Origin: Magnetospirillum sp. SS-4
GTDB lineage: Bacteria > Pseudomonadota > Alphaproteobacteria > Rhodospirillales > Magnetospirillaceae
Length of the DNA stretch: 64,000 bases
Reading direction: 5' to 3'
Assembly (NCBI RefSeq): GCF_902729425.1
Contig: NZ_CACVCH010000125.1
Coordinates: 62,001-126,000, forward strand
Position 1 is the first letter of the stretch, and every line of letters begins with the position of its first letter. Below the pieces are notes generated by a model. That model was not told where the DNA came from and made no database searches. It worked only from the letters and a program-made list of their open reading frames with translations. Below are positions 1 through 64,000 of the stretch, one piece after another. Made by a program: the position numbers and the translations under genes.

Positions 1-1009
1 CGGGCGCGACCCCACCGTGATGAACGGGGCGGTGATGCGGAATTTCATCACCGCCGACACCCCGTTCGCCAGCGCCCTGGTGGGTGGCGGCGACGCCTTC
101 GTCGCCGAGGTGGACGAAAGCGACGGCTCCATCGCCCGCTACCGGCCCACGGTGGCGGTCCTCAACAATATCGCGCTCGACCACAAATCCATGGACGAGT
201 TGCGGACCCTGTTCGGCGATTTCGTCGCCAAGGCCAGCATGGCGGTGCTGAACCTGGACAACGCCGAGACCCGCGCCCTGGCCGGCCGGGTGGCGTCCGG
301 ACAGCGGATCACCTACAGCCTGGACGATCCCTCGGCCGACCTGCTGGCCCAGGATATCGTCCCGGCCGCCGACGGCGTCGCGTTCGCCGTGGCCGAGGGC
401 GGGAATCGGGCCGGCCTGCGCCTGGGGGTGCCCGGCCGCCACAATGTCGCCAATGCCCTGGCGGCGGTTGGAGCCGCCCGCGCCCTTGGGCTGACACTGG
501 CCGAGGCCGTCCACGCCCTGGACGGCTTCGCCGGCATCCGCCGCCGCCTGGAGGTGGTGGGCAGCATCGGCGGCGTGACGGTGATCGACGATTTCGCCCA
601 CAATCCCGACAAGCTGGCCGCCAGCTTCGACACCCTGCACGCCTTTCCCGGCCGCCTGCTGGTGATGTTCCAGCCCCACGGATTCGGGCCACTGAAGCTG
701 ATGAAGGACGAGTTCATCGCCACCTTCGCCGCCCGGCTTGGCCCCGACGACCTGCTGCTGCTGCCCGATCCGGTCTATTTCGGCGGCACGGTGGATCGGG
801 CCGTCACCAGCGCCGACATCGCCGAGGGCGTGCGGGCGCGGGGACGCGACGCCCTGGCCCTGGGCGACCGCGCCCGGTGCGGCGACGTCCTGGTGGAGCG
901 GGCGCGTCCCGGCGACCGCGTCGTGGTGATGGGCGCGCGCGACGACACCTTGTCCACCTTCGCCGCCGAGATTCTGGCGCGAATCGGCAATGCGGCGGCG
1001 GTCAGGTGA
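1..1009 (+). CDS. Mur ligase family protein (Mpl/MurC-like), 5' end missing
   Basis: The reading frame is already open at base 2 (GRDPTVMNG...), so the gene starts upstream of the window and about 336 residues are visible. The ATP-binding GKTTT-type N-terminus is off the window. The central Mur ligase domain is present: the AEVDESDGS segment, the LNNIALDHK substrate loop and [11 protein letters not shown] near the middle. The C-terminal ligase domain contains [15 protein letters not shown] and a [11 protein letters not shown] strand. These resemble the UDP-N-acetylmuramate ligases (MurC/Mpl), which join amino acids or recycled peptides to UDP-MurNAc. The exact substrate cannot be assigned. 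Its stop overlaps the convergent flagellin-like gene by 8 bases. Confidence 0.75.
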
Positions 1010-1769
1010 ACAGGCTGAGGATGCTCGGGGCCGGAGTCGCGGACGCGCCGAAGCCGCCGGAACTGCCGTAGCTGGTGGCGTTGGCGGCAGCCTGGTTGGC
1101 CAGGGCCTTTTCCAGCGACGCCGCCGCCGAGCCCGGCTCCGGCGTCGCGGCCAAGCTAGCCGCGATCTTCTCGTAGGCGGAAACGCCCGGACCGGACGGC
1201 GCCGGGGCGCCGGTGGCGCCGTCGGCGGTTTGCAGGCGGAAGACCGCCAGCTGGGTCTGTCCCACCGCCTGGGCGACCCTGCCGGTGGCCTTGCGCAGCG
1301 AATCGGCGTCGGTGACGTCGATGTCGTCCAGCCCCAGCGCCTTGCTGTCCAGCGACTGGGTGGCGATGTTGACCTTGAGGCCGGAAGCGGTGGCGACGCT
1401 GACGCTGCGCTGGCTGTCGGACAACAGGTTGGCCTCGCCCACCTTGGCGTCGGCGGCCAGTTTGTCGACCTTGGCCTTGACCTCCTTGATCCTGTCGTTA
1501 AGCGCCTGCGCCTCTTCCTTGCCGAGGGTGGCGCCGGGCCGGGTCGCCGCCTTGATCTGCTCCTGCAATCCCGACAGGGCGGCGAAGGCCTCGGTGGCGT
1601 TGCCGAGCGCCTTGCCCACGGCCTCGGCCCCCTGCTTGGCGGTCAGGGTCTTGGCGGCGGACGCCGTGCTTGGCGGCGTGCCGGGCGCGGCCGGACGCAG
1701 GCCGATATTCAGCGTGTCGCCGACGCGAATTGGAAGATTGGAGCCGGACAGGGGGGATACAGCGACCAT
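1002..1769 (-). CDS. Flagellin-like protein of unknown role
   Basis: A 255-residue protein. The ATG at 1769 is chosen over one 13 codons upstream because an AGAAGG ribosome site lies just before it. Residues about 55-175 look like the helical D0/D1 region of flagellin: a heptad-rich helix ([16 protein letters not shown]), then GEANLLS, a SVSVATASG strand and [18 protein letters not shown]. The N-terminus lacks the usual flagellin start, and the C-terminus (after about residue 195) is low complexity, rich in Ala, Ser, Gly and Pro and ending SILSLFT. No other flagellar gene is near. It could be a flagellin-domain secreted protein or a divergent filament subunit. Confidence 0.6.
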
Positions 1770-1894
1770 GGCAAGCCCTTCTGACAAAGCCAATGATCCA
1801 CTATGCACCGTTCCGGCGAGAGATTCAACGCCGGGTTAGGGGGCAAATCGGGGAGCCACACCGTCACGGAAGTATCATTTTCCTGTTTGGCTAA

Positions 1895-1908
1895 TTGATG
1901 ATATCATT
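1895..1908. promoter_or_regulatory. Candidate ArsR operator
   Basis: The perfect 10-bp palindrome ATGATATCAT (1898-1907) sits six bases before the arsR start codon. Its half-site TATCATT also occurs at 1873-1879, 29 bases upstream in the same orientation. ArsR repressors usually autoregulate through short A/T-rich inverted repeats at their own promoter. No clear Shine-Dalgarno sequence lies between the palindrome and the ATG. Confidence 0.45.
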
Positions 1909-1913
1909 CCGCC

Positions 1914-2339
1914 ATGATCGAGACATTCGAAACCGTATCCAAGGCCGTCGCCGATCCCTCGCGGGTCCGCATCCTCAAGCTGCTGGAACCGGGCGAGTTG
2001 TGCGTCTGCCAGATCACCGCCGTCCTCGGCCTGGCGACCGCCACCATCTCCAAGCATCTGGCCGCCCTCAAGGTCGCCGGACTGCTTCAGCAGCGCCGGG
2101 ACGGCAAATGGGTCTATTACCGGCTGGCCGACCGGGCGTTCAACCCCTATGCCCCGCGTTTCCTGGCCATGGTGGCCGCCTCGCTGGAGGATGATCCCAC
2201 CATCGCCGAGGATCGCCGGTTGCTGTCCCTGGTCGATCAGGTTCCGGTTCAGGTGCTGTGCGATCAGGGGCGCGCCGCCCTGCCCGCCGGCTTGGTTTCC
2301 GACACCCCGGGCGCCTCTTGCTGCGAGGGACCGCGATGA
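1914..2339 (+). CDS. arsR: ArsR-family arsenite-responsive repressor
   Basis: A 141-residue winged-helix repressor of the SmtB/ArsR family. The metal-sensing motif ELCVC places Cys30 and Cys32 at the start of the recognition helix, as in ArsR proteins whose DNA binding is released by As(III) or Sb(III). The recognition helix is followed by the wing (QQRRDGKWVYYRLAD, about residues 62-76). A Cys-Cys pair near the C-terminus (136-137) could be a further ligand. It is the first gene of the arsenic operon, its stop overlaps the arsC1 start (ATGA), and a palindrome lies directly upstream, consistent with autoregulation. Confidence 0.92.
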   Translation: MIETFETVSKAVADPSRVRILKLLEPGELCVCQITAVLGLATATISKHLAALKVAGLLQQRRDGKWVYYRLADRAFNPYAPRFLAMVAASLEDDPTIAEDRRLLSLVDQVPVQVLCDQGRAALPAGLVSDTPGASCCEGPR

Positions 2340-2836
2340 ACGAGAAGACCTACAACGTTCTGTTCCTGTGCACCGGCAATTCGGCGCGCAGCATCATGGC
2401 CGAGTGCATCCTGAACCGCGACCTCAGCGGCAAGTTCAAGGCGTTCAGCGCCGGCAGCCACCCCAAGGGGCATATCGATCCCACCGTACTGAGCCTGCTG
2501 AAAAAGACCAATTATCCCACCGAGTCCTTGCGCTCCAAATCCTGGGAAGAGTTCGCCATGCCCGGCGCGCCGGAGCTGGATTTCGTCTTCACCGTCTGCG
2601 ACAACGCCGCCGGCGAGGTCTGTCCGGCATGGCCGGGCCAGCCCATGACCGCCCATTGGGGCGTCCCCGATCCGGTGGGCTTCAAGGGCAGCGATGTCGA
2701 GAGGGCCGCATTCGCCGCCGAGGTGATGCGCATGCTGAACAACCGGATCAGCATCTTTTCCGCCTTGCCGATCGCCTCCCTGAATCGTCTTTCGCTTCAG
2801 AAACACCTCGACGACATCGGCAAGCCCCGCGCCTGA
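2336..2836 (+). CDS. arsC: Arsenate reductase, low-molecular-weight phosphatase type (copy 1)
   Basis: A 166-residue cytoplasmic reductase converting As(V) to As(III) before export. The phosphatase P-loop CTGNSARS gives Cys12 and Arg18. Cys88 and Cys96 (TVCDNAAGEVC) are placed as the redox cascade cysteines of the Staphylococcus pI258 type ArsC, which is recycled by thioredoxin. The start overlaps the arsR stop. It is about 14 residues longer at the C-terminus than the adjacent copy 2, and its last codons lie in a 16-bp tandem duplication. Confidence 0.92.
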   Translation: MNEKTYNVLFLCTGNSARSIMAECILNRDLSGKFKAFSAGSHPKGHIDPTVLSLLKKTNYPTESLRSKSWEEFAMPGAPELDFVFTVCDNAAGEVCPAWPGQPMTAHWGVPDPVGFKGSDVERAAFAAEVMRMLNNRISIFSALPIASLNRLSLQKHLDDIGKPRA

Positions 2837-2856
2837 CTTCCCCCGCGCCTGACTTC
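2825..2856 (+). repeat. Perfect 16-bp tandem duplication at the arsC1 stop
   Basis: The unit CCCCGCGCCTGACTTC occurs twice in succession (2825-2840 and 2841-2856) with no mismatch. The first unit encodes the end of arsC1 including its TGA; the second is in the spacer before arsC2. It looks like a recent slippage duplication. Confidence 0.9.
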
Positions 2857-2871
2857 CAAGGAACCGACGAA

Positions 2872-3330
2872 ATGACCGACACTCCCATCAACGTCCTGGT
2901 TCTCTGCACCGGCAATTCGGCGCGCAGCGTGCTTGGCGAATGCCTGATCAACGCCCTGGGCGGCGGCCGCTGGAAGGCCTACAGCGCCGGTTCCAGGCCG
3001 GTCGGTCGCGTCAATCCGCTGTCCCTCGAAATCCTGGCCGAGAAAGGACATTCCACCGAGGGGTATCGCTCCAAGTCCTGGGACGAGTTCGCCCGGCCCG
3101 ACGCCCCCAGAATGGATCTGGTGATCACCGTCTGCGACAACGCGGCGGGCGAGGTCTGCCCCATCTGGCCGGGTCATCCGGCCAAGGTTCATCTGGGCTT
3201 TCCCGACCCGGCCGACGCCAAGGGCAGCCACGAGGAGCAACTTGCAGAATTCCGCAAGGTCTACGCCATGATCGAGGCCAAGGTCCGCCGCCTGATCGAG
3301 CTTGGTCCCGACCGCGCCGCCGAGGTCTGA
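2872..3330 (+). CDS. arsC: Arsenate reductase, low-molecular-weight phosphatase type (copy 2)
   Basis: A 152-residue paralogue of the preceding gene with identical catalytic layout: P-loop CTGNSARS (Cys12, Arg18) and CDNAAGEVC (Cys88, Cys96). The ATG at 2872 is preceded by AAGGAA at 2858-2863. The two copies align end to end but differ throughout, so the duplication is old or one copy was acquired separately. The stop is one base before the acr3 start codon, indicating tight operon coupling. Both copies look functional; different thiol partners or oxyanion preference is possible but not shown. Confidence 0.92.
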   Translation: MTDTPINVLVLCTGNSARSVLGECLINALGGGRWKAYSAGSRPVGRVNPLSLEILAEKGHSTEGYRSKSWDEFARPDAPRMDLVITVCDNAAGEVCPIWPGHPAKVHLGFPDPADAKGSHEEQLAEFRKVYAMIEAKVRRLIELGPDRAAEV

Positions 3331-3331
3331 G

Positions 3332-4357
3332 ATGAACCTGTTCGAACGCTATCTGACCTTGTGGGTGGCCCTGTGCATCGTCGCCGGCGTGGCGCTGGGC
3401 CATATCCTGCCCGGCCCGTTCCAGGCCATCGGGCGCATGGAACTGGCGCAGGTCAACCTGCCGGTCGCCGTCCTGATCTGGCTGATGATCGTTCCCATGC
3501 TGCTCAAGATCGATTTCGGGGCGCTGCATCAGGTCAGGGAGCATTGGAAGGGCATCGGCGTCACCCTGTTCATCAATTGGGGAGTGAAGCCGTTCTCGAT
3601 GGCGCTGCTGGGCTGGGTGTTCATCAGCACCTTGTTCCGGCCCTATCTGCCCGCCGACCAGATCGAGTCCTATATCGCCGGGCTGATCCTGCTGGCCGCC
3701 GCGCCCTGCACCGCCATGGTGTTCGTGTGGTCGAACCTGTGCGATGGCGAGCCCCATTTCACCTTGTCGCAGGTGGCGCTCAACGACCTGATCATGGTTG
3801 TCGCCTTCGCCCCCATCGTGGCGCTGCTGCTGGGGTTGTCCTCCATCACCGTCCCGTGGGAGACCCTGCTGCTGTCGGTGGCGCTTTACATCGTGGTGCC
3901 GGTGATCGCCGCCCAGGCGTGGCGCAAGGCGCTGCTGGCCCGTGGGCCGGAGGCGCTGGCGTCCACCCTTTCCAGGCTCGGCCCGCTGTCGCTGGCGGCG
4001 CTGCTGACCACCCTGGTGCTGCTGTTCGGCTTCCAGGGAGAGCAGATCATCAACCAGCCGCTGGTGATCCTCATGCTGGCGGTTCCCATCACCATCCAGG
4101 TCTACTTCAATTCCGGCCTGGCCTACTGGCTCAACCGGCGGCTGGGCGTCACCCATTGCGTCGCCGGGCCGTCGGCCCTGATCGGCGCCTCCAACTTCTT
4201 TGAACTGGCGGTCGCGGCCGCCATCAGCTTGTTCGGATTCCAGTCGGGCGCCGCCCTGGCCACCGTGGTCGGCGTGCTGATCGAGGTGCCGGTGATGCTG
4301 TCGGTGGTCAGGATCGTCAACGCCAGCAAGGGCTGGTACGAGAGGAGATCATCATGA
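3332..4357 (+). CDS. acr3: Arsenite efflux permease, Acr3 family
   Basis: A 341-residue inner-membrane protein with about ten hydrophobic helices, matching the Acr3 (BASS superfamily) arsenite exporter rather than the longer ArsB antiporter. The conserved cysteine motif APCTAMVFVWS, needed for As(III) transport, is in the fourth helix, and the second-half motif GASNFFELAVA is also present. It exports arsenite produced by the two ArsC enzymes. Its end overlaps arsD by ATGA. Presence of ArsDA downstream suggests it may be energised by the ArsA ATPase. Confidence 0.93.
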   Translation: MNLFERYLTLWVALCIVAGVALGHILPGPFQAIGRMELAQVNLPVAVLIWLMIVPMLLKIDFGALHQVREHWKGIGVTLFINWGVKPFSMALLGWVFISTLFRPYLPADQIESYIAGLILLAAAPCTAMVFVWSNLCDGEPHFTLSQVALNDLIMVVAFAPIVALLLGLSSITVPWETLLLSVALYIVVPVIAAQAWRKALLARGPEALASTLSRLGPLSLAALLTTLVLLFGFQGEQIINQPLVILMLAVPITIQVYFNSGLAYWLNRRLGVTHCVAGPSALIGASNFFELAVAAAISLFGFQSGAALATVVGVLIEVPVMLSVVRIVNASKGWYERRSS

Positions 4358-4716
4358 AGACGCTCGAAGTCTATGACCCCGCCATGTGCTGCGCCACCGG
4401 CGTCTGCGGCCCCGAGGTCGATCCGGCGCTGGTCGCCTTCGCCGCCGACCTGAAATGGGTGGCCGAGCAGGGCATCACCGTCCGGCGCTACAATCTGGGG
4501 CAGGAACCGCAGGCCTTCGCCGCCAATCCGGCGGTGGTCCGCGAGATGGAGGCCGGCATGGACCGCCTGCCCATCATCGCGGTGGACGGGCATATCGTCT
4601 CGACCGGAATCCATCTGTCGCGCGACCAGCTGGCGGCCAAACTGGGCCTTGCCGGCGGCGGCGCGGCGGCACCCGCCGCCGGGTCGTGCTGCCCGCCCAA
4701 GCAGGGATGCTGCTGA
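4354..4716 (+). CDS. arsD: Arsenical metallochaperone/trans-acting repressor ArsD
   Basis: A 120-residue ArsD that delivers As(III) to ArsA and weakly represses ars operons. All cysteines of the plasmid R773 protein are conserved by position: Cys12, Cys13 and Cys18 (the arsenite site, PAMCCATGVC) plus the vicinal pairs Cys112-113 and Cys119-120 at the C-terminus. The fold between them is thioredoxin-like. It overlaps acr3 (ATGA) at its start and arsA (TGATG) at its stop, so translation of the three is coupled. Confidence 0.95.
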   Translation: MKTLEVYDPAMCCATGVCGPEVDPALVAFAADLKWVAEQGITVRRYNLGQEPQAFAANPAVVREMEAGMDRLPIIAVDGHIVSTGIHLSRDQLAAKLGLAGGGAAAPAAGSCCPPKQGCC

Positions 4717-6470
4717 TGCGCCATACCCGCACGCTGTTCTTCACCGGCAAGGGCGGCGTCGGCAAGACCTCGCTGTCCTGCGCCACCGGCCTCGCCCTGG
4801 CGAATTCCGGCCGGCGGGTCCTGATCGTCAGCACCGATCCGGCCTCCAACCTGGACGAGGTGCTGGGAACCGTGCTGGGCCAGACCCCCACCGCGATTAC
4901 CGGCGCCCCCGGCCTGTTCGCCCTGAATATCGACCCGGAGGCGGCCGCCCACGCCTATCGGGAACACATGGTCGCTCCCTATCGCGGCGTCCTGCCGGCG
5001 GCGGCCATCGCCAGCATGGAGGAACAGTTCTCCGGCGCCTGCACCGTCGAGATCGCCGCCTTCGACGAATTCGCCAAGCTGCTGGGCGATCCCGGCGCCA
5101 CCGCCGGCTTCGATCACGTCATCTTCGACACCGCGCCCACCGGCCATACCCTGCGGCTGCTGAGCCTGCCCTCGGCCTGGACCGACTTCATCGCCTCCAG
5201 CACCGGCGGCGCCTCCTGCCTGGGGCCGCTGGCCGGGCTGGAAAAGCAGAAGGCTCTCTACGCCGCCACGGTGGCGCGGTTGTCCGACCCCGCCGCCACC
5301 ACCATCGTGCTGGTGGCCCGTCCCGAGGCGTCGGCACTGCGCGAGGCGGAACGCACCCGCGCCGAACTGGCCGAACTGGGGATCGGCAATCTGCGCCTGG
5401 CCCTGAACGGCATGTTCTCGGCGGGCGAGACCGCCGACGCCATCGCCCTGGCCATGGACGGCCGCGGCCGCGCCGCCCTGGCCGGAATGCCGGCGGAACT
5501 GGCGCGCCTGCCCAGGGACGAGACGCCGTTGCTGCCGGAAGGAACCGTCGGCCTGGATTCGCTCGGCGCCATGTTCGCCCCCGTCACGGCGCCGCTCCGG
5601 CCGGATGGCGGGGCCGTCGCCGCCGGACCGCCGCCCGCCGCCAACCTGCCCGCCACCCTGACGTCGCTGGTCGATGATCTGGAACGCGCCGGCCACGGCG
5701 TGATCATGACCATGGGCAAGGGCGGCGTCGGCAAGACCACCATGGCCGCCGCCATCGCCGTGGCCCTGGCGACACGCGGCCACAAGGTGACGCTGTCCAC
5801 CACCGATCCGGCGGCCCATGTGGACGCGACCATGGCCGGTGACGGTCTGAATCCGACCATTGCCCGCATCGACCCCGGGCTGGAGGTCGGGCGCTATCGC
5901 GACGAGGTGCTGGCCAAGGCCGGTTCCGGGCTGGACGCCGCCGGCCAAGCCATGCTGGAAGAGGATCTGCGCTCGCCCTGCACCGAGGAGATCGCCGTCT
6001 TCCGCGCCTTCGCCCGCACCGTCGACGAGGGACGCGACGGGTTCGTGGTGCTGGACACCGCGCCGACCGGCCACACCATCTTGCTGCTGGACGCCGCCGA
6101 GGCCTATCACCGCGAGGTGCTGCGCACCCAGGCCGACATGCCCGACGCGGTGCGCCACCTGCTGCCGCGCCTGCGTGATCCCGCCTTCACCCGCATCATC
6201 ATCGTCACCCTGGCCGAGCCGACGCCGGTTCACGAGGCGGAGCGCCTGGCCCAGGACCTCGGCCGCGCCGGCATCGTCCCCCATGCCTGGATCATCAATC
6301 AGAGCCTGCTGGCCAGCGGCACCACCCATCCGCTGCTGGCCGGCCGGGGCCGCCGCGAGATCCCCTTCATCCGCAAGGTGGCCGACGAACTGGCGGCACG
6401 CTCGGTTCTGGTGCCCTGGCAGGCGGAGGCTCCGGTGGGAGAGAAGGGGTTGCGGCAACTGACGCGGTGA
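4716..6470 (+). CDS. arsA: Arsenite-activated ATPase ArsA
   Basis: A 584-residue tandem ATPase that drives arsenite efflux. Two halves each carry a P-loop (GKGGVGKTS near the N-terminus, GKGGVGKTT at about residue 335) and a DTAPTGHT signal-transduction motif. Cys109, Cys168 and Cys422 match the As(III) site of R773 ArsA (Cys113, 172, 422), so the enzyme should be arsenite-stimulated rather than a Get3-like targeting factor. The halves are joined by a Pro/Ala-rich linker near residue 300. The start shares a base with the arsD stop. It is the last gene of the operon. Confidence 0.95.
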   Translation: MRHTRTLFFTGKGGVGKTSLSCATGLALANSGRRVLIVSTDPASNLDEVLGTVLGQTPTAITGAPGLFALNIDPEAAAHAYREHMVAPYRGVLPAAAIASMEEQFSGACTVEIAAFDEFAKLLGDPGATAGFDHVIFDTAPTGHTLRLLSLPSAWTDFIASSTGGASCLGPLAGLEKQKALYAATVARLSDPAATTIVLVARPEASALREAERTRAELAELGIGNLRLALNGMFSAGETADAIALAMDGRGRAALAGMPAELARLPRDETPLLPEGTVGLDSLGAMFAPVTAPLRPDGGAVAAGPPPAANLPATLTSLVDDLERAGHGVIMTMGKGGVGKTTMAAAIAVALATRGHKVTLSTTDPAAHVDATMAGDGLNPTIARIDPGLEVGRYRDEVLAKAGSGLDAAGQAMLEEDLRSPCTEEIAVFRAFARTVDEGRDGFVVLDTAPTGHTILLLDAAEAYHREVLRTQADMPDAVRHLLPRLRDPAFTRIIIVTLAEPTPVHEAERLAQDLGRAGIVPHAWIINQSLLASGTTHPLLAGRGRREIPFIRKVADELAARSVLVPWQAEAPVGEKGLRQLTR

Positions 6471-6513
6471 GTGATCCTGTTCCGAGCGCCGGGATCAGGA
6501 TTGGGATTGAACG

Positions 6514-7767
6514 ATGCCGAACCAGCCGGAACCGATCGATGACCGGACCCCGATCCCCATTGCCGAGATCGACGCCGCCGGGCTCGCCCTGGCCGGAGCG
6601 GTGGTGCGCACCCCCCTGGTCGAGGCCGCCGCCCTTTCCGCCGACACCGGCATCCGCCTTTTTCTGAAACTGGAGAACCTCCAGGTCACCGGCTCGTTCA
6701 AGGCGCGCGGCGCCCTGATCCGGCTGCTGGCCCTGGACCGGGCGGCCAGGACGGCGGGAGTGGTCGCCATGTCGGCGGGAAACCACGCCCAGGGGGTGGC
6801 CTGGCACGCCCGGCGCCTGGGAATTCCCGCCACCATCGTCATGCCGGTCACGACTCCGTTCACCAAGGTGGAGAGGACCGAAAGCCTGGGAGCGAGCGTG
6901 GTGCTGGTCGGCGACGGCCTCGCCGAGGCCCAGGCCCAGGCCGAACGTCTGGTGGGCGAGCGGGGACTGACCCTGATTCATCCCTACGACGACCACCGCG
7001 TCATGGCCGGCCAGGGAACCGTCGCGGCCGAGATGCTGGCCGACGCCCCCGACCTGGACACCCTGGTGGTGCCGGTGGGCGGTGGCGGCCTGATCGCCGG
7101 AATCGCCTCCTTCGTCCGGGCCAGGCATCCCACCGTGACCCTGATCGGCGTCCAGGTCCAGGGCTTCTCCCCCCTGGCCCGCAAGCCGGCGGCGGACAAT
7201 GGCGGGCGCGCCCAGACCCTGGCCGAGGGCATCGCGGTCAAGCATCCCGGCCGCCGCACCCGGGCCATCATCGAGGCATTGGTGGACGACGTGGTGACGG
7301 TGGAGGAAACGGCGGTCGAACAGGCGGTCGAGAGCCTGCTGGAACGGCAGAAGCAGGTGGCCGAGGGGGCGGGGGCGACGCCGCTGGCGGCGGTGACGAG
7401 CGATCCCGGCCGCTTCGCCGGACGCAAGGTCGGCCTGGTGATCTCGGGCGGCAACATCGACAACCGCCTGCTGTCGTCGCTGCTGATGCGCGGACTGGTG
7501 CGCGATGGCCGCCTGGCGCGGCTGCGCATCGAGATATCGGACGCTCCCGGCACCCTGGCCAAGGTCGGCGCCCTGATCGGCGCGGGCGGCGGCAACATCC
7601 TGGAAGTCCACCACCAGCGCCTGTTCCAGGACGTTCCGGTCAAATACGCCGAACTGGACGTGGCGGTGGAAACCGTCGACGCCGCCCATCTTCACGCCAT
7701 GCTCGAAACCCTTCGCGGCGCCGGCTTCCCCACCCGTCTGCTGGGAACCAGCGCCGTCGGCGACTGA
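6514..7767 (+). CDS. ilvA: Threonine ammonia-lyase with C-terminal ACT domain
   Basis: A 417-residue PLP enzyme deaminating L-threonine to 2-oxobutanoate, the entry to isoleucine synthesis. The PLP lysine is Lys63 in TGSFKARG, the glycine-rich phosphate loop is VGGGGLIAG, and SGGNID lies before the regulatory part. Residues about 335-410 form an ACT domain (RLRIEISDAPGTLAKVGALI), as in the short 400-residue class rather than E. coli IlvA with its two ACT-like domains. It stands alone after the ars operon. A catabolic role (TdcB-like) is possible. Confidence 0.88.
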   Translation: MPNQPEPIDDRTPIPIAEIDAAGLALAGAVVRTPLVEAAALSADTGIRLFLKLENLQVTGSFKARGALIRLLALDRAARTAGVVAMSAGNHAQGVAWHARRLGIPATIVMPVTTPFTKVERTESLGASVVLVGDGLAEAQAQAERLVGERGLTLIHPYDDHRVMAGQGTVAAEMLADAPDLDTLVVPVGGGGLIAGIASFVRARHPTVTLIGVQVQGFSPLARKPAADNGGRAQTLAEGIAVKHPGRRTRAIIEALVDDVVTVEETAVEQAVESLLERQKQVAEGAGATPLAAVTSDPGRFAGRKVGLVISGGNIDNRLLSSLLMRGLVRDGRLARLRIEISDAPGTLAKVGALIGAGGGNILEVHHQRLFQDVPVKYAELDVAVETVDAAHLHAMLETLRGAGFPTRLLGTSAVGD

Positions 7768-7780
7768 GCGGGCGGGAAAA

Positions 7781-8437
7781 CTACCCGACCATCCGCCACC
7801 AGCGCCGGGCATCCCTGGCGCTCCAGTCCGGACCGTGGCCGCTGTAGAGCATGGCGTCCTCGCTCACCATGCCGAGCAGGCGGGTGATGGAGGTCCACAA
7901 CTGCTGTTCGCTGCCGCCCGGCAGGTCGGTGCGGCCGACGCCGTTGCGAAACAAGGTGTCGCCGGTCAGGACGAAGGCGCCGAAATCGAAGCAGACGCCG
8001 CCGGGAGTGTGGCCGGGGGTATGGATCACCCGCAGCGGCGCGCCGCCCAGGGTCAAGGTGGGCTCTCCGTCGAAGGTCTCCAGGCTGGCCGGCCCCATCT
8101 GCGGCTGGCCGGTGAACTCGCGGTTCAACTCGCTGGAACTGGCGATCACCGACGCCTCGTCGGCATGGGCGCGGGTGGGAACACCCAGTGCCGTCTCCAG
8201 CTGGTGCGCCGCGCCGAGGTGATCAGGATGGCCGTGGGTCAGCAAGATGACCTCGGCCTTGCCGTCCAGGGCCTTGACGGCGTCGAGCAGGCTGTCGCCG
8301 TCGCCGCCGGGGTCGACCACCGCCAGGGCGCGGCTGGGCTTGTGCAGCACGAGGAAGCAGTTCTCGTACCAGGGCGGGCTGGTGACCACCACCGAAAGCG
8401 AGAAGTCGCCGAAATCGCCGAGGTGCTGATGTGTCAT
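7781..8437 (-). CDS. Metallo-beta-lactamase-fold hydrolase
   Basis: A 218-residue MBL-fold protein, glyoxalase-II-like in length. The metal motif THGHPDH follows the second strand; a later histidine is in IHTPGHTPGG and the bridging aspartate in LTGDTLFRNGVGRTD. The last pattern is typical of the YcbL/type II glyoxalase branch, which cleaves hydroxyacyl-glutathione thioesters. The ATG at 8437 (MTHQHL) is preferred to one 20 codons upstream because GGAA precedes it. It converges on the threonine ammonia-lyase gene with 13 bases between stops. The substrate is not established. Confidence 0.85.
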   Translation of the reverse strand: MTHQHLGDFGDFSLSVVVTSPPWYENCFLVLHKPSRALAVVDPGGDGDSLLDAVKALDGKAEVILLTHGHPDHLGAAHQLETALGVPTRAHADEASVIASSSELNREFTGQPQMGPASLETFDGEPTLTLGGAPLRVIHTPGHTPGGVCFDFGAFVLTGDTLFRNGVGRTDLPGGSEQQLWTSITRLLGMVSEDAMLYSGHGPDWSARDARRWWRMVG

Positions 8438-8594
8438 GACAGGAAATTCCTTGAGGGCCGTTCGCACCCTAATAGCGAAGGCCGCGCCGCTTTCCAAGTC
8501 ATGCTTTCGCCTTTACCCCCTGGTAAGACTGCATGGCCGACACTCGGAACCGGCGCCCCCCCGCATCCCCGGCGCCCCAGGAGTCCTCCGTTCG

Positions 8595-9518
8595 ATGACC
8601 AAGATCCCGAGACGCGGTCCGCTTCCCTCCGCCCGGCACGAAGCGGCCAAGCAGGCGCCGCCCCCCAGGGAGACGCCCCAAACCCTGTCGCCGTCCTATC
8701 GCCTGGCCTTCGAGGACGTGGATTTCCTGCTGCGCCAGGACCTGCGGCCGGTGCGCCTGCAACTGGAACTGCTGAAGCCGGAGCTGCTGCAACAGCAGCA
8801 TGGCATCAAGTCGACGGTGGCGGTGTTCGGTTCGGCCCGCGTGCCGGCCCCCGAGCAAGCGGGCGCGCTGGTCGCCGCCGCGGAGGAGGAGGCCCGCCGC
8901 GTCCCCGACGACGCCAAGGCCGCCGCCCACCTGGGCGTCGCCCGCCGCATGGCCGCCAACACCCGTTACTACGAGGAGGCCCGCCGCTTCGCCCAGATCG
9001 TCACCACCGCCTGCGCCAACAGGGAACTGTGCGATTTCGTGGTCAAGACCGGCGGCGGCCCCGGCATCATGGAGGCGGCCAATCGCGGCGCCGCCGAGGC
9101 CGGCGGCAAGTCCATCGGCCTCAACATCGTGCTGTCGACCGAACAGGAACCCAACGCCTACATCACGCCGGAGCTGTGCTTCCGCTTCCACTATTTCGCC
9201 ATCCGCAAGATGCACTTCCTCACCCGTTCCAAGGCGCTGGTGGTGTTTCCCGGCGGCTTCGGCACCCTGGACGAACTGTTCGAGGCGGCGACCCTGATCC
9301 AGACCGGCAAGATCGACCCCATCCCGATCCTGCTGTTCGGCCGCGATTACTGGGAGCGGGTATTCAACATCGACGTGCTGATCGACGAAGGCATGGCCAG
9401 CCCCGGCGACAAGGATCTGTTCACCTTCGTGGAAACCGCCGAGGAGGCGTGGGCCGCCATCGTCGATTTCTACCGACTGGACACGAACGGCGGCCCGGGC
9501 CGCCCCTCGCGCCCATGA
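8595..9518 (+). CDS. LOG-family protein (TIGR00730-like)
   Basis: A 307-residue protein with the Rossmann-like LOG fold found in cytokinin-activating phosphoribohydrolases and nucleotide 5'-monophosphate nucleosidases. The signature PGGFGTLDE and the nucleotide loop GGGPGIMEAANRGA are both present. It is about 100 residues longer than small LOG proteins: a basic Pro-rich N-terminus is followed by a helical region (FEDVDFLLRQDLRPVRLQLELLKPE). The long type is common in proteobacteria, with AMP/purine-nucleotide hydrolysis as the family activity. The ATG follows a weak GGAGTCC sequence. Confidence 0.85.
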   Translation: MTKIPRRGPLPSARHEAAKQAPPPRETPQTLSPSYRLAFEDVDFLLRQDLRPVRLQLELLKPELLQQQHGIKSTVAVFGSARVPAPEQAGALVAAAEEEARRVPDDAKAAAHLGVARRMAANTRYYEEARRFAQIVTTACANRELCDFVVKTGGGPGIMEAANRGAAEAGGKSIGLNIVLSTEQEPNAYITPELCFRFHYFAIRKMHFLTRSKALVVFPGGFGTLDELFEAATLIQTGKIDPIPILLFGRDYWERVFNIDVLIDEGMASPGDKDLFTFVETAEEAWAAIVDFYRLDTNGGPGRPSRP

Positions 9519-9631
9519 ACCGGTTCCGGAACGCCGGGGCCTAAGGTTGTGCATCCGTCCGATCCGTGGTACCCCCCTGATCCATGACAAATCAGCCCGC
9601 GCGGGCGTTCCGATCAGTCAGGAGAAGCACT

Positions 9632-10102
9632 ATGAACGATACCCCGGCGCCGCAGGCCGACCTGCCGCAGCTGCAAATCAACGGCCAGTACATCAAGGAC
9701 CTGTCCTTCGAGATTCCGGCCGCGCCGCAGGTTTTCATGGAGATGCAGAGCGAACAGCCCGACATCCCCATTCATGTGGACGTCAACGTCAACGGTGTCG
9801 GCCCGAATCTGTTCGAGGTGGTGCTGCATCTCCGGGTCGAGGCCAAGCTGCCGTCCAAGTCGCTGTTCATCCTGGAACTGGATTACGGCGGGCTGTTCAC
9901 CGTCAATCTGCCGGAAGAGCAGGTCTATCCGGTGCTGATGATCGAATGTCCGCGCCTGCTGTTCCCGTTCGCCCGCAACGTCGTCGCCGACATGACCCGC
10001 GACGGCGGCTTCCCGCCGCTGATGCTGCAACCGCTGGACTTCGTCGCCCTCTACCGTTCGCGGCTGGAGGAGATGCAGGCCGGGGCGACGTCCCAGGCAT
10101 AG
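9632..10102 (+). CDS. secB: Protein-export chaperone SecB
   Basis: A 156-residue cytosolic chaperone that holds preproteins unfolded and delivers them to SecA. The SecB core is clear: INGQYIKDLSFEIP near the N-terminus, the FEVVLHLRVEAK strand, and CPRLLFPFARNVVADMTRDGGFPPLMLQPLDF in the conserved C-terminal half. The ATG follows a GGAGAAG site. Length is normal for alphaproteobacteria. A GC-rich hairpin follows the stop. Confidence 0.95.
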   Translation: MNDTPAPQADLPQLQINGQYIKDLSFEIPAAPQVFMEMQSEQPDIPIHVDVNVNGVGPNLFEVVLHLRVEAKLPSKSLFILELDYGGLFTVNLPEEQVYPVLMIECPRLLFPFARNVVADMTRDGGFPPLMLQPLDFVALYRSRLEEMQAGATSQA

Positions 10103-10109
10103 CGCGCCC

Positions 10110-10141
10110 GCGCGGCGCTTCCGCCCGCCGGAGCGCCGCGC
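10110..10141. terminator. GC-rich hairpin between convergent genes
   Basis: A 9-bp perfect stem (GCGCGGCGC with GCGCCGCGC), partly extendable inward, lies between the secB stop and the stop of the convergent membrane-protein gene. There is no T-run on either side, so it would be an unusual intrinsic terminator or an mRNA-end stabiliser. Confidence 0.5.
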
Positions 10142-10146
10142 CCCCC

Positions 10147-10992
10147 CTAGGGAGTCCCCCATTCGCGCAGGGGAACCAGGCGCAGGCCGGCCGGCAGCAC
10201 CGCCCGGCCGGTCTCCAGGTCGGAGACGGTCACCGGCACGCGCACCGGTCCGGCGGCCAGCGGCAATTCGATCACCCGCCCGCCCATCGCTTCATCGGTG
10301 TACGAAACCAGCCGGGTCGAGGTCATGGTGGCGCGCAGCGTCGCCGCCCTCATGGGATCGTCGGCCACCAGGACCAGCCGCCGCAGCACCCTGGCCGGCG
10401 CGGCATAGGTGATGACCGCCACCCCGCCCCGCTCGGCGTATTCCTCGTCGGCCAGGGCCAGGGCGGCCATGCGGCGGGAATCCGGCTCGAAGGCGAACTG
10501 GACCAGGGGCAGGTCGGCATCGAACAGCCGGAAGCCATCGGTCAGGGAATAGGCGGTGCGGCGGCCGGCGTGTTCGGTCCAGAACATGCCGTCGTCACCC
10601 AGGCTGGCGCCGGAAGCGATGGCCCGCACCGAATAGAGCGGCGCCTTGCGAAGCTCGGCCACCGACCCCATCGGCCAGGCGTCGAGGCTGGCGCGGCCGA
10701 GGCCATCCTCGCCCAGCACGACATGCTGACGCACCAGCAGCCGGCGCGGCCGGGGCTCGCCCACCACGGGCACGCTCGCGATGCTGTAGCCGGTATTGAC
10801 CATCCGGATGGACAGACGGCCGCCGTCTTCGCGGAGCATGACGCTGGATTCGCCTTGCAGCATGGCGGCGGCGCCGTCCAGGGAGCGGACATACATCATG
10901 CCCAGCGCCGTCGCCGCCATGATCGGCAGGTTGAACGCCGTCACCAGGGCGGCAACGATGACTCCCGCGACGAATGGCCAAGTACTGCGCAT
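10147..10992 (-). CDS. Membrane-anchored protein of unknown function
   Basis: A 281-residue protein. The ATG at 10992 is chosen because GGGGAGAGG precedes it. One transmembrane helix spans roughly residues 5-30, with the rest probably periplasmic. That part looks like a beta-rich propeller or sandwich with repeated short strands (SVMLREDGGRLSIRMVNTGY, AAPARVLRRLVLVADDP). I do not recognise the family. It converges on secB and is transcribed away from the following stress-type gene. Confidence 0.6.
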   Translation of the reverse strand: MRSTWPFVAGVIVAALVTAFNLPIMAATALGMMYVRSLDGAAAMLQGESSVMLREDGGRLSIRMVNTGYSIASVPVVGEPRPRRLLVRQHVVLGEDGLGRASLDAWPMGSVAELRKAPLYSVRAIASGASLGDDGMFWTEHAGRRTAYSLTDGFRLFDADLPLVQFAFEPDSRRMAALALADEEYAERGGVAVITYAAPARVLRRLVLVADDPMRAATLRATMTSTRLVSYTDEAMGGRVIELPLAAGPVRVPVTVSDLETGRAVLPAGLRLVPLREWGTP

Positions 10993-11189
10993 GCCCTCTC
11001 CCCGAACCGGGCCGCACGGCCCAGGCCCCGCCACACCTTACGACGCCGGACTGTTCGCTGCAACCGGCCCGGATCGTTCCACCGGACGGACGTCGGTTGG
11101 AATCGGCATCTCGGGGCGTCTCAGGGCACTAGGCAGACTCGGCGGCTTGGGTCACAATCAGAGGCCCAGGCGATGACGAGGAGCACATC

Positions 11190-11705
11190 ATGACCCCCCA
11201 GACCCAACCCCGCACCGCCGCCCTGCGCGAAGTGGTCGGCACCTTCGCCGACCGCGGCCACTTCGAGGCCGCCGTCAGCGCCCTGATGCAATCCGGCTTC
11301 GACCGCAGCCGCCTGTCGGTGCTGTCGTCCCATGACTCCCTGGACGTGGCCGGCGACAAGGCGGAGAAATGGCGCGACGCCCTGGTCGCCACGGTGGGCG
11401 AGATGAAATACGAAGGCCCGCTGGTCGCCGCCGGCCTGATCGCCCTGGCCGCCGGCCCGGTGGGCGCGGTCATCGCCGGACTGGTGGCCGCCGGCGTCGG
11501 CGGCGTCGCCCTCAAGGGGGTGCTGGACGAGGTCGCCGCCATTCCCGATTCCGACGACTTCGTCCGGGCCCTGGCCGCCGGCAGCGTCATCTTGTGGGTC
11601 AGCGTCGAGACCGCCTCGGAGGAGGAACGGATCAAGACGCTGCTGGAAAGCAACGGCGGCACCAACATCCACATTTTCGAACGCGCCAGGGGCAAGCGGC
11701 ACTGA
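11190..11705 (+). CDS. Hypothetical protein with glycine-rich hydrophobic core
   Basis: A 171-residue protein behind a strong GAGGAG site. The N-terminal 60 residues are a soluble alpha/beta unit (REVVGTFADRGHFEAAVSALMQSGFDRSRLSVLS) recalling the small domain of YflT/general-stress-17M-like proteins. Residues about 78-112 are a Gly/Ala-rich hydrophobic hairpin (AAGLIALAAGPVGAVIAG). The C-terminal 40 residues (ILWVSVETASEEERIKTLLE) resemble another ferredoxin-like strand-helix unit. This layout is seen in stress-induced membrane-associated proteins of unknown role. It precedes maeB by 27 bases and may be cotranscribed. Confidence 0.65.
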   Translation: MTPQTQPRTAALREVVGTFADRGHFEAAVSALMQSGFDRSRLSVLSSHDSLDVAGDKAEKWRDALVATVGEMKYEGPLVAAGLIALAAGPVGAVIAGLVAAGVGGVALKGVLDEVAAIPDSDDFVRALAAGSVILWVSVETASEEERIKTLLESNGGTNIHIFERARGKRH

Positions 11706-11732
11706 CCCGCCACGATCCGAGGAAGACACGTC

Positions 11733-14030
<2,298 letters not shown>

Positions 14031-14031
14031 C

Positions 14032-15411
14032 ATGACCGGACGCCTTGTCCCGCTGGCGCTGCTGCTGTCGGCCCCCGCCGGAATGGTGCTGGCGGGGCTG
14101 GTGGTCCTTGGCCGGCTGGGCGGCGGCATCGCCTTCGCCGGCTGGGCGGCGGTGGCCGTCGCCATGGGGCTGATGGCGCGAAGCCATCTCGCCAAGCTCG
14201 ACGCCCTGGCGCGCTGGATACGATCGCTGTCGCTGAACGACGAATCCGGACCGCCGCCGGGCCGCGACGACGCCGCCCTGGCCGAGACGGTGGCCGCCTT
14301 CGGCAGCCTGAAGCGCGAATGGCGGCAGCGCTCGGCCGAACTGGCGGAATCGGCCCGGCGCAACGAAAGCCTGCTGGACAACCTGCCCGATCCGCTGCTG
14401 CTGCTGGACGGCTCGCGCCGGGTGGTGCGGGCCAATCAGGCCGCCACCCGGCTGTTCGGCCGCGACCTGTCCGGCCGGGACATGGTCGCCGTGCTGCGCG
14501 ATCCCCACCTGCTGGACGCCACCGAGGCGGTGCTGTCCGGCCGCGAGGTCATGCGGGAGTGCGAATTCTCGCAGCTGGCGCCGCTGGAGCGGGTGTTCCA
14601 GGCCCGCATCGAGCGCCTGGACGGCCACCCCGCCGATGGCGGGACCGCCATCCTGACGCTGCACGACCTGACCAGCATCAAGCGCATGGAGCGCATGCGG
14701 GCGGATTTCGTCGCCAATGCCAGCCACGAATTGCGGACGCCGCTGGCCGCCCTGTCGGGCTTCATCGAGACGCTGCAAGGCCCCGCCCGCGACGACGCCG
14801 AGGCGCGCGAGAGCTTCCTCGCCATCATGGCCGAACAGGCCGGCCGCATGAGCCGGCTGGTGGCCGACCTGCTGTCGCTGTCGCGCATCGAGCTGAACGA
14901 GCACACGCCCCCCGGCGAACGGGTCGACCCCGGCCACCTGCTGAACAGCGCCGCCCAGGCGCTGGCGCCGCTGGCCGCGGCCAAGGCCATCCGCATCGAT
15001 CTCGACATCGCGCCCGATCTGGCGGCGGTGCCGGGGCAACCCGACGAACTGGCGCAGTTGTTCCAGAACCTGCTGGACAACGCCGTCAAGTACGGCCGCG
15101 ACGGAACCGCGGTCGAGGTCGCCGCCGCCATGGCCGACGGCCTGCCGGCCGCCGCCGGCGTCCCCCTGCGCGCCGGCGGCGCCGTCAGGATCTCGGTCAG
15201 GGACCACGGCGAGGGCATCGCCCGCGAGCACCTGCCGCGCCTGACCGAGCGCTTCTACCGGGTCGACACCGCGCGGTCGCGCAAGCTGGGCGGCACCGGT
15301 CTCGGCCTCGCCATCGTCAAGCACATCGTCAACCGCCATCGGGGCCTGCTGGTGATCGACAGCGTCGTCGGCGAGGGCAGCACCTTCACCGTGTATCTGC
15401 CGGCGGCCTGA
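14032..15411 (+). CDS. phoR: PhoR-like PAS sensor histidine kinase
   Basis: A 459-residue membrane kinase starting one base after the maeB stop. Two closely spaced helices cover residues 5-50, a PAS domain runs about 105-215 (LLDNLPDPLLLLDGSRRVVRAN), the phospho-acceptor is His232 in NASHELRTPL, and the ATPase domain has NLLDNAVKYG, DHGEGIAREHLP and GGTGLGLAIVKHIV. The order matches PhoR, the phosphate-starvation kinase, but no phoB, pst or phoU gene is in the window, so the assignment to phosphate is inference. It overlaps the convergent HIT gene by 26 bases. Confidence 0.82.
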   Translation: MTGRLVPLALLLSAPAGMVLAGLVVLGRLGGGIAFAGWAAVAVAMGLMARSHLAKLDALARWIRSLSLNDESGPPPGRDDAALAETVAAFGSLKREWRQRSAELAESARRNESLLDNLPDPLLLLDGSRRVVRANQAATRLFGRDLSGRDMVAVLRDPHLLDATEAVLSGREVMRECEFSQLAPLERVFQARIERLDGHPADGGTAILTLHDLTSIKRMERMRADFVANASHELRTPLAALSGFIETLQGPARDDAEARESFLAIMAEQAGRMSRLVADLLSLSRIELNEHTPPGERVDPGHLLNSAAQALAPLAAAKAIRIDLDIAPDLAAVPGQPDELAQLFQNLLDNAVKYGRDGTAVEVAAAMADGLPAAAGVPLRAGGAVRISVRDHGEGIAREHLPRLTERFYRVDTARSRKLGGTGLGLAIVKHIVNRHRGLLVIDSVVGEGSTFTVYLPAA

Positions 15412-15799
15412 GCCACGCCGCGATCTCCGCCGCCCTGGCCCCGGCATCGCCATAGGGCACCGGCGGGGCCAGCCCCCAGACCGGCCTGGGCCACGCGGCG
15501 TCGGCGGCGAAGCGGGCGATGACGTGGACATGCAGCTGCTCGACCACGTTGCCGAGGGCGGCGACGTTGATGCGGTCGGGCGAAAGCATGGCGCGCAGGC
15601 CGGACGAGGCCGCCGCGATCTCCTCGGCCAGCACCGCCCGGTCGGCGGCGTCCAGGTCGGCGATCTCGGAAACGCCGGCGCGGCGCGGCACCAGGATCAG
15701 CCAGGGATAGGCGGACTCGTTCATCAGGACCACCCGGCACAGCGGCCAGTCGGCCACCGGGACGGTATCGGCCAGCAGCCGGGGATGGAGCGCGAACAT
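15386..15799 (-). CDS. HIT-family nucleotide-binding protein
   Basis: A 137-residue histidine-triad fold protein, expected to hydrolyse or transfer nucleoside monophosphates. The triad region reads VVEQLHVHVIARF: the two central histidines are kept but the first triad position is Gln, as in a common alphaproteobacterial subgroup. An early strand (YPWLILVPRRAGVSEIADL) gives the substrate-binding core. Its 3' end lies inside the end of the convergent kinase gene. Substrate unknown. Confidence 0.85.
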   Translation of the reverse strand: MFALHPRLLADTVPVADWPLCRVVLMNESAYPWLILVPRRAGVSEIADLDAADRAVLAEEIAAASSGLRAMLSPDRINVAALGNVVEQLHVHVIARFAADAAWPRPVWGLAPPVPYGDAGARAAEIAAWLRPPADTR

Positions 15800-15876
15800 G
15801 CCTGATTACTCCTCATTGCGTCGGCGCGGGTATTCGCGCTATCAAAACCACGAACCCTCGTAAGGTATTGCCCCAG

Positions 15877-17031
15877 ATGCGCAGGAACCAATCGAATCCG
15901 CTGAGCCGCCTGTTTTCCGGCGTGGCGGTCACGTTGCTCTGCACCCTTATCCTGCTGGCCATCGCCGAATACGCTTCCGGCCTGGCCCTGAAGGCCATCC
16001 GCGACAAGCGGCCGTCCTTCTCGATCGCCTATACCGCCGAGGACATCCGCAAGCTCTACGACACCGACGATCCCACCCGCTACGCCCAGATCCTGTCGGA
16101 AAGCTGGCGCCAGTCCGACACCTTGTACAGCCCGTTCGTCGAGTACCGGATGACGCCCTATGCCGGCAAGCATTTCAACATCGTCGAGGACGGCTATCGC
16201 GCCAACGGCGCCGGCCCCCAGGACCTGAGGGCGGAAGGCCGCAAGGTCTTCGTCTATGGCGGCTCGACCGCCATGGGCATCGGCGTCGCCGACGACGAGA
16301 CCATTCCCGCCTATGTGGAACAGGCGCTGAGGGCCGCCGGCCGCGACGACATCCAGGTGTTCAATTTCGGCGTGGTCTCGTACTATTCGACCCAGGAGCG
16401 CATCGCGCTCGAACGCCACCTGACCGCCGGGGTCAAGCCCGACGTGGCGGTGTTCATCGACGGCGTCAACGACTTCTACTACTGCACCATCCCCGACGTC
16501 AGCGCCTGGAACGAGCGGCTGATCCAGCTGACCCGGGCGCGTTCGCGCATGCCGCTGGCGCTGGAGCTGTCGCACCGCTCCAACGTGGTGCAGCTGGCCC
16601 GCCACCTGGGCGGCGACAGGTCGGTGTCGGTGCGCGAATGGGGCAGCTTCTGCGAGACCGAGGCCGATGTGGACAAGGTGGTCCACCGCCTGGACGCCAA
16701 CCGCCGCATGATCGACGCCATCGCCGACCGCATGGGCTTCAAGGCGCTGTTCGTGCAGCAGCCGGTGCCGACCTATTCCTACGACAACCGCAAGCGCCCC
16801 TTCCCGGTCAAGGAGGAGATGCTGGGCTATCACATCAATTCGGCGCGCGGCTATCCCAAGATGGCGCAGATGCGGGCCGAAGGGCAGCTGTGGGACCGGA
16901 ACCTGCTGTGGCTGGCGGAACTGGAGCCGGCCGACGGCAACGCCTATATCGACACCATCCATTACTCGCCGCGCTTCAACAAGGCCATCGGCGGACGCAT
17001 CGCCGCCGCCATCCTGGAAAGCGGGCTGTAG
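15877..17031 (+). CDS. SGNH-fold hydrolase-like membrane-anchored protein
   Basis: A 384-residue protein. The ATG at 15877 is preferred over an in-frame TTG at 15868 because the TAAGG site is well spaced for it. Residues about 12-36 form a single membrane anchor. The rest is SGNH/GDSL-like: block I is VYGGSTAMGIG, the block V-like IDGVNDFYY gives the Gly-Asn region, and block V DTIHYSPRFNKAIG supplies the Asp-His dyad. Such proteins de-esterify or acetylate surface polysaccharides; the substrate is not known here. tRNA-Leu begins 9 bases after the stop. Confidence 0.75.
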   Translation: MRRNQSNPLSRLFSGVAVTLLCTLILLAIAEYASGLALKAIRDKRPSFSIAYTAEDIRKLYDTDDPTRYAQILSESWRQSDTLYSPFVEYRMTPYAGKHFNIVEDGYRANGAGPQDLRAEGRKVFVYGGSTAMGIGVADDETIPAYVEQALRAAGRDDIQVFNFGVVSYYSTQERIALERHLTAGVKPDVAVFIDGVNDFYYCTIPDVSAWNERLIQLTRARSRMPLALELSHRSNVVQLARHLGGDRSVSVREWGSFCETEADVDKVVHRLDANRRMIDAIADRMGFKALFVQQPVPTYSYDNRKRPFPVKEEMLGYHINSARGYPKMAQMRAEGQLWDRNLLWLAELEPADGNAYIDTIHYSPRFNKAIGGRIAAAILESGL

Positions 17032-17040
17032 CAGCGCCGT

Positions 17041-17124
17041 GGGGGCGTGGTGAAACGGTAAACACAGACGACTTAAAATCGTCCGGCCTCGGCCCTGCGG
17101 GTTCAAGTCCCGCCGCCCCCACCA
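17041..17124 (+). tRNA. tRNA-Leu (anticodon UAA)
   Basis: A class II tRNA with encoded CCA. The acceptor stem GGGGGCG pairs with CGCCCCC (17114-17120), discriminator A at 17121. The anticodon stem GACGA/TCGTC encloses the loop CTTAAAA with TAA at 17074-17076. The long variable arm and T-arm GGTTCAAGTCC are present. Confidence 0.95.
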
Positions 17125-17233
17125 ATACGCAATCGGCCAGACCGCGGACGTTTCAACGCCTGCGCAATCCCGCCGCACTCGCGCGCCGCTCGTCGGCCTG
17201 GTCCCGTTGCCGTGGGTCCATAGCTTCTCCCCA

Positions 17234-17261
17234 TTGCGCCGAAGCCGGCCCGTGCTATAAA
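17234..17261 (+). promoter_or_regulatory. Possible sigma70-type promoter for aroQ-acc operon
   Basis: TTGCGC (17234-17239), a 16-base gap and TATAAA (17256-17261) lie just upstream of aroQ. The -10 match is good, the -35 moderate. By-eye assignment. Confidence 0.35.
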
Positions 17262-17267
17262 CCAGCC

Positions 17268-17303
17268 ATGGCGAACGAGCGGGAGACGGGGGACGTGACG
17301 TGA
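17268..17303 (+). other. 11-codon leader reading frame overlapping the aroQ start
   Basis: An ATG at 17268 opens [11 protein letters not shown] and stops with TGA at 17301-17303. The stop overlaps the GTG start of aroQ (GTGA), the arrangement that couples translation of adjacent cistrons. Its own ribosome site is weak, so it may simply be leader sequence. Confidence 0.3.
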
Positions 17304-17758
17304 GCGCCACCCCTATCATCAGCATCCTCAACGGCCCCAACCTCAACATGTTGGGAACGCGGCAACCCGAATTGTACGGGCGCGAAAGCCTTGCCGACAT
17401 CGAGGCCCTGTGCCGCGGCCATGCCGCCGCCCTGGGCCTCGGCGTCGAATTCCGCCAGAGCAACCACGAGGGCGACCTTGTGACCTGGATACAGGACTGC
17501 CGGGGACGGGCGGCGGGCATCGTCATCAACGCCGGCGCCTATACCCACACCTCGGTGGCCATCCTCGACGCCTTGCTGGCGGCCGAAGTGCCGGCGGTCG
17601 AGGTGCACCTGTCCAACATCCACCAGCGGGATTCGTTCCGCCATCACTCTTACGTGGCCAAGGCGGCCAGGGGCATGATCTGCGGCTTCGGCAGCCACGG
17701 CTACGTCCTCGCGCTCGATGCGCTGGCCCGCCTGATCAAGGGAAGTTCACAGACATAA
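17300..17758 (+). CDS. aroQ: 3-dehydroquinate dehydratase, type II
   Basis: A 152-residue type II dehydroquinase of the shikimate pathway. Hallmarks are [19 protein letters not shown] with the catalytic tyrosine, [25 protein letters not shown] and [18 protein letters not shown]. It starts at GTG 17300, the first in-frame start, preceded by a G-rich GGGAGACGGGGG. Its TAA shares a base with the accB ATG (TAATG). AroQ-AccB-AccC is a familiar alphaproteobacterial order. Confidence 0.95.
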
Positions 17759-18213
17759 TGGGCAACACGACTCCCATCGACAGCGAGATGGTGCGCACCC
17801 TTGCCGCCTTGCTCGACGAAACCAACCTCACCGAGATCGAATACGGCGTCGGCGACGTCAGGATCAGGGTGGCGCGGACCGCCGCCCCGGTCTCCGTCCA
17901 TCATGGCCCGGCCATGGGGCATGTCGCCTCGCCGATGTCGCAGCAGGGCCAGGTCGCGGCCGCCAGCGACGCCGACCATCCCGGCGCGGTGACCTCGCCC
18001 ATGGTGGGCGTCGCCTATCTGTCGCCCGAGCCCGGCGCCGCCAAGTTCATCAATCCCGGCGACATGGTGGCCGAGGGCCAGACGGTGATGCTGATCGAGG
18101 CCATGAAGACCTTCAATCCCATCCGGGCGCCCCGTGGCGGCAAGGTCATCCGCATCCTGGTCACCGACAGCCAGCCGGTGGAATTCGGCGAACCCCTGAT
18201 GATCATCGAATAA
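17758..18213 (+). CDS. accB: Biotin carboxyl carrier protein of acetyl-CoA carboxylase
   Basis: A 151-residue BCCP. The C-terminal biotinyl domain carries EAMKTFN with the biotinylated Lys117, and the protruding thumb region is present before it. The N-terminal 40 residues (dimerisation) are followed by an Ala/His-rich linker. It carries CO2 from AccC to the carboxyltransferase for malonyl-CoA synthesis. It is translationally coupled to aroQ. Confidence 0.95.
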
Positions 18214-18215
18214 CG

Positions 18216-19565
18216 ATGATGTTCGAAAAGGTCCTCATCGCCAATCGGGGCGAGATCGCACTGCGCATCCACCGCGCCTGCCGCGAGATGGGCATCCGCA
18301 CCGTCGCGGTGCATTCCACCGCCGACAACGACGCCATGCATGTGCGCCTCGCCGACGAGGCCGTGTGCATCGGCCCGCCCCCGGCCCGCGAGTCCTACCT
18401 GAACAAGGCGGCGATTCTGTCGGCGGCCACCATCACCGGGGCCGACGCCATCCATCCCGGCTACGGCTTCCTGTCCGAGAACGCCGATTTCGCCCAGATG
18501 GTCGAGGAACACGGCTTCGTCTTCATCGGCCCGACGGCGGACCATATCCGCATGATGGGCGACAAGATCACCGCCAAGCAGGCGGCCCGGGATGCCGGCA
18601 TTCCGGTGGTGCCCGGTTCGGCCGGCTCCATCGATTCCGAGGAACAGGCGCTGAGCGTCGCCGAGACGATCGGCTATCCGGTCCTGATCAAGGCCACCGC
18701 CGGCGGCGGCGGCAAGGGCATGAAGGTCGCCCGCAATCCGGACGAACTGATCGAATCCTGGAAGATGGCCCGCAACGAGGCCAAGGCCGCCTTCGGCAAC
18801 GCCGACGTCTACATGGAAAAGTATCTCGGCAAGCCGCGCCATATCGAGATGCAGATCCTGGCCGACAATTACGGCGCCGTGGTGCATCTGGGCGAGCGCG
18901 ACTGCTCGTTGCAACGCAAGCACCAGAAGGTGCTGGAAGAGGCGCCGTCGCCGGCGCTCAACACCGACCAGCGCGAACGCATCGGCAAGATCGCCTGTGA
19001 CGCCATCGCCAAGCTGGGCTATCGCAACGCCGGCACCATCGAATTCCTGTTCGAGAACGGCGAGTTCTACTTCATCGAGATGAACACCCGCCTCCAGGTG
19101 GAGCACCCCATCACCGAGGCCATCACCGGCATCGATCTGGTGCGCGAGCAGATCCGCATCGCCGCCGGCGCGCCCCTGGGCTACACCCAGGCCGATGTCC
19201 GCTTTTCCGGCCACGCCCTGGAATGCCGGGTCAACGCCGAGGACCCGCAGACCTTCACCCCGTGCCCCGGCCGCATCGAGGGCTATCACGCCCCCGGCGG
19301 GCTGGGGGTGCGGGTCGATTCCGGACTTTATGCCGGCTATCGCATCCCGCCGCATTACGACAGCATGATCGCCAAGCTGATCGTCCACGGCAATTCCCGC
19401 AACGAGGCGCTGATGCGCCTGCGCCGGGCGCTGGGCGAATACGTGATCGAGGGGATCAAGACCACCTTGCCGCTGCACAACCGGCTGGTCCAGGATTCCG
19501 ACTTCGTCAACGGCGATTACGACATCCACTGGCTGGAAAAGTGGGTGGAGCGGAATGCTCCATGA
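18216..19565 (+). CDS. accC: Biotin carboxylase subunit of acetyl-CoA carboxylase
   Basis: A 449-residue ATP-grasp enzyme that carboxylates biotin on AccB. Motifs include [20 protein letters not shown] at the N-terminus, [12 protein letters not shown] (glycine-rich ATP loop), [19 protein letters not shown], and [24 protein letters not shown]. Two ATG codons lie in tandem (18216 and 18219); either could start. The end overlaps the DUF123 gene (ATGA). Confidence 0.96.
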
Positions 19566-20071
19566 GATCGGTGGCGACCGCCATCGATCCCGTGGACCAC
19601 TCCAGCCCGGCCGCGTCCGTGGCGGTTCATGCCGATTTCCACGCCGACGCGACGGGGCTTCCGGCCGGAACCGGGGCCTATGTGCTGTTGATCCGGCTTT
19701 CGGACCGCCTGCCCCTGACGCTGGCGGGACGTTCCGGGGTCATCACCCTGCCTCCGGGAAACTATCTGTATTGCGGCAGCGCCCATGGCCCCGGCGGCAT
19801 CAAGGCCCGCGTGGGCCGGCACATGCGGCCGGACAAGGCCATCCGCTGGCATGTCGACCGGCTGACCACCGGGGGAACGGTGGCCGGAGCCTGGGTGTTT
19901 CCCGACGGGGATGAATGCGGGCTGGTGACCCTGCTGGCCGGCATGCCGGTGCCGGTGCCAGGATTCGGGTCCAGCGACTGCGGGACCTGCCCCAGCCACC
20001 TGCTGTCCTGGCCCGACGGCATGCCATTGCCGTTCAGCGACCCGCTCGTCCCGGCATCGACGCACCGGTAG
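19562..20071 (+). CDS. DUF123 (GIY-YIG-like) domain protein
   Basis: A 169-residue protein overlapping the accC stop. Residues about 38-150 match the DUF123 type seen alone or fused to endonuclease [46 protein letters not shown] and a C-terminal CGLVTLLAG...[12 protein letters not shown]. The GNYLYCGSA stretch is the equivalent of the GIY-YIG strand. The function is unproven; nuclease activity is suggested only by fold. It sits in the operon between accC and the RNase G/E gene. Confidence 0.8.
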
Positions 20072-20080
20072 TGAAAACTC

Positions 20081-21223
20081 GTGGAACGGAGCACCCGCCC
20101 ATTGCCCGCGCCGTCCGACATCAGCGAAATCCAATGGTCGTGGGGACCGGGCCAGTCGGTGCTGGCCCTGCTGGCCGGCGGGCGGATCGTCGAACTGGCG
20201 ATCGAACGTCCCGACCGCCTGCTGGGAACCGTCTGCCTGGGGCGGGTCTCGGCCGTTGACCGCTCGCTCGACGCCGCCTTCATCCAGTTGGGGCTGGGCG
20301 AGACGCCCGGTTTCCTGCCCGGCGCCAAGGCGAGGGGGCTGAACGACGGCCAGTCCCTGGTGGTCCGAGTCATCGCCGAGGCCAGGGCGGGCAAGGGGCC
20401 GAAATTGTCGACCGATCCCGGTGGGTGCCCGGCATCCATTCTCGAAGCCGCCGCGTCGGCCAGGATTCCGTCGCCGCTGTGGCGGCCGCATGTGCTGGAA
20501 ACGCTGCTGGCCGCCCATCCCGGCGCCCGGCGGGTGGTTGTAAACGACGCCGCCGCCCTGGCCGAGGCCCGCCGTTTCTTTCCCGATGCCGCCCAGGCGC
20601 CGCTGTCCGACCTGGACGAAGCCGTCGAGGCCGCGCTGAATCCGGTGGTGGCGCTGCCCTCGGGGGGGCGGCTGGTGATCGAATCGACGGCGGCGCTGAC
20701 CGCCATCGACGTGGATTCCGGGGCCGGCCGGCCGGCCGACGCCAACCGCGAGGCAGTGGCCGAAATCGCCCGACAGAGCCGGTTGCGGGGACTGGGCGGC
20801 CAGATCGTGGTGGATTTCGTCTCCGGCCCCAAGGGAACCCCCTACCGGATGGCGGCGGCGCTGAAAAAGGCGGTTGCCGCCGATCCGACTCCCACCCATG
20901 TCTTCGGGGTGTCGCCGCTGGGGCTGGTGGAAATGTCGCGGGAACGCCGGGGAATTCCCCTGGCCGACGTGCTGTGCCGGCGCTCACTGGTGGCTTCGGC
21001 CGACAGCCTGGCGCTGACGGCCCTGCGCCGGGTCCTGGCCGAGGCCGGATTGCGCCCGGCGGCGCGGCTGGGACTGGTGCTGGCGCCCGAGGTGTTCGCC
21101 GCCCTGGCCCGCCAGGGCGAGGCGCTGGCCGAGACCGAGCGGCGGCTGGGCCGCCCGCTGGCGCTGCGCCAGGATGCCGCCCGCGACCGTGACGACATCG
21201 TGATCGAGGATGCGCGAACATGA
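20081..21223 (+). CDS. Ribonuclease E/G family protein, short form
   Basis: Up to 380 residues. A GTG at 20081 has no good ribosome site; a TTG at 20102 (LPAPSDISE) lies 10 bases after GGAACGGAG and may be the true start. The S1-like N-terminal region ([30 protein letters not shown]) is followed by the catalytic DNase I-like core with LTAIDVDSG and [12 protein letters not shown], corresponding to the metal-binding aspartates of RNase E. It lacks the CPxCxG zinc link of RNase E/G and the degradosome scaffold, so it is a compact paralogue, perhaps acting on rRNA or mRNA ends. It overlaps yacG. Confidence 0.85.
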
Positions 21224-21402
21224 CCACGGCCCCCGCCGCCGCCAAGCCCTGCCCCATCTGCGGCAAGCCCGCCGCCGAACCCCGTTACCGGCCGTTCTGC
21301 TCGGGCCGCTGCGCCGACGTGGACCTGAACCGCTGGCTGAGCGGGGTCTACAAGGTGGAAACCGACGAGGCCGCCGACGGCGAGGCGACCGACGGCGCCT
21401 GA
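21220..21402 (+). CDS. yacG: DNA gyrase inhibitor/zinc-binding protein YacG
   Basis: A 60-residue zinc-ribbon protein. Ligands are CPICGKP and FCSGRC, followed by the [12 protein letters not shown] helix of YacG, which in E. coli binds GyrB. The start overlaps the RNase stop (ATGA). The C-terminal tail is acidic. Confidence 0.92.
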
Positions 21403-22380
21403 TCACCCACCCTTGCGCCGCTGTTCCAGCGCGGCGCGGACCTGCCCCAGTTCACGGCCCATCTTGCGGATGTCGTGCAGCAAGGTCTCCAGCACCAATA
21501 TCACCAGGTCGGGGGTCTTGCCGATCTGAGCCTTCAGCGCCGCCATGGGAATGACCAGGCAGGTGGTGGCCTCGACCGCCATGGCCGAGGCCATGCGCGG
21601 TTCGTTGTCGATCAGCGCCATTTCGCCGAACACGCCGTTGGTCTTGATGGTTCCCAGCACCACCCGGGCGCCGTCGACGGTCTTGAAGATGGCGACGGTG
21701 CCGCTTTCCACCACATAGGCGACGTCGCCGCGGTCGCCTTCGGAAAAGATGACCTGGCCGGCGGCGAAGGTCTTGTGGCTGGTGCGTTCGGCGGTGGTCG
21801 GCCGGGGCGGCGGCGGAGGGGGCGCGGCGGCGGAGGGGGGAAGCTCGACCCCGATGGGAACCACCAGCGGCGGCGGCCTGGGCAGGGGCGGCGCCACCCG
21901 GCGTTCGGCGATTCCCGGCGGCGGCCTGGACAGCCCCCGACGGTCGGGGCCGATGAAGTCGGCGGTCCGGATGAACGGCTTGGGGTTGACCAGGACGTTG
22001 CGCACCCGCCGGAACAGGGACTCGGCGGAAACCGGCTTGACCAGAAACTCGTTGACCCCGGCGCCCCTGGCCTCGACCACCACCTCCTTGGCGGCGTCCC
22101 CCGATACCATCAAGATGGCCACGTCGACACAGGCCACCATGTCGCCGCTGCGGACATAGCGGACGAAATCGATCCCGTTCATGGGCGACATGTCCTGATC
22201 GACGATGACCAGGTGGACCGGGGTATGACCGAGAATCTCCAGGCCGGCCGGGCCGTCGGCCGCTTCCAGGACGGTCTTGACGCCAAACGATTGCAGCCCT
22301 GTCCGGATGAACGAGCGGGCATAGCGGCTGTCGTCGATGATGAGCGCGGTGATCGGACTCAGGTCGACGTCGATTCGCAT
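21403..22380 (-). CDS. Response-regulator receiver joined to cyclic-nucleotide-binding domain
   Basis: A 325-residue cytoplasmic protein starting at ATG 22380 (MRIDVDLSP). Residues about 10-130 are a receiver: acidic pocket IIDDS, phospho-acceptor Asp61 in VIVDQDMSP and the conserved lysine in FLVKPVS. A long Pro-rich linker (about 170-225) joins a cNMP-binding domain (about 230-320): FAAGQVIFSEGDRGDVAYVVESG, GTIKTNGVFGEMALIDNEPRMASAMA. The phosphate-cassette arginine is present. There is no DNA-binding or enzymatic output. It is last in the fabI-aroC-DUF4863 unit and converges on yacG. Confidence 0.8.
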   Translation of the reverse strand: MRIDVDLSPITALIIDDSRYARSFIRTGLQSFGVKTVLEAADGPAGLEILGHTPVHLVIVDQDMSPMNGIDFVRYVRSGDMVACVDVAILMVSGDAAKEVVVEARGAGVNEFLVKPVSAESLFRRVRNVLVNPKPFIRTADFIGPDRRGLSRPPPGIAERRVAPPLPRPPPLVVPIGVELPPSAAAPPPPPPRPTTAERTSHKTFAAGQVIFSEGDRGDVAYVVESGTVAIFKTVDGARVVLGTIKTNGVFGEMALIDNEPRMASAMAVEATTCLVIPMAALKAQIGKTPDLVILVLETLLHDIRKMGRELGQVRAALEQRRKGG

Positions 22381-22390
22381 GCCGGTCAGC

Positions 22391-22855
22391 CTATTCCTGG
22401 AATTCGATCTTTCCGCCGGGCAGCAGGTAGAGCACCAGGGCGCGCCCCCCCTTGACGGTGGGACGGTGGGCCGAGCCGGGGCCGTAGACGCACCAGCCAC
22501 GGCTCTTGCCGTCGAATTTGGCGGTCTCGTCCACCGGCATCACCAGGCAGACCTCGCCATCGGGATGACGGTGCAGCGGTCCGACCACCTCGGTCAGGTC
22601 GACCACGTCGACGCTGAGATCGCGGGTGTCGGGGGTGGCCTCGATCACCCGGCCGAAGCGGCGGCCGGCGCCGCCCTGCGAACACATCCAGCCGGCGGCG
22701 ATGGCGTCATGGCAGGCCCGCTCGATGGTCCTTATCTCGGGGCTGGCTCCGGGGAAGCGCTGGTTGAGGGCGTCGGCCAGGGCGCGGTCGACCGGCTTGC
22801 CGGCGGTGAAGTCGATGACCGGGGCCATCAGGACGGCGAAGTCTTGCTGATTCAT
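22391..22855 (-). CDS. DUF4863 family protein (4-hydroxylaminobenzoate lyase-like)
   Basis: A 154-residue cupin-like protein. The stretch ending GWMCSQGGAGRRFGRVIEATP, the conserved DVVDLTEVVGPLHRHPDGE and YGPGSAHRPTVKGGRALVLYLLPGG match my recollection of DUF4863, a family that includes the PnbB lyase of nitrobenzoate degradation. No other nitroaromatic genes are near, so the substrate is open. Its ribosome site (GGAGGG) is inside the end of aroC and the two genes abut, so it is translated with aroC. Confidence 0.65.
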   Translation of the reverse strand: MNQQDFAVLMAPVIDFTAGKPVDRALADALNQRFPGASPEIRTIERACHDAIAAGWMCSQGGAGRRFGRVIEATPDTRDLSVDVVDLTEVVGPLHRHPDGEVCLVMPVDETAKFDGKSRGWCVYGPGSAHRPTVKGGRALVLYLLPGGKIEFQE

Positions 22856-23947
22856 TCAGAACCCTCCAGCCTGGGCGCGCAGGCGCAGCAGGTGATCCGC
22901 CAAGGTGCAGGCCATCATGGCCTCGGCCACCGGCACCGCCCGAATGGCGACACAGGGATCATGGCGGCCCTTGGTGGAGACGTCCACCTCGTTGCCGTGA
23001 ACGTCGATGCTTTTCTTCGGCGTCAGGATCGAACTGGTGGGCTTGACCGCCAGACGCACCACCACGTCCTGGCCGGTGGAGATGCCGCCCAGGATGCCGC
23101 CGGCATGATTGGACAGGAAGCGGACCCGGCCATCGCCGCCGATGCGCATCTCGTCGGCATTGTCCTCGCCGGACAGGGTGGCGGCCTCGAAACCGGCGCC
23201 GATCTCGACGCCCTTGACGGCGTTGATGCTCATCATCGCCTTGGCCAGATCGGCGTCGAGCTTGTCGTAGACCGGCGAGCCCAGGCCGACCGGAACGCCG
23301 CTTGCCACCACCTCGACCACGCCGCCGATGGACGATCCCGACTTGCGGATGGTGTCCAGGTAATCTTCCCAGTCCCGGGCCGCCTTGGCGTCGGGGCACC
23401 AGAACGGGTTGGCCGTGGTTTCCGCCCAATTCCAGGCGGCGCGGTCGATGGCGTGGCGACCCATGGCGACCATGGCGCCGCGAATGGAGATTCCGCCCGG
23501 CGCCAGGGCGTCCAGCACCTTGCGCGCCACCGCGCCGGCGGCCACCCGCATGGCGGTTTCCCGCGCCGAGGAGCGCCCGCCGCCGCGATAGTCGCGGATG
23601 CCGTATTTCTGCTGATAGACCCAGTCGGCGTGGCCGGGACGATAGGTGTCCCGGATCTCGCCGTAATCCTTGGAACGCTGGTCGGTGTTCTCGATCAGAA
23701 GGCCGATGGGAGTGCCGGTGGTCATCCCCTCGAACACGCCCGACAGTATCCTGACCGCGTCGGCTTCCTGCCGCTGGGTGGTGAAGCGGTTCTGGCCGGG
23801 CTTGCGCCGGTCCAGCCAGACCTGGATGTCGGCCTCGGCCAGCGGGATGCGCGACGGCACGCCGTCGACCACGCATCCGATCGCCGGCCCGTGGCTCTCG
23901 CCGAAGGTGGTGAAGCGGAACAGGTGGCCGAAGGCGTTGCCGGTCAT
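22856..23947 (-). CDS. aroC: Chorismate synthase
   Basis: A 363-residue FMN-dependent enzyme converting EPSP to chorismate, last step of the shikimate pathway. Signatures are [16 protein letters not shown] near the N-terminus, [30 protein letters not shown], and the C-terminal [16 protein letters not shown]. Length is normal. It lies 7 bases after fabI, so aromatic and fatty-acid synthesis genes share a transcript here. Confidence 0.96.
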
Positions 23948-23954
23948 GGTGGCC

Positions 23955-24767
23955 TTACACCACCGCGATGTCGGGGGCGTCCACCGCCTTCATGCCGACG
24001 ACGTGATAGCCGCAATCGACGTGATGGGTCTCGCCCGACACACCGGACGACAGGTTGGACAGCAGATAGAGACCGGCGCCGCCGATGTCTTCCAGGGTGA
24101 CGTTGCGTTTCAGCGGGCTGTTGTACTGGTTCCACTTCAAGATGTAGCGGAAATCGCCGATGCCCGACGCCGCCAGGGTCTTGATCGGGCCGGCCGACAG
24201 CGAGTTGACGCGGATGTTCTGGCCGCCCAGGTCGACGGCGAGATAGCGCACGCTGGCCTCCAGTGCCGCCTTGGCGACACCCATGACGTTGTAGTGCGGC
24301 ATCACCCGCTCGGCGCCGTAATAGGTGAGCGTCAGCAGCGAGCCGCCGTCGGGCATCAGGGCCGAGGCGCGCCGCGCCACCGAGGTGAACGAGAACACCG
24401 AGATGTGCATCGAGGTCAGGAAGTTCTGGAGGCTGGTGTCGGCGTAGCGGCCGCGCAGTTCCTCCTTGTCGGAATAGCCGATGGCGTGGACGACGAAGTC
24501 CAGCTTGCCCCATTCCTTCTCGATGGCGGCGAACACCGCGTCGATGGAGGCTTCGTCCGCCACGTCACAGGGCAGCACCAGCTTGGAGCCGACACTTTCC
24601 GCCAGCGGCCGCACCCGCTTTTCCAGCGCCTCGCCCTGATAGGTGAAGGCGATCTCGGCCCCCTGGGCACAGGCGGCCTGGGCGATGCCCCAGGCGATGG
24701 AGCGATCGTTGGCGACGCCCATGACAAGGCCTCTCTTGCCGGCCATCAAGGGTGCGGGAGCGGTCAT
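23955..24767 (-). CDS. fabI: Enoyl-[acyl-carrier-protein] reductase FabI
   Basis: A 270-residue SDR-type enzyme reducing enoyl-ACP with NADH in fatty-acid elongation. The ATG at 24767 (MTAPAPLM) follows an AGGA site; two upstream ATGs are less likely. It has the FabI-specific cofactor loop [16 protein letters not shown], the catalytic YNVMGVAK (Tyr-x6-Lys) and the substrate loop [13 protein letters not shown]. First gene of the fabI-aroC unit. Divergent from the TRAP operon. Confidence 0.95.
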
Positions 24768-24864
24768 GAAAGTCCTCATTCGACGGAAGTGATCGGAATC
24801 GACGCCGCACGGAACGGCACCGGCTCCTACATACACGAAACAAGGGGAAGGGCAAAGCTGGATG

Positions 24865-24890
24865 CTGCCGCCGATCAGGCGGGGCGGCAG
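24865..24890. repeat. 8-bp inverted repeat in fabI/dctP spacer
   Basis: CTGCCGCC (24865-24872) and GGCGGCAG (24883-24890) are separated by 10 bases in the 292-base divergent spacer. It could be an operator for either gene or a hairpin; nothing links it to a known regulator. Confidence 0.3.
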
Positions 24891-24906
24891 GGGCGAAAGT
24901 TAGACA

Positions 24907-24935
24907 TTGACGTATTTGGTAAAAAGTTTTATCCA
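24907..24935 (+). promoter_or_regulatory. Candidate sigma70 promoter for the TRAP operon
   Basis: TTGACG (24907-24912), a 17-base spacer and TATCCA (24930-24935) lie in the only A/T-rich patch of the fabI/dctP spacer. The leader to the dctP ATG would be about 120 bases. Confidence 0.45.
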
Positions 24936-25059
24936 TTTCGTGTTTTTGGGCAAAGGCGTTGTGCCGCGCCCTCAGCTGGTGGCCCTAATACCTGACGCAA
25001 GCCCAGGACAGGGGATCGCCCGCCACCAACCGCGTTCACGTAATGGGAGGATCAGTCTC

Positions 25060-26145
25060 ATGTCTTGGAAGTCCATGCGCCGCGGCGCCCTTCGCACCCT
25101 GGCCGCCTCGGCCGCCACCCTGGCCCTGGCCACCGCCCTCGCCAATCCCGCCGACGCCAAGAGCGACCGGGTCCGCTGGTCGGTTCCCATCGCCTTCGGA
25201 ACGAACCTGACCGCGCTTGGCGACACCCTGCCGTGGGTGGCCAACAGCCTGACCCAGATGTCCGACGGCAAGATCAAGTTCGAGATCTTCGAACCCGGCA
25301 AGCTGGTTTCCGGCATCGAGATCTTCGATGCGGTGTCGTCGGGCAAGGTGGACGCCGGCTATTCCTGGATGGGCTACGAGCAGGGCAAGGTCCCGGCCTC
25401 GGTGCTGTTCGGCGCGGTGCCATTCGGCATGGAGCCGTGGGAATTCATGGCGTGGATGTACAACGGCGGCGGCGACGCCCTGCTGAAGGAAGTCTACGCG
25501 CCGCACAACGTGGTGCCGGTGTTCTGCGGCATCATCAGCCCGGAAACCGCCGGCTGGTTCCGTTTCGAGATCAAGTCGCTGGACCAGATCAAGGGGCTGA
25601 AGATGCGGGCCGCCGGCCTGGGCGGCAAGGTGCTTCAGAAGGTGGGCGCCTCGGTCACCGTGCTGCCGGGCGGCGAACTGTTCCAAGCGCTGGAAAAGGG
25701 CGTGCTGGACGCCACCGAGTTCTCGCTGCCGTCAGTGGATCAGCAGCTTGGCTTCTACAAGGTCGCCAAGTTCAATTACTTCCCCGGCTGGCACCAGCCC
25801 TACACCGCCCAGTACCTCTACGTGAAGAAGGCTGCGTGGGATGATCTGGCCCCCAACGCCCGCGCCCAGATCGAGACCGCCTGCACCGCCGGCGTCACCA
25901 TCTCGCTGGCCAAGGCCGAGGCCCTTCAGGGCGGGGTGATCAAGCAGTTCGAGAAGGAAGGCGTCAAGGCGGTCAAGCTGAACGACGACATCCTGCACGC
26001 GCTGAAGAAGGCTTCCGACGAGGTCATGGCCGAGGAATCCGGCAAGAGCGCCGAGTTCAAGAAGGTGCTGGAGTCGCAAAAGGCGTTCTCCGCCGTCTAC
26101 GCCACCTGGAAGGACCTGGGCTACCTGCCCCGCGACTGGAAGTAA
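25060..26145 (+). CDS. dctP: TRAP transporter periplasmic solute-binding protein
   Basis: A 361-residue secreted binding protein. The ATG follows GGGAGG; a signal peptide covers residues 1-33, with cleavage near NPADA-K. The DctP fold is evident: DGKIKFEIFEPGKLVSGIE, PFGMEPWEFMAWMYNGGG, LKMRAAGLGGKVLQKVGAS (the conserved substrate-carboxylate arginine region), LPGGELFQALEKGVLDATE. The GMxPWEFxAWxYxGGG block resembles the TakP/lactate branch, which binds 2-oxo or 2-hydroxy acids, so a carboxylate ligand is likely. Followed by an 11-bp hairpin then dctQ. Confidence 0.92.
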   Translation: MSWKSMRRGALRTLAASAATLALATALANPADAKSDRVRWSVPIAFGTNLTALGDTLPWVANSLTQMSDGKIKFEIFEPGKLVSGIEIFDAVSSGKVDAGYSWMGYEQGKVPASVLFGAVPFGMEPWEFMAWMYNGGGDALLKEVYAPHNVVPVFCGIISPETAGWFRFEIKSLDQIKGLKMRAAGLGGKVLQKVGASVTVLPGGELFQALEKGVLDATEFSLPSVDQQLGFYKVAKFNYFPGWHQPYTAQYLYVKKAAWDDLAPNARAQIETACTAGVTISLAKAEALQGGVIKQFEKEGVKAVKLNDDILHALKKASDEVMAEESGKSAEFKKVLESQKAFSAVYATWKDLGYLPRDWK

Positions 26146-26160
26146 TCCTCCCCGGCCTCC

Positions 26161-26191
26161 GCGCCCGAAGGCTCCCACGGCCTTCGGGCGC
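26161..26191 (+). terminator. Intercistronic hairpin between dctP and dctQ
   Basis: A perfect 11-bp stem, GCGCCCGAAGG with CCTTCGGGCGC, and a 9-base loop, beginning 15 bases after the dctP stop. No T-run follows. Such hairpins after binding-protein genes usually stabilise the upstream message and partially attenuate the downstream permease genes. Confidence 0.7.
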
Positions 26192-26212
26192 GGCATCTTG
26201 GAGACACACGTC

Positions 26213-26770
26213 ATGAGTTCCGCATCCAAGGGACATGCCGAATCCTTGCCCGAGACCGCCATTTCGCGGGCCATCGGCCGCCTCATCACCGTCATCGGGG
26301 AAAGTTCTTCCTGGCTTTGGCTGGTCCTGGTCCTGGTGATCATCGGCCAGGTCCTGCTGCGCTACGTATTCGGCCAGGGATCGATCCTGCTGGAAGAGTT
26401 GCAGTGGCACATCTACGGAATCGGCTTCCTGCTGGGAGTCGGCTACTGCCTGCAAGCGGACCGCCATGTGCGCATCGACGTGGTCGCCGAGAAATTCAGC
26501 CCCCGCACCCGCGCCGGCATCGAGATCGCCGGCATCGCGATCTTCCTGCTGCCCTTCGCCATCGGCGTGATGATCGAGGGCGGCAAGCTGGCCTATACCG
26601 CCTGGCACCTGAACGAGATCTCGGCTGCTCCGGGCGGCCTGTCCCATCGCTGGGTGATCAAGTCGTTCATTCCCCTGGGGTTCGGCCTGATCGCGCTGGC
26701 CGCCTTCGCCCGCCTGACCCGCTGCGCCGCCCTGCTGTTCGGCTTCCCCAAGCCGATATCCCGCGATTGA
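26213..26770 (+). CDS. dctQ: TRAP transporter small membrane subunit
   Basis: A 185-residue DctQ subunit with four membrane helices (about 31-50, 62-80, 102-122 and 150-172). The conserved pattern LLEELQWHIYGIGFLLGVGYCL and DRHVRIDV is typical. The ATG at 26213 follows GGAG; an in-frame TTG at 26198 is less likely because it precedes that site. It bridges the binding protein and the DctM permease. Confidence 0.9.
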   Translation: MSSASKGHAESLPETAISRAIGRLITVIGESSSWLWLVLVLVIIGQVLLRYVFGQGSILLEELQWHIYGIGFLLGVGYCLQADRHVRIDVVAEKFSPRTRAGIEIAGIAIFLLPFAIGVMIEGGKLAYTAWHLNEISAAPGGLSHRWVIKSFIPLGFGLIALAAFARLTRCAALLFGFPKPISRD

Positions 26771-26781
26771 GGGGAGCCGTC

Positions 26782-28146
26782 ATGGAACCGTTTCAGATTC
26801 TCGTCACCCTTTATCTGGTGACCTTCATCGCCCTGCTGTTCACCGGCTTTCCCATCGCCTGGATCCTGGGCGGCCTGTCCATCGCCTTCACCGGCATCGG
26901 CATCGTGCTGGCCCATTCCTTCGACGTCGACACCTTCCTGCTGAACGACTGGTCCGACTTCGCCATCATCTCGGACCGCATCTGGGCCCAGGTCGGCAAC
27001 TGGGTGCTGGTGGCCCTGCCCATGTTCATCTTCATGGGCCAGATGCTGGACCGCTCCGGCATCGCCGAGATCATGATGAACAATTTCGTCCGCGCCTTCG
27101 GCCGCGTGCGGGGCGGGCTGGCGCTGACCGTGGTGCTGATCGGCGTGCTGCTGGCAGCCTCGACCGGCATCGTCGGCGCCTCGGTGGTGCTGCTGGCCAT
27201 GATGTCGATCCCGATCATGGAGCAGCACCGTTATTCCAAGGAGCTGGCCACCGGCGTGGTCGCCGCCTCCGGCACGCTGGGCATCCTGATCCCGCCCTCG
27301 ATCATGCTGGTGCTGATGGCCGACCAGCTGTCGCTGTCGGTGGGCGACCTGTTCATGGGCGCCATGATCCCCGGCGTCGGACTGGGCCTGTTCTACGCCG
27401 CCTACGTGGTGGTGCTGGCCAATCTGAAGCCCAAGATGGCCCCCATTCCCACCGACATCCCGCCGATGGACATCAAGGCGGTGCTGGCGGTGATCTGGGC
27501 GATCGTGCCGGCCGCCGGCCTGATCCTGGCGGTGCTGGGCACCATCTTCTTCGGCGTCGCCACGCCGACCGAGGCATCGGGGGTCGGAGCCTTCGGCGCC
27601 CTGCTGCTGGCCGCCGCCAACCGCAAACTGAACCTGAAGGTGCTGCGGGAAGCCTGCATCGAGACCATGCACACCACCTGCTTCATCTTCGGCATCTTCA
27701 TCGGCGCCACCGCCTTCTCGCTGGTGATGCGCTCTCTGGGCGGCGACGAGTTCATCGGTGAATTGCTGAAGTCGCTGCCGTTCGGCCCTTCCGGCGTGGT
27801 TGTGTTCATCCTGCTGGTCGCCTTCCTGCTGGGCTTCTTCCTCGACTGGCTGGAAATCACCCTGATCATGCTGCCGCTGGTGGCGCCGGTGGTGAAGTCG
27901 CTGGGCTTCGATCTGACCTGGTTCGTGGTCATCTTCGCGGTGACGCTGCAAACCTCGTTCCTGACGCCGCCGGTGGGCTTCTCGCTGTTCTACCTGAAGG
28001 GCGTCTGTCCCCCATCCATCACCATCGGCCACATCTATCGCGGCGTCATCCCCTTCGTCCTGCTGCAACTGTCCATGATCGTCGCCTGCTTCTACTGGCA
28101 GGATCTGATCCTGTGGCTGCCCAAGCAGGTCTATGGCGGCGGCTGA
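26782..28146 (+). CDS. dctM: TRAP transporter large permease subunit
   Basis: A 454-residue integral membrane protein with 11-13 helices forming the Na+-coupled translocation unit. DctM signatures include TGFPIAWILGG, GASVVLLAMMSIPIMEQHRYSKELATG, ASGTLGILIPPSIMLVLMAD and TPTEASGVGAFGALL, and a C-terminal TPPVGFSLFYLKGV. A GGGGAG site precedes the ATG. Confidence 0.94.
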   Translation: MEPFQILVTLYLVTFIALLFTGFPIAWILGGLSIAFTGIGIVLAHSFDVDTFLLNDWSDFAIISDRIWAQVGNWVLVALPMFIFMGQMLDRSGIAEIMMNNFVRAFGRVRGGLALTVVLIGVLLAASTGIVGASVVLLAMMSIPIMEQHRYSKELATGVVAASGTLGILIPPSIMLVLMADQLSLSVGDLFMGAMIPGVGLGLFYAAYVVVLANLKPKMAPIPTDIPPMDIKAVLAVIWAIVPAAGLILAVLGTIFFGVATPTEASGVGAFGALLLAAANRKLNLKVLREACIETMHTTCFIFGIFIGATAFSLVMRSLGGDEFIGELLKSLPFGPSGVVVFILLVAFLLGFFLDWLEITLIMLPLVAPVVKSLGFDLTWFVVIFAVTLQTSFLTPPVGFSLFYLKGVCPPSITIGHIYRGVIPFVLLQLSMIVACFYWQDLILWLPKQVYGGG

Positions 28147-28167
28147 GATCCATCCGGAGTACGAATC

Positions 28168-28995
28168 ATGCCCTATCTCGACATCATGGTGCATCTCGAC
28201 CGCGGCCGGCATTCCGAGACCCGCCTCGACCTGGCCGCCGGCCTGGCCGCCGGCCTGGGGGCGGGGCTGATCGGATTGCGGGTCGAAAGCCACCCCCACG
28301 TTCCCGAGACCTTCCGCGCCGCCATCCGGCCGGAGGCGCTGAAGATGCAGGCCGACGCCATCGCCGCCGATTCCCGGCGGATCGAGGATGGCTTCCGCGC
28401 CGCCGCCGCCGCCCGCGGTCTGAAGGTGGAATGGTGGCTGGAGCAGACCGAGACCGAACTGGCCATCGAGCGGGTGTGCCGCCGCGCCCGTCACGCCTCG
28501 CTCGCCGTGCTCGGCCAGCAGGCCAGGGACGGCGAGGAGGAACTGCCGGGCGGCGACCTGCTGCACGCCGTGCTGCTGGGCAGCGGCCGGCCGGTGCTGG
28601 TGGTGCCGGATGCCGCGACGGCCCCGGTGCCGGGGCGGCGGGTGGCGGCGGCCTGGAACGGCACCCGTGAATCCGCCCGCGCCCTGGCCGACGCCATGCC
28701 CTTGCTGGCGGCGGCCGAGGCGGTGCTGGTGGTCCAGGTCGGCGGCGGCGATTCCGAAAGCCTGTCGGAGATCAAGCGCCATCTGGTCCGCAACGGCGTC
28801 AACGCCGAGGCCAGGGCGGCGACGCCCGCCGGCCACGACGTGGGCGGGGCCATCCTGGCCGCCGCCGCCGAATTCTCGGCTGATCTGCTGGTCATGGGCG
28901 GCTACGGCCATTCCCGCATGCGGGAAGTGGTGCTGGGCGGCGCCACCGCCCATGTGCTACGTCATGCGAACATCTGCCTGCTGATGTCGCATTGA
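28168..28995 (+). CDS. Tandem universal stress protein (UspA family)
   Basis: A 275-residue protein with two Usp-like halves. The second (about 155-275) ends in VMGGYGHSRMREVVLGGATAHVLRHANICLLMSH, close to the ATP-binding Gx2Gx9G loop but with Ala where Ser/Thr is usual; the first half keeps only weak loop residues. It follows dctM by 21 bases behind a GGAG site. In Halomonas the Usp protein TeaD is encoded with the TRAP transporter TeaABC and regulates it, so a similar role is plausible. Confidence 0.85.
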   Translation: MPYLDIMVHLDRGRHSETRLDLAAGLAAGLGAGLIGLRVESHPHVPETFRAAIRPEALKMQADAIAADSRRIEDGFRAAAAARGLKVEWWLEQTETELAIERVCRRARHASLAVLGQQARDGEEELPGGDLLHAVLLGSGRPVLVVPDAATAPVPGRRVAAAWNGTRESARALADAMPLLAAAEAVLVVQVGGGDSESLSEIKRHLVRNGVNAEARAATPAGHDVGGAILAAAAEFSADLLVMGGYGHSRMREVVLGGATAHVLRHANICLLMSH

Positions 28996-29019
28996 CGCCA
29001 AGCCCCGGGAGTCGTCGCC

Positions 29020-29688
29020 ATGCCTGCCATCCTGATCATCGGAGCCAGCCGCGGGCTGGGCCTGGAATTCGTCCGCCAGTACGCCGCCGACGGCTGGCGG
29101 GTGCTGGCGACGGTGCGCGACCCGCTCAAGGGCCGCGCCGTTTCCGACGCGGGGGCCGAGGTCTATGTCTGCGATGTCGGCGATTGCGCCTCCATCGCCC
29201 GGCTGGCGGCGGCGCTTGTCGATATCCGCCTGGACGTGGTCTTGCACAACGCCGGCATCTACGGTGAAAATCAGGGTCTGGGGCAGGTGGAGGCCGAGGC
29301 CTTCATGACGGTGATGCGCATCGACGCCCTGGCGCCACTTCTGACCGCCCAGGCCCTGGCCGGCCGGCTGGGCGAAGGGGGGATCTTCGCCGCCGTGTCG
29401 TCCAACATGGGCTCCATGGCCGACAATTCGTCGGGCGGCTCCTACGCCTACCGGGCCGCCAAGGCGGCGCTGAACATGGTCGTCCGCAACCTGTCCATCG
29501 ACCTGGCGCCAAAGGGCGCGCGGGCGGTGGCGCTGTCGCCGGGCTGGGTGCGGACCGACATGGGCGGCCCCGACGCGCCGCTGGAGGCGCCCGAGGCGGT
29601 GGCCGGACTGCGCAAGGTTCTGGCCGGGCTGTCGGAACGCGACAACGGCCGCATGATCCATTACGATGGACGCATCCTGGAGTGGTAG
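29020..29688 (+). CDS. Short-chain dehydrogenase/reductase
   Basis: A 222-residue classical-type SDR. Cofactor loop IIGASRGLGLEFVRQ, HNAGIYG in place of NNAG, and the active-site YRAAK with an upstream serine (AVSSNMGS). LSPGWVRTDMGG follows. The first strand VLATVRD ends with Arg rather than Asp, hinting at NADPH. It continues the TRAP-usp run. Substrate unknown. Confidence 0.85.
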   Translation: MPAILIIGASRGLGLEFVRQYAADGWRVLATVRDPLKGRAVSDAGAEVYVCDVGDCASIARLAAALVDIRLDVVLHNAGIYGENQGLGQVEAEAFMTVMRIDALAPLLTAQALAGRLGEGGIFAAVSSNMGSMADNSSGGSYAYRAAKAALNMVVRNLSIDLAPKGARAVALSPGWVRTDMGGPDAPLEAPEAVAGLRKVLAGLSERDNGRMIHYDGRILEW

Positions 29689-29699
29689 GGAGGCGCCAG

Positions 29700-30302
29700 A
29701 TGAGCGACGACGTTGAATTCTACTTCGACTTCTCGTCCCCATACGGCTATTTCGCCTGCCTGCGGGTGGACAAGGCGCTGTCCCGGTTCGGCCGGAAGGT
29801 GGCGTGGAAACCGATCATGATCGGATCGGCCTTCAAGGCGTCGGGCAACCTGCCGCTGGTGGACCAGCCGCTGAAGGGCATCTATTCCCGCCATGACTGG
29901 GACCGCATGGGCCGCCTGCTGAAGGTCCCCTACCGCATGCCCGACCGGTTTCCGGTGGCGTCGCTGCCGCCGTCCCGGGCCTTCTGGTGGCTGGACGGGC
30001 GGGACCCGGCCCTGGCCCGGCGGTTCGCCCTGGCGGTCTATCACGCCTATTTCGCCGAGAACCGCGATATTTCCGAAACCGCCATTACCCTGGACATCGC
30101 CGGATCGCTGGGCGTCGACACCGCGGCGCTGCAGGCGGCGCTGCAAGACCCCGCCTGCAAGCGACGCCTGAAGGACGAGACCGAGGCCGCCATCGACAAG
30201 GGGGTGTTCGGCTCGCCGTTCTTCATCGTCGACGGCGAGGGGTTCTGGGGCGCCGATCGGCTGGACATGGTGGCCGAATGGCTGGAACGGGGCGGCTGGT
30301 AG
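29700..30302 (+). CDS. 2-hydroxychromene-2-carboxylate isomerase-like DsbA-fold protein
   Basis: A 200-residue protein of the DSBA-like kappa-class GST/HCCA isomerase family. It begins EFYFDFSSPYGYFACLRVD, with the SSPYGY motif where the catalytic serine binds glutathione; the C-terminal GVFGSPFFIVDGEGFWGADRLDMV is typical. NahD of naphthalene degradation is the archetype, but members occur widely without that pathway. Preceded by GGGAGG, 11 bases after the SDR. Confidence 0.85.
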   Translation: MSDDVEFYFDFSSPYGYFACLRVDKALSRFGRKVAWKPIMIGSAFKASGNLPLVDQPLKGIYSRHDWDRMGRLLKVPYRMPDRFPVASLPPSRAFWWLDGRDPALARRFALAVYHAYFAENRDISETAITLDIAGSLGVDTAALQAALQDPACKRRLKDETEAAIDKGVFGSPFFIVDGEGFWGADRLDMVAEWLERGGW

Positions 30303-30307
30303 GAACC

Positions 30308-30344
30308 GGCCGCACGGGCGCGGCCCCCCGCCCCGTCCGGGGCG
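30308..30344. terminator. Paired GC hairpins between convergent genes
   Basis: Two short inverted repeats lie in tandem: GGCCGC/GCGGCC (30308-30325) and CGCCCC/GGGGCG (30329-30344). They separate the isomerase gene from the convergent RNase D gene. No T-run. Confidence 0.4.
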
Positions 30345-30956
30345 TCAGTGAGCGAAGATGTCCTCTTCCTCCCAGCCGGCCAGGTCGAGCTCGGCCCGGT
30401 CGGGCAGGAAGGCGAAGCAGGCCTCGGCCAGGGCGCGGCGGCCCTCGCGGTCCAGCAGGGTCTCGAACCGTTCCTTCAGCTGATGCAGATAGAGAACGTC
30501 CGAGGCGGCATAGGCCAGCTGATCCTGGCTGAGGGAGGCGGCCCCCCAATCCGAGCTTTGCTGCACCTTGGACAGATCGATCCCCAGGAATTCCTTGCAC
30601 AGGGTCTTGAGGCTGTGGCTGTCGGTATTGGTCCGGGTCAGCTTGGAGGCGACCTTGGTGCAGAACACCGGGGCGCAGCGCACGCCGAGATGGCGGCGGA
30701 TCATCGCCAGATCGAAGCGGGCGAAGTGGAACAGCTTCACCACCTTGGGATCGGCGAACAGCCGGACCAGATTGGGCGCGTTCCAGCTGGGCCCGGGGAA
30801 GTGGACCACATGGGCGTCGCCGTTGCCGTCCGACAACTGGATCACGCACAGGCGGTCGCGATGAAGCTTGAGCCCCATGGTCTCGGAATCGATGGCGACC
30901 ACCGGGCCGAGGGCCACATCCGCGGGAAGGTCGTTGACATGGTAGAATACGGTCAC
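30345..30956 (-). CDS. rnd: Ribonuclease D-like 3'-5' exonuclease (short form)
   Basis: A 203-residue DEDDy exonuclease. Exo I is VAIDSETMGL, exo II FHFARFDLAMIRRHLG, exo III YAASDVLYLHQL with the tyrosine of the DEDDy subtype. It lacks the HRDC domains of E. coli RNase D (375 aa), as is common in alphaproteobacteria, where this short form trims tRNA or other RNA 3' ends. The start is GTG, with GGAG 7 bases before. Upstream lies tRNA-Leu on the same strand. Confidence 0.9.
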   Translation of the reverse strand: MTVFYHVNDLPADVALGPVVAIDSETMGLKLHRDRLCVIQLSDGNGDAHVVHFPGPSWNAPNLVRLFADPKVVKLFHFARFDLAMIRRHLGVRCAPVFCTKVASKLTRTNTDSHSLKTLCKEFLGIDLSKVQQSSDWGAASLSQDQLAYAASDVLYLHQLKERFETLLDREGRRALAEACFAFLPDRAELDLAGWEEEDIFAH

Positions 30957-31051
30957 GGTCCGCTCCGTTGCTATCCCAGGGGGGAGAGTGGCTCCGCGTC
31001 CGTCATCTCCATCGCTCCCACCCCGTCGTCATCGAAAGGGTGGGAGGGAGA

Positions 31052-31138
31052 TGGTGCCCAGGAGAAGACTCGAACTTCCACGACATCACTGCCACACGGA
31101 CCTGAACCGTGCGCGTCTACCAATTCCGCCACCTGGGC
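31052..31138 (-). tRNA. tRNA-Leu (anticodon CAG)
   Basis: An 87-base class II tRNA with encoded CCA. The acceptor GCCCAGG pairs with CCTGGGC. The anticodon stem CACGG/CCGTG encloses TTCAGGT with CAG complementary to 31102-31104. D-arm GGCGGAATTGGTAGACGC and T-arm GTTCGAGTC are recognisable. Confidence 0.96.
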
Positions 31139-31177
31139 AGGTAGCCTCTCGAACAGCCAAGCCGTCCGAGGCGCGAA

Positions 31178-31206
31178 GAAATATGCGACCCGGCCCGCCG
31201 TGTCAA
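31178..31206 (-). promoter_or_regulatory. Sigma70 promoter for tRNA-Leu(CAG)
   Basis: On the minus strand a consensus TTGACA (31201-31206) is followed by a 17-base spacer and TATTTC (31178-31183), about 40 bases upstream of the tRNA 5' end. The surrounding 31207-31335 stretch holds no gene. Confidence 0.6.
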
Positions 31207-31335
31207 CGGTGATTTCACATCGATTTTCGATTTCCTTGCGCGCGGCCTTTACAGGTTTCCGTCTTATGGGCTAGCTTCCCACCCGAATGTGGGGGAATGG
31301 CGACAGCCGTCCTCATGACGACAGGAGGGGTGCGG

Positions 31336-32337
31336 ATGACTCGGCGTCTGGTCACGGTGTTCGGAGCTTCGGGATTCATCGGCCGGACGCTGGTGCGCCG
31401 GCTGGCCGCCCAGGGCTGGGTGGTGCGGGCCGCCGTCCGCGACCCCATCGCCGCCGAGTTCCTGAAGCCCATGGGCGATGTCGGCCAGGTGACGCCGCTG
31501 CGCGCCGACATCAACGACGCCAAGGCGGTGGCCATGGCGGTGGCCGGGGCCGACGCGGTGGTCAATCTGGTCGGCATTCTCTATGAAAGCGGCCGCGCCA
31601 CCTTCGAGGCGACCCACGTCAAGGGCGCCGCCAACGTCGCCGCCGCCGCCAAGGCCGCCGGAGTGCCCCGTCTGGTCCAGATGTCGGCGCTGGGCGCCGA
31701 CCGCAATTCCGAATCCGCCTATGCCCGCAGCAAGGCCGGCGGCGAGGAGGCGGTGCTGGCCGCCTTCCCCGGCGCCACCATCATCCGCCCCTCGGTGGTG
31801 TTCGGCCCCGACGACGATTTCTTCAACCGCTTCGGCAAGATGGCGATGATCTCGCCGGTGCTGCCGGTGTTCACCGCCGATGGCTTCAAGCCGGTCTGCC
31901 GCGACGGCGTCTGCGCCATCGACCTGTTCGGCTCGGGCGGCCCCATTTTCCAGCCGGTCCATGTGGGCGACGTCGCCGCCGCCATCCTGGCGGTGCTCGA
32001 CGATTCCCGCCTTGCCGGCAAGATCTACGAGCTTGGCGGCCCGCGCCGCTATTCCATGAAGGAGATCATGGAACTGGTCAACCGGACCACCGGCCACCGC
32101 CGCATGCTGGTGCCGGTTCCGTTCGGCCTCGGCATGCTGAAGGCCACCTTCCTCCAGATGCTGCCCAAGCCGATGCTGACCAGGGATCAGGTCAAGCTGA
32201 TGAAGGTCGACAACGTGGTGCGCGGGGGCAAGCCGGGACTGGCCGAACTGGGCATCGCCCCGGTGGCGGCTGAGGTCATCCTGCCGCTCTACATGAAGCG
32301 CTACGGCCGGCCGGGCGCGCCCGAGGCGGCGGCGTAG
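31336..32337 (+). CDS. NDUFA9-like complex I-associated NAD(P)-binding protein
   Basis: A 333-residue atypical SDR. The ATG at 31336 is chosen because AGGAGGGG lies 5 bases upstream. The N-terminal cofactor loop is VFGASGFIGRTLVRRL; ADAVVNLVGIL and SALGADRNSESAYARSKAGGEEAVL follow, matching the NDUFA9/39-kDa accessory subunit family of alphaproteobacteria and mitochondria. In bacteria the role is unsettled: quinone biosynthesis or complex I stability are suggested. Converges on uppP with one base between stops. Confidence 0.88.
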   Translation: MTRRLVTVFGASGFIGRTLVRRLAAQGWVVRAAVRDPIAAEFLKPMGDVGQVTPLRADINDAKAVAMAVAGADAVVNLVGILYESGRATFEATHVKGAANVAAAAKAAGVPRLVQMSALGADRNSESAYARSKAGGEEAVLAAFPGATIIRPSVVFGPDDDFFNRFGKMAMISPVLPVFTADGFKPVCRDGVCAIDLFGSGGPIFQPVHVGDVAAAILAVLDDSRLAGKIYELGGPRRYSMKEIMELVNRTTGHRRMLVPVPFGLGMLKATFLQMLPKPMLTRDQVKLMKVDNVVRGGKPGLAELGIAPVAAEVILPLYMKRYGRPGAPEAAA

Positions 32338-32338
32338 G

Positions 32339-33142
32339 CTACGCCCGAACCCACAGCGCCCAGACCAGGGCGCCCAGGCCGAACAGGATGCGCAGCACGG
32401 CCAGGGGCGCGAAGCTCCGGCGCTCGACCCATGCCATCATGCCGGCCACCGCCAGTAGCGAGACCGCCCCCGCCGCCGCCGCCGCGATCGCCAGGTCGGC
32501 GGACAGGATCACTTCGGTTCGCCGGGACAAGGTCCAGAAGGTGAAGCCGGCATGGCCCAGGATCAGGGGCATGGCCAGCAGCAGCGAAAACCGGGCCGCC
32601 GCCTGACGTTCCCACCCCAGCAGGCGGGCCATGGTGATGACGGCGCCGGTCCGCGACACCCCCGGAATCAGCGCCGCGATCTGAAGCAGCCCAAGACCGG
32701 TCGAACTGGCGAAGCCCATGTGCTCGATCCGGCGCACCGTCACCCCCAGCTTGTCGCAGGCCAGCAGCAGGACGCCGCCGCCGAGAATGAGGGCGGAGAC
32801 GGTGACCGGCCCGATCAGGCCGGCGGCCCGGTCGATCAGGTACCATCCCGCCACCGCTGCCGGGACGGTGCCGGCCAGGACATGGAGGAACAGACGCGAA
32901 CCGCTATCCGGCTTGCCCTTCAGCAGCCGCCAGATGCCGGCGGCCATGCCCCCGACGTCGCGCCAGAAATAGACAGCCAGAGCCAGCAGAATGCCGACAT
33001 GGGCGGCGACGGACAGGGCGGCGCGGCCTTCGGGGGTGCCGGCGAGCATGGGCAGGGCGGCCAGATGCCCGGAGGCCCCCAGCGGCAGCGCCTCTCCCAA
33101 CCCCTGAATCAGGGCGATCAGCAATACGTCGAATAACGTCAA
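32339..33142 (-). CDS. uppP: Undecaprenyl-diphosphatase UppP
   Basis: A 267-residue integral membrane enzyme dephosphorylating undecaprenyl diphosphate in cell-wall lipid recycling. About eight helices are visible. The catalytic loop with glutamate and histidine is QGLGEALPLGASGH, where the usual SS before the x-Gly-His is Gly-Ala; the second motif PGVSRTG is normal. The start is TTG, with GGGGGGAT upstream. Alternatively a UppP-like phosphatase of narrower role. Confidence 0.87.
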   Translation of the reverse strand: MTLFDVLLIALIQGLGEALPLGASGHLAALPMLAGTPEGRAALSVAAHVGILLALAVYFWRDVGGMAAGIWRLLKGKPDSGSRLFLHVLAGTVPAAVAGWYLIDRAAGLIGPVTVSALILGGGVLLLACDKLGVTVRRIEHMGFASSTGLGLLQIAALIPGVSRTGAVITMARLLGWERQAAARFSLLLAMPLILGHAGFTFWTLSRRTEVILSADLAIAAAAAGAVSLLAVAGMMAWVERRSFAPLAVLRILFGLGALVWALWVRA

Positions 33143-33274
33143 ACCGGTATCCCCCCGATGCGACCCGTTCTTATACCACCGCCTGGGGGCAACCTGAAAG
33201 GGGAACGGGAAACGACCGGAATGGGACTAAAATATCTGCCTCTGCGGATAAGTCCGGAATATCATGCCGCCACC

Positions 33275-33311
33275 TGCAGATACCCCTGCACAATAGGTCA
33301 GCGTTGCTGAC
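33275..33311. repeat. Two inverted repeats upstream of gltD
   Basis: TGCAG-N6-CTGCA (33275-33290) and GTCAGC-GTT-GCTGAC (33297-33311) lie 77-113 bases before the gltD ATG, within the 245-base divergent spacer. Either could be a regulator site; no sigma54 -24/-12 consensus was found. Confidence 0.35.
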
Positions 33312-33387
33312 GCATATAGCTGATTTCAATTGAACGGACGCATCGCCTGACGTAACATCCGGCCATCCGCCTCCGGAGGACTCCGCC

Positions 33388-34779
33388 ATGCCCCGCAAGA
33401 TGCTGCAATTCACCCACCTTCCCCAGCGCCAGCCGGACAAGCGCGGCGCGGCGGAACGGCGCGGCGATTTCGGCGAGATCAGCAAGGCCTTCACCGAATC
33501 CTCGGCCGGCGAGCAATCATCGCGTTGCGAGCAATGCGGCATCCCGTTCTGCTCCATCCACTGTCCGCTGGGCAATAACATTCCCGACTGGCTGATGCTG
33601 GTGGCCGCCGGGCGGATGGAGGAGGCCTACGCGGTATCGTCGGCCACCAACACCTTCCCCGAGATCTGCGGCCGCATCTGTCCCCAGGACCGGCTGTGCG
33701 AGGGGTCCTGCGTGCTGGAGCAGTCCAGGCATGGCAACGTCACCATCGGCGCGGTGGAAAAGCACATCACCGAGACCGCCTTCGCCGAGGGCTGGGTGCG
33801 GCCGGCGCTGCCCGCCATCGAACGGGGCGATTCCATCGGCATCGTCGGCGGCGGCCCCGCCGGACTGGCGGCGGCCGAGGCGTTGCGCCGCAAGGGCCAC
33901 GGCGTCACCGTCTACGACCGCCACGACCGCATGGGCGGATTGCTGATCTACGGCATCCCCGGCTTCAAGCTGGAGAAAAGCGTGGTGGAGCGGCGCATCC
34001 GCCTGCTGGCCGAATCCGGCGTGCGCTTCGTCACCGGCACCGCCATCGGCCGCGACGTCCCGTTCGATGAATTGCGCGCCCGTCACGACGCGGTGCTGAT
34101 CGCCACCGGGGTCTACAAGGCCAAGCCGCTGGGAATTCCCGGCGACGACCTGCCCCATGTCCATGCCGCGCTGGATTACCTGATCGCCCAGAACCGCCGC
34201 GACCTGGGCGATTCCGTCCCCCTGCTCGACGCCAGGGGCAAGGATGTCGTGGTGATCGGCGGCGGCGACACCGCCATGGATTGCGTGCGCACCGCCATCC
34301 GCCAGGGCGCCAAATCGGTGAAGTGCCTGTATCGCCGCGACCGCGCCAACATGCCCGGCAGCAAGCGCGAGGTCAGTCATGCCGAGGAGGAAGGCGTCGA
34401 ATTCGTCTGGATGGCGACGCCCGAGTCGATCACCACCGAGGGGGTTCGCGCCAACCGCATGCATCTCGGCATGCCGGACGCCTCCGGCCGCCAGAGCCCG
34501 GTGGTGATCGAGGGCTCGGCCTTCACCCTGCCCGCCGGCATGGTCATCGCCGCCCTGGGCTTCGACCCCGAGGAGATGGCGATCCCCGGCCTTGCCCTCA
34601 GCGCCTGGGGCACCATCGAGACCGACGACGGCCTGATGACCAGCCTGGACGGCGTGTTCGCCGCCGGCGACATCAAGCGCGGCGCCTCGCTGGTGGTTTG
34701 GGCCATCAAGGACGGTCGCGACGCGGCCGAATCCATCCACCGCTATGTCAGCGCAAAGACCGCCCAGGCGGCGGAGTAG
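33388..34779 (+). CDS. gltD: Glutamate synthase small subunit
   Basis: A 463-residue NADPH-oxidising subunit of GOGAT. The N-terminal Fe-S segment has CEQCGIPFCSIHCPLGNNIPDW and ICGRICPQDRLCEGSC; the FAD loop is IVGGGPAGLAAAEALR and the NADPH loop VVIGGGDTAMDCVRTA; the C-terminal GVFAAGDIKRGASLVVWAI completes the flavoprotein. A GGAGGA site precedes the ATG. It passes electrons to GltB. Confidence 0.96.
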   Translation: MPRKMLQFTHLPQRQPDKRGAAERRGDFGEISKAFTESSAGEQSSRCEQCGIPFCSIHCPLGNNIPDWLMLVAAGRMEEAYAVSSATNTFPEICGRICPQDRLCEGSCVLEQSRHGNVTIGAVEKHITETAFAEGWVRPALPAIERGDSIGIVGGGPAGLAAAEALRRKGHGVTVYDRHDRMGGLLIYGIPGFKLEKSVVERRIRLLAESGVRFVTGTAIGRDVPFDELRARHDAVLIATGVYKAKPLGIPGDDLPHVHAALDYLIAQNRRDLGDSVPLLDARGKDVVVIGGGDTAMDCVRTAIRQGAKSVKCLYRRDRANMPGSKREVSHAEEEGVEFVWMATPESITTEGVRANRMHLGMPDASGRQSPVVIEGSAFTLPAGMVIAALGFDPEEMAIPGLALSAWGTIETDDGLMTSLDGVFAAGDIKRGASLVVWAIKDGRDAAESIHRYVSAKTAQAAE

Positions 34780-34788
34780 GAAAACGCC

Positions 34789-37700
34789 ATGTCCGATTTC
34801 ATCGCCGAATACCTCGCCAACCAGGCCATTCTCGAAGCGGCCGGCATCGACACCGCCCCCCGCGACGCCTGTGGCGTCGGCATGGTCGCCGCCCTGGACG
34901 GAAAGGCGCGGCGCGACGTGGTGGTGGCCGGCATCGAGGCATTGAAGGTGCTGTTCCATCGCGGCGCGGTCGACGCCGACGGCAAGACCGGCGACGGTGC
35001 CGGCATCCATGTCGAGATTCCGCAGGATTTCTTCAAGGCCCATATCCGCCACCAGGGCCACGAGCCGGTGGCCGGCCATCTGGCGGTGGGCATGGTGTTC
35101 CTGCCCAAGACCGATCTGGGGGCGCAGGAGCGCTGCCGCTGCATCGTCGAGACCGAGATTCTCAATTTCGGCTACACCATCTATGGCTGGCGCCAGGTGC
35201 CGGTGGACGTCGCCGTCATCGGCGAGAAGGCCAACGCCACCCGCCCCGAGATCGAGCAGATCATGGTGGCTAACACCCTGGGCACGCCGGAGGACCGGTT
35301 CGAGGCCGACCTGTTCATCATCCGCCGCCGCATCGAGAAGCGGGTGCTGGCCGAGCACGTCACCGACTTCTACATCTGCTCGCTGTCGTGCCGCTCGATC
35401 ATCTACAAGGGCATGTTCCTGGCCGAACAGCTGACCACCTTCTATCCCGACCTGCTGGACGAGCGCTTCGTGTCGCGCTTCGCCATCTATCACCAGCGCT
35501 ATTCCACCAACACCTTTCCGACCTGGCGGCTGGCGCAGCCGTTCCGCATGCTGGCCCACAACGGCGAGATCAACACCCTGACCGGCAACATCAACTGGAT
35601 GAAGGCGCACGAGCCCCGCATGGAGCACGAGGTCTTCGGCCAGGCCATGGACGATCTGAAGCCCGTGGTCCAGCCGGGCGGATCGGATTCGGCGGCGCTG
35701 GACAACGTGTTCGAGGTGATGTGCCGCGCCGGCCGGCCGGCGCCGCTGGTCAAGCAGATGCTGATTCCGGAATCCCTGGGTTCCAACGCCATGATGCCCG
35801 AGGCGCACCGCACCTTCTTCGGCTACTGCAATTCGGTGATCGAGCCGTGGGACGGCCCGGCCGCCATCTGCGCCACCGACGGCGCCTGGGCGGTGGCGGG
35901 CGTCGACCGCAACGGCCTCAGGCCCATGCGCTTCACCATCACCCGGGGCGGGCTGCTGATCCTGGGGTCCGAGACCGGCATGGTCAAGGTGGCCGATTGC
36001 GACGTGGTCGAGAAGGGCCGGGTGGGACCGGGCCAGAGCATCGCCGTCGAGTTGGGCTCCGGCCGCCTGTACCGCGACCGCGAGATCAAGGACGTGCTGT
36101 CGGCGCGCAAGGATTACGGCGCCTGGGTCAAGCGCATCACCGAGCTGGATTCCCTGGTCAGGACCGGCGCGCCCGAGCCGGCCGAGCTGTCGTCGGAGGA
36201 ATTGCGCCGCCGTCAGGCCGCCTACGGCCTCACCATGGAGGACATGGAACTGATCCTCCAGCCCATGGTCGAGGAGGCCAAGGAGGCGGTGGGCTCCATG
36301 GGCGACGACACACCCTTGGCGGTGCTGTCCGAGGGCTATCGCGGCCTGCACCACTTCTTCAAGCAGAACTTCAGCCAGGTCACCAACCCGCCGATCGATT
36401 CCTTGCGCGAATCCCGGGTGATGAGCCTGCGCACCCGGCTCGGCAATCTCGGCAACATCCTGGACGAGGATGAAAGCCAGTGCGACCTGCTGCAACTGGA
36501 AAGCCCGGTTCTGTCCAACGCCGAGTTCGCCGCCATGCGCAAGCACATGGGCGAACTGGCCGGAACCGTCGACTGCACCTTCGATCCCCGGGGCGGCGAC
36601 AACGCGCTGAAGGAGGCCCTGAGCCGGGTGCGCAACGAGGCCGAGGACAAGGTCAGGGGCGGCTGCACCCACCTGATCCTCACCGACGAGGCGGTGGGGC
36701 CGGACCGCGCCCCCATTCCGATGATCCTGGCCGCCGGCGGCGTCCATTCCCATCTGGTGCGGGAATCGCTGCGCACCTGGACCTCGCTCAACGTCCGGTC
36801 GGGCGAGTGCCTGGATGTGCATTACTTCGCGGTGCTGATCGGCGTCGGCGCCACCACCGTCAACGCCTATCTGGCGCAGGAAGCCATCGCCGAGCGCCAG
36901 CGGCGCGGCCTGTTCGGCGCCATGGCGCTGGAGGAATGCGTGCGGCGCTACAAGTACGCCCTGGACCAGGGACTGCTGAAGATCATGGCCAAGATGGGCA
37001 TCTCGGTGGTCAGTTCCTATCGCGGCGGCTACAACTTCGAGGCGGTGGGCCTGTCGCGCACCCTGGTGGCCGAGTTCTTCCCCGGCATGACCTCCCGCAT
37101 TTCCGGCATCGGCCTCACCGGCATCCAGAAGAAGACCATCGAGCAGCACGGCACCGGCTTCGCCGGCGCGGCCCCGGTGCTGCCCATCGGCGGTTTCTAC
37201 CGCTTTCGCCGGGGCGCCGAGGCCCATTCCTTCGACGGCACCCTGATCCACCTGTTGCAGATGGCGGTGGCCGACGATTCCTACGCCCTCTACAAGAAAT
37301 ATTCCGAGGGCATGCGGCGCCTTCCCCCCATCACCATCCGCGACCTGCTCGACCTGCGGCCGGCGCCCCAGTCCATCAGCCTGGACGAGGTGGAAAGCAT
37401 CACCGAGATCAGGAAGCGCTTCCTGACCCCCGGCATGAGCCTGGGGGCGCTGAGCCCCGAGGCGCACGGAACCCTGAACATCGCCATGAACCGCATCGGC
37501 GCGAAAAGCGTGTCGGGCGAGGGCGGCGAGGTCCGCGACCGCTACCGCCCGCGTCCCAACGGCGACAACGCCAATTCGGCGGTCAAGCAGATCGCGTCCG
37601 GCCGCTTCGGCGTCACCGCCGAATACCTGAACATGTGCCGCGAGATCGAGATCAAGGTGGCCCAGGGCGCCAAGCCCGGCGAGGGCGGCCAGTTGCCCGG

Positions 37701-39303
37701 CTTCAAGGTCACCGCCGAGATCGCGGCGCTGCGCCACGCCACGCCGGGCGTCATGCTGATCAGCCCGCCGCCCCACCACGACATCTATTCCATCGAGGAC
37801 CTGGCCCAGCTGATCTACGACCTGAAGCAGATCAACCCCGAGGCCCGCGTCACCGTCAAGCTGGTGAGCCGCTCCGGCATCGGCACCATCGCCGCCGGCG
37901 TCGCCAAGGCCAAGGCCGACACCATCCTGATCTCCGGCCATGTGGGGGGCACCGGCGCCAGCCCGCAGACATCGATCAAGTTCGCCGGCCTGCCGTGGGA
38001 ACTGGGCCTGTCGGAAGCGCATCAGGTGCTGACGCTGAACCGCCTGCGCCACCGGGTGAAGCTGCGCGCCGATGGCGGCCTCAAGACCGGCCGCGACATC
38101 GTCATCGCCGCCATGCTGGGGGCCGAGGAATTCGGCATCGGCACCACCTCGCTGATCGCCATGGGCTGCATCATGGTGCGCCAGTGCCATTCCAACACCT
38201 GCCCGGTGGGGGTCTGCACCCAGGACCCGGCGCTGCGCCAGAAGTTCGGCGGCAGCCCGGAAAAGGTGGTGAACCTGTTCAGCTTCATCGCCGAGGAGGT
38301 CCGCGAGATCCTGGCCGGCCTGGGCGTGCGCTCGCTGGCCGAGGTGATCGGCCGCACCGACCTGCTATGCCAGGTCAGCCGCGGCGCCTCGCATCTCGAC
38401 GACCTCGACCTCAATCCGCTGCTGGCCCAGGCCGACACCGGCGGCTTCCCGCGCTATTGCGCCGAGGAAACCGGCAACGCCGTGCCCGAGACCCTGGACG
38501 CCCGCATGATCGTCGACGCCCGCCCGGCGCTCGACGACGGCGAGAAGATGCAACTGGACTACAACGTCCGCAACGTGGAACGCGCCATCGGCACCAAGCT
38601 GTCCCATAAGATCTTCAAGAAGCACGGCATGGCCGGCCTCGCCCCCGGCCAGGTCACCGTGCGGCTGCGCGGCTCGGCCGGGCAAAGCCTGGGCGCCTTC
38701 GCCGTCCAGGGGCTGACCCTGGAAGTGTTCGGCGATTCCAACGATTACGTGGGCAAGGGCCTGTCCGGCGGCACCATCATCGTGCGGCCGCCGGTGGCCG
38801 CACGGCTGAAAAGCCAGGACAACACCATCATCGGCAACACCGTTCTCTACGGCGCCACGGCGGGCAGGCTGTTCGCCGCCGGCCAGGCGGGCGAGCGCTT
38901 CGCCGTCCGGAATTCCGGCGCGGTGGCGGTGATCGAGGGCTGCGGCTCCAACGGCTGCGAATACATGACCGGCGGCACCGCCGTGATCCTGGGGGCGGTG
39001 GGGGCCAACTTCGCCGCCGGCATGACCGGCGGCATGGCCTTCGTCTACGATTCCGACGCCAGCTTTCCCAGGCGGGTCAATCCCGACACGGTGGTCTGGC
39101 TGCGCCCCGAGGCCGCCCATTGGCAGGATGTGCTGAAGGCGCTGGTCAAGGAACACGCCGAGGTCACCCAATCGGCGTGGGCCGAGGCCATCCTGGCCGA
39201 TTGGGATCGCGAGCTTCTCAAGTTCTGGCAGGTGGTGCCCAAGGAAATGCTGAACCGGCTGGAACACCCGGTCAGCCGCGAGGCCATCGCGGCGGCGCAA
39301 TAG
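34789..39303 (+). CDS. gltB: Glutamate synthase large subunit
   Basis: A 1504-residue enzyme making two glutamates from glutamine and 2-oxoglutarate. After a 27-residue propeptide, Cys28 in RDACGVGMV is the glutaminase nucleophile exposed by cleavage. The amidotransferase runs to about 440, the FMN synthase domain from about 830-1200 includes ISGHVGGTGASPQTSIKFAG, and Cys1127, Cys1133 and Cys1138 (Cx5Cx4C) bind the [3Fe-4S] cluster. The C-terminal GXGXG helix domain runs to the end. It follows gltD by 9 bases. Confidence 0.97.
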   Translation: MSDFIAEYLANQAILEAAGIDTAPRDACGVGMVAALDGKARRDVVVAGIEALKVLFHRGAVDADGKTGDGAGIHVEIPQDFFKAHIRHQGHEPVAGHLAVGMVFLPKTDLGAQERCRCIVETEILNFGYTIYGWRQVPVDVAVIGEKANATRPEIEQIMVANTLGTPEDRFEADLFIIRRRIEKRVLAEHVTDFYICSLSCRSIIYKGMFLAEQLTTFYPDLLDERFVSRFAIYHQRYSTNTFPTWRLAQPFRMLAHNGEINTLTGNINWMKAHEPRMEHEVFGQAMDDLKPVVQPGGSDSAALDNVFEVMCRAGRPAPLVKQMLIPESLGSNAMMPEAHRTFFGYCNSVIEPWDGPAAICATDGAWAVAGVDRNGLRPMRFTITRGGLLILGSETGMVKVADCDVVEKGRVGPGQSIAVELGSGRLYRDREIKDVLSARKDYGAWVKRITELDSLVRTGAPEPAELSSEELRRRQAAYGLTMEDMELILQPMVEEAKEAVGSMGDDTPLAVLSEGYRGLHHFFKQNFSQVTNPPIDSLRESRVMSLRTRLGNLGNILDEDESQCDLLQLESPVLSNAEFAAMRKHMGELAGTVDCTFDPRGGDNALKEALSRVRNEAEDKVRGGCTHLILTDEAVGPDRAPIPMILAAGGVHSHLVRESLRTWTSLNVRSGECLDVHYFAVLIGVGATTVNAYLAQEAIAERQRRGLFGAMALEECVRRYKYALDQGLLKIMAKMGISVVSSYRGGYNFEAVGLSRTLVAEFFPGMTSRISGIGLTGIQKKTIEQHGTGFAGAAPVLPIGGFYRFRRGAEAHSFDGTLIHLLQMAVADDSYALYKKYSEGMRRLPPITIRDLLDLRPAPQSISLDEVESITEIRKRFLTPGMSLGALSPEAHGTLNIAMNRIGAKSVSGEGGEVRDRYRPRPNGDNANSAVKQIASGRFGVTAEYLNMCREIEIKVAQGAKPGEGGQLPGFKVTAEIAALRHATPGVMLISPPPHHDIYSIEDLAQLIYDLKQINPEARVTVKLVSRSGIGTIAAGVAKAKADTILISGHVGGTGASPQTSIKFAGLPWELGLSEAHQVLTLNRLRHRVKLRADGGLKTGRDIVIAAMLGAEEFGIGTTSLIAMGCIMVRQCHSNTCPVGVCTQDPALRQKFGGSPEKVVNLFSFIAEEVREILAGLGVRSLAEVIGRTDLLCQVSRGASHLDDLDLNPLLAQADTGGFPRYCAEETGNAVPETLDARMIVDARPALDDGEKMQLDYNVRNVERAIGTKLSHKIFKKHGMAGLAPGQVTVRLRGSAGQSLGAFAVQGLTLEVFGDSNDYVGKGLSGGTIIVRPPVAARLKSQDNTIIGNTVLYGATAGRLFAAGQAGERFAVRNSGAVAVIEGCGSNGCEYMTGGTAVILGAVGANFAAGMTGGMAFVYDSDASFPRRVNPDTVVWLRPEAAHWQDVLKALVKEHAEVTQSAWAEAILADWDRELLKFWQVVPKEMLNRLEHPVSREAIAAAQ

Positions 39304-39313
39304 CCTTCGTCCG

Positions 39314-40054
39314 TCAGTACAGGTGCTGGCCGCCGGTGACGAACACCTCGCTGCCGGTGACGTAGGCGAAATCGTCGCCGCACAGGCGGAACACCGTGCC
39401 GGCGACGTCCTCCGGCGTGCCCATGCGTTCCAGCGGGATGCGCGGCACCAGCGCCTCGTATTCCGGCGAGATCATGGCGGTGCGGATCTCGCCTGGGGCC
39501 ACCGCGTTGACCCGCACCCCCAGTTGCGCCATCTCGGCCGCCATCTCGCGAGTCAGGCCGGACAGCGCCGCCTTGGAGGTGGAATAGGCCGACCCGGCGA
39601 AGGGGTGGACGTAATGGCCGGCGATGGAGGTGATGTTGACGATGGCCCCCTTGCCGCGATGAAGCGCGCTGGCGAAGCCCCGGGCCAGGCGCAACGGCGC
39701 GAAGAAATTCAGCTCGAACACGTCCTTCCAGCCGTCGATGGGACCGTTCAGCACGCCGAGGCGCTCGCGATAGGGGGTCTTGGGGCTGACGCCGGCATTG
39801 TTGATCAGCGCGTGCAGCGGCGCCTCGCCCAGGATGGCGTTGGCCTCGGCCACGAAGGATTGGGCGCTGTCCGGGTCGGCCAGGTCGGCGACGATGTGGC
39901 TGGCCCAGTTGCGGTCCATCATGCATTCCTTGGGCACATCGGCGCGGGCGCAGGTGATGACCCGCCAGCCCTCGGCCAGGAAACGCCGCGCGATGGCGTG
40001 GCCGATGCCCCGGCTGGCGCCGGTGACGACGACGGCGCGGGTGTCGCCGCTCAC
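39314..40054 (-). CDS. Short-chain dehydrogenase/reductase
   Basis: A 246-residue classical SDR. Cofactor loop VTGASRGIGHAIARRF, NNAGVSP, catalytic YSTSK with NITSIAGHY upstream, and VAPGEIRTAM. The start is GTG at 40054, overlapping the sppA stop (GTGA), so it is coupled to sppA. Residues 38-45 (CARADVP) suggest NADP preference. Resembles 3-oxoacyl-ACP reductase-like proteins, but a substrate cannot be set. Confidence 0.87.
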   Translation of the reverse strand: MSGDTRAVVVTGASRGIGHAIARRFLAEGWRVITCARADVPKECMMDRNWASHIVADLADPDSAQSFVAEANAILGEAPLHALINNAGVSPKTPYRERLGVLNGPIDGWKDVFELNFFAPLRLARGFASALHRGKGAIVNITSIAGHYVHPFAGSAYSTSKAALSGLTREMAAEMAQLGVRVNAVAPGEIRTAMISPEYEALVPRIPLERMGTPEDVAGTVFRLCGDDFAYVTGSEVFVTGGQHLY

Positions 40055-41838
40055 CGCCGCGTCCCCGGAGGATCGATGGCGGAAGGCAGGCGCAAGACGG
40101 ATTCGGCGGGCGAGGCGGCCAGCGGCGCCAGCCGCGACAGCACCGGTTCCAGCACCGCCAGGCCGCGCAGCAGGGACGCCATCTGGCGGCGCTCGGCCAC
40201 CGAGCCGCCGGCCATCAGTTCGGCCAGCATTTCCCACGGCTTGCGGGGGCGGGGAAACGGCACCAGCCGCAGGGGATCGTCGGGCTTCAGCCCCGCCACC
40301 TCGCGCACCATCGCCTTGGCCTCGTGCAGACCGCCCAGCCCGTCCACCAACCCCAATCCCTTGGCGTCGGCCCCGGTCCAGATGCGTCCGCGCGCCACCT
40401 GGTCCATGCGGTCGGGGGGGATGCCGCGTCCTTGCGCCGCCTTGCCGGTGAAATCGGCGTAGATATGATCCAGCAGGGCGTCGATGCGCGCTTGCGCCTC
40501 GGGCGAGAACGGCCGGTTGGCGCTCCAGATGGCGGCATTCTCGCCGCGATGCATCTCGTCCCACGATACGCCCAGCTTCTTCCAGAACTCATCCAGCACC
40601 ATCTTGCCGGTGAACACGCCGATCGACCCGGTGACGGTCCCCGGCTGGGCGACGATGCGGTCGGCGGCCATGGCGACGAAATAGCCGCCCGAGGCCGCCA
40701 TGTTACCCATGGAGACCACCACCGGCTTGCCGGCCTCGCGGGCGCGCCTGACCTCGTTCCAGACCGTGTCCGAGGCGGTGTAGGAACCGCCGGGGCTGTC
40801 GACGCGGAACAAGATCGCCTTGATGGCGTCGTCGTCGACCGCGTCGCGGATCGCCTCGGCGACGGTCCGCGAGCCGAAATCCGGCTCGGAACCGAGCCCG
40901 CGATGGGATTCGCCGCGATGGATGGCGCCGCGGCCGCTGATCAGGGCGATCCTGGAGCCGCGCTCGGGACCGAGATGGTCGGCGTAATCGGCCACGTCCA
41001 TCTCCTCGGCGGCGCTGTCGCCATCGCCGGCGATGGCGGCCCAGGCGGCATCGCGATAGCCGATCTGGTCGACCAGTCCGGCGGCCTTGGCCTCGGAGGC
41101 CAGGAACGGCCCCTTGCCCAGCAGCCCCTTGACCGCGTCGGGCGGCAGCCTGCGGCCCGAGGCGATGCCGGCGGCCATCTGTTCGGCCAGCGAATCCATC
41201 AGCCGCCCCAGATTCTCGCGGTGCGCCGGGGTAAAGCCGGTCTCGGTGAACATGTCGATGGCCGATTTGTACTCGTGGCGGCCGGAGAACTGGGCCTTGA
41301 TGCCCAGCAGGTCGAGGGTGCCCCGGATGAACGGCGCCTCCACCATCAGGCCGGTCAGCCCGACGTCGCCGGAGGGTTGCAGCCAGATGCGGCCGAAGGC
41401 GGAGGCGAGGTAGTAGTCCAGGGTGCCGCTGCCACCCTCGCCCATGGTCTCGGCGAACAGCAGGCTCGGCTTGCCGGTGGCGCCAAAGCGCAGCACCGCG
41501 TCGCGCAATTCCTGAATGTCGCCCAGGCCGAGCCGGACATGGCCCAGGGTGGCGAACAGCCCGACCACGCGGGGATCGACGGCGGCGCGATCGATGGCGG
41601 CGACAACCTCGCCCAGGACATAGGTCCTTTCGTTGGACAGGGCGGCCAGGGGATCGGCGTCGGAGGTGTCGCGGAAACGGGCGTCGAAATCCAGCGACAG
41701 CACCGCCGTCCTGGGCAAATCATGCTCGGTGCGGGGCGAGATGTGATAGGCGACCCACACCCCGGCACCGGTGGCGGCCAGCGCAAGCAGGCCGACGACG
41801 GCGAGCAGGACAATCAGGATTCGACCGAGACGGCGCAT
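40051..41838 (-). CDS. sppA: Signal peptide peptidase SppA, 67-kDa type
   Basis: A 595-residue membrane-anchored serine protease degrading cleaved signal peptides. An N-terminal anchor covers about residues 8-30. Two tandem protease-fold halves follow: the general-base lysine is in GRHEYKSAIDMFTE (first half) and the nucleophile serine in MGNMAASGGYF (second half), the dyad arrangement of E. coli SppA. A GAGGAC site precedes the ATG. It is cotranscribed with the downstream SDR. Confidence 0.94.
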   Translation of the reverse strand: MRRLGRILIVLLAVVGLLALAATGAGVWVAYHISPRTEHDLPRTAVLSLDFDARFRDTSDADPLAALSNERTYVLGEVVAAIDRAAVDPRVVGLFATLGHVRLGLGDIQELRDAVLRFGATGKPSLLFAETMGEGGSGTLDYYLASAFGRIWLQPSGDVGLTGLMVEAPFIRGTLDLLGIKAQFSGRHEYKSAIDMFTETGFTPAHRENLGRLMDSLAEQMAAGIASGRRLPPDAVKGLLGKGPFLASEAKAAGLVDQIGYRDAAWAAIAGDGDSAAEEMDVADYADHLGPERGSRIALISGRGAIHRGESHRGLGSEPDFGSRTVAEAIRDAVDDDAIKAILFRVDSPGGSYTASDTVWNEVRRAREAGKPVVVSMGNMAASGGYFVAMAADRIVAQPGTVTGSIGVFTGKMVLDEFWKKLGVSWDEMHRGENAAIWSANRPFSPEAQARIDALLDHIYADFTGKAAQGRGIPPDRMDQVARGRIWTGADAKGLGLVDGLGGLHEAKAMVREVAGLKPDDPLRLVPFPRPRKPWEMLAELMAGGSVAERRQMASLLRGLAVLEPVLSRLAPLAASPAESVLRLPSAIDPPGTRR

Positions 41839-41888
41839 GTCCTCACCCGTTCAGAGACGTTCCCCTCCGATGTAGACCTCCCCGGGGC

Positions 41889-41923
41889 AAAAGAAAAGGG
41901 CGACCATCCCAAGATGATCGCCC
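41889..41923 (-). terminator. Intrinsic terminator of the rhodanese gene
   Basis: On the minus strand a stem of GGGCGATCAT with ATGGTCGCCC (one mismatch, six-base loop) is followed at once by TTTTCTTTT. It lies 34 bases after the rhodanese stop and is the clearest rho-independent terminator in the window. A run of ten G (41947-41956, plus strand) separates it from the stop codon. Confidence 0.8.
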
Positions 41924-41956
41924 AGGCCGTCGAGCCGGACCGGAGAGGGGGGGGGG

Positions 41957-42292
41957 TCAGGCCTGGCTGATGGTGGGAAGGCCGGCGTCGCGCCAGGCGT
42001 TGAGACCACCCTTCAGGTGGATGGCCCAGCCCTGGCCGGATGCGATCAGCTTGCGGGCCACGGCGGCCGAGCGCACGCCGCCCAGGCAGGAGATGATCAC
42101 CTTCCTGCCGGGAAAGCTGGGCCAGGTCTCGACCTCGAAATCGCTCATGGGCGAGAGGATCGATCCCTCGATGTGGGCCTCGGCGAATTCCTCGTCCTCG
42201 CGGACATCGACCAGAACGGCCTCGCCGGAATCCAGCATCGCCTTGACGGTCTCGGGCTCCAGCTCGATCAGGCCGATTTCGGAAGCGCTCAT
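41957..42292 (-). CDS. Single-domain rhodanese-like sulfurtransferase
   Basis: A 111-residue rhodanese. The catalytic loop is CLGGVRS with Cys69; DVREDEEFAEAHIEGS is the usual N-terminal motif and LKGGLNAW the C-terminal one. Single-domain rhodaneses carry persulfide sulfur, with GlpE/PspE as relatives. The ATG at 42292 follows AAGGA; upstream ATGs are far inside the promoter region. Stands alone with its own promoter and terminator. Confidence 0.9.
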   Translation of the reverse strand: MSASEIGLIELEPETVKAMLDSGEAVLVDVREDEEFAEAHIEGSILSPMSDFEVETWPSFPGRKVIISCLGGVRSAAVARKLIASGQGWAIHLKGGLNAWRDAGLPTISQA

Positions 42293-42334
42293 GGCAATGA
42301 TCCTTGTGCGAGGGCATTTAGCGTCGTTGATATG

Positions 42335-42363
42335 GTGATACCGCATTGCGGCACCTAATTCAA
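42335..42363 (-). promoter_or_regulatory. Promoter of the rhodanese gene with palindrome in the spacer
   Basis: Minus-strand TTGAAT (42358-42363), a 17-base spacer and TATCAC (42335-42340). The spacer holds a perfect CCGCA-T-TGCGG palindrome (42341-42351), well placed for a repressor. The surrounding 42300-42420 is far more A/T-rich than the genome average. Confidence 0.45.
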
Positions 42364-42477
42364 CACAAAAATACGCACAATGCCGAAATAGGTTAAAATA
42401 ATAACACATGTATTTTGTTAAATGCGGGGGCCGGCCGCATTGACGCCGCCGCCGCCGCCGCCTAATCTCGCGCCGCC

Positions 42478-42957
42478 ATGCTTCGATACGCCATTCCCAT
42501 CGCCGCGCTGCTGGTCGCGACCGCCCTTCCCGCCACCGCCCAGGACCACGGGCGGCCGGCGGCGCTGGTGGGAATGCAGCCGTTGCCCGAGACCGAAACC
42601 CCGGATATCGACGCCCTGCTGCGGGCGCACTGGCGGGCGTATTACAACAGCGGCGCCCGCCATGGGTTCTTCCGCGATCAGGTCCGCGCCGGCCGCATCG
42701 ACCTGAACGAAGACGGGCAGATGGAATTGCTGCTGTTGATCGATTCCCCCGACTGGCAGGGCGACAGGGGCCGACCCTTGCTGGTGGCGCACTGGACCGC
42801 CAGGGGCTGGGCCGCCATCGGCTGGGGCTTCGCCGATTCCGACGGGGTGTTCGTCACCACCGAACGGGCGAAAGGCTGGGCCACCATCGAAACCCCGACC
42901 CAGTGGCTGCATTGGACCGGCTCGGCATACCGGGCCGAGGACAAGCCCGGGCAATAA
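42478..42957 (+). CDS. Secreted protein with EF-hand-like motif
   Basis: A 159-residue exported protein. The signal peptide (residues 1-21, cut after ATA) is clear. Residues 75-83 read DLNEDGQME, a DxNxDGxxE calcium-site pattern, followed by a hydrophobic strand. The rest (LLVAHWTARGWAAIGWGFADSDG) is Trp/Gly-rich. I do not recognise the family. No good ribosome site is visible. Divergent from the rhodanese gene. Confidence 0.7.
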   Translation: MLRYAIPIAALLVATALPATAQDHGRPAALVGMQPLPETETPDIDALLRAHWRAYYNSGARHGFFRDQVRAGRIDLNEDGQMELLLLIDSPDWQGDRGRPLLVAHWTARGWAAIGWGFADSDGVFVTTERAKGWATIETPTQWLHWTGSAYRAEDKPGQ

Positions 42958-42997
42958 CCCGCCGCCCCACCCGACCCGTCCGAAGGCCATATCCGTC

Positions 42998-43053
42998 ATC
43001 GATGAAAATCGATTTACCGAAATTTTATACTCTGGTATGTATGCATTTATACT
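42998..43053. promoter_or_regulatory. A/T-rich repeat cluster upstream of the STAS-like gene
   Basis: An inverted repeat ATCGAT-GAAA-ATCGAT (42998-43013) precedes two copies of TTTATACT (43024-43031, 43046-43053) spaced 22 bases, about two helical turns. Each contains TATACT, a good -10 box, so this is the likely promoter area of the STAS-like/terC pair. Confidence 0.4.
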
Positions 43054-43138
43054 AACAGCATAACGCCACCACAGAAGGCTACTACCATTCAGGCATAGCA
43101 TCCAGACCCAGCCCCATCAGGGGGGAGAGCGTGCCAAC

Positions 43139-43423
43139 ATGACCTGTCTTGTCGCCCATACCGCGACCGAAACCATCATCAAGCTGTCCCGCTCCCCGGA
43201 CCAGGATGCGTTCGAAGCGGCCCGGATCGGCCTGGAAGGCGCCCTTGACCGCGACATCGCCAGGATCATCGTCGATCTGACCGGCCTGCGGCAGGCGGAC
43301 CCGGCGCTGGAAGACCTGCTGGAGGAGCTGCGCCGCCAGGCCGGCCAGGCCGGCATCGCCTTCGAACTGCGCAACCTGTCCGAAGACCTGGAACGGCGGC
43401 TGAGGATGGTCTGCCCGCCGTAA
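43139..43423 (+). CDS. STAS-like small protein
   Basis: A 94-residue protein behind GGGGAG. The order strand-helix-strand (ARIIVDLTGLRQADPALEDLLEELRRQAGQAGIAFELRNL) follows the STAS/anti-anti-sigma layout, but the phosphorylatable DSSG serine is absent (ADPALED). It may act as a non-switching STAS adaptor. It lies 71 bases before terC. Confidence 0.6.
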   Translation: MTCLVAHTATETIIKLSRSPDQDAFEAARIGLEGALDRDIARIIVDLTGLRQADPALEDLLEELRRQAGQAGIAFELRNLSEDLERRLRMVCPP

Positions 43424-43494
43424 GGGGGGTGGAATCCATCCGGAAATCCCCTACATTCGCCGGGTCGCGTTTCAAGCAAGGGGATCATTCGATC

Positions 43495-44259
43495 ATGGAA
43501 TGGCTTTCTGACCCGCAGATCTGGCTGAGTCTCGCCACTCTTTCCCTGCTCGAAATCATCCTCGGCGTCGACAATCTCCTTTATCTCGCCATTATCTCCA
43601 ATCGCCTGCCCGAGCATCTTCGCCCGGTGGGAAGGCGGCTGGGGCTGATCTTCGCCCTGGTCACCCGTGTCATCCTGCTGGCCTCCATCAGCTGGATCGC
43701 CGGACTGGTCGAACCGGTCTTCTCCATCTGGAACCATCCGGTCAGCTGGCGCGACATCATCATGATCGGCGGCGGCCTCTTCCTGGTGGCAAAGGCCACC
43801 CACGAGATTCACGGCAGCCTGGAAGGCGACGGCGACCAGGACGGCCCCGCCGCCGACCCCGCCGCCGCGGCGGCGGCGGCCAAGGCCGGCATGACCGCCG
43901 TCATCATCCAGATCGCCCTGCTCGACATCGTCTTCTCGCTGGATTCGGTGATCACCGCCGTCGGCATGGCGGACAATCTGTGGGTGATGATCGCCGCCGT
44001 CGTCCTGGCCTCCATCGTCATGGTGATCGCCGCCAATCCGCTGTCCGCCCTGATCGAGCGGCACCCGACCATCAAGATGCTGGCCCTGTCCTTCCTGCTG
44101 CTGGTGGGCATGACCCTGGTGGCGGAGGGAACGGGCTTCCATGTGCCGAAGGGATATCTCTACTTCGCCATGGGGTTCTCGCTCGGCATCGAGATCCTCA
44201 ACCTGCTGGCGCGGCGCGGCCGCCGCGCCCCGGTCAAGCTGCGCACGCCGGTGCCGTGA
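43495..44259 (+). CDS. TerC family integral membrane protein
   Basis: A 254-residue membrane protein with about seven helices. The TerC metal motifs are present in both halves: LEIILGVDN near residue 20 and LDIVFSLDS near residue 145. TerC/Alx family members move Mn2+ or couple to tellurite resistance and metal loading of secreted enzymes. The ATG at 43495 follows AAGGGG. The loop between the halves is Ala/Asp-rich. Converges on the SSS-kinase gene. Confidence 0.9.
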   Translation: MEWLSDPQIWLSLATLSLLEIILGVDNLLYLAIISNRLPEHLRPVGRRLGLIFALVTRVILLASISWIAGLVEPVFSIWNHPVSWRDIIMIGGGLFLVAKATHEIHGSLEGDGDQDGPAADPAAAAAAAKAGMTAVIIQIALLDIVFSLDSVITAVGMADNLWVMIAAVVLASIVMVIAANPLSALIERHPTIKMLALSFLLLVGMTLVAEGTGFHVPKGYLYFAMGFSLGIEILNLLARRGRRAPVKLRTPVP

Positions 44260-44288
44260 TCCTTCACCCCCCGCTGGGGCTCGCCGCT

Positions 44289-47003
44289 CTATCCCTGCGT
44301 CCGGGGCAGGAAGAACGAGAAGGTGGCGCCATGGCCGGGATGGCTGTCCACCCAGATGCGTCCGCCGAGATGGGTGACGATGTTGCGGCAGATGGTCAGA
44401 CCCAGGCCGGTTCCCGCCGGCTTGCCGGTCATGGTGTCGCCCACCTGCTGAAACTTCTCGAACACCTTCTGCTGGGCCTCGGGAGGAATGCCGGGGCCGT
44501 TGTCGCTGACGGCGATGGTGATGCCGGCGGCGGAATCGCCCAGGGTCAGCCTGACCCGGCCGCTGTCGGGCTCGCAGAACTTGACGGCGTTGGACAGCAG
44601 GTTGATCACCACCTGCGAGAAACGGTCGCGATCGGTCAGCAGCCAGACCGGGGCGGACGGCACGATCACCTCCAGGGTGACGCCCTTGTCCTTGAACAGC
44701 TGGCCGACCGAACTGGCGGCGTCGTCGACCGTCTGGACCAGCTCGGTCTCGGCCATGTCCCAATTGACGGTTCCGTCCTCCAGCTTGGCCAGGTCGAGCA
44801 CTTGGTTGATCAGTCGGGTCAGGCGCTCGCTTTCCTTGATGATGATGCCCAGGAACTCCTGCCGCTGGGCCACGTCGACCTCGGGATTGTCGAACAGGAT
44901 TTCCGAGAACGAGCGGATCGAGGTCAGCGGCGTCCGCAATTCGTGGGTGACGGTGGCGATGAACTCGTCCTTGAGGCGCGACAGTTCGGTCAGCTTCTCG
45001 TAGGCCGCCCGCAATTCGGCGGTGGTGGTCTCCAGTTCGCGCGATTTCTGTTCCAGCTTGTGGCTGTAGGCGATGACCTGGGAGTTCTCGTCCAGGATCT
45101 CCATCACCTCGTGCAGGCTGACGATGTCGCCCTTGGCGACCGAGGCCACCACCACGCGGGCGGTGGCGGTGCCGATGGCGCCGGCCAGCAGGCGCTCGGT
45201 GAACTCGACCAGTTCGGGATTGGCCTCGTCGCGCGACGGATTGAACCGGCGCGAGCGAGAGAACTCGGCGAAGGCCGCCTCGGCATGCTCGGCCCCGACG
45301 AACCGCGCCGCCAGCGCCTGAAGGTCCGAGATGGTGGCGTTGCCGCGCCAGAACTGCGAGGTCCCCCCGGGAACCGCCGTGGAATCCACGAACAGCGATG
45401 CCTGGATGCGCTCGATGGCGCTTTGGCGGGTGACCAGCGACACCAGCACGTAGAAGCCCACATTGGCCATCATGCTCCACAGCAGGGCGTGGGGAACCGC
45501 CTCCATGCCGGCAAGGCCGAACAGGGCGCCGGGCTTCAGCAGCTCGATGCCGAACAGCCCCCGCTCGGTGAATTCCATGGGCAGAACCCCGGACCGGGCC
45601 AGCGACGGCAGGAACAAGGTATAGGCCCAGACCAGGAAGCCGCTGCCCAGTCCGGCCAGGGCGCCGGCCTTGCTGCCGCCGCGCCAGAACAGCCCCCCCA
45701 GCAGCGCCGGGGCGAACTGGGCGACGGCGGCGAACGACATCAGGCCGATGCCGACCAGGGTGAAGTTCTCGCCGGTCAGGCGGGCGTAGAGATAGCCGAG
45801 GAACAGGAAACCGGCGATGGCGAGGCGGCGGATGGCCAGCACGATGCCGCTGAGGCTTTCCTGCTTGGGCTGCGCCGCCATGTAGGTCCGCACCAGCACC
45901 GGCATGGCGATGTAATTGGAGAACATGGTGGCCAGGGCGATGGTCTCGACGATCACCATGCCGGTGGCCGCCGACAGGCCACCCAGGAAGGCGATCATGG
46001 CGAAGGTGGCGGATTCCCGGGCCAGCGGCAGCGCCAGGACATAGGTGTCGGGATCGACCCCCAGCCCGGCGAATTCCAGCCGCCCGGCCAGGGCGATCGG
46101 CAGGACGAACAGGTTGATCAGGATCAGGTAGAGCGGAAACAGCCAGGTGGCCTGGCGCACATGGCCTTCGTCGACGTTCTCGACCACGGCGACCTGGAAC
46201 TGGCGCGGCAGGCAGATGATGGCCATCATGGACAGCAGCGTCAGCGACAGCCAGCTGCCCCAGTCCCCCGCCCCGGAAACGGTGAACAGGCCGGCGATCT
46301 CGGGCCGGGCGGCGGCGGCGTCGAACAGCTCGGCCAGGCCGTCCCGGAAGCTGTAGGTGACCAGCGCGCCAACCGCCATGAACGACACCAGCTTGACCAG
46401 CGATTCGAAGGCGATGGCGTTGACCATGCCGCGATGATGCTCGGAGGCGTCGATGCGCCTGGCGCCGAACAAGATGGTGAAGGCGGTCAGGATCAAGGTG
46501 ACGTGAAAGGCGGTGTCGAACGGCACCGGCGCCTTGGCGACGGCCGGATGGACCAGCGGATCGCCCACCAGAAGATGGAAGGTGTCCGAAACCGCCTTCA
46601 GCTGCAACGAGATGTAGGGGACGATGCCGATGATGGCGATCACCGTCACCAGCGCGCCCACCGTGTGGCTCTTGCCGTAGCGCGACGAGATGAAGTCGGC
46701 GATGGAGGTGATGCGCTCGGCGCGGCCGATGCGGACCATCTTGCCCACCACCATCGGCCACAGCGCCGCCATCAGGGTGGGGCCGATATAGATGGGCAGG
46801 AACATGATGCCGCGCTGCGACGCCAGGCCGACGCTGCCGAAGAAGGTCCAGGAGGTGCAATAGACCGCCAGGGACAGCGAATAGACCCAGGGGCTGGTGG
46901 CGGCCCCGCCCACCGCCGAGGCGCGCTGGTCGCCACGATAGGCGATGGCGAACAGCACCATCAGGTAGAGGAACGAGATCAGGGTGGGCAGGCCGTAGGA
47001 CAT
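44289..47003 (-). CDS. Histidine kinase with sodium:solute-symporter sensor domain (CbrA/CrbS-like)
   Basis: A 904-residue membrane kinase. Residues 1-550 are a full SLC5/SSS-type transporter module with about 13 helices (GVDPDTYVLALPLARESATFAMIAFLGGLSAATGM in the middle). A connecting segment and a coiled coil (about 640-675) lead to DHp His687 in TVTHELRTPL and an ATPase with NLLSNAVKF, DNGPGIPPEAQ and GTGLGLTIC. CbrA and CrbS of this class control histidine or acetate use; the solute is unknown here. It follows the small gene by one base, so translation is coupled. Last gene of a four-gene unit. Confidence 0.92.
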   Translation of the reverse strand: MSYGLPTLISFLYLMVLFAIAYRGDQRASAVGGAATSPWVYSLSLAVYCTSWTFFGSVGLASQRGIMFLPIYIGPTLMAALWPMVVGKMVRIGRAERITSIADFISSRYGKSHTVGALVTVIAIIGIVPYISLQLKAVSDTFHLLVGDPLVHPAVAKAPVPFDTAFHVTLILTAFTILFGARRIDASEHHRGMVNAIAFESLVKLVSFMAVGALVTYSFRDGLAELFDAAAARPEIAGLFTVSGAGDWGSWLSLTLLSMMAIICLPRQFQVAVVENVDEGHVRQATWLFPLYLILINLFVLPIALAGRLEFAGLGVDPDTYVLALPLARESATFAMIAFLGGLSAATGMVIVETIALATMFSNYIAMPVLVRTYMAAQPKQESLSGIVLAIRRLAIAGFLFLGYLYARLTGENFTLVGIGLMSFAAVAQFAPALLGGLFWRGGSKAGALAGLGSGFLVWAYTLFLPSLARSGVLPMEFTERGLFGIELLKPGALFGLAGMEAVPHALLWSMMANVGFYVLVSLVTRQSAIERIQASLFVDSTAVPGGTSQFWRGNATISDLQALAARFVGAEHAEAAFAEFSRSRRFNPSRDEANPELVEFTERLLAGAIGTATARVVVASVAKGDIVSLHEVMEILDENSQVIAYSHKLEQKSRELETTTAELRAAYEKLTELSRLKDEFIATVTHELRTPLTSIRSFSEILFDNPEVDVAQRQEFLGIIIKESERLTRLINQVLDLAKLEDGTVNWDMAETELVQTVDDAASSVGQLFKDKGVTLEVIVPSAPVWLLTDRDRFSQVVINLLSNAVKFCEPDSGRVRLTLGDSAAGITIAVSDNGPGIPPEAQQKVFEKFQQVGDTMTGKPAGTGLGLTICRNIVTHLGGRIWVDSHPGHGATFSFFLPRTQG

Positions 47004-47004
47004 G

Positions 47005-47247
47005 CTAGGGTGTGTCTCCCCGGCCGGGGGAACGCTCGCCCCGTTCCACCACCAGCGCCAGCAGCAGGGTCAGGACGATCCAGGCGCCGAAGATGTAGAG
47101 ATACAGGACCGGAATGCCGCCCAACCGCCCGCCGCCGGCGAACAGCAGCAGCAACGGCGGCGTGAACAGGGCGACGCCCAGCAGAAACAGGGCGACGAGC
47201 TTGTCGCGGATGGCCTTGCCGGAGCGGAAGGCGCGGCGATGCGGCAT
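47005..47247 (-). CDS. Small two-helix membrane protein, SSS partner-like
   Basis: An 80-residue protein with two hydrophobic helices (about 17-36 and 45-67), basic N-terminus and short tail. Pattern GIPVLYLYIFGAWIVLTLLLALVVE resembles the small subunits (DUF485/DUF4212 type) that accompany sodium:solute symporters. Here it sits one base before a symporter-domain kinase, so it may assemble with the sensor. The ATG follows AGGG and is 7 bases after the upstream gene. Confidence 0.7.
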   Translation of the reverse strand: MPHRRAFRSGKAIRDKLVALFLLGVALFTPPLLLLFAGGGRLGGIPVLYLYIFGAWIVLTLLLALVVERGERSPGRGDTP

Positions 47248-47254
47248 GGCGTCC

Positions 47255-49300
47255 CTACCCTTCCACCGGAGCCCCGGTCCGGCTCGGTTGCGACCTGACC
47301 GCCTCGATCAACTGGTCGAAACGGACGATTCCCAGTTCGCGCAGGTGCTCGATCTGGCGCAGCAGAATCTCGGCGGCCAGCAGCGCCTTGCCGATCTCGG
47401 TCCGATGATCGCCGACCCGGAGGCCCAGGCGGCGGGCGACGGCCTCCAGGCCGTGATCGTCCGCGTCGGGGTCCAGCAGCCGCGACAGTTCCATGGTGTC
47501 GAGCACCGGCGGGATGGTTCCGGCGGCCTCGCGCTCCTCCAGTAATCCCAGGCAGGGGCCGATGTCATGCGCCACCAGCACCGCGTCGCCGGCGAAGGTC
47601 CAGAATTGCGGCAGCACCACCGGCAGGGGCGGCCGGCCGTCGCTGCCGGCGACGGTGGCGCTGATGCGGCGCTCGAAACTGCCGGCGGTCAGCAGGCGGC
47701 CGTCCTCGATGCGGACAGCGCCCAGGGCGGTGATGCGGCGGCGATCGCCGGACTGGACCGCCCCCGGCGGCAGGACGGCGCACACCGCCACGAATGGCAT
47801 GCGGTCGAGGGCGCGGCCGGCGAAGGCCCCGACCGTGGAGCGCCGCAGCAATTCCTCCCGCCGGTCGGCCTCGGTCAGGGAGGGCGGGCTGCCCAGTCCG
47901 GTCCATTCCTCCTCGGTAAACTGCGGACGCCGCGACGGCGGCAGCGGCAGGCGCAGGGCGGCGAACCCGCCGCGCTTGGCGAGACTCCAGGGCTGGCTGC
48001 CGTGACGTTCCAGCACATCGCGCACCGTCTGCGGCCCAAGCTGGGTGCTGACCCCGCCCTCCAGCCACGCGCCCAGACGTCCGTCGGGAATCGGATCGCC
48101 CTTCCAGTTGATGTCCACATAGACCTGCCGGTCGCCCAGCAGGCATTCCATGTCGAAGTCCGAACGGCCGGTATGGATGTGCAGGGCGGCGAACAGGGCC
48201 AGAAAGGCCTCCATCAGGCTCTGGCTGTCGCCGTGCAGCCAGAGCGGCACCCCCACCATGGTGAGGTTGATGTCCAGACGCTGCCTCAGCGACGCCGAAA
48301 CGCAGGCGAACAGCTCGGTGAAATGCAGGTCGGCCATGGGCCACGCCGTCCGGGACGGCCGGACCCGGCCATCGGCCAGGGAATCGACCCGGTGCCGCAG
48401 ACGCGCGCATTCCTCGCCGATCACCTTGATGAAGCGGGCGCGGTCGGTCCGTTCCATGTCCGGATACTCGCCCAGCATCTGCGCCGCCGCGTCCAGCGCC
48501 CCCAACGGCCCCCGCAGGTCGCGGGTCAGGGCGACGGCCACCGCGTCGTGGGGGGCGGAATCGGCCCAGTCCTCGCTGACGTCGCGGAATACCGCCACAT
48601 AGCCGGTGACGCCGTGGCGCGGAACCTGGACCAGCGACATCTGGCCATGCGCCACCCGATGCCCCTGGCGGATCAGGCAGGAAAACAGCGCGGTTCCGAC
48701 ATCGCCGCCCAGCCGCCCGCCCAGCGCGTCCAGCCGCGCCCTCAGGCAGTCGAGGGCGTGGTCGAGAGCGGCGCGCGGAACCTGGATGGACAGGCAATGT
48801 CCCTCGGCGAGGTTTCCCAGCAGCCGGACGGCGGCGGCGTTGTGGAACAGGATGCGGTGCCGGGTATCGCAGACCACGACGCTTTCCGCCAGGTGGCGCA
48901 AGGCGACATCCAGCCAGTTGCGCTGTTCCTCCGCCTGCTCCGCCGCCTGACGGCTGACCTGCCGGAGGCCGCGCCGCTGCTGGCAGGCGGCGTCGGCGAG
49001 ATGGCGGATGGCGTCGGGCAACCCGTCAAGGGCGAGCTTGGGCTGTGAATGCAGGGGGTGGTCGAGGGCGGGAGTCCGCAGCCACGTTTCCAGCGCCTCG
49101 GCCAGCCGGCCTCCGGGCTCCAGGATCAGGCGGTCGACCCGCCACCAGGCGAAGGCGAGCAGGGCGGCGGCGACCAGGGACGGCACCGCCTGCGACGTCC
49201 CCGCCGGCTGACCCAGCCACCAGACCGCCGCGAACGGCGCCGCCGCCGCCGCCAGGGCCAGTCCGAAGAAGGTCAGGGCGATCCAGGTTCTGTCCCGCAA
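47255..49300 (-). CDS. Fusion of histidine-kinase-like and DnaQ-exonuclease-like parts, both apparently inactive
   Basis: A 681-residue protein starting at TTG (GGAGGGG 5 bases upstream). Two membrane helices (7-30, 36-55) precede a PAS-like region (128-245). The kinase-like part (249-455) reads TRDLRGPLGAL where SHELRTPL is expected, so the phospho-acceptor His is Arg260, and the N-box Asn is lost (ALFAAL). The C-terminal part (500-660) follows DnaQ order, but exo I DxE is Cys507-Ala-Val509, exo II Asp is Cys583 and exo III Asp is Gly637; only His632 remains. It probably acts by binding. Exonuclease genes neighbour crbS in gammaproteobacteria, which supports the link to the SSS kinase. Confidence 0.75.
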   Translation of the reverse strand: MRDRTWIALTFFGLALAAAAAPFAAVWWLGQPAGTSQAVPSLVAAALLAFAWWRVDRLILEPGGRLAEALETWLRTPALDHPLHSQPKLALDGLPDAIRHLADAACQQRRGLRQVSRQAAEQAEEQRNWLDVALRHLAESVVVCDTRHRILFHNAAAVRLLGNLAEGHCLSIQVPRAALDHALDCLRARLDALGGRLGGDVGTALFSCLIRQGHRVAHGQMSLVQVPRHGVTGYVAVFRDVSEDWADSAPHDAVAVALTRDLRGPLGALDAAAQMLGEYPDMERTDRARFIKVIGEECARLRHRVDSLADGRVRPSRTAWPMADLHFTELFACVSASLRQRLDINLTMVGVPLWLHGDSQSLMEAFLALFAALHIHTGRSDFDMECLLGDRQVYVDINWKGDPIPDGRLGAWLEGGVSTQLGPQTVRDVLERHGSQPWSLAKRGGFAALRLPLPPSRRPQFTEEEWTGLGSPPSLTEADRREELLRRSTVGAFAGRALDRMPFVAVCAVLPPGAVQSGDRRRITALGAVRIEDGRLLTAGSFERRISATVAGSDGRPPLPVVLPQFWTFAGDAVLVAHDIGPCLGLLEEREAAGTIPPVLDTMELSRLLDPDADDHGLEAVARRLGLRVGDHRTEIGKALLAAEILLRQIEHLRELGIVRFDQLIEAVRSQPSRTGAPVEG

Positions 49301-49341
49301 ATGCCCCTCCCTTCCGCTTCAGGGCCGATTGGGTTCCAACC

Positions 49342-49710
49342 CTACGGTTCCAGGTAATGCTTGATCAGCTCGGCGACCTCGCGGGTCGAAAACGGCTTGG
49401 TGACGTAGTCGTCCACGCCCAGGGCATACCCCTTCTCGCGATCGATCTCGCGCCCGCGCGCGGTCAGCATGACGATGCGCACCCCCCTCCAGTCGGGATT
49501 GGCGCGGATGGTCTGGCAGACGTCGTAGCCATCGCGCTTGGGCATCATGACGTCCAGCAGGATCAGGTCGGGAAGACGCTCGGCCACCGCGGCCAGGGCC
49601 GCTTCGCCATCGCGGGCGATGCGGGCCTCGTAACCGGCCTGCTTGACCAGGAATTCCAGGGAAATGACGATGTTGGGCTCGTCATCGACGATCAGAACGG
49701 AACGGGTCAC
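49342..49710 (-). CDS. Single-domain response regulator
   Basis: A 122-residue CheY-like receiver starting at GTG (VTRSVLIVDDEPN) after a GGGGGTG site. Phospho-acceptor Asp53 in LILLDVMMP, acidic pair in VDDE, and VTKPF with the conserved lysine. No output domain, so it probably acts by protein contact. It opens the unit that contains the kinase-like fusion and SSS kinase, whose likely partner it is. The spacer to the next gene is 41 bases. Confidence 0.9.
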   Translation of the reverse strand: MTRSVLIVDDEPNIVISLEFLVKQAGYEARIARDGEAALAAVAERLPDLILLDVMMPKRDGYDVCQTIRANPDWRGVRIVMLTARGREIDREKGYALGVDDYVTKPFSTREVAELIKHYLEP

Positions 49711-49783
49711 GTCACACCCCCATCGCACGGCGTTCTTTACTTTCCGTCCCTGATCATGGGGGTTAATTCGCCGCTCGCCAAGG

Positions 49784-49809
49784 GACTCTTTGCCCGAGTC
49801 TATTGACTC
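49784..49809. repeat. Three GACTC/GAGTC half-sites in the divergent spacer
   Basis: GACTC (49784-49788), GAGTC (49796-49800) and GACTC (49805-49809) form overlapping inverted repeats between the response-regulator gene and mlaA. They could serve as a regulator site for either. Confidence 0.3.
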
Positions 49810-49883
49810 GCGCTGCCGGCCATGCGAACGACACCATCTGGAACGCTGCGGATACGAACCGGCATCGACAGGAGGGACTGAGA

Positions 49884-50765
49884 ATGGCGCGCCGCTTTGC
49901 TTGCCTGATTGCCGCCTCGGCAATGGCCATGACGATGCTGACGGGCTGCGCCACGCTGCCGGAGGACCCGGAGGAGCGCGCCGAGGCCGAGGCCCTCAAC
50001 GATCCGCTGGAGCCGACCAACCGCGCCTTGTTCCAGTTCAACATGTACCTGGACGAAAACCTGATGGAGCCGGTGGCCGAAGGCTACCGCGATACCTTTC
50101 CCGACTGGTTCCGCGAGGCCATCCACAATTTCCTGGTCAATCTCCAGGAACCCTACGTCGCCGGCAACGACCTGCTTCAGGGCAATCCCCGCGCCGCCGC
50201 CGACGCCCTGGGGCGTTTCATGATCAATTCCACCTTCGGCATGCTCGGCTTTCGGGACGCGGTGGCGGAAAGTGGCGGTCCCAAGCCCCACAAGACCGAC
50301 ATCGGCACCACCTTCGGCGTATGGGGCCTTGACGAGGGGCCGTACCTGATGCTGCCGTTCTTCGGACCGTCCAGCCTGCGCGACGGCGCCGGCCGCGTCG
50401 CCGACGCCTTCGCCAGCCCCACCGGCTCGGTCATGGCCTCGCAGGGGCTGGGCGTCTTCAACACCGTCCAGACCGGGGTGGACATCCTGGACACCCGCAC
50501 CCAGTACCTGGACCCCATCAAGGAGCTGCGCCGGACATCGCTGGATGAATACGCCGCCATCCGCAGCCTGTACCGCCAGACCCGCGAGGCCGCCATCGCC
50601 GCGTCGCGTCGCGGCCAGCAGGCCCACGCGGCCGTCCCGGCGGCCGAGGGGGCGAAGCCGGGACCGGCCGCCGCGACGCCGGAACCGTCGGCCGCCGCCG
50701 ACGGCGCCGGGACCGACCCCAATGTCCGCCCCAGCGCCGTCGAGTTCGTTCAGCCGAAACCCTGA
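49884..50765 (+). CDS. mlaA: Phospholipid-transport lipoprotein MlaA (VacJ)
   Basis: A 293-residue outer-membrane lipoprotein with lipobox MLTGC (Cys22); the ATG follows AGGAGGG. The MlaA core is clear: DPLEPTNRALFQFNMYLDENLMEPVAEGY, INSTFGMLGFRDAV, TFGVWGLDEGPYLMLPFFGPSSLRDG. It removes misplaced phospholipid from the outer leaflet and passes it to MlaC. The C-terminal 60 residues are Ala/Pro-rich. mlaC is not adjacent here. Converges on the next small gene with abutting stops. Confidence 0.94.
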   Translation: MARRFACLIAASAMAMTMLTGCATLPEDPEERAEAEALNDPLEPTNRALFQFNMYLDENLMEPVAEGYRDTFPDWFREAIHNFLVNLQEPYVAGNDLLQGNPRAAADALGRFMINSTFGMLGFRDAVAESGGPKPHKTDIGTTFGVWGLDEGPYLMLPFFGPSSLRDGAGRVADAFASPTGSVMASQGLGVFNTVQTGVDILDTRTQYLDPIKELRRTSLDEYAAIRSLYRQTREAAIAASRRGQQAHAAVPAAEGAKPGPAAATPEPSAAADGAGTDPNVRPSAVEFVQPKP

Positions 50766-51011
50766 CTACTTCTTGGGGGGCGGCGCGTTCTCGTTGCGCT
50801 TGAGCACGCCGGCCTCCACCAGTTTATTGACCAGGTCGCCCATGGTGTTGAGCGAGTGGAGAAAGCCATCCACCGGCATGGCGATGCGCTGGCGAACCTC
50901 CATCTTGCCCTGGCCCGATTCGGCGGGTTCCAGCGACACCAGCTCGATGCGGACGACGCCGCTGACGAAATCGACCCGTCCCACGCCATCGGCGAAAATT
51001 TCGGCAACCAT
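50766..51011 (-). CDS. Conserved small protein of unknown function
   Basis: An 81-residue protein, MVAEIFADGVGRVDFVSGVVRIEL at its start, with a beta-rich first half and an amphipathic helix (DGFLHSLNTMGDLVNKLVEAGVL). A DUF3467-like fold is possible but not clear. The tail is Pro/Lys-rich. Start context is modest. Nothing in the neighbourhood suggests a role. Confidence 0.6.
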   Translation of the reverse strand: MVAEIFADGVGRVDFVSGVVRIELVSLEPAESGQGKMEVRQRIAMPVDGFLHSLNTMGDLVNKLVEAGVLKRNENAPPPKK

Positions 51012-51149
51012 GACTGTTTCCCATCCTGACTCGAACGCCGATACCGTTATCGGCCCGGACGGCGATGGTGCGGCATGGCGCGGCGGCGGTCAATCGGCCA
51101 ACAACCCTATTTTCACGGGCGGCATCCACGCCCCGCGCCCGTCGCCGGA

Positions 51150-51284
51150 TCAGGAGGTCTGCACGCCCAGAACCATGGCGGCCAGGGTCAGCAGGACGAT
51201 AGCCGCGGCAACGATCAGTCGCCGGCGGCCATCGGGATGACGGTTGTCGTTGGCGGGAGCCGGAATCCGACGGGACGACGCCAT
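51150..51284 (-). CDS. 44-residue single-helix membrane peptide
   Basis: A short frame from ATG 51284 to TGA 51150. The N-terminal 22 residues are polar and basic (PANDNRHPDGRRR), then a single membrane helix (about 23-41) ends LGVQTS. GGGAC lies upstream of the ATG. It sits 37 bases after gltA on the same strand and could be cotranscribed. Codon use is similar to neighbours. Moderate support because of the small size. Confidence 0.45.
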   Translation of the reverse strand: MASSRRIPAPANDNRHPDGRRRLIVAAAIVLLTLAAMVLGVQTS

Positions 51285-51321
51285 GGGGCGCCGTCCCTGC
51301 GAATTCCCGGACGGCCCCGTG

Positions 51322-52638
51322 CTAGGCACGCTGGTGCAGCGGGACGTATTCCCGCTTGGGTGCCCCCACGTACAGCTGGCGCGGCCGGCCGATCTTCTGG
51401 TCGGGATCGGTCAGCATCTCGTTCCACTGGGCGATCCAGCCGACGGTGCGGGCCAGCGCGAACAGGCTGGTGAACATCGAGGTGGGGATGCCCATGGCGC
51501 GGAAGATGATGCCCGAATAGAAGTCGACATTCGGGAACAGCTTGCGCTCGACGAAATAGGGATCGGACAGGGCGATGCGCTCCAGTTCGATGGCCAGCTT
51601 CAGCAGCGGCTCGTCATGGACGCCCAGTTCGTTCAGCACGTCGTGGCAGGTCTTCTGCATGATCTTGGCGCGCGGGTCGTAGTTCTTGTAGACCCGGTGG
51701 CCGAAGCCCATCAGGCGGAACGGATCGTCCTTGTCCTTGGCCTTGGCGATGAATTCGGGAATGCGGTCCACCGAGCCGATCTCGTGCAGCATGCTGAGAA
51801 CCGCCTCGTTGGCGCCGCCATGGGCGGGTCCCCACAGCGAGGCGATGCCGGCGGCGATGCAGGCGAACGGATTGGCGCCGGACGAGCCGGCCAGACGCAC
51901 CGTCGAGGTCGAGGCGTTCTGCTCGTGATCGGCATGCAGGATCAAGATGCGGTCCATGGCGCGGGACAGGACCGGGCTGACCTTGTATTCCTCGCACGGG
52001 GTGGCGAACATCATGTGCAGGAAGTTCTCGGCATAGCCCATGTTGTTCTTCGGATAGATGAAGGGCTGGCCCATGGCGTACTTGTAGGTCCAGGCCACCA
52101 CCGTCGGCATCTTGGCGATCAGCCGGTAGCTGGCGATCATGCGGTGATGCGGGTCGTTGATGTCGATGGAATCGTGGTAGAACGCCGCCATGGCGCCGAC
52201 CACGCCGCACAGCACCGCCATCGGGTGCGAGTCGCGGCGGAAGCCCCGGAAGAAGAAGTTGATCTGTTCGTGCACCATGGAATGGCGGGTGACGTCATTG
52301 ACGAATTTCGCCTTCTGGGCCGGATTCGGCAACTCGCCCTTCAGGATGGCGTAGGCCACTTCGAGATAATCGCCGTGCTCGGCCAGCTGGTCGATGGGAT
52401 AGCCGCGATGCAGCAGCACGCCGGCGTCGCCGTCGATATAGGTGATCGCCGACTTGCACGAACCGGTCGACATGTAGCCGGGGTCGTAGGTGAAGATATC
52501 CTGCGCGCTGTAGAGCGAGCGGATGTCCATTACCTTGGGGCCGACCGAGCCGGCCAGCAGCGGCAGCTCGATGGTCTTGCCGGTGCTGTTGTTGGTCAGG
52601 GTGACGGTTTCTTTCGCGGCGCTGTTGTCTTTCGTCAT
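51322..52638 (-). CDS. gltA: Citrate synthase
   Basis: A 438-residue type I (hexameric) citrate synthase of the TCA cycle. Key residues are in [12 protein letters not shown] (His), [16 protein letters not shown] (His/Arg) and the C-terminal RPRQLYVG; the N-terminal small domain of about 50 residues ([18 protein letters not shown]) is that of the NADH-sensitive form. It lies 50 bases after gltX on the same strand. Confidence 0.96.
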
Positions 52639-52688
52639 GTGTGCGATTCCCGTTTTCCTACGATGTTGACCTGCGTTGCCGGCCGCCG

Positions 52689-54122
52689 TCAGGCGGCCGT
52701 CGATTCCGAGGGCGGGGCCTGCCCGGTGACGTCACCGATGCGGCCCAGGGATTCCTCCCGCCCCAGCACTTCCATCACCTCGAAGATCGGAGGCGATACC
52801 GATGATCCGGCCAGCGCCGCCCGCAGGGGCTGGGCGATCTTGCCGAGCTTCTGTCCACGCGCCTCGGCGAAGGCGCGGGCGGCGTCCTCCAGCGACTGGC
52901 GCGACCACTCGCCCAACGCCCCGGCAAGGGCGGCGTATTCGGCCAGGTCGGCGCGGGCGGCCGGATCGGCCATCGCCTTGGCCGCCTTGTCGTCCAGCGC
53001 CAGCGGCCGGGCCGTCACGTAGAACAGGGCGGAATCCGCCAGTTCCACCATGGTCTTGGCCCGGTCCTTCAGGCCGGCCATGCCGGCCCGGACGCGGTCG
53101 CCTTCAACCGGAGCCAGGGCGCGGCCCAGCCGGCTCTCCAGCATGGGAACCAGCAGGGCGGCGAGACGGGCGTCGTCGGCCTGGCGCAGGTAATGGCCAT
53201 TCAGCTGGGTCAGCTTGACGAAGTCGAAGCGCGACGCCGACCGCCCCACCGAATCCAGGTTGAACCACGCGATGGCCTGCTCGGTGGAGATGATCTCGTC
53301 GTCGCCGTGGCTCCAGCCCAGGCGCAGCAGGTAGTTGCGCATCGCCTCGGGCAGGAAGCCCATGTCGCGGTAGGCGTCGACGCCCAGGGCGCCGTGGCGC
53401 TTGGACAGCTTGGCGCCGTCGGGGCCGTGGATCAGCGGGATATGAGCGAAGGTCGGGACATCCCAGCCGCAGGCCTTGTACAGCTGGTACTGGCGAAAGG
53501 CGTTGGTCAGGTGGTCGTCGCCACGGATGACGTGGGTGATGCCCATGTCGTGGTCGTCCACCACCACCGACAGCATGTAGGTGGGCGTGCCGTCGGCGCG
53601 CAGCAGCACCATGTCGTCCAACTGGTCGTTGGCGACGCGGACGTCGCCCTGGACCAGATCGGCGATAATGGTCTCGCCCTGGCCGGGCGCCTTCAGCCGC
53701 ACCACGCCCGGCACGCCGGCCGGGGCCTCGGACGGGTCGCGGTCGCGCCAGATGCCGGGATAGCGCATGGGCAGGCCCTTGGCCCGCTGGTCCTCGCGGA
53801 TGGCGGCCAGTTCGTCCTGGCTGCAATAGCACAGATAGGCCTTGCCCTCGGCCAGCAGTTTGCGGGCCACCTCGGCATGGCGGCCGGCGCGGGCGAACTG
53901 CATCACCGCCTCGCCGTCCCAGTCGAGGCCCAGCCAGCGGATGCCGTCGAAGATGGCCTCGACCGCCTCGGGAGTCGAGCGCGCCCGGTCGGTGTCCTCG
54001 ATCCTGAGCAGGAACTTGCCGCCGTGATGGCGGGCGAACAGCCAGTTGAACAGGGCCGTGCGCCCCCCTCCGATATGAAGGAAGCCGGTGGGCGAGGGCG
54101 CGAATCGGGTAACGACGGTCAT
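52689..54122 (-). CDS. gltX: Glutamyl-tRNA synthetase
   Basis: A 477-residue class I tRNA synthetase. HIGH-type motif is [19 protein letters not shown], the KMSKS equivalent is AKLSKRHGA. The glutamylation domain and anticodon-binding C-terminus are full length. The ATG at 54122 is used; the frame stays open far upstream but only because it runs opposite comEC. Expected to charge tRNA-Glu and, in many alphaproteobacteria, also tRNA-Gln. Probably cotranscribed with gltA. Confidence 0.95.
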
Positions 54123-54212
54123 GATCGGGGCAAGGGCTTCCAGGGAAGGTCGGGACAGAGCTGCCCTGTGTAGCATATCTTTGGTGCCGTGACAGCCCGG
54201 TGTTGAGGGTGG

Positions 54213-56417
54213 ATGGCGAATTACCCGCCCGATAGGATGGGATTTACCCTGGCCCTTGGGGGGTGGGCGGGCGGTCTGCGCCTTGCGCTTGGCCAGGCCC
54301 TGGTCGCCGAGCGTGGACGCTGGCCGCTGTGGCTGCCGGTTTTCCTGGGCCTGGGGATCGGGCTCTACTTCGCCCAGCCCGCCGAACCGCCGGCATGGGC
54401 CGGGCCGCTGGCGGCGCTGGCGGCGGCGACGGGGGTGGCGGCCACCCGGCGGTGGCCGCCGCTGTTCCTGGGCGCGATGGCGGCCCTGACCGTGGCCGCC
54501 GGCTTCGCCGTCATCCAGATTCGCGCGGCCCAGGTGGCGGCGCCGGTGGTGGAACGCCACACCGGCGCGCTGATGCTGGAAGGCCGCGTCGCCGAGGTGG
54601 AGACGCTGCCCGAGGGCGGCGCCCGCCTCACCCTGGAGCATCTGGCCATCGACCGCGACGACGTGGCGGTGCCGCTGAAGGCGCGGATCCGGCTGAAGCC
54701 GTCCCTGGCCGGAAACGACGTCACCGCCGGCGATCGCATCCGCCTGCGGGCCATGTTGATGCCGCCGCCGCAGCCGGCCATGCCGGGCAGCTTCGATTTC
54801 GCCCGTTTTTCCTGGTTCCGGCAATTGGGGGCGGTGGGAACCGCCCTGGGGCCGCCCGAGATCCTGGCCCGTGCCGAGCCGGGCGGCTGGACCACCGCCG
54901 TCAACGCCCTGCGCCACTCCATCGCCGCCCGTATCCTGGCGGTGCTGCCCGGCGACGCCGGCGCCGTCGCGGTGGCGCTGAGCGTCGGCGACCAGATGCC
55001 GATTTCGGCACCGATGATCCAGGCCTACCGGGATTCCGGACTGGTCCACATCCTGTCCATTTCCGGCCTGCACATCACCATGGCGGCCGGACTGGTGTTC
55101 GTCGGGCTGCGGGCCGTACTGGCGCTGGCGCCGCCCCTGGCGCTGCGCTACCCCATCAAGAAATGGGCGGCGGCGCTGGCCATCGCCTTCGCCTGGTTCT
55201 ACACCCTGCTGGCCGGCGCGCCGGTGCCGGCCCAGCGCGCCTTCCTCATGACCGCCCTGGCGCTGGCGGCGGTGCTGCTGGACCGGGTGGCGCTGTCGAT
55301 GCGGCTGGTGGCCTGGGCGGCGGTGGCGGTTCTGCTGTGGGCGCCGGAGGAAATGATCGGCCCCAGCTTCCAGATGTCGTTCGCCGCCGTCGCCGCCCTG
55401 ATCGCCGCCTACGAGGGACTGACGCCGCGCGTCGCCGCCTGGCGCGCCGCCCATCCCGGCCCGGTTCCCGCCATCGGGCTGTACCTGTCCGGCGTGGCGC
55501 TCACCACCCTGATCGCCGGCTCGGCCACCGCCGTCTACGGTGTCTTCCATTTCAACCGCTTCGCCCTGTGGTCGGTGGCGGCCAACATGCTGGCGGTGCC
55601 GCTGACCGGGTTCTGGGTGATGCCGTGGGCGCTGGTCATGTTCCTGCTGCTGCCGCTGGGGCTGGAGAACCTTGCCCTGGTTCCCATGGGCTGGGGCGTG
55701 GACGCCATGAACCGCATCGCCCTGGGGGTGGCGGCGCTGCCCCATTCCGCCGTCACCGTCCCGGTGCTGCCGTTGTGGGGAATGCTGGTCTTCACCCTGG
55801 GCGGGCTCTGGCTGTGCCTGTGGCGGCGACGCTGGCGCTGGTGGGGCGTCCTGCCCATGGCGGCAGGCCTGGCCTCAATGGCGCTGGCCCATCCGCCCGA
55901 CCTGCTGGTGGACGGGCGCGGCGACGGCATGGCGTTGCGCACCGCCGAGGGGCAGTTGCTGCTCAACGGCCGCGGCGGCCGCATCCTCAAGGAGACCTGG
56001 AGCCGCCGCGCCGGCCCCGAGGCGCCCGAGCGCTGGCCGAAGAAAAGCTCGTCGCGCGACGGCGGCCTGCGTTGCGACGAGCGCGGCTGCCTGTGGCGGA
56101 CCAAAGGCCGGGTGGTGGCGCTGGTCCGGGGCGAGACCGCCCCGGAAACCGCCTGCGCCGGAGCCGACGTGGTGATCAGCAGCGTGCCGCTGCGCGGCGC
56201 CTGTCGCGGCGCCAGGGTGGTGGTGGATCGCTTCGACCTGTGGCGGCGAGGCGCCCATGCCCTGTGGCTGGCCCCCGACGGCGGCGTCAGGATCGAGACC
56301 GTGGCCGGCTGGCAGGGCGACCGCCCCTGGGCATGGCGCCCCCGCCCGCGCGGAAAGACCGGGCCGAAACCGTCCGGATCGCCCCCGCGCCGGACCGAGG
56401 AGGCCGATGACGACTGA
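54213..56417 (+). CDS. comEC: ComEC/Rec2-related DNA uptake channel, C-terminal domain degenerate
   Basis: A 734-residue integral membrane protein. The N-terminal DUF4131/OB region (about 60-190) contains [20 protein letters not shown]-like strands, then the competence core (about 220-540) with [36 protein letters not shown] and [12 protein letters not shown]. The C-terminal 190 residues correspond in place to the metallo-hydrolase of ComEC, but the HxHxDH ligands are absent ([16 protein letters not shown]). It would import transforming DNA. Divergent from gltX. Confidence 0.85.
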
Positions 56418-56504
56418 AATGGAATAAGACTTAACCCCCACGACGAAAGCGACTACTCTTTTGTATGGGGGGAACGGGCTTGTCGTGAATGCGCGCGTGT
56501 GGTG

Positions 56505-59500
56505 ATGGCCGATTCATTCGATCCGCAGCGGCCGGACATTGCCGGTATCGAGCGGTTTTTCCAACTGAGTTCCGACCTGCTGTGCGTCGCCGACCCCGAG
56601 GGCCGGTTCCTGAGACTGTCCGAGTCCTGGAGCCGGCTGCTGGGGTATGAAACCGGCGAACTGATGTCCAGGCCGTTCATGGACTTCATCCACTCCGACG
56701 ACCACGCGGCGACGGCGGCGGTGCTGGGTGGGTTGAGGAACGGCCGGCCGGTCGTCGATTTCGTCAACCGCTACCGGACCAGGGGCGGCGATTACCGTCA
56801 CCTGTGCTGGCGCTCGACCCCGGCCGACGAGGACGGATTGATCTTCGCCGTCGCCCGCGACGTCACCGACGACATGCTCCAGCGCCAACGGATGGAGCGG
56901 CAGGAGCGGCAACTGGCCGAGGCCATGCGGCTGGGGCGGCTGGGGTTCTGGGATCTGGAGATCGCCTCCGGCTCGCTGTTCTGGTCGAGCCAGATATTCG
57001 CCCTCTTCGGGCTTGACCCGGCCGGCCTCTCGCCCAGCTACGACGCCTTCCTGGACATGATCCACCCCGACGACCGCGAGGCGGTCAACCGGGCCTACCG
57101 GGTTTCCGTGGCCGAACGCACCCCCTATTCCATCCGCCACCGGCTGCGGTGGAAGGACGGAACGGTCCGCTGGGTCGAGGAACGCGGCGAAACGATCTAT
57201 GCCGGGGACGGCACGCCGTTGCGTTCCATCGGAACCGTCCAGGACGTCACCGAGGAAACCCTGTCCAGGCAGCATCTGGCCGCCGAGCAGACCCGGCTGC
57301 GGGCGATCATGGACACCATTCCCGATCTGGTGTTCATCAAGGATTCCCAGTTCCGCTACATCGGCTGCAACCGGCCGTTCGAGGAATTCGCCGGACGGAG
57401 CGAGGCCGAGATGCTGAACCGCGACGACTTCGATCTGTTCGCGCCCGAGACCGCCCGGTTCTTCCGCGACCACGACATCGCCATGTTCAGGACCGGGGCG
57501 GCGCACCGCAACGAGGAATGGGTGACCTATCCCGACGGGCGGCGCTTCCTGCTCGACACCATGAAGGTGCCGTTCCACGACCAGTCCGGGCATGTGGTGG
57601 GGCTGGTCGGCATCAGCCGCGACATCACCGAGCAGGCCCGGCTGCGGGGCGAGGTCGATTTCCTGGGGACCCTGGTCAACCGCAGCGCCGACCCCATCTA
57701 TTGCATCGCGCCCGACCGGGGATTCGCGCTGGTCTACGTCAACGACGCCGCCTGCGCCCTGGCGGGAACCGGCCGGAACGACCTCATCGGCGCCGCCATG
57801 TCCCGCTTCGATCCCATGATGACGGATGAATGGCTGTCCGCCCTTTGGCGCCGCATCCGGGGCACCACGACGCCCGAGGTCATCGCCGCCAGCTTCCACC
57901 GCGCCGACGGCACCGTCGTGCCGGTGGAGATTTCCACCAGCCACATCCGCCACGACGACGAGGACTACATCGCCGGCTGGATTCAGGACATCTCGGCGCG
58001 GCGGGCGGCGGAACGGGCGCTGCGGGAGCGCGAGGCGCTCTACCGCGCCTCCATCGAGGCCTCCGCCGACGGGTTCTGGCAGGTGGATCAGACCGGCCGC
58101 ATCCTGAACGCCAACAGCACCTACGCCGCCATGTCGGGCTATTCGCTCGACGAGTTGCGCGGCATGGCCATTCCCGATCTGGAGGCCATGGAAAGCGAGG
58201 CCGACACGACGGCCCGGATGGAACGTATCCGCGCCGCCGGCTCGGTCACCTTTGAAAGCCGCCATCGCCGCAAGGACGGATCGATCTGGGACGTGGAGGT
58301 CACCTGCCTCTATTCCGACGTGGAGGGAGGGCGATACTTCGCCTTCCTGCGCGACCTCCGCCGCCGGCACCGCGCCGATTCCCTGCTGAAGGCCAGGCTG
58401 CACCTGTCCGAGGTGGGACGGTCGGGCGACATCGGCGTCCTGATGACCGAGGTCCTCGACACCGCCGAGCGCCTGACCGCCAGCACCATCGGCTTCCTTC
58501 ATCTGGTCAGTCCGGACCAGGCCAGCCTCACCCTCCAGGCGTGGTCCAGCAACACCCTGGCCCACATGTGCAAGGCCGAGGGCCAGGGGCTGCATTATCC
58601 GGTCGATGAAGCCGGCACATGGGCCGATTGCCTGCGCCAGGGGCGGGCGGTGATCTGCAACGACTACCCAGCCCTGCCCGGCAAGCGGGGATTGCCCGAG
58701 GGGCACGCCCCCATCACCCGCATGCTGAGCGTGCCGGTCCCGGGCGAGCATGGCTTCGCCGCCATCATCGGCGTCGGCAACAAGGCGGCGGACTACGACC
58801 AGGACGATCTGGACATCGTCGCCGAGCTGGCATCCATCGCCATGGACATCTTCAACTGGGTCAAGGCCGAACAGGCCCAGAAGGCTCAGGAACGGCAGAT
58901 GCAGCGCACCATCGCCGACCTGACCGACAGCAACGCCGAACTGGAACGCTTCGCCCAGATCGCCGCCCACGACCTGCAAGAGCCGACCCGGCGTCAGGTT
59001 CTGTTCGCCCAGTTGCTGCGGCGGAAGCTGGAAAACCGGATCGACGAGGAGACCGGCTCCTATCTCGGCTTCATCGTCGACGACGCATTGAGGATGCGCG
59101 CCATGGTCCAGGACCTGGCCGCCTACAGCGAGACCGGCCGTTCGGCCCGGCCGCGCGAACGGGTCGATCTCGACCGGGTGATGCAAGACGTCGCCAACGC
59201 CCTCGGCCAGGAAATCGCCGCCAGCGGCGCCCGCTTGTCGGGAACGTCCCTGGGCGAGGTCTCGGGATACCGTTCCCGCTTGCAGCTCCTGCTGGTCAAT
59301 CTGGTCTCCAATTCGCTCCGCTTCCGCCATCCCGAACGGCCACCTTGCATCAAGGTGACCGCCCGGCCCGAGGGGGGCTGGCTGGAACTGGCGGTGGCCG
59401 ACAACGGCATCGGTATTCCCGAACAGTACCGCGCCGACCTGTTCTCGGTATTCCGGCGGCTGGTTCCGCAGCAGCAGCAGGCGGGGACCGGCATGGGGCT

Positions 59501-59606
59501 GGCGCAATGCCGCCGCATCGTCGAGGACCTGGGAGGGCGGATATGGATCGAGGGCAACGGCGACGGCGGAACCACCGTCAAGCTGACCCTGCCCCGGGCC
59601 GATTGA
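56505..59606 (+). CDS. Multi-PAS, GAF-containing sensor histidine kinase
   Basis: A 1033-residue soluble kinase. About five PAS domains follow one another (near residues 12-115, 130-245, 260-375, 385-500 and 510-625), then a GAF domain (about 640-780; AERLTASTIGFLHLVSPDQASLTLQAWS). The phospho-acceptor is His822 in AAHDLQEPTRR, the type found in Bacteroides/phytochrome-like kinases, and the ATPase has NLVSNSLRF, DNGIGIPEQY and GTGMGLAQC. No membrane helix. The ATG at 56505 is preceded by two in-frame GTGs (56499, 56502). Confidence 0.88.
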   Translation: MADSFDPQRPDIAGIERFFQLSSDLLCVADPEGRFLRLSESWSRLLGYETGELMSRPFMDFIHSDDHAATAAVLGGLRNGRPVVDFVNRYRTRGGDYRHLCWRSTPADEDGLIFAVARDVTDDMLQRQRMERQERQLAEAMRLGRLGFWDLEIASGSLFWSSQIFALFGLDPAGLSPSYDAFLDMIHPDDREAVNRAYRVSVAERTPYSIRHRLRWKDGTVRWVEERGETIYAGDGTPLRSIGTVQDVTEETLSRQHLAAEQTRLRAIMDTIPDLVFIKDSQFRYIGCNRPFEEFAGRSEAEMLNRDDFDLFAPETARFFRDHDIAMFRTGAAHRNEEWVTYPDGRRFLLDTMKVPFHDQSGHVVGLVGISRDITEQARLRGEVDFLGTLVNRSADPIYCIAPDRGFALVYVNDAACALAGTGRNDLIGAAMSRFDPMMTDEWLSALWRRIRGTTTPEVIAASFHRADGTVVPVEISTSHIRHDDEDYIAGWIQDISARRAAERALREREALYRASIEASADGFWQVDQTGRILNANSTYAAMSGYSLDELRGMAIPDLEAMESEADTTARMERIRAAGSVTFESRHRRKDGSIWDVEVTCLYSDVEGGRYFAFLRDLRRRHRADSLLKARLHLSEVGRSGDIGVLMTEVLDTAERLTASTIGFLHLVSPDQASLTLQAWSSNTLAHMCKAEGQGLHYPVDEAGTWADCLRQGRAVICNDYPALPGKRGLPEGHAPITRMLSVPVPGEHGFAAIIGVGNKAADYDQDDLDIVAELASIAMDIFNWVKAEQAQKAQERQMQRTIADLTDSNAELERFAQIAAHDLQEPTRRQVLFAQLLRRKLENRIDEETGSYLGFIVDDALRMRAMVQDLAAYSETGRSARPRERVDLDRVMQDVANALGQEIAASGARLSGTSLGEVSGYRSRLQLLLVNLVSNSLRFRHPERPPCIKVTARPEGGWLELAVADNGIGIPEQYRADLFSVFRRLVPQQQQAGTGMGLAQCRRIVEDLGGRIWIEGNGDGGTTVKLTLPRAD

Positions 59607-59708
59607 AGCCGACGGTAGAGATCGGTTCAACCGCCGTGATTGCCAACCGCCCCATTATGGTTTTGACTGACCGGCCTGTTCGCCACAACCACGGGATTCC
59701 AACGCATC

Positions 59709-61817
59709 TTGGGACAGGCCGCGCCGACATCCCGACCTGACGCCACCCGGGCCGGCTATCGCCGGACCCGAAGGGTGGTGGTCTGGCTGGTGGCCGCCGC
59801 CATCGCCATCACCTGGGGGGCGACCGGGCTTTGGCTGTGGTCGGACCACGACGCCACCCTGAACGCCGGCAAGGACAGCCTGTGGCGGCGCAGCGTGGTG
59901 ACGGCCGAACAGACCGAACGGCTGTTCTCGGTGGTGGACATGACCTTCGCCGGCATCGCCGGCTTCCTGGCCGCCAATTCCGAGGCGGACCCGCTGGCCG
60001 ATTCCACGGTGGACAGGCTGGTGACGGAATGCGTCAAGCTGCTGGATTCCACCTTGAACATCCGCATGATCGATTCCGCCGGCATCATGTACATGCTGCC
60101 GGAATCCGACGGCAAGGCGGCGGCGGTGGTGGCGGACCGCGACTATTTCCGCGATGCCCAGGCGGGGCGGATGATCGTGTCGCAACCGGTGTTCAGCCGC
60201 ATCACCGGCGAATGGGTGATCCCGGCGTCCCGGCGGCTGGACCGGCCGGCTGGCCGCATCGTCATCGTCCATGCCGCCATCCATACCAGCCGTCTCGACC
60301 GTCTCTACGAAGCCATCCGCACCGGGCCGGACAGTTCCGTCGCCCTTTACCGGAACGACGGAACGCTGCTGGCCCGCTCGCCGGCCGGAGACGGCCTGAT
60401 CGGCCGCAAGTTCAGCAACCTGGTCTTTCAGCGCCTGGGGATCACCAATTCGCCCCGGGATGTCGACATCGTCGAGAAATCGCCCATCGACGGCCGGGCG
60501 CGGCTGGTGGTGGCGCGCCCCATCAAGCACTACGACCTGACCCTGGTCCTGACCTCGCCCGTGGACGAGGTCCTGGCGCCCTGGCATCAGCGCCTGACCC
60601 TGGCGGGGCTGGGGGCGGTGGCGGTGTCGCTGATGATCCTGGGCGGCGGCGCCATGCTGTGGAACCTGCTGGGCCGCCTGGAGGCGGTGGCCCAGACCAA
60701 GGAATCCCGCATCAGGGAACTGTCCGACTTCAACACCAGCGTCGTCGCCCATTCGCCACTGGCCATCGCGCTTTATGGCGAGGACGGCCGCTGCGTCCTC
60801 GCCAACCAGGCCACCGCCGACCTGACCGGCGGCACCGTCGGACAGCTTCTGACCCAGAATTTCCGAGATCTCGCCTCGTGGCGAAGTTCCGGCATGCTGG
60901 ACGTCGCCCGCGACGTGCTGGCCCGAGGCGGCCATCGCCGCCTGGCCACCCGCATGCTGACCACCTTCGGCCGGCGGCTGGACATCGAGGCCGATTTCGT
61001 GGCTATCTCGGTGGATGGCCGCCCCCATCTTCTGCTGGTCACCCATGACGTCACCCACCGGGTGGCGACCGAACGCGAGGCGAGGCTGGCCCGGGACGAG
61101 GCGGAACGGGCCAACAAGGCCAAAAGCGCGTTCCTCGCCAATTTCAGTCATGAATTGCGCACGCCGCTCAACGCCGTGCTGGGGTTCTCGGATGCGTTGC
61201 TGTCGGGGGCCTTCGGCGAGACCTATCCGCCGCGCTGCGTCGAGTACCTGAGGCACATCAACGAATCCGGCCAGCACCTGCTGGCGCTGATCAACGACAT
61301 CCTGGACATTTCCATCATCGAGGCCGGCCGGATGGAGCTTCATCCCGCCGACATGGACGCGGGCCGGCTGTGCGACGAGGCGCTGGGAATGGTGCGTCCC
61401 GGCGCCGACATCAAGGGCGTGGTCCTGACCTTCGAGGAACCGGTGCCGCCGATGGTTCTGCACGTCGACGGACGCAGGATGCGCCAGGTCCTGGTCAACC
61501 TGCTGGCCAACGCCGTCAAATTCACCCCGGCCGGCGGATCCGTCTCCCTGAGGGCGGCACGCAACGGCGACGGCGGCATGGACATCGCCGTCGCCGATAC
61601 CGGCATCGGCATGGATGAGGCCGGCATCGCCAAGGCGCTGACCCCGTTCGGCCAGTTGGGCGACCCCTTCACCCGGCGCCGCCAGGACGGCGTCGGCCTC
61701 GGCCTGCCGCTCAGCCGGCAACTGGTGGAACTGCACGGCGGCAGCCTGCTGATCGACAGCGTCCCCGGCCAGGGCACCACCATCACCGTCCGCCTGCCGA
61801 CGGCGATGGTGGCCTGA
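59709..61817 (+). CDS. Membrane PAS histidine kinase with periplasmic cache-like sensor
   Basis: A 702-residue kinase starting at TTG 59709. Helices at about 23-45 and 298-322 bracket a periplasmic dCache-like region (RMIDSAGIMYML, VVADRDYFRDAQAGRMIVSQPVFSR). A PAS domain (about 345-455) and His481 in NFSHELRTPLNA follow, with ATPase motifs NLLANAVKFT, DTGIGMDEAGI and GVGLGLPLSRQLV. No receiver domain. It follows the multi-PAS kinase by 102 bases on the same strand; no response regulator is adjacent. Confidence 0.87.
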   Translation: MGQAAPTSRPDATRAGYRRTRRVVVWLVAAAIAITWGATGLWLWSDHDATLNAGKDSLWRRSVVTAEQTERLFSVVDMTFAGIAGFLAANSEADPLADSTVDRLVTECVKLLDSTLNIRMIDSAGIMYMLPESDGKAAAVVADRDYFRDAQAGRMIVSQPVFSRITGEWVIPASRRLDRPAGRIVIVHAAIHTSRLDRLYEAIRTGPDSSVALYRNDGTLLARSPAGDGLIGRKFSNLVFQRLGITNSPRDVDIVEKSPIDGRARLVVARPIKHYDLTLVLTSPVDEVLAPWHQRLTLAGLGAVAVSLMILGGGAMLWNLLGRLEAVAQTKESRIRELSDFNTSVVAHSPLAIALYGEDGRCVLANQATADLTGGTVGQLLTQNFRDLASWRSSGMLDVARDVLARGGHRRLATRMLTTFGRRLDIEADFVAISVDGRPHLLLVTHDVTHRVATEREARLARDEAERANKAKSAFLANFSHELRTPLNAVLGFSDALLSGAFGETYPPRCVEYLRHINESGQHLLALINDILDISIIEAGRMELHPADMDAGRLCDEALGMVRPGADIKGVVLTFEEPVPPMVLHVDGRRMRQVLVNLLANAVKFTPAGGSVSLRAARNGDGGMDIAVADTGIGMDEAGIAKALTPFGQLGDPFTRRRQDGVGLGLPLSRQLVELHGGSLLIDSVPGQGTTITVRLPTAMVA

Positions 61818-61827
61818 ATCCTTTGGT

Positions 61828-62043
61828 CTAGGCCTTCTTCAGGTAGCAGGTCTTCAGCACCAGGGTGGACTTTCCGTCCCTGACCTCGATCTCCTCGGGG
61901 TCGTGGGTCAGGCGGATGTTCTTCATGACGCTGCCGCGCTTGAGGTTGAGCGACGAGTTCTTGACCTTGAGGTCGCGAATCAGCTGGACCGAATCGCCGT
62001 CCTTGAGAGCGGCGCCGTTGCTGTCCTTGGTTTCGTCGTCCAT
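61828..62043 (-). CDS. PhnA/YjdM C-terminal domain protein
   Basis: A 71-residue protein matching the C-terminal domain of PhnA (YjdM): DSNGAALKDGDSVQLIRDLKVKNSSLNLKRGSVMKNIRL and CYLKKA at the end. The zinc-ribbon N-terminal third of the E. coli 111-residue protein is absent. The family is named for phosphonate use but has no proven role there. It starts 3 bases after the purB stop, with its ribosome site in the purB end. Confidence 0.88.
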   Translation of the reverse strand: MDDETKDSNGAALKDGDSVQLIRDLKVKNSSLNLKRGSVMKNIRLTHDPEEIEVRDGKSTLVLKTCYLKKA

Positions 62044-62046
62044 GCC

Positions 62047-63360
62047 TCAGGCCTTCCCGAACACGCGGGTGAAAATGGTGTCCACATGCTTGGTGTGGTA
62101 GCCCAGGTCGAACAGCTCCTCCAGCGTCCTGGCCGGAATATGGCCGGCCACCTCGGCATCGGCCTTCAGCAGGTCCAGGAAACTGGCGCCCTCCTGCCAC
62201 ACCTTCATGGCGTTGCGCTGCACCGCCTTGTAGCTGTCCTCGCGGCTCATGCCGGCCTGGGTCAGCGCCAGCAGCACCCGCTGCGAGAACACCAGCCCGC
62301 CCAGCTGATTGAGATTGCGCTCGACCGCGTCGGGATAGACCACCAGCTTCTCGATCACCCCGGCCAGCCGGTTCAGGGCGAAATCGAGGGTGACGGTGGC
62401 GTCGGGGCCGATCATGCGCTCCACCGAGGAATGCGAGATGTCGCGTTCGTGCCACAGGGCCACGTTCTCCATGGCGGGAACCACCATGCCGCGCACCAGC
62501 CGGGCGAGGCCGGTCAGGTTCTCGGTCAGCACCGGGTTGCGCTTGTGCGGCATGGCCGAGCTGCCCTTCTGTCCGGGCGAGAAATACTCCTCGGCTTCCC
62601 GCACCTCGGTGCGCTGAAGATGGCGGATCTCGATGGCCACATGCTCGATGGAACTGGCGATGACGCCCAGGGTGGCGAAGAACTGGGCATGGCGGTCGCG
62701 CGGAATCACCTGGGTCGAGACCGGCTCGGGCTTCAGGCCCAGCTTGGCCGCCACATGCTCCTCGACGCGGGGATCGATGTTGGCGAAGGTGCCGACCGCG
62801 CCCGAGATGGCGCAGGTGGCGACGTCTTCCCGCGCCGATTTCAGGCGGCGGCGGTTCCTCTGGAACTCGGCATGGAAGCCGGCGAACTTGAGGCCCATGG
62901 TCACCGGCTCGGCATGGATGCCGTGCGAGCGGCCCATGCAGACCAGGTCCTTGTATTCGAAGGCGCGCTTCTCCAGCGCCGTCAGCAGCCGGTCGAGATC
63001 GGTCAGCAGGATATCGGCCGCCTGGGTCAGCTGCACCGCCAGACAGGTGTCGAGCACGTCCGACGAGGTCATGCCCTGGTGGACGAAGCGGGAATCGGGG
63101 CCGATATGCTCGGCCAGCTCGGTCAGGAAGGCGATGACGTCGTGCTTGGTCTCGGCCTCGATCTCGTCGATGCGGGCCGAGCGCGAGGGGGTATAGGGCT
63201 TGTTGCCCTTTTCCCAGATGGTGCGGGCCGAATCCTTGGGGATGACGCCGATCTCGGCCAGGGCATCGCAGGCATGGGCCTCGATCTCGAACCAGATGCG
63301 GAAGCGGTTCTCCGGCTCCCAGATACGGGTCATCTCGGCCCGGGAATAGCGAGGAATCAT
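62047..63360 (-). CDS. purB: Adenylosuccinate lyase
   Basis: A 437-residue fumarase-superfamily enzyme acting twice in purine synthesis (SAICAR to AICAR, adenylosuccinate to AMP). The signature [30 protein letters not shown] and [18 protein letters not shown] are present. The ATG follows AGGTGG. Upstream 63361-63560 has no gene. Cotranscribed with the PhnA-like gene. Confidence 0.96.
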
Positions 63361-63404
63361 TTTCCACCTCTAGAGCATTGATTTCGAAAGGAACAAAGCA
63401 ATGG

Positions 63405-63424
63405 CCATTCCCCCTGGGGAATGG
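63405..63424. repeat. Perfect 9-bp palindrome upstream of purB
   Basis: CCATTCCCC-CT-GGGGAATGG, 45 bases before the purB ATG on the complementary strand. The GAATGG half recurs nearby at 63469. A possible repressor site; a PurR-type operator consensus was not matched. Confidence 0.4.
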
Positions 63425-63527
63425 ACGCCGGGACAGTCGCCATCGGACAACACTCCGGGACAGCGCCGAATGGCCACCCTAATGTCCGGCCAATTCAATG
63501 GATGGCGTGGATTTGCTTCGCGGACCC

Positions 63528-63561
63528 ATCCACAAACCGCGGAGTTCCGCGGCTTGTGGAT
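63528..63561. repeat. Near-perfect 16-bp hairpin at the tRNA-Pro 3' end
   Basis: ATCCACAA-A-CCGCGGA pairs with TCCGCGG-C-TTGTGGAT around a GT loop, with one A/C mismatch. Its last base is the final base of the tRNA-Pro CCA on the minus strand, so it directly follows the tRNA. No T-run follows. Could act as terminator or as a target for 3' processing. Confidence 0.6.
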
Positions 63562-63637
63562 GGTCGGAGTGAGAGGATTCGAACCTCCGGCCCCTGCCTC
63601 CCGAAGACAGTGCTCTACCAGGCTGAGCTACACTCCG
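63561..63637 (-). tRNA. tRNA-Pro (anticodon CGG)
   Basis: A 77-base tRNA with encoded CCA. The acceptor CGGAGTG pairs with CACTCCG. The anticodon stem CTGTC/GGCAG encloses TTCGGGA with CGG complementary to 63601-63603. T-arm GGTTCGAATCC is standard. Confidence 0.96.
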
Positions 63638-63798
63638 GTCGCCTGCGAGGCGCTTCTTATAGCGCCAACCTTCGGGTCGCGCAAAGGGATTCTGCCGGCT
63701 GGATTCCGCCAATCCCGCCGCTGCCGACCTGATCGCCGACGATTGCCCTGAAGCGCCGCTTCGGCCATGATGGCGGCGCAACAGGCGGGGATTCAGCA

Positions 63799-64000
63799 AT
63801 GAAGCGATGGGCGGTGGCGACGGCCGGACTGATGCTGCTGGCGGGCTGCGCCGGCGTGGAGGAACACGAGATCGCCCAGCTTCGGGTGGGGCGGACCACC
63901 GCCGCCGAGGCTATCAAGGCGCTGGGCGAACCCGACCGCGACGAGGTGCTGTCCGACGGATCGCGCATGCTGACCTATGTGGGATCGAAGGCGCGGGGAA
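63799..64000 (+). CDS. BamE/SmpA-like lipoprotein, 3' end outside the window
   Basis: The first 67 residues of a lipoprotein: signal MKRWAVATAGLMLLAGC with Cys17 as the lipidated residue, then LRVGRTTAAEAIKALGEPDRDEVLSDGSRMLTYVG, the start of a BamE/SmpA-type or OmlA fold used in outer-membrane assembly. The frame is open to the window end. GGCGGGG lies upstream of the ATG. A different small two-domain lipoprotein with the same motif is possible. Confidence 0.75.
   Translation, partial: MKRWAVATAGLMLLAGCAGVEEHEIAQLRVGRTTAAEAIKALGEPDRDEVLSDGSRMLTYVGSKARG

Follow-up and report, generated by a model that had tools for sequence, protein, structure and literature searches.

What could a protein do that joins a histidine kinase-like part to an exonuclease-like part and seems to have lost both active sites? 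The question is raised by a gene in the window, the 64,000-nucleotide stretch of Magnetospirillum sp. SS-4 DNA analysed here. The first-pass annotation had described an open reading frame of 681 residues with a PAS/histidine-kinase-like part and a DnaQ-like exonuclease part. The frame is present on the minus strand (Table 1), starting with TTG and preceded by the purine-rich GGGAGGGG, and Pfam, domain-model and profile matches support both parts as real domains. Searched as a single sequence, the protein matched PAS_8 (E 5e-4) and HisKA (E 0.018), both under the Pfam cut-offs, and DnaQ/PolC-type exonuclease models with best E values of 2e-11 and 1e-10, under the whole-protein cut-offs; the Pfam search gave no HATPase match. 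A profile of 28 fusion rows matched the PAS-DHp-CA region of VicK (4i5s, 7e-14), the PolC exonuclease (2p1j, 2.5e-42) and DnaQ epsilon (1j53, 2.5e-27). The N-terminal helices are probably membrane-located, judging from their hydrophobic sequence. Orthologues in three further genomes (G014, G003 and G017) are 51–62% identical and retain the frame and domain order. The possibility that the fusion is an artefact of annotation or frame was rejected, since its architecture and losses are common to these orthologues, and for the same reason the losses are not due to chance. A promoter and terminator scan gave no signal above chance. A literature search, with most subscription journals outside its reach, on nuclease-kinase fusions and related topics found no published account of this architecture.

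Table 1. Coordinates in the window of the fusion gene, its domains and motifs, and the neighbouring genes.
Feature	Detail	Position	Strand	Basis
Fusion gene	681 aa; hydrophobic N-terminal helices, long helix, PAS, pseudo histidine-kinase core, DnaQ-fold pseudo-exonuclease	47255..49300	(-)	
Two N-terminal helices	Residues 2-75; helices 2-29 and 35-75	49076..49297	(-)	AlphaFold
PAS domain	Residues 131-245	48566..48910	(-)	Pfam, profile match, AlphaFold
DHp-like helical hairpin	Residues 246-312; phospho-acceptor column Arg260 at 48521-48523	48365..48565	(-)	Alignment, profile, AlphaFold
CA-like domain without N-box	Residues 313-455; Ala368/Ala372	47936..48364	(-)	Alignment, profile, AlphaFold, Foldseek; N-box register by eye
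DnaQ-fold pseudo-exonuclease	Residues 498-670	47291..47809	(-)	AlphaFold, Foldseek
Dead motif I	Cys507/Val509; Asp/Glu there in 142/147 rows	47774..47782	(-)	Alignment
Dead motif II	Cys583 instead of Asp	47552..47554	(-)	Alignment
Dead motif III	Arg633 (His column) to Lys638 (Asp column)	47387..47404	(-)	Alignment
Remnant of shortened substrate segment	Residues 545-556; HGI motif lost	47633..47668	(-)	Alignment
Receiver-only response regulator, upstream of fusion	ORF 193 aa; receiver residues 76-187	49342..49923	(-)	ORF, Pfam, context
Small hydrophobic (CbrX-like) protein	80 aa	47005..47247	(-)	ORF, context
SLC5/STAC-type sensor histidine kinase	904 aa; HisKA and HATPase intact, no C-terminal receiver	44289..47003	(-)	Pfam, 10ed match

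Both catalytic centres are gone from the window protein, as the first-pass annotation had proposed: the DHp histidine, the N-box Asn (read by eye) and all five exonuclease columns are replaced. The alignment bears out the replacement of the DHp histidine by Arg260. None of the 139 family rows having a kinase core has this histidine, and none has one at 258–263 either. A by-eye overlay on the N-box of the partner kinase agrees with the proposed change of Asn to Ala (A368/A372). Alignment, profile, AlphaFold and Foldseek together place a kinase-core fold without an acceptor histidine here, as in DivL-like pseudo histidine kinases.

The exonuclease domain was modelled by AlphaFold with pLDDT 90 and pTM 0.88, from an alignment that included intact relatives, and the best Foldseek matches of the model included PolC (9qpc, TMq 0.71) and DnaQ epsilon (2ido, TMq 0.61). 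Model, Foldseek and profile matches (2p1j/1j53) agree on the DnaQ/RNase H-like fold of DEDDh exonucleases. Cys507 for Asp, Val509 for Glu and Cys583 for Asp were all confirmed by alignment. Motif III had been misread by one residue. The gap-free alignment rules out His632 as the sole kept catalytic residue, the His column (His in 83/95 rows with the exonuclease domain) falling on Arg633, and the conserved Asp column is Lys638 rather than Gly637, which is the conserved Gly of the motif. Therefore no exonuclease catalytic residue is left, the D-E-D-D acids and His being C507, V509, C583, R633 and K638. Hidden catalysis, in which other residues replace the lost ones, is highly improbable. The domain does hold further acidic residues, such as Asp579 and Glu635, but a sequence listing (not a 3D search) of its acidic residues found none at the five catalytic columns, L002 and L003 have Gly in place of Asp579, and the substrate segment is shortened. 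Glu635 is present in 4/4 acid-lost orthologues; the 135 intact rows and the 7 His-lost rows all have Ala in this column.

The substrate segment with the DnaQ/PolC-like HGI motif, which we take to bind the 3' end, has shrunk from 43 residues to 29 in the window protein (residues 535–563), and no HGI-type segment is left. Its length is 12–35 residues in 5/5 acid-lost rows and 43 in 142/142 other rows. This bears on the idea of the first-pass annotation that the protein senses nucleotides or the ends of nucleic acids by binding them and signals to a kinase. A predicted DnaQ fold would suit such a sensor, and the median net charge of the five catalytic-site residues, -4 over 83 intact rows, is +2 over the four acid-lost orthologues, a charge that could bind phosphate with no metal present. 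However, the net charge of the whole domain is still negative in these four (-2 to -7), and the partner kinase has its own SLC5 part. Because the substrate loop is lost, in all five acid-lost rows, end sensing is disfavoured and we regard the sensor as quite improbable.

The two halves were not lost together. A complete exonuclease site was found in 135/147 rows, and the acids are lost in only five (the window, three orthologues and L041), all of which also lost the substrate loop, whereas the kinase core lacks its histidine in 139/139 core rows. The tree position and these row counts reject a single event for both losses. On the 87-row tree, exonuclease decay is confined to one 14-row clade (X14), with the full DHp hairpin in 14/14 and a complete exonuclease site in 2/14 rows, and parsimony requires two exonuclease losses. 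L004 and L041 carry further erosion or deletions in the exonuclease domain. The tree was built from a 96-row alignment after leaving out nine rows (L021 twice, L044–L048, L119 and L031_10353) in which the PAS/DHp/CA part is absent or reduced, or which are fragments; the same nine of 148 rows lie outside the 139 kinase-core rows. L021_1459 is an N-terminal fragment without the exonuclease and stands outside the exonuclease tallies. The contig scan is biased towards intact members because its pattern was drawn from the conserved exonuclease motif. Decay counts come mainly from whole-genome searches with the window protein, and only some of the matches listed there contributed sequence.

The exonuclease domain of the window clade is still under purifying selection, with dN of 0.26–0.33 against dS of 0.76–0.86 (NG86; window, L002 and L003). 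Constraint on it is nevertheless relaxed in the acid-lost rows. The ratio of dN in the exonuclease to dN in residues 131–455 was 0.8–1.9 in five pairs among four acid-lost rows and 0.4–0.7 in eight acid-retaining within-clade pairs; these ranges exclude two cross-clade pairs (window-L005, 1.1; window-L006, 1.0), and window-L041 was given no dN. CA-like identity exceeded exonuclease identity in 5/5 acid-lost pairs computed (70–79% versus 44–69%), and in 8/8 acid-retaining pairs the exonuclease was the most conserved domain or tied. The proposal that selection preserved a function thus stands in part: the kept frame and domain order and the purifying selection agree with it, while the relaxed constraint and the separate losses do not.

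The relaxed dN and the further deletions in L004 and L041 would also fit a gene on its way out, its exonuclease half being a decaying relic with no new function. So would the missing fusion gene in two otherwise retained operons, and the complete-site copy held by all 12 genomes with a degenerate copy. We consider this rather unlikely, though it carries the most weight among the rival explanations. The frame is open, exonuclease identity among window, L002 and L003 is 61–69% with dN well below dS, and these three retain 24, 25 and 23 of 39 non-motif conserved exonuclease positions against only 4/21 motif positions. Moreover, Glu635 is fixed in the acid-lost orthologues and found in 0/142 acid-retaining rows, and the DnaQ-fold model is confident, from an alignment containing intact relatives.

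The fusion gene lies in a conserved operon, in the order receiver-only regulator, fusion, small CbrX-like peptide and SLC5 kinase. The true start of the regulator is probably internal, because the receiver occupies the C-terminal part of its ORF. The small gene begins 7 bases past the fusion gene and ends 1 base ahead of the kinase gene, and its product had no family match above cut-off in Pfam and domain-model searches. The downstream kinase matched the CbrA SLC5-STAC structure 10ed_A (E 3e-66 over residues 7–577) as well as HisKA and HATPase (E 1e-19 and 2e-31), so it combines an SLC5-STAC membrane part with an intact kinase. SLC5 kinases at fusion loci have the histidine in 57/57 and the N-box Asn in 55/55 rows with a letter. 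A kinase to receive a signal, which the first-pass annotation had called for, is thus available in the same operon. All four acid-lost loci examined for order (window, L002, L003 and L004) have the regulator upstream and the SLC5 kinase downstream, as do many intact members. Within the taxonomic family, the SLC5 kinase type (E <= 1e-120, identity >= 52%) occurs in 21/55 genomes; an operon-type fusion occurs in 19 of these 21 and in 0/34 others. In G065 and G022 the operon of regulator, small gene and kinase is kept but the fusion gene is absent from it, so the fusion is dispensable there. The full hairpin stands without either neighbour in 5/34 Z rows with context and in two X11 rows (L031 and L074). 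Many family members have a CBS-domain-like gene and a gene resembling an SSS symporter close by; no CBS-domain gene of that kind was found within 19 kb around the window copy.

The DHp-CA profile had an SLC5 kinase as its best match beyond the fusion family in 10/10 searched genomes with a full-hairpin fusion, adjoining it in nine. These matches show, at the sequence level, that the fusion's kinase core is related to the core of the SLC5 kinase and has degenerated. Five other kinase ORFs of about 900 aa matched by this profile were checked and rejected as extra SLC5 kinases, the SLC5-kinase model matching them over the kinase core only; their N-terminal sequence, by eye, is presumably KdpD-like. 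DHp positions H+7, +11 and +12 set regulator specificity, and by eye they are Gly, Ala and Ala in the fusion versus Thr, Ser and Phe in the partner kinase.

A second paralogue, clade Y, is reduced in the opposite half. Its DHp segment is 36–52 residues long in 27/27 rows, compared with 64–67 in 60/60 other tree rows, and its exonuclease site is complete in 27/27. No regulator or SLC5-kinase neighbour was found for it in the contexts examined, which for 13 rows were flanks of about 1.5 kb, some ended by contig ends. Each of the 12 genomes in which one copy is degenerate has, in addition, a Y or Y-like copy whose exonuclease site is complete. Few events lie behind this complementary decay: the two parsimony losses of the exonuclease, and a DHp shortening that marks one clade. 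The window and Y copies align over residues 6–665. Their common N-terminal-helix and PAS architecture, like the regular presence of Y, would allow the dead domain to serve the intact Y paralogue as a regulatory subunit, with the window protein gating nuclease activity in a heterodimer. This is unlikely: in the window's genome the two genes are on separate contigs (C120 and C51), and the Y hairpin, the natural dimer interface, is shortened.

We lean, at somewhat better than even confidence, towards a DivL-like pseudokinase that tunes the operon's kinase or receiver and carries an inert DnaQ fold. The other copy would have relieved the window copy of its nuclease role, leaving it to act through its pseudokinase half only. 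PAS or membrane input would change the DHp-like hairpin, which might dock the receiver in the manner of DivL and DivK~P, or pair with the partner kinase in the way that the pseudokinase ChrS pairs with HrrS. Such contact would bias the kinase/phosphatase balance of the SLC5 kinase, and the DnaQ fold, though inert, may be retained for folding, dimer formation or contact with proteins.

Points counted for this mechanism were operon conservation, co-occurrence, core kinship, the intact partner, complementary decay with clade Y, and the DivL and ChrS/HrrS precedents. Those counted against it were the absence of the fusion in G065 and G022, the hairpin-neighbour exceptions, the relaxed exonuclease constraint, the erosion in L004 and L041, the differing specificity positions and the small number of events.

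The relatives suggest a little-studied signalling system in which the nuclease may be the output. Tentatively, and with less than even confidence, many Alpha- and Gammaproteobacteria may have a two-component operon without its own transcription factor, whose output is a membrane-bound DEDDh exonuclease. The SLC5 transporter-kinase would phosphorylate the lone receiver, the receiver would bind the pseudokinase half (a degenerate copy of the kinase core), and the nuclease would be switched, so that carboxylate sensing would be tied directly to nucleic-acid turnover. In the window copy this output would be left to the second paralogue, with only the regulatory half remaining. Graded relatives trace the decay from a complete site, through loss of the His, to loss of the acids and the substrate segment, and the pair of copies looks like a bifunctional signalling protein being split over two genes. 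The P. putida account leaves open why the exonuclease PP_0353 figures in a carboxylate-use regulon (PMC9927547); the wider operon of receiver, pseudokinase-nuclease, CbrX-like peptide and SLC5 kinase, often with CBS- and SSS-like genes, offers a concrete hypothesis for the presence of an exonuclease in such regulons.

Several known systems resemble parts of this locus. PP_0353 is an RNase_T-type exonuclease in an operon with the CBS-domain gene PP_0354, whose promoter is bound by ErdR, and it is important for growth on pyruvate (PMC9927547). Many family members likewise have a CBS-domain-like gene near the fusion, a likeness of description; the window copy differs in being catalytically dead and in having no such CBS gene in the surrounding 19 kb. 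CbrA is preceded by the coupled small peptide CbrX, and CbrB is a sigma54-type regulator (PMC13022988), while CrbR and RpuR are LuxR-type regulators (PMC9100948). Here too, the gene of a small hydrophobic protein, likened to CbrX by its description, stands at tight spacing just before that of the kinase. Unlike CbrA/CbrB, CrbS/CrbR (MxtR/ErdR) and RpuS/RpuR, the regulator is receiver-only and the fusion gene lies between regulator and peptide. Nor is there the hybrid kinase with a LuxR regulator of CrbS/CrbR, as no receiver follows the HATPase. Among fungal pseudonucleases, Ssd1/Dis3L2 lost the nuclease site repeatedly, sometimes following a duplication, while their other regions stayed conserved (PMC8097288). 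Those proteins belong to the RNase II family, bind RNA and are without a kinase part.

Pseudokinases and pseudonucleases are each already known; here both occur in one protein. DivK is a receiver-only regulator, and DivL is not known to have a DnaQ domain. The partner kinase here is an SLC5/STAC protein, unlike that of DivL, and the link to the receiver is gene adjacency only. Both proteins have PAS domains and a histidine-kinase core, and DivL (4q20) was among the Foldseek matches. In Caulobacter, DivL is reported to use its core without kinase activity and to work with DivK~P and the kinase CckA (PMC4211667), and ChrS/HrrS gives a precedent for a pseudokinase acting with a kinase (PMC9491836).

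The pseudokinase-pseudoexonuclease fusion is encoded in a compact operon, and the purine-rich GGGAGGGG is found immediately 5' of its start codon. In the regulator, the receiver is the only Pfam match reaching cut-off, and for the small protein the family-model search gave nothing above any family cut-off. Residues 7–577 of the kinase match the solved structure 10ed (E 3e-66), described in the accessible text of PMC13022988 as the CbrXA SLC5-STAC structure; the kinase also has intact HisKA and HATPase domains (Pfam).

Genes of the fusion operon in the window
Gene	Position	Strand	Remarks
Receiver-only regulator	49342-49923	minus	first in run; 41 bases before fusion
Fusion	47255-49300	minus	681 aa; TTG start; second gene of tight same-strand run
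80-aa hydrophobic protein	47005-47247	minus	7 bases 3' of fusion
Sensor kinase	44289-47003	minus	904 aa; 1 base after small gene

The window protein was aligned with 95 ORFs from relatives (96 rows, one being an N-terminal fragment without the exonuclease domain). The five exonuclease columns read D-E-D-H-D in 83 rows and D-E-D-R-D in 7. The acids are missing from five rows: the window (CVCRK), its orthologues L002 (AVARK), L003 (AQCRR) and L004 (H-CRR), and a further relative, L041. When 52 distinct sequences from named records were added (148 rows in all), the acids were kept in 142 of 147 rows and the catalytic His in 135. An acceptor His at the DHp position was found in 0 of 139 rows having the kinase core, and there was none at 258–263 either. 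The acceptor His is thus absent across the whole sampled family, whereas the nuclease site is lost in one corner only. Loss of both sites had been suggested by the first-pass annotation, with the strand unstated. That observation is partly confirmed: both sites are lost in the window protein, but His632 and Gly637 were each one residue off, the aligned columns being Arg633 and Lys638. Seven copies (L014, L075–L079, L099) keep all four acids and carry Arg in the His column (RH to HR). They represent an intermediate state. Arg633 is common to them and the window-type acid-lost orthologues; Glu635, by contrast, occurs in all four of those orthologues but in none of the 135 intact and seven His-lost rows.

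The segment between residues 535 and 563, which we take to line the 3'-end pocket, overlies the HGI of DnaQ epsilon and its PolC equivalent in PDB alignments. It is exactly 43 residues long in 135/135 intact and 7/7 His-only-lost rows, and its H[GN][IV] pattern is HGI in 112 of the former and all of the latter, the other 23 intact rows having variants such as HGL and HHI. In the five acid-lost rows it measures 29, 30, 35, 12 and 19 residues, and no H[GN][IV]-type motif is present. With a shortened, motif-less segment, these copies have probably lost the classical substrate site in addition to the metals.

The fusion was modelled by AlphaFold from a 28-row family alignment (mean pLDDT 76, pTM 0.43). 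At the N terminus the model has a pair of helices and then one long helix, followed by a PAS-like domain, a DHp-like hairpin of two helices (251–278 and 284–309), a CA-like domain (323–453) and a DnaQ-like domain (503–655). WalK, VicK (4i5s), HK853 and DivL were within the 50 best Foldseek matches to the whole model, with low TM-scores (0.14–0.22 by query length) as expected from differently placed domains. The exonuclease domain alone was modelled with pLDDT 90 and pTM 0.88, and its best PDB matches were PolC 9qpc (TMq 0.71), DinG 8zef and DnaQ epsilon 2ido (TMq 0.61). Because both modelling alignments contain intact relatives, the models depict the family fold and are no proof that the window copy folds.

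A tree was built from columns 131–497, outside the exonuclease, for 87 rows (9 of 96 dropped) by a quick method with SH-aLRT support only. All exonuclease decay falls within one 14-row clade (support 94), X14. The window groups with L002, L003 and L004 (support 100); the sister 10-row clade (support 99) holds two intact rows (L072, L073), the seven His-to-Arg rows and L041. By parsimony, two changes explain acid loss, and two explain loss of any catalytic residue. L041 (G030:C59), located at a contig edge, shows different replaced residues and a different deletion. Its acid loss is apparently separate; its placement is unsure because of its long branch and odd composition.

Among the window, L002 and L003, the exonuclease domains share 61–69% identity, with dN 0.26–0.33 and dS 0.76–0.86 (NG86; dS probably underestimated); dN was 0.08–0.22 in eight pairs within acid-keeping clades (one pair His-lost). 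The ratio of exonuclease dN to that of residues 131–455 was 0.8–1.4 among these three and 1.5–1.9 in two L004 pairs, compared with 0.4–0.7 in the eight other within-clade pairs; the cross-clade pairs window–L005 and window–L006 gave 1.1 and 1.0. Sixty exonuclease positions reach a conservation of 90% or more among the intact rows, 21 in catalytic motifs and 39 elsewhere. The window, L002 and L003 each retain 4/21 motif positions and L004 8/21, and outside the motifs they retain 24, 25, 23 and 16 of 39, respectively. These results indicate that constraint is relaxed but real, on a fold without its site. The proposal of a retained binding function stands in part: both centres are lost and the exonuclease fold is still constrained, but sensing of nucleic-acid ends is disfavoured by the shortened substrate segment.

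In a second paralogue clade, Y, the exonuclease site is complete in 27/27 rows, and the DHp segment is 36–52 residues long in all of them versus 64–67 in 60/60 other tree rows. The regulator or the SLC5 kinase was found beside the Y copy in 0/14 rows with wide context and in none of the other 13 on short flanks, two of which showed only weak 56-bit regulator matches. In X14, all 14 rows combine the full hairpin with one or both of these neighbours, and the exonuclease site is complete in 2/14. The other rows, X11 (11 rows) and Z (35 rows), have both hairpin and site throughout, with a neighbour in 7/9 X11 rows with context (and, by a separate check, in the other two) and in 29/34 Z rows with context. 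The link between hairpin and neighbours is blurred by two X11 and five Z rows with neither neighbour. Wherever the operon copy is degenerate (12 genomes), the genome also carries a complete-exonuclease Y copy, Y-like in G030 (L032, L033, L035–L037, L044, L218–L223). Y and intact operon copies coexist in G028, G071 and G070 (Y split in G070), so the presence of Y does not force decay. The second copy may stem from duplication or from acquisition. Complementary degeneration appears as a strong pattern in these sequences, the events being too few for statistical proof. In G008, a Y-type copy (C1:1671704-1673659; L021, L067), the sole family match among those listed, is interrupted by an in-frame TAA that leaves two ORFs, of 250 and 429 aa; this may reflect a pseudogene or an error in the sequence.

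Neighbour-gene profiles were run across 77 wider loci. The order receiver, fusion, small protein, SLC5 kinase recurs in window-like and intact members, often near an SSS symporter-like gene and a CBS-domain-like gene, presumably of CBS and DUF294 domains (CBS294). The architecture occurs in named records, many metagenome-assembled, of Magnetospirillum, Phaeospirillum, Defluviicoccus, Magnetococcales, Cohaesibacter, Stappia, Halorhodospira, Alkalilimnicola and Thiodiazotropha, among others. In the SLC5 kinases (58 rows), His is kept in 57/57 and the N-box Asn in 55/55 rows with letters, and the phospho-Asp in 44/47 nearby receivers. Among 55 genomes of the window's taxonomic family, the kinase search gave a match at E <= 1e-120 in 25; with four matches of 44–47% identity set aside, 21 have the operon kinase type (split or incomplete in G070 and G073). 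An operon-type fusion is present in 19 of these 21 and 0 of the other 34. G065 (L242) and G022 (L243) keep regulator, small gene and kinase without the fusion gene, which can thus be lost and is not indispensable.

A gene we take to resemble EttA, a translational throttle ABC protein, adjoins many loci (L009–L013, L015, L045–L047, L059–L063, L085, L089–L092, L094–L098 and others). L045–L047 encode a short version (298–301 aa) that lacks both PAS and kinase core; its neighbours are a CBS-domain-like gene and, in L046 and L047, an SSS symporter-like gene. This version may be the family's simple ancestor or a reduced form. The exonuclease profile matched five places in the window's genome at E < 1e-29. 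A further protein of 484–515 aa, in which the DnaQ-like site is complete and the N-terminal half differs, is encoded in that genome (L031, C6, 10353-11885), L048 and L119 (1745-3289); in L031 and L119 its gene overlaps a CBS-domain-like ORF.

The DHp-CA profile of the family was searched in 13 genomes. In 10/10 with a full-hairpin fusion, the best match outside the family was an SLC5 kinase (E, next-best in brackets: G000 5e-12 (9e-4), G014 3e-9 (3e-6), G003 4e-11 (2.5e-6), G017 3e-11 (1e-5), G031 3e-9 (3e-3), G066 4e-9 (4e-4), G044 4e-13 (1.5e-6), G051 8e-15 (1e-6); sole match in G026 2e-13 and G038 4e-11). This kinase adjoins the fusion in nine, and lies elsewhere on the chromosome in G051. 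In G008, G010 and G016, with the Y-type paralogue only, nothing outside the family was better than 5e-5. Convergence through shared binding partners could also produce such likeness; the simplest reading of the matches is that the pseudokinase core is a degenerate copy of the partner kinase's core.

The window fusion is a double pseudoenzyme within a little-studied signalling operon, not a new kind of enzyme, and probably arose by division of labour. What is new is the variant with both kinase and nuclease halves dead in one operon protein; no paper describing this architecture was found by title or abstract, with subscription journals sparsely covered. Its surviving job would be done by the PAS-pseudokinase half, acting on the receiver or the kinase, and the DnaQ fold would be an inert module. 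Such a role resembles those of DivL and the ChrS pseudokinase, as far as the accessible portions of PMC4211667 and PMC9491836 describe them. In relatives with a complete site, the operon has a lone receiver and encodes no transcription factor, which suggests that the nuclease may be its output. By description, a similar pairing is the Pseudomonas putida exonuclease PP_0353, which, in the accessible text of PMC9927547, shares an operon with the CBS-domain gene PP_0354 under MxtR/ErdR (CrbS/CrbR) and matters for growth on pyruvate by a mechanism which that source calls unknown.
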